Source: Nostoc sp. CHAB 5834 (GTDB lineage: Bacteria > Cyanobacteriota > Cyanobacteriia > Cyanobacteriales > Nostocaceae). From it: a stretch of 5,331 bases of DNA. Both the position numbers and the translations under genes were made by a program. Shown piece after piece: positions 1 to 5,331 of this stretch. The stretch's first letter is position 1. The number at the start of each line of letters is the position of its first letter. The stretch covers positions 1-5,331 of the forward strand of contig JAIVFU010000285.1 of the NCBI GenBank assembly GCA_020829485.1. The letters are read 5' to 3'. The notes beneath the pieces were generated by a model. That model ran no database searches. It was not told where the DNA came from and saw only the letters and a list, made by a program, of their open reading frames with translations.

Positions 1-286
1 TCAGACAGGTGAGCGATTCGACCGGGTATGCGTCGAGCCCCACCTTCGCAGTGAACAGGTGAAGCTTCTTGCGCTTCGTGTATGCGCACAATCCCAACTC
101 AACCGGGGGCTCTGCCAATACGATGCTAGTCTCTTCCTGCAGCTCGCGCAGCGCCGCGGTCAACGGTTGCTCTCCAGGGTCGGCTCCGCCCTTGGGAATG
201 TCCCAGCAGTCCTGCCCCGTCACGTGGCCCAGCAAAATTTCGGTGCGAGGGTTGACTAGGACAAACCCATATGAAATGAGGCTCAT
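1..286 (-). CDS. Nudix hydrolase, N-terminal part (runs off the left edge)
   Basis: Ninety-five codons are visible from an ATG at 286, with no stop before the window edge, so the C-terminus is missing. The protein starts MSLISYGFVLVN. It has a tryptophan plus IPKGG lead-in to a Nudix box at about residues 34-56: G-x5-E-x7-R-E-L-x-E-E, the Mg2+-binding and catalytic signature for hydrolysing nucleoside diphosphates linked to another moiety. The glycine that normally follows the EEx part of the box is serine here (EETSI). After the box comes a KKLHLFTAKV strand, as in the common 'DIPKG...LHLF' bacterial Nudix proteins of about 140-150 residues. The substrate cannot be assigned; a (di)nucleoside polyphosphate or a capped RNA end are possibilities. 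The start codon overlaps the smpB stop (TGATG), which suggests translational coupling downstream of smpB. Confidence 0.88.
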   Translation of the reverse strand, partial: MSLISYGFVLVNPRTEILLGHVTGQDCWDIPKGGADPGEQPLTAALRELQEETSIVLAEPPVELGLCAYTKRKKLHLFTAKVGLDAYPVESLTCL

Positions 287-762
287 CACAAGTCCTTGAT
301 TGCACGTGCTGTTTCGCGTGTCTGGTCGCGCTCTTTGAGAGCAGCCCGCTTGTCCACAAGCTTCTTCCCCTTCGCCAGTCCAATGACCACCTTCAACTTG
401 CGCGTCTTCGTCAGCTCCAGGGGGACGATGGTGTACCCCCGCTCCGAAACCTTGCGGCTAAGCTTGTTCAACTCTGCCTTGTGCAGCAGCAGCTTGCGGG
501 GACGGACGGGCAGGCGCTCGACGAGCAGTCCTTTGTCGGAGTTGGCCAAGGGCGTAATGGTCAGGTCGTGGAGGAAGGCGTCGCCGTCCTCCAAGCGGAC
601 GTAGGCGGCACCTCCGTTGAAGTTCGCCTGCCCGGCCATGATGGCCTTCACTTCCCAGCCCATAAGCATCACCCCTGCTTCAAAGGTGTCTTCGATGACA
701 TAGAGGTGACGGGCTTGGCGGTTGTCGACCAAGGTCTTTGTTTGCAGCGCGGGTGTGTTCAT
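286..762 (-). CDS. smpB: SmpB, tmRNA-binding protein of trans-translation
   Basis: The product is 158 residues, normal for SmpB (E. coli has 160). SmpB binds the tRNA-like end of tmRNA, brings alanyl-tmRNA to ribosomes stalled without a stop codon, and places its C-terminal tail in the empty mRNA channel. Family landmarks in order: NRQARHLYVIEDTFEAG (14-30), GWEVK (35-39), PRKLLLHK (88-95), GYTIVPL (109-115), the LAKGKK segment (129-134), DKR (137-139), and a basic helical tail. Two basic positions of the usual 'SLRAGKAN' segment are replaced (AIMAGQAN, 40-47), so the protein is somewhat divergent. The ATG at 762 is the only plausible start, because an in-frame TAA lies six codons upstream with no other start codon between. 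The Shine-Dalgarno is weak. The gene is translationally coupled to the Nudix gene. Its RNA partner, a permuted tmRNA, lies at 4445-4750. Confidence 0.97.
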   Translation of the reverse strand: MNTPALQTKTLVDNRQARHLYVIEDTFEAGVMLMGWEVKAIMAGQANFNGGAAYVRLEDGDAFLHDLTITPLANSDKGLLVERLPVRPRKLLLHKAELNKLSRKVSERGYTIVPLELTKTRKLKVVIGLAKGKKLVDKRAALKERDQTRETARAIKDL

Positions 763-811
763 GTCTAGCTTTGTTGGTTAAGGAAGCGCTAGACATGCCG
801 GTTTAGACATG
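760..811. repeat. TAGACATG inverted/direct repeat over the smpB start
   Basis: CATGTCTAGC (760-769, covering the smpB start codon) is a perfect 10-bp inverted match to GCTAGACATG (788-797). The core TAGACATG recurs directly at 804-811, 14 bp after the copy at 790. The repeats sit in the smpB leader, so an operator or a start-masking RNA hairpin are both possible. In the mRNA, the first two arms would pair across an 18-nt loop and sequester the AUG. The function is inferred only. Confidence 0.5.
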
Positions 812-840
812 GAAGTGCGCTAAGCCCTTGATTTGTATGT

Positions 841-874
841 AATCTAGCTAGAGCACGAAGCCTCGGCTAGATTT
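841..874. promoter_or_regulatory. CTAG-rich palindrome in the smpB leader
   Basis: AATCTAGC (841-848) is inverted against GCTAGATT (866-873). Overlapping the left arm is a perfect 10-bp palindrome TCTAGCTAGA (843-852). Together with the repeats at 760-811, this gives five CTAG tetramers in about 106 bp (765, 789, 844, 848, 867). I see only about seven elsewhere in the window. This may be a binding site for a regulator of smpB. I could not pick out a convincing -35/-10 pair for smpB here. Confidence 0.4.
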
Positions 875-910
875 GAATTTGAGTTTCCAAGTCCCTTGTT
901 TACAAAAACG

Positions 911-1540
911 TCAGGCAGCAACCGCACTTCGAGCAGTCGCGGCAGAGGGTGGCAAGAACTCCTGAGCCCACGCTTCGACTTTCTTGTTGGCAGCAATCAG
1001 CTCCGCAACCAACCCGGTGCAGGGATACTTCATGACCCGAATCCAGTCGAGACCCATTTGAGCAATCAACTCGAAGCGACGATAGTCAGGGCCCTTGCGC
1101 TTGCGTTCACGGGCCACTCGCAGAAGGTCCAGCAGCGCGAGTTCCGTCATTTCACAGAGGACTTTGTTGAGGGGCTCGGCCGCAGCGGAGCCCGGGCAGG
1201 TGCCGGCTGAGTCGATGCGGGCTCCCAAGTTGATGAGTTCGGCCCACTGGATGACTGTTTGGCCAGCACCGATGATTTCGGTAGCGCGGCTGACGGGTAA
1301 CCGCTCAAAGGTCATGCATACGTCCAGCGCAAGCTGAGCGCACGCGATTTGCTGACGAAGGATTTTTTGAGGCCGGGTCTTAGCGAGAGCCATCCCCTCA
1401 ATGGTGGCCAAGAGACAATCGGTAAGGTAGCCGAAGGCTTGCTCTACTTCCCGGATGTCCGAGCGAAAGATAGGCCGAGCGATAGCGGGCCGTTTCGTTT
1501 GCTGTCGAAGTCCGGAAAATCCGGGGTTGATTACAGCCAT
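911..1540 (-). CDS. Hypothetical helical protein, 209 residues
   Basis: I do not recognise this protein. It runs from MAVINPGFSG to a small, Ala/Ser-rich tail (SAATARSAVAA). Most of it looks alpha-helical and soluble, with no signal peptide and no obvious membrane segment. It has a basic stretch around residues 141-155 (RVARERKRK followed by DYRR) that could contact nucleic acid. It has six cysteines (42, 67, 75, 115, 129, 174) that do not form an evident zinc-binding pattern. The start at 1540 is preceded by a purine-rich GAAGAAAG that can serve as a weak ribosome-binding site. It lies 68 bp after the small Trp-rich gene and 148 bp before smpB, all on the minus strand, so the four genes could share a transcript. 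It is the longest open frame over this stretch on either strand. Confidence 0.68.
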   Translation of the reverse strand: MAVINPGFSGLRQQTKRPAIARPIFRSDIREVEQAFGYLTDCLLATIEGMALAKTRPQKILRQQIACAQLALDVCMTFERLPVSRATEIIGAGQTVIQWAELINLGARIDSAGTCPGSAAAEPLNKVLCEMTELALLDLLRVARERKRKGPDYRRFELIAQMGLDWIRVMKYPCTGLVAELIAANKKVEAWAQEFLPPSAATARSAVAA

Positions 1541-1608
1541 GGGTAACTTTCTTCGTTCTGCGCTGCGGTCCGCCTTGTGGGCGGCTGCACGCTGTTATTG
1601 GGAATCTT

Positions 1609-1836
1609 TCAGCTCATCGGTAGCACCACAGGAGCGCGGGAATCGCTCCAACGCCAGGCTTGCCACCAACGAGGCGGTGTCCAGCCTTGTGATTGAGCAG
1701 CGGCCTTGCAATGCACCAGAGCTTCAGCTTCGTCTTCTCCACATCCAGATATTCTCCGAGCACTTGAAAAGGGCTTGTCAGTAACCGAAATCACCGCAAC
1801 AAAGTTTCGGGGAGAGGCAAACGGAAGCACAGCCAT
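1609..1836 (-). CDS. Small Trp-rich hypothetical protein, 75 residues
   Basis: From ATG 1836 the protein begins MAVLPFASPRNFVAVISVTD and ends in a helix-like EDEAEALVHCKAAAQSQ followed by GWTPPRWWQAWRWSD. The Pro-Pro-Trp-Trp and Trp-Arg-Trp cluster close to the C-terminus is very unlikely in non-coding frames. It resembles the tails of small uncharacterised phage and proteobacterial proteins as I remember them; that is recollection, not a search. The layout is a beta-rich N-terminus, an amphipathic helix and an aromatic tail. The frame also extends upstream to TTG codons at 1848 and 1845, but ATG 1836 is the better start. There is no clear Shine-Dalgarno. A TATACT -10-like box lies about 33 bp upstream (1869-1874). 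It is upstream of the 209-residue gene on the same strand. The function is unknown. Confidence 0.5.
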   Translation of the reverse strand: MAVLPFASPRNFVAVISVTDKPFSSARRISGCGEDEAEALVHCKAAAQSQGWTPPRWWQAWRWSDSRAPVVLPMS

Positions 1837-1868
1837 AGTATACAACAAATGAAGAAAAATTGATGCCT

Positions 1869-1874
1869 AGTATA
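1869..1874 (-). promoter_or_regulatory. Possible -10 box for the minus-strand cluster
   Basis: TATACT reads on the minus strand (AGTATA on plus) inside the small palindrome CCTAGTATAGG (1866-1876). It is placed to start a transcript near 1862, about 26 nt before the ATG at 1836. I found no good -35 hexamer at 16-18 bp, so the call is weak. Confidence 0.3.
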
Positions 1875-1923
1875 GGAACAAGCACCCTCTGTATTTTAGA
1901 TTTAAAAACCCTTGCCAAAGTTA

Positions 1924-1950
1924 TTTACAAACAATCGCTCGTGCTAAAAT
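1924..1950 (+). promoter_or_regulatory. Extended -10 promoter for the HExxH gene
   Basis: TTTACA (1924-1929, five of six matches to TTGACA) precedes TGC-TAAAAT (-10 at 1945-1950, with the extended -10 TG at 1942-1943). The 15-bp spacer is short, but the TGn extension can compensate. Transcription would begin near 1957, about 18 nt before the ATG at 1975. A partial Shine-Dalgarno TAAGAG lies at about 1958-1963. Confidence 0.5.
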
Positions 1951-1974
1951 TGACACATAAGAGTCGTTACAACC

Positions 1975-2571
1975 ATGCCTGAAATATTAAATAGCCGCGA
2001 GTATTGGGTAGCCAAAGCAATTGAATTCGTTCAGGGGCTTGGCCTGCCTGTGACAATCACGGAGGACGCGGACCTGACGGACACATTCATCCCCTATGTG
2101 CGGGTCGAAGCGGGCGGGCTGACCATTTCCGGAGCAGTGTTCCCGGGAGACATTCTTCACGAAGCCGGGCATCTGGCGGTCATCCCCGGGGACTTTCGGC
2201 CCCTGGCGGTGGACTCTCTGTCCGCGGTGATGGATGCGATGACGAAGTACATTGAAAACAATCCCCACGGTCTGACACAGTGGCCCGAGGACCCCCTGAG
2301 CAGGGCCATCCTGCAAAGTGGTGAAGCGGAGGCCACCGCATGGCAATACGCCGCTGCGCAAGCCATAGGACTGCCTGATGAGTGGCTTTTCCCAGCCGAC
2401 TCGTACGATGGTGGCTCTGCACATGTCCTGCAGGACCTAAAAACCCGGACCTACCTAGGTGTCAACGGTTTGCAAGCAGCGGGGTGGACGGTTCAACGCA
2501 AACAGGAGTATCGGGAATCGGCGGTATTTCCCGCATTGAACTTCTGGCTGCACCCCGGAACGCTCGCCTAG
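1975..2571 (+). CDS. HExxH metallopeptidase-like protein, 198 residues
   Basis: The central motif is GDILHEAGHLAV, with HEAGH at residues 62-66. It has the form of the zincin zinc-binding and catalytic site: two histidine ligands and a glutamate general base. A downstream SGEAEATAWQYAAAQ helix (115-129) offers E117 or E119 as a third ligand, in gluzincin style. The remaining C-terminal pattern (IGLPDEWLF, then YDGGS, then YLGVNGLQAAGW, ending in a short FPALNFWLHPG) fits a widespread proteobacterial family of about 200-residue uncharacterised putative metallopeptidases, as I recall it. There is no signal peptide or membrane segment, so it probably acts in the cytoplasm. The substrate is unknown. 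It has its own promoter and is not evidently in an operon with cysS, which begins 187 bp later. The start at ATG 1975 is supported by the promoter position. Confidence 0.82.
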   Translation: MPEILNSREYWVAKAIEFVQGLGLPVTITEDADLTDTFIPYVRVEAGGLTISGAVFPGDILHEAGHLAVIPGDFRPLAVDSLSAVMDAMTKYIENNPHGLTQWPEDPLSRAILQSGEAEATAWQYAAAQAIGLPDEWLFPADSYDGGSAHVLQDLKTRTYLGVNGLQAAGWTVQRKQEYRESAVFPALNFWLHPGTLA

Positions 2572-2758
2572 CTCTACAAAAAATTCCTTCTGGCTAAATT
2601 CGGTAGCTATTCAATATGCCACGCTGCCCCTTTCGGCGTATCCTATTCAAAAATAACCTCTGACTTAAACATGATTCTCCTGCGCTTCCGTTGTTGTCGT
2701 TAGCTCAATGCCGCGTTGCTACCAACGCTCGACCAACTGTTGCCTATGGAAATGAATC
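2572..2758. other. Intergenic gap before cysS
   Basis: No gene or terminator is visible here. For cysS, GGA at 2748-2750 gives a Shine-Dalgarno about 8 nt before the ATG at 2759. Two other ATGs (2746 and 2752) lie just upstream but are out of frame. Candidate promoter hexamers are too weak to call. No T-box-like or other leader structure was recognised. Confidence 0.4.
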
Positions 2759-4069
2759 ATGAAACTCAAAGACTCTCTCACGGGCCTAAATAAGGCCGTC
2801 CTTCCGCATTCCGTATCCATCTACGCTTGCGGCATCACTCCCTACTCCGCATCGCACGTGGGCCACGCACGGACCTACGTAGTGTTCGACTTGCTCGCAA
2901 AGGTGCTCCGTGCTCAAGGCCACGAAGTCACGCTGGCGCGCAACATCACGGACATTGACGACAAAATCATCAACGAGGCCGCCAAGCAAGGCATCGAGTG
3001 GCATGAGCTGTCCGCACACTTCTCGGAGCTGAATCGGGGGCTCATGAGCCAGACAGGGCTCCAGGTGCCTCTGGAACCCAAAGCCAGCGACTACCTGGCG
3101 AACATCTTCCAACTCATCGAAGCGCTGCTCGGGCTGGGGCTGGCGTACGTCTCTGAAACGGGGGACGTGCGTTACCGAGTCCGGTCGTTCAAGGGTCGGC
3201 TTCTCATGCCTCACAAAGAGGGCTCTCTTCTGTCGGAGCAAGGGGTCACTCGGGTGGATGGCAGCGGCAAGGAGGACCTCCGCGACTTCGCGCTCTGGAA
3301 GCGTACCGGAGATGCCGACGTAGGCTTCAAGTCTCCGTGGGGCTGGGGGCGCCCCGGCTGGCACATCGAGTGCTCCGCCATGATTGGCGCCCTCTTTGGT
3401 GGCAGCGTGACGATTCACGGGGGCGGCGTGGACCTCAAGCACCCTCACCATGACGCGGAAATCCGCCAGAGCGAGCCTGTTTTCGGTAAGCCCCTTGCGG
3501 ACATTTGGATGCACAACGGGTCTGTCCTGAGCGAAGGCCAAAAGATGAGCAAGAGCTTGGGCAACTTCGTTACTTGGCAAGAAGCCCTGGACCAAGCAGA
3601 GGCGTTGGCGCCCGGCCGCGGCGGCGATTTGTTGCGCATCGCCATGTTGCAAGCGCACTGGCAGAAGCCCCTTGATTGGTCGCCGACCCTGCTTCACAGC
3701 ACCTTTGCAGAGCTGCAGCTGCTCACAAAGAACTTGTCTTCAGAACACCTGGAGAGCACTGACGCCACGGCTCTGGTTCAGCAGCTCGACGAAAACCTCA
3801 ACACGCCCGCAGCGTTTGTCTGGTTGCGCGCGCAGATGAAAGCCGGCAAACACGCCACCGTAGCCGCATCCCTGCGGTTCCTGGGCGTCGACGTGAAGGC
3901 CTGGGCCGATGCGCATAAACCGGCGCCCTCCCCTGTTGAGCATTCGGCTGAAATCAATGCGCTCATTAAGGAGCGAAACGAAGCGCGGCGGCAGAAGAAC
4001 TGGGCCAAGGCCGATGAGCTGAGGAAACGGCTGGCGGCGATGGGCGTTTCGCTAACCGACGCCCCTTAA
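2759..4069 (+). CDS. cysS: Cysteinyl-tRNA synthetase, compact
   Basis: This class I synthetase activates cysteine with ATP and charges tRNA-Cys. Its 436 residues compare with 461 in E. coli. Visible landmarks are ACGITPYSASHVGHAR (HIGH motif as HVGH, 33-36), RNITDIDDKI (61-70), GRPGWHIECSAM (197-208), GGGVDLKHPHHDAE (221-234) and QKMSKSLGNF (261-270). The zinc ligands of the E. coli enzyme (C28, C209, H234, E238) all have counterparts at a constant offset of four: C24, C205, H230 and E234. The C-terminal part keeps INALIKERNEARRQKNWAKAD and ends GVSLTDAP. The usual short end after this (about eight residues, GTxW-type) is missing. Unusual choices include P28 in GITPYS, which recalls the related cysteine ligase MshC, and HPHHDAE for the usual FPHHENE. 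The intact KMSKS and tRNA-binding end favour a true CysRS. It stands alone, without the usual chromosomal neighbours. Confidence 0.96.
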   Translation: MKLKDSLTGLNKAVLPHSVSIYACGITPYSASHVGHARTYVVFDLLAKVLRAQGHEVTLARNITDIDDKIINEAAKQGIEWHELSAHFSELNRGLMSQTGLQVPLEPKASDYLANIFQLIEALLGLGLAYVSETGDVRYRVRSFKGRLLMPHKEGSLLSEQGVTRVDGSGKEDLRDFALWKRTGDADVGFKSPWGWGRPGWHIECSAMIGALFGGSVTIHGGGVDLKHPHHDAEIRQSEPVFGKPLADIWMHNGSVLSEGQKMSKSLGNFVTWQEALDQAEALAPGRGGDLLRIAMLQAHWQKPLDWSPTLLHSTFAELQLLTKNLSSEHLESTDATALVQQLDENLNTPAAFVWLRAQMKAGKHATVAASLRFLGVDVKAWADAHKPAPSPVEHSAEINALIKERNEARRQKNWAKADELRKRLAAMGVSLTDAP

Positions 4070-4230
4070 GCACTCAGCAAGGGTATCCCGGGCAGCACCC
4101 CGCGCACGCTCGACCGGTAAGGGCCTCGGAATTTCGGTGAGCAGCAGGAAGGCTGGGTGCCGTAGCGGGTGGGACTATTTGTCAAGCATTAGATACCACT
4201 CAGCCAGACTTCAGCGCGTTGTTAGAAACG

Positions 4231-4273
4231 GTCAGATGTGGGCCAATAGTTAGCTTAAGCGGCCACAACTGAC
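4231..4273. repeat. Imperfect hairpin downstream of cysS
   Basis: The left arm GTCAGATGTGGGCC (4231-4244) pairs with the right arm GGCCACAACTGAC (4261-4273). There are 12 base pairs (5 + 5 + 2), with one A:A mismatch and one bulged G, closing a 16-nt loop. Only a few Ts follow, so it is not a standard intrinsic terminator. It could stabilise the cysS transcript end. Confidence 0.5.
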
Positions 4274-4340
4274 TCTTTGCGGAGGGGTCTGGCGCGAGAG
4301 GGGCTGGCGGCTATCTGTTGAAAAGCGGCCCTATGTAGCC

Positions 4341-4375
4341 AATCTCAGTCCTTGTCCGTTACATGGACTGAAATT
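4341..4375. repeat. Second hairpin between cysS and ssrA
   Basis: AATCTCAGTCC (4341-4351) is inverted against GGACTGAAATT (4365-4375), with ten of eleven pairs matching and a 13-nt loop. There is no U-tract on either side. It lies 30 bp beyond the ssrA terminator. Confidence 0.45.
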
Positions 4376-4404
4376 AGCGACATCCCAGTCAAGCAGAGTC
4401 ACCC

Positions 4405-4444
4405 TAAAAAATGAAAGCCCCCTCCTGTTTCCAAGAGGGGGCTT
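4405..4444 (-). terminator. Rho-independent terminator of ssrA
   Basis: On the minus strand, AAGCCCCCTC and GAGGGGGCTT form a perfect 10-bp, GC-rich stem (arms 4415-4424 and 4435-4444) with a 10-nt loop. It is followed by TTTCATTTTTT. It sits directly after the tmRNA coding piece. The T-tract on this side only makes it directional for the minus strand. Confidence 0.93.
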
Positions 4445-4653
4445 GAGAGGCGGTAGACTTTTACATGAACCGCGAAGAGATTGGGTAACAAGGCTCTCTT
4501 AAGCCCCACCGTCAAGCTTACGCAGCGAGTCGGATTTGGTCGTCATTGGCAGTTATGCCTTTGCTTGTTTTATTGGAATTGCTTCCAACCAGGTAGACGC
4601 CTGCCTGCGTTGCCGATTAAGCATTCTTCCCGCGTCGAATCCAATTCACCCCC
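4445..4653 (-). ncRNA. ssrA: tmRNA coding piece (5' half with tag frame)
   Basis: It begins GGGGGUGAAUUGGAUUCGAC, the conserved tmRNA 5' end. Visible helices are CAGG/CCUG (4603-4590) and a UUGGAA-GCAA-UUCCAA hairpin with a GNRA loop (4588-4573), both where pseudoknot PK1 normally lies. A UAAGC/GCUUA helix (4520-4516 with 4504-4500) contains the tag stop codon, as in P5. AAGAGA/UCUCUU and GCGGU/ACCGC hairpins follow, up to about 4450. The 3' end of the mature piece is uncertain. Confidence 0.85.
4518..4550 (-). other. ssrA: tmRNA tag-peptide reading frame
   Basis: The frame reads GCC AAU GAC GAC CAA AUC CGA CUC GCU GCG UAA, giving ANDDQIRLAA and then stop. With the alanine carried by tmRNA, the appended tag would be AANDDQIRLAA. 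The resume codon GCC follows AUAACU, matching the position of AUAGUC before the E. coli resume codon GCA. Start AND and end LAA match the family; LAA is the ClpX recognition end. The middle (DQIR) differs from E. coli ENYA. Confidence 0.9.
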
Positions 4654-4684
4654 ATCATGAATACCCTTGGGCAAAAGAAACTCA

Positions 4685-4750
4685 TGGTGGAGGTGCAGGG
4701 TCTCGAACCCTGATGCCCCGAAAATTCAACGTCACCGGAATTACAACGAT
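4685..4750 (-). ncRNA. ssrA: tmRNA acceptor piece (tRNA-like 3' half)
   Basis: The T arm is textbook: stem CAGGG/CCCUG (4712-4708 and 4700-4696) around the 7-nt loop UUCGAGA. Next come the acceptor strand CACCUCC, discriminator A (4688) and CCA (4687-4685). The piece is about 66 nt if transcription begins near 4750. SmpB and alanyl-tRNA synthetase would recognise this half. The 5' end is estimated from the -10 box. Confidence 0.88.
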
Positions 4751-4756
4751 AAACTA

Positions 4757-4762
4757 ATTATA
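4757..4762 (-). promoter_or_regulatory. ssrA promoter -10 box
   Basis: A perfect TATAAT on the minus strand (ATTATA on plus) predicts a start near 4750, just before the acceptor piece. The -35 position at 17 bp spacing reads TAGCAA (4785-4780), only three of six matches. The promoter therefore relies on its -10 and perhaps on the AT-rich sequence upstream. Confidence 0.7.
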
Positions 4763-4815
4763 GCGACAAAGGCTGAGGCTTGCTAGAGTTTTCACAAAAT
4801 ATTTCTGTATTCAAC

Positions 4816-4862
4816 AAAAAACAATTTTTTAGCCTATACGAAATAGGTTTATTTTGTTTTTT
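4816..4862. promoter_or_regulatory. Nested AT-rich palindrome before the DGNTR gene
   Basis: The outer arms AAAAAACAA (4816-4824) and TTGTTTTTT (4854-4862) are perfect inverted copies. The inner arms CCTAT (4833-4837) and ATAGG (4843-4847) are almost coaxial with them. On the plus strand, AGCCTAT/ATAGGTT followed by TTTATTTTGTTTTTT resembles a weak intrinsic terminator or attenuator in the leader. As DNA it could be an operator between the divergent ssrA and the DGNTR gene. Confidence 0.4.
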
Positions 4863-4879
4863 CTACTAGGAATATTTAT

Positions 4880-5331
4880 ATGACGAAGTCTTCTGTCTCC
4901 CTGGCTGCAGCCCTGTCCACTTTTGCTAACGTGAAAGCCGACCCGTCTCTGACCAAAGGACGAAACATTATCGATGTCAGCAACCGCGTTGCGGTGAAAA
5001 CTGTGGCCATCGGAAAGTTCTTGACGGCAATCCGTAACTTGAAAGCAGTGCAGGTTCAACGAAATGACCTGTACCGCCTGACGAACGGCCTGGCGAAGCA
5101 TTTGGCGGAGTTCCAACTCCCTCAGACCGTCTTTCACCTGGTTCGATTTAAGGGTACGTGGTACCTTGCGGATGGCAACACCCGTAAGCGCTTTTGGTTG
5201 TCGAGCAATAGCTGCGATTTGCCTTCTCACGTGAACTTGGTCGTCTACGACGCCGAGACCCTGGAAGAAGTGAAGGCCATCTACAACTGCATCGACTCGC
5301 AGAAATCGAAGAAAACAAATAGAGACAGTCT
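4880..5331 (+). CDS. ParB/sulfiredoxin-fold-like DGNTR protein (runs off the right edge)
   Basis: One hundred and fifty codons are visible and the frame is still open at the edge. The start at ATG 4880 has a clear AGGA Shine-Dalgarno (4868-4871) 8 nt upstream. The informative part is residues 83-141: TVFHLVRFKGTWYLADGNTRKRFW, then a short loop, LPSHVNLVVYDAETLEEVKAIYN, then IDSQKS. The pattern 'strand, (V/A)DGNTR, W, P-x-x-V-x-hydrophobic-Y, then DS.S' fits ParB N-terminal-like (sulfiredoxin-fold) domains. DGNTR occupies the place of the G-x-x-R nucleotide or phosphate-binding motif. I associate versions ending in F/I-D-S with phage and mobile-element proteins of unknown role. No DNA-binding helix-turn-helix is visible so far; it may lie beyond the edge. 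It is divergent from ssrA across a 129-bp gap. Confidence 0.75.
   Translation, partial: MTKSSVSLAAALSTFANVKADPSLTKGRNIIDVSNRVAVKTVAIGKFLTAIRNLKAVQVQRNDLYRLTNGLAKHLAEFQLPQTVFHLVRFKGTWYLADGNTRKRFWLSSNSCDLPSHVNLVVYDAETLEEVKAIYNCIDSQKSKKTNRDS

What the first reader, a model, noticed from the sequence alone, without database searches (positions are those of the whole stretch)
4445..4750. Circularly permuted ssrA encoding a two-piece tmRNA
The tRNA-like 3' half lies upstream of the tag-coding 5' half on the minus strand, separated by 31 nt, with one -10 box before and one terminator after. The acceptor strands pair over all seven positions across the permutation, including G3:U70, so the order is not a chance adjacency. 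The form is known from three bacterial lineages but is uncommon. An ordinary tmRNA search could report only one half or miss it.
Basis: partly seen in the sequence, partly recalled or inferred. Interest (0 to 1): 0.75.

Follow-up and report, generated by a model that had tools for sequence, protein, structure and literature searches.

The report
Split tmRNA gene near its SmpB
This stretch carries a two-part version of the gene for the RNA that rescues stuck ribosomes, together with a gene for its partner protein, and both resemble copies carried on very large bacterial plasmids, so it looks like a ribosome-rescue kit that a mobile DNA element may bring with it.

Summary
ARAGORN reports a permuted tmRNA at 4427-4778(-), tag ANDDQIRLAA. 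Rfam passes both curated cut-offs (beta_tmRNA 93.9 bits against 84; tmRNA_permuted 92.4 against 47). All 7 acceptor pairs form, including G3:U70, across a 31-nt spacer. The helix joining the two pieces pairs 6 of 6; among relatives 21 of 31 do, against 36 of 818 swapped controls.

The permuted form is a known kind. The new part is the context. The window also encodes SmpB and CysRS, whose closest relatives among plasmid records lie on ~0.8-Mb plasmids of four Variovorax strains (70% and 65%). Both of the two that I opened carry a permuted tmRNA just before smpB. The window's SmpB falls in a separate deep clade (100/100); its tmRNA groups with the same elements (97/94; 86/97). Of 150 genomes of a Burkholderiales sample, 134 have one-piece tmRNA and 4 a permuted hit, one doubtful.

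Best reading: a working two-piece tmRNA with its own SmpB on a giant plasmid-like element. Cleavage, expression and plasmid residence were not tested.

The parts
4757..4762 (-). -10 box TATAAT; no convincing -35
   Evidence: sequence; same 8-nt distance to H2 as TATACT in L083 and L168; aligned to the -10 columns of the beta_tmRNA model; no sigma-70 site in the scan
4685..4748 (-). tRNA-like 3' piece (acceptor piece, about 64 nt): H2 5' strand, T arm, acceptor 3' strand, discriminator A, encoded CCA
4743..4748 (-). H2 5' strand CGUUGU, pairs with 4613-4608
   Evidence: 6 of 6 pairs, covaries among relatives
4689..4695 (-). acceptor stem, 3' strand CACCUCC (U70 = 4691)
4654..4684 (-). 31-nt spacer, predicted hairpin stacked on the acceptor stem; presumed to be removed in processing
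   Evidence: length; fold. Removal is inferred.
4647..4653 (-). acceptor stem, 5' strand GGGGGUG (G3 = 4651); presumed 5' end of the coding piece
4608..4613 (-). H2 3' strand GCAACG, pairs with 4748-4743 and would hold the two pieces together
   Evidence: not formed in the single-strand fold of the uncut precursor
4445..4653 (-). mRNA-like 5' piece (coding piece, about 190-210 nt); the exact 3' end is unknown
   Evidence: beta_tmRNA model ends at 4466; the terminator begins at 4444
4518..4550 (-). tag reading frame ANDDQIRLAA plus UAA, resume codon GCC
   Evidence: ARAGORN; translation
4415..4444 (-). intrinsic terminator, 13 pairs, T tail
286..762 (-). smpB, SsrA-binding protein, 158 aa, of a deep clade separate from the sampled genome-contig SmpB
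   Evidence: TIGR00086 143.6 bits against 119.1 and NF003843 161.2 against 130; Pfam SmpB; tree
2759..4069 (+). cysS, cysteinyl-tRNA synthetase, 436 aa, 65% to the Variovorax plasmid copies
   Evidence: TIGR00435 353.5 bits against 340
2..289 (-). NUDIX hydrolase, cut by the contig end; 53% to a NUDIX gene of the Variovorax plasmid
1975..2571 (+). unknown 198-aa protein with about 37% homologues on megaplasmids; supports a plasmid context

Best explanation
This is a functional circularly permuted ssrA gene belonging to a giant plasmid-like element of Burkholderiales, carried together with the element's own SmpB. One transcript starts just after the TATAAT and ends at the terminator. Host tRNA-processing enzymes cut out the 31-nt spacer (RNase P at G4653; 3' processing to the encoded CCA at 4685), leaving an acceptor piece of about 64 nt and a coding piece of about 190-210 nt, held together by the acceptor stem and H2. 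AlaRS charges the RNA through G3:U70. The element's SmpB brings it to ribosomes stalled on broken mRNA, the nascent chain receives the ANDDQIRLAA tag, and the ribosome is released. The likely benefit is that the element keeps translation going independently of the host supply, as part of a kit that in relatives also holds tRNAs, CysRS, a release-factor-like protein and a peptidyl-tRNA hydrolase. Shown here: gene anatomy, family membership, pairing and its covariation, the SmpB gene in the same window, and relatedness to plasmid-borne pairs. Inferred: cleavage, charging, rescue, partnership with this SmpB, plasmid residence and benefit.
For: ARAGORN permuted tmRNA. Rfam above both cut-offs. Acceptor 7 of 7 with G3:U70; in relatives 24 of 31 read genes 7 of 7, distinct arms 9 of 13 own against 27 of 156 swapped. 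H2 6 of 6 in window, L083 and L168; 21 of 31 own against 36 of 818 swapped. -10 at the same spacing in all three. smpB in the same contig above NCBIfam cut-offs. SmpB 70% and CysRS 65% to 'plasmid 2' of four Variovorax strains. Both of the two opened carry a permuted tmRNA next to smpB, and the 129-kb contig of L168 carries one 1.1 kb from its smpB. SmpB clade 100/100 on a stem branch of 1.78. tmRNA grouping of window, L083 and L168: 97/94 with 16 of 32 rows, 86/97 with 23 of 32 rows. Homologues of both proteins share contig lengths: SmpB P0100 and CysRS P0155 both 366,419; P0017 and P0124 both 9,582 (same contig inferred from equal lengths). orf1975 homologues on 156 plasmid records. The Variovorax plasmid has 48 tRNA genes covering 20 amino acids.
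Against: The window is a 5,331-base contig with no whole genome held, so plasmid residence is inferred. Gene order is not conserved: in the window tmRNA and smpB are 3.7 kb apart with cysS between; in Variovorax they are adjacent and cysS lies about 165 kb away. Two window ORFs found no useful plasmid relative: orf4880 none, orf911 one weak record. The window's SmpB row has a long end branch (0.57). The three-way tmRNA grouping is below the starred level with 23 rows. H2 is absent from the single-strand fold of the uncut precursor. The Variovorax records are typed non-mobilizable by MOB-suite and listed as linear, although conjugation genes are annotated. No -35 box. No expression data.
Confidence: 0.7

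Rival explanations
1. It is the ordinary chromosomal ssrA of an uncultured betaproteobacterium with permuted tmRNA, and smpB and cysS are that organism's housekeeping copies.
For: Permuted tmRNAs occur in betaproteobacterial genomes (L190, L191; L205-L207). Three of these five have at least 4 of 6 -10 letters at exactly the window's place, a fourth has it one base off. smpB and cysS are housekeeping genes.
Against: Best relatives of SmpB and CysRS among plasmid records are the same four plasmids. Rfam score of 93.9 bits against 269.2 for L186, a viral-contig copy that groups with the genome copies. SmpB search at E<=1e-46: 0 of 399 genomes of the order; the same query gives 5.9e-67 in the Variovorax plasmid.
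Confidence: 0.13
2. It is a piece of a large phage rather than a plasmid; the phage uses the pair to keep ribosomes running during infection.
For: Permuted tmRNAs are common in viral contigs: 18 of 20 matches to an R-L-A-A tag pattern and 7 of 7 matches to a structural pattern. Achromobacter phage JWDelta has tag ANDDYIRLAA. L182 (369-kb viral contig) has tmRNA and SmpB side by side. L168 itself comes from a virus collection. Huge phages with tmRNA and SmpB are in print (PMC7162821, passage).
Against: No virion gene was recognised in the six ORFs scanned; the NUDIX ORF has a weak match to a portal family (E 0.0076) that I ascribe to its NUDIX domain. The nearest SmpB/CysRS carriers have ParB-like and F-type conjugation genes. 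Viral tmRNAs in the two trees other than L168 fall outside the window's group. At the window's -10 place only 1 of the 15 other viral copies has 4 or more matching letters.
Confidence: 0.12
3. It is a decayed or incidental copy, for example a remnant of integration into a host ssrA.
For: ssrA is a known integration site (PMC11915505, passage), and its score is lower than that of L186, a copy that groups with genome copies.
Against: Every part expected of the gene is intact, including both pieces, encoded CCA, tag frame with stop and terminator. Changes on both sides of H2 and the acceptor stem show constraint among relatives. An intact smpB is present.
Confidence: 0.04

Closest known systems
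Permuted (two-piece) tmRNA of betaproteobacteria, Rfam RF01850 beta_tmRNA and RF04321 tmRNA_permuted
   Same: Order of halves, spacer, acceptor stem with G3:U70, H2, tag frame, -10 position; both curated scores passed.
   Different: Divergent (93.9 bits against 269.2 for L186). The tag has Arg at the fourth place from the end (..RLAA), where all 10 genome-copy tags that I saw have Ala (7, two overlapping second ARAGORN calls there set aside; 3). Carried with a SmpB of another clade.
tmRNA + SmpB of Variovorax ~0.8-Mb 'plasmid 2' (NZ_LR594667.1, NZ_LR594660.1)
   Same: Permuted tmRNA, RLAA tag (ANESNFRLAA), -10 at the same spacing, SmpB 70% and CysRS 65% identical.
   Different: There tmRNA and smpB are adjacent and cysS is far away. 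RNA identity is 63% over 187 columns.
Two-piece tmRNA of phages (Melnitz, and 53 of 133 unique phage tmRNA structures predicted by ARAGORN, PMC9004378; JWDelta found here)
   Same: Mobile-element permuted tmRNA; JWDelta tag ANDDYIRLAA differs from the window's by one residue.
   Different: JWDelta's spacer is 207 nt and it does not group with the window. In the Melnitz passages read SmpB appears only in general background; whether Melnitz encodes it was not checked.
Translation-gene suites of huge phages and 'some large putative plasmids' (PMC7162821)
   Same: tmRNA and SmpB among translation genes on giant mobile elements (passage read).
   Different: That passage does not say whether the tmRNA is one-piece or two-piece, or which elements carry it.

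Membership tests
Permuted tmRNA (RF04321 / RF01850) | score above the curated cut-off | tested here: met
   92.4 against 47 and 93.9 against 84 bits
Permuted tmRNA (RF04321 / RF01850) | tRNA-like 3' half encoded upstream of the 5' half with a short spacer | tested here: met
   31-nt spacer
Permuted tmRNA (RF04321 / RF01850) | acceptor stem of 7 pairs with G3:U70 across the permutation | tested here: met
   7 of 7
Permuted tmRNA (RF04321 / RF01850) | helix H2 joining the two pieces | tested here: met
   6 of 6; relatives 21 of 31 against 36 of 818 swapped. Not present in the minimum-energy fold of the uncut strand.
Permuted tmRNA (RF04321 / RF01850) | tag reading frame ending in a degron-like tail | tested here: met
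   ANDDQIRLAA*; the degron function itself is untested
Permuted tmRNA (RF04321 / RF01850) | cleavage into two mature RNAs | not testable with these tools
   needs RNA
Permuted tmRNA (RF04321 / RF01850) | charging with alanine and rescue of stalled ribosomes | not testable with these tools
   needs a bench test
SmpB (TIGR00086, NF003843) | score above the curated cut-off | tested here: met
   143.6 against 119.1; 161.2 against 130; aligns to 15 distinct solved SsrA-binding protein sequences
Giant-plasmid tmRNA-SmpB lineage (Variovorax plasmid 2 type; name given here) | SmpB in the same clade | tested here: met
   63-row clade, 100/100
Giant-plasmid tmRNA-SmpB lineage (Variovorax plasmid 2 type; name given here) | tmRNA in the same group | tested here: met
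   97/94 with 16 of 32 rows; 86/97 with 23 of 32 rows, not at the starred level
Giant-plasmid tmRNA-SmpB lineage (Variovorax plasmid 2 type; name given here) | tmRNA directly beside smpB | tested here: not met
   3.7 kb apart in the window; adjacent in Variovorax; 1.1 kb in L168. Relatedness is therefore claimed by descent, not by gene order.
Giant-plasmid tmRNA-SmpB lineage (Variovorax plasmid 2 type; name given here) | lies on a large extrachromosomal element | not testable with these tools
   5,331-base contig, no genome held

The most novel reading that the evidence does not exclude
The element runs a second, private trans-translation system in its host: a two-piece tmRNA that is served by its own deep-branching SmpB and writes a different degron (..RLAA), working beside, and partly independently of, the host's one-piece tmRNA. 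It would let the element keep making proteins when host RNA is cut by toxins, anticodon nucleases or other defences.
Probability: 0.2. Interest if true: 0.72.

Novelty: new variant of a known kind. Interest (0 to 1): 0.45.

Why it matters
If the reading holds, giant plasmids carry their own ribosome-rescue pair, in a gene form that most sampled genomes of the likely host order do not use (134 of 150 have standard tmRNA over cut-off; 4 of 150 a permuted hit, one doubtful). That makes it possible to ask in one cell whether two tmRNA-SmpB pairs cross-talk, why mobile elements keep rescue factors, and whether the changed tag alters which protease clears tagged proteins. Variovorax strains carrying such plasmids are named in the records, so the question can be tested. 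It could also explain some permuted tmRNAs in metagenome contigs that are not chromosomal.

Tried and rejected
Chance adjacency of two tRNA-like halves: rejected by the covariance-model scores and covariation. DNA-level search in plasmids found nothing, and in phages only a 57-base match in JWDelta; protein searches were needed. A motif search in 398 genomes gave 2 hits; both regions held group II introns and no tmRNA, and I dropped them as chance without testing for SmpB there. A SmpB search of 399 genomes of the order gave 0 at E<=1e-46; the tool warns that an empty answer shows nothing without a known positive, and my positive controls are the records of L083 and L168. The permuted and standard tmRNA counts on 150 genomes used stricter filters that lose weak matches. 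I first thought that Arg in the tag marks all mobile copies: rejected, since 1 of 7 tags from the structure-only scan has it, and L168's tag ends in AVA(A) rather than RLAA. Arm-pairing scripts: one search chose the 5' arm by pairing (biased) and used wrong 3' anchors in some rows; misread L168 and L185; one search dropped 16 of 32 rows; one search dropped 9 of 32, misread L209, L213, L222, L224 and L226, and has its spacer column one too high; one search read 31 of 32, of which L212, L213, L222, L224, L226 and L228 show too few pairs because a wrong start was taken (L228 and the unread L206 pair 7 of 7), and L219 pairs 6 of 7. The chromosomal tmRNA of the Variovorax hosts could not be read (record not held). 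A paper id recalled from memory was not held.

Full report
WHAT IS THERE. On the minus strand between 4762 and 4415 the window holds a complete circularly permuted ssrA gene. ARAGORN calls it a permuted tmRNA at 4427-4778 with tag ANDDQIRLAA. In Rfam 15 it passes beta_tmRNA (93.9 bits, cut-off 84, E 3.2e-28) and tmRNA_permuted (92.4 bits, cut-off 47, E 1.3e-17). The order is: TATAAT 4762-4757; tRNA-like 3' piece 4748-4685 with T arm, acceptor strand and encoded CCA; 31-nt spacer 4684-4654; 5' piece from G4653 with the D-loop motif; tag frame 4550-4518; 13-pair terminator 4444-4415. No -35 was found.

MORE THAN CHANCE. The acceptor pairing alone is weak: 103 of 10,650 7-mers of the window could pair fully with GGGGGTG. 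The model scores decide. Across 32 permuted tmRNAs (window, one Variovorax plasmid, L168, L182, phage JWDelta, 22 other viral loci and 5 from reference genomes) a script read 31; 24 pair 7 of 7, L219 6 of 7, and six fail because the script took a wrong start (details under Tried and rejected). Of 13 distinct arm pairs so read, 9 are full in their own gene, against 27 of 156 when arms are swapped between genes. The script anchors on GGG and TCCA, so pairs 1-3, G3:U70 among them, are partly built in; the free test is pairs 4-7, which change on both sides. Helix H2, which would hold the two cut pieces together, pairs 6 of 6 in 21 of 31 genes at its expected place, the window, L083 and L168 among them, against 36 of 818 with swapped strands. 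It is CGTTGT/GCAACG in those three, but GGTTGT/GCAACC, TGCTGT/ACAGCA, TGCCGT/GCGGCA or GGTAGT/GCTACC elsewhere. Against: ten genes have only 3-5 of 6 there (two of the ten, L212 and L228, with a misread start), and the minimum-energy fold of the uncut strand lacks H2. That fold, terminator included, is better than all 100 shuffles (z -2.76) and shows the spacer as a hairpin stacked on the acceptor stem. The -10 lies at the same 8-nt distance from H2 in window (TATAAT), L083 (TATACT) and L168 (TATACT); of 5 reference-genome copies 3 have at least 4 of 6 letters there, of 15 other viral copies 1 (23 of the 32 genes).

THE PARTNER IN THE SAME WINDOW. The ORF at 286-762(-) is SmpB: TIGR00086 143.6 bits against 119.1 and NF003843 161.2 against 130, Pfam SmpB, and matches to 15 distinct solved SsrA-binding protein sequences. 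The ORF at 2759-4069(+) is a CysRS (353.5 bits against 340). A NUDIX gene is cut by the contig end. The ORFs at 911-1540(-), 1975-2571(+) and 4880-5329(+) have no Pfam match at E 0.001.

WHERE IT BELONGS. No genome is held for the window. Among 72,556 plasmid records the best SmpB matches (70%) and the best CysRS matches (65%) are the same four records, 'plasmid 2' of Variovorax strains SRS16, PBL-E5, WDL1 and PBL-H6, 0.80-0.84 Mb; the other 60 SmpB records are below 60%, those listed at most 46.7%. I opened two of the four: both have a permuted tmRNA, tag ANESNFRLAA, directly upstream of smpB. The NUDIX gene is 53% identical to one on the SRS16 plasmid, and the 1975-2571 protein has relatives on 156 plasmid records, 139 of them Pseudomonas, about 37% in those listed. 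Viral contigs gave one more member, L168, on a 129-kb contig: SmpB 61% and a permuted tmRNA 1.1 kb away, which ARAGORN missed. In a protein tree of 157 rows the window's SmpB lies in a 63-row clade (60 database rows, window, L083 and L168; 100/100; stem 1.78 changes per site) with none of the 80 genome-contig SmpBs (60 of the 119 other listed database hits were used; the root is a midpoint). The window's own row has a long end branch (0.57). The tmRNA tree also puts window, L083 and L168 together: 97/94 on 16 rows, 86/97 on 23 rows. Contig lengths equal for a SmpB and a CysRS homologue (366,419: P0100 and P0155; 9,582: P0017 and P0124) suggest other elements with both genes. Against a tight block: gene order differs. 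In Variovorax SRS16 smpB is at 385 kb and cysS at 218 kb; in the window they are 2 kb apart. The Variovorax records are typed non-mobilizable and listed as linear.

THE GENOMES OF THE ORDER LOOK DIFFERENT. Of 150 genomes drawn by the tool from the order of a Duganella genome (Burkholderiales; the tool does not name it), 134 have a standard one-piece tmRNA over the cut-off. Four have a permuted hit over the cut-off, one of which (G494, 51.4 bits) overlaps a strong standard hit, so three are convincing. The SmpB clade was not found in 399 genomes of the order at E<=1e-46, while the same query gives 5.9e-67 and 2.0e-55 in the plasmid and L168 records. The chromosomal tmRNA of the Variovorax hosts themselves could not be read.

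WHAT THE RELATIVES CARRY. The SRS16 plasmid has 48 tRNA genes by ARAGORN in the two stretches read (43, one without a readable anticodon, and 5), and they cover all 20 amino acids; the family scan of the whole record gives 48 matches, 47 over the cut-off. It also has a 172-aa RF1-like protein with GGQ, a Pth2-type peptidyl-tRNA hydrolase and a GluRS-like protein, both below the NCBIfam full-length cut-offs but above those of Pfam, RecA, and ParB-like and F-type conjugation genes. I read the annotation of about 216 kb of its 801 kb. The 129-kb contig has 36 tRNA matches. So the pair seems to belong to a wider translation kit.

HOW IT MOST LIKELY WORKS. One transcript, processed like a tRNA at both edges of the spacer; two RNAs held by the acceptor stem and H2; alanine through G3:U70; SmpB delivery; tagging; release. 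These steps follow from what is established for two-piece tmRNA (Keiler et al. 2000, recalled and seen only as cited in PMC11915505) and are not shown here. The tag ends in RLAA. In E. coli, ClpX contacts named in the passage read are the last two alanines, the leucine before them and the tyrosine two residues upstream (PMC7652416, passages), so the Arg need not abolish degradation; its effect is unknown. All 10 genome-copy tags that I saw have Ala there. R-L-A-A tags also occur in viral contigs: of 20 matches to a tag pattern, 18 lie in permuted tmRNAs, several of them near-identical (chosen for that tag, so this is no frequency).

KNOWN OR NEW. Permuted tmRNA is well known: 11,946 of 97,179 unique sequences (PMC11915505, passages; that main text does not hold the word plasmid). 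Phage two-piece tmRNAs are known (PMC9004378, passages). tmRNA and SmpB in huge phages, and 'analogous suites' of translation genes in some large putative plasmids, are in print (PMC7162821, passages). A Rhodoferax plasmid with 21 tRNAs is in print (PMC5374385, passage). I saw no listing of a paper on a plasmid-borne two-piece tmRNA with its own SmpB in the searches and 81 of the held library, which lacks most subscription papers; a comparative paper on these Variovorax strains, asked for by an id recalled from memory, is not held. Two other giant plasmids carry a standard tmRNA with smpB: P. silesiensis pPL1 (1.17 Mb, about 0.1 kb apart) and Curtobacterium pS16 (546 kb, tmRNA in a tRNA array, smpB elsewhere); of the other two opened, the Legionella adelaidensis record has a standard tmRNA far from smpB, with a chromosome-like neighbourhood, and the Sulfurovum record has none. 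The pair therefore seems to recur on giant plasmids, with the two-piece form in this lineage. Hence: new variant of a known kind.

VERDICT. The finding is real and correctly read as a permuted ssrA. Interest 0.45.

Noticed in passing
L082:2671-3055 (Achromobacter phage JWDelta, KF787094.1): A permuted tmRNA (95.8 bits) not listed among the record's features in this stretch; its two halves are separated by 207 nt whose ends look complementary by eye, tag ANDDYIRLAA, one residue from the window's. ARAGORN's tag for it looks wrong.
   Followed up: partly
NZ_LR594667.1 (L229, L204, L203, L083): Variovorax SRS16 'plasmid 2' carries 48 tRNA genes for all 20 amino acids, permuted tmRNA, SmpB, CysRS, a GluRS-like protein, a 172-aa GGQ release-factor-like protein, a Pth2-like protein and RecA.
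   Followed up: partly
L168:8679-8910: Permuted tmRNA found by Rfam (73.8 bits) but missed by ARAGORN, on a 129-kb IMG/VR contig with 36 tRNA matches whose SmpB groups with plasmid copies.
   Followed up: partly
L209-L228: 18 of 20 viral-contig matches to an R-L-A-A tag pattern are permuted tmRNAs; where ARAGORN reads the tag it ends in ANDSAYRLAA, ANDSEYRLAA or ANEGNFRLAA. Several have long spacers.
   Followed up: partly
L182:10001-10858: A 369-kb viral contig has SmpB (44%, one in-frame TAA in the matched stretch) and a permuted tmRNA (tag ANDSFYTEALAA) about 0.1 kb apart, plus 15 tRNAs by ARAGORN in the 20 kb held.
   Followed up: no
L233 and L235 (Pseudomonas silesiensis pPL1), L230 and L236 (Curtobacterium pS16): Two other giant plasmids carry a standard one-piece tmRNA and an smpB; on pPL1 they are about 0.1 kb apart, on pS16 the tmRNA sits in a tRNA array.
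   Followed up: partly
window:1975-2571: Unknown 198-aa protein without Pfam match but with relatives (about 37% in those listed) on 156 plasmid records, 139 of them Pseudomonas, mostly 0.4-0.5 Mb in the list.
   Followed up: no
window:4880-5329: ORF divergent from the tmRNA gene, match to phage family phrog_2615 of unknown function (E 2.7e-10), no plasmid relative.
   Followed up: no
L010, L182, L184, L188: tRNAs with anticodon CTA (labelled Pyl by ARAGORN) in viral contigs that carry cysS or permuted tmRNA, possibly TAG suppressors.
   Followed up: no
plasmids, cysS: CysRS relatives occur on 624 plasmid records, 503 of them Klebsiella, some annotated as cysS; those listed after Variovorax are 36-37% identical.
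   Followed up: no
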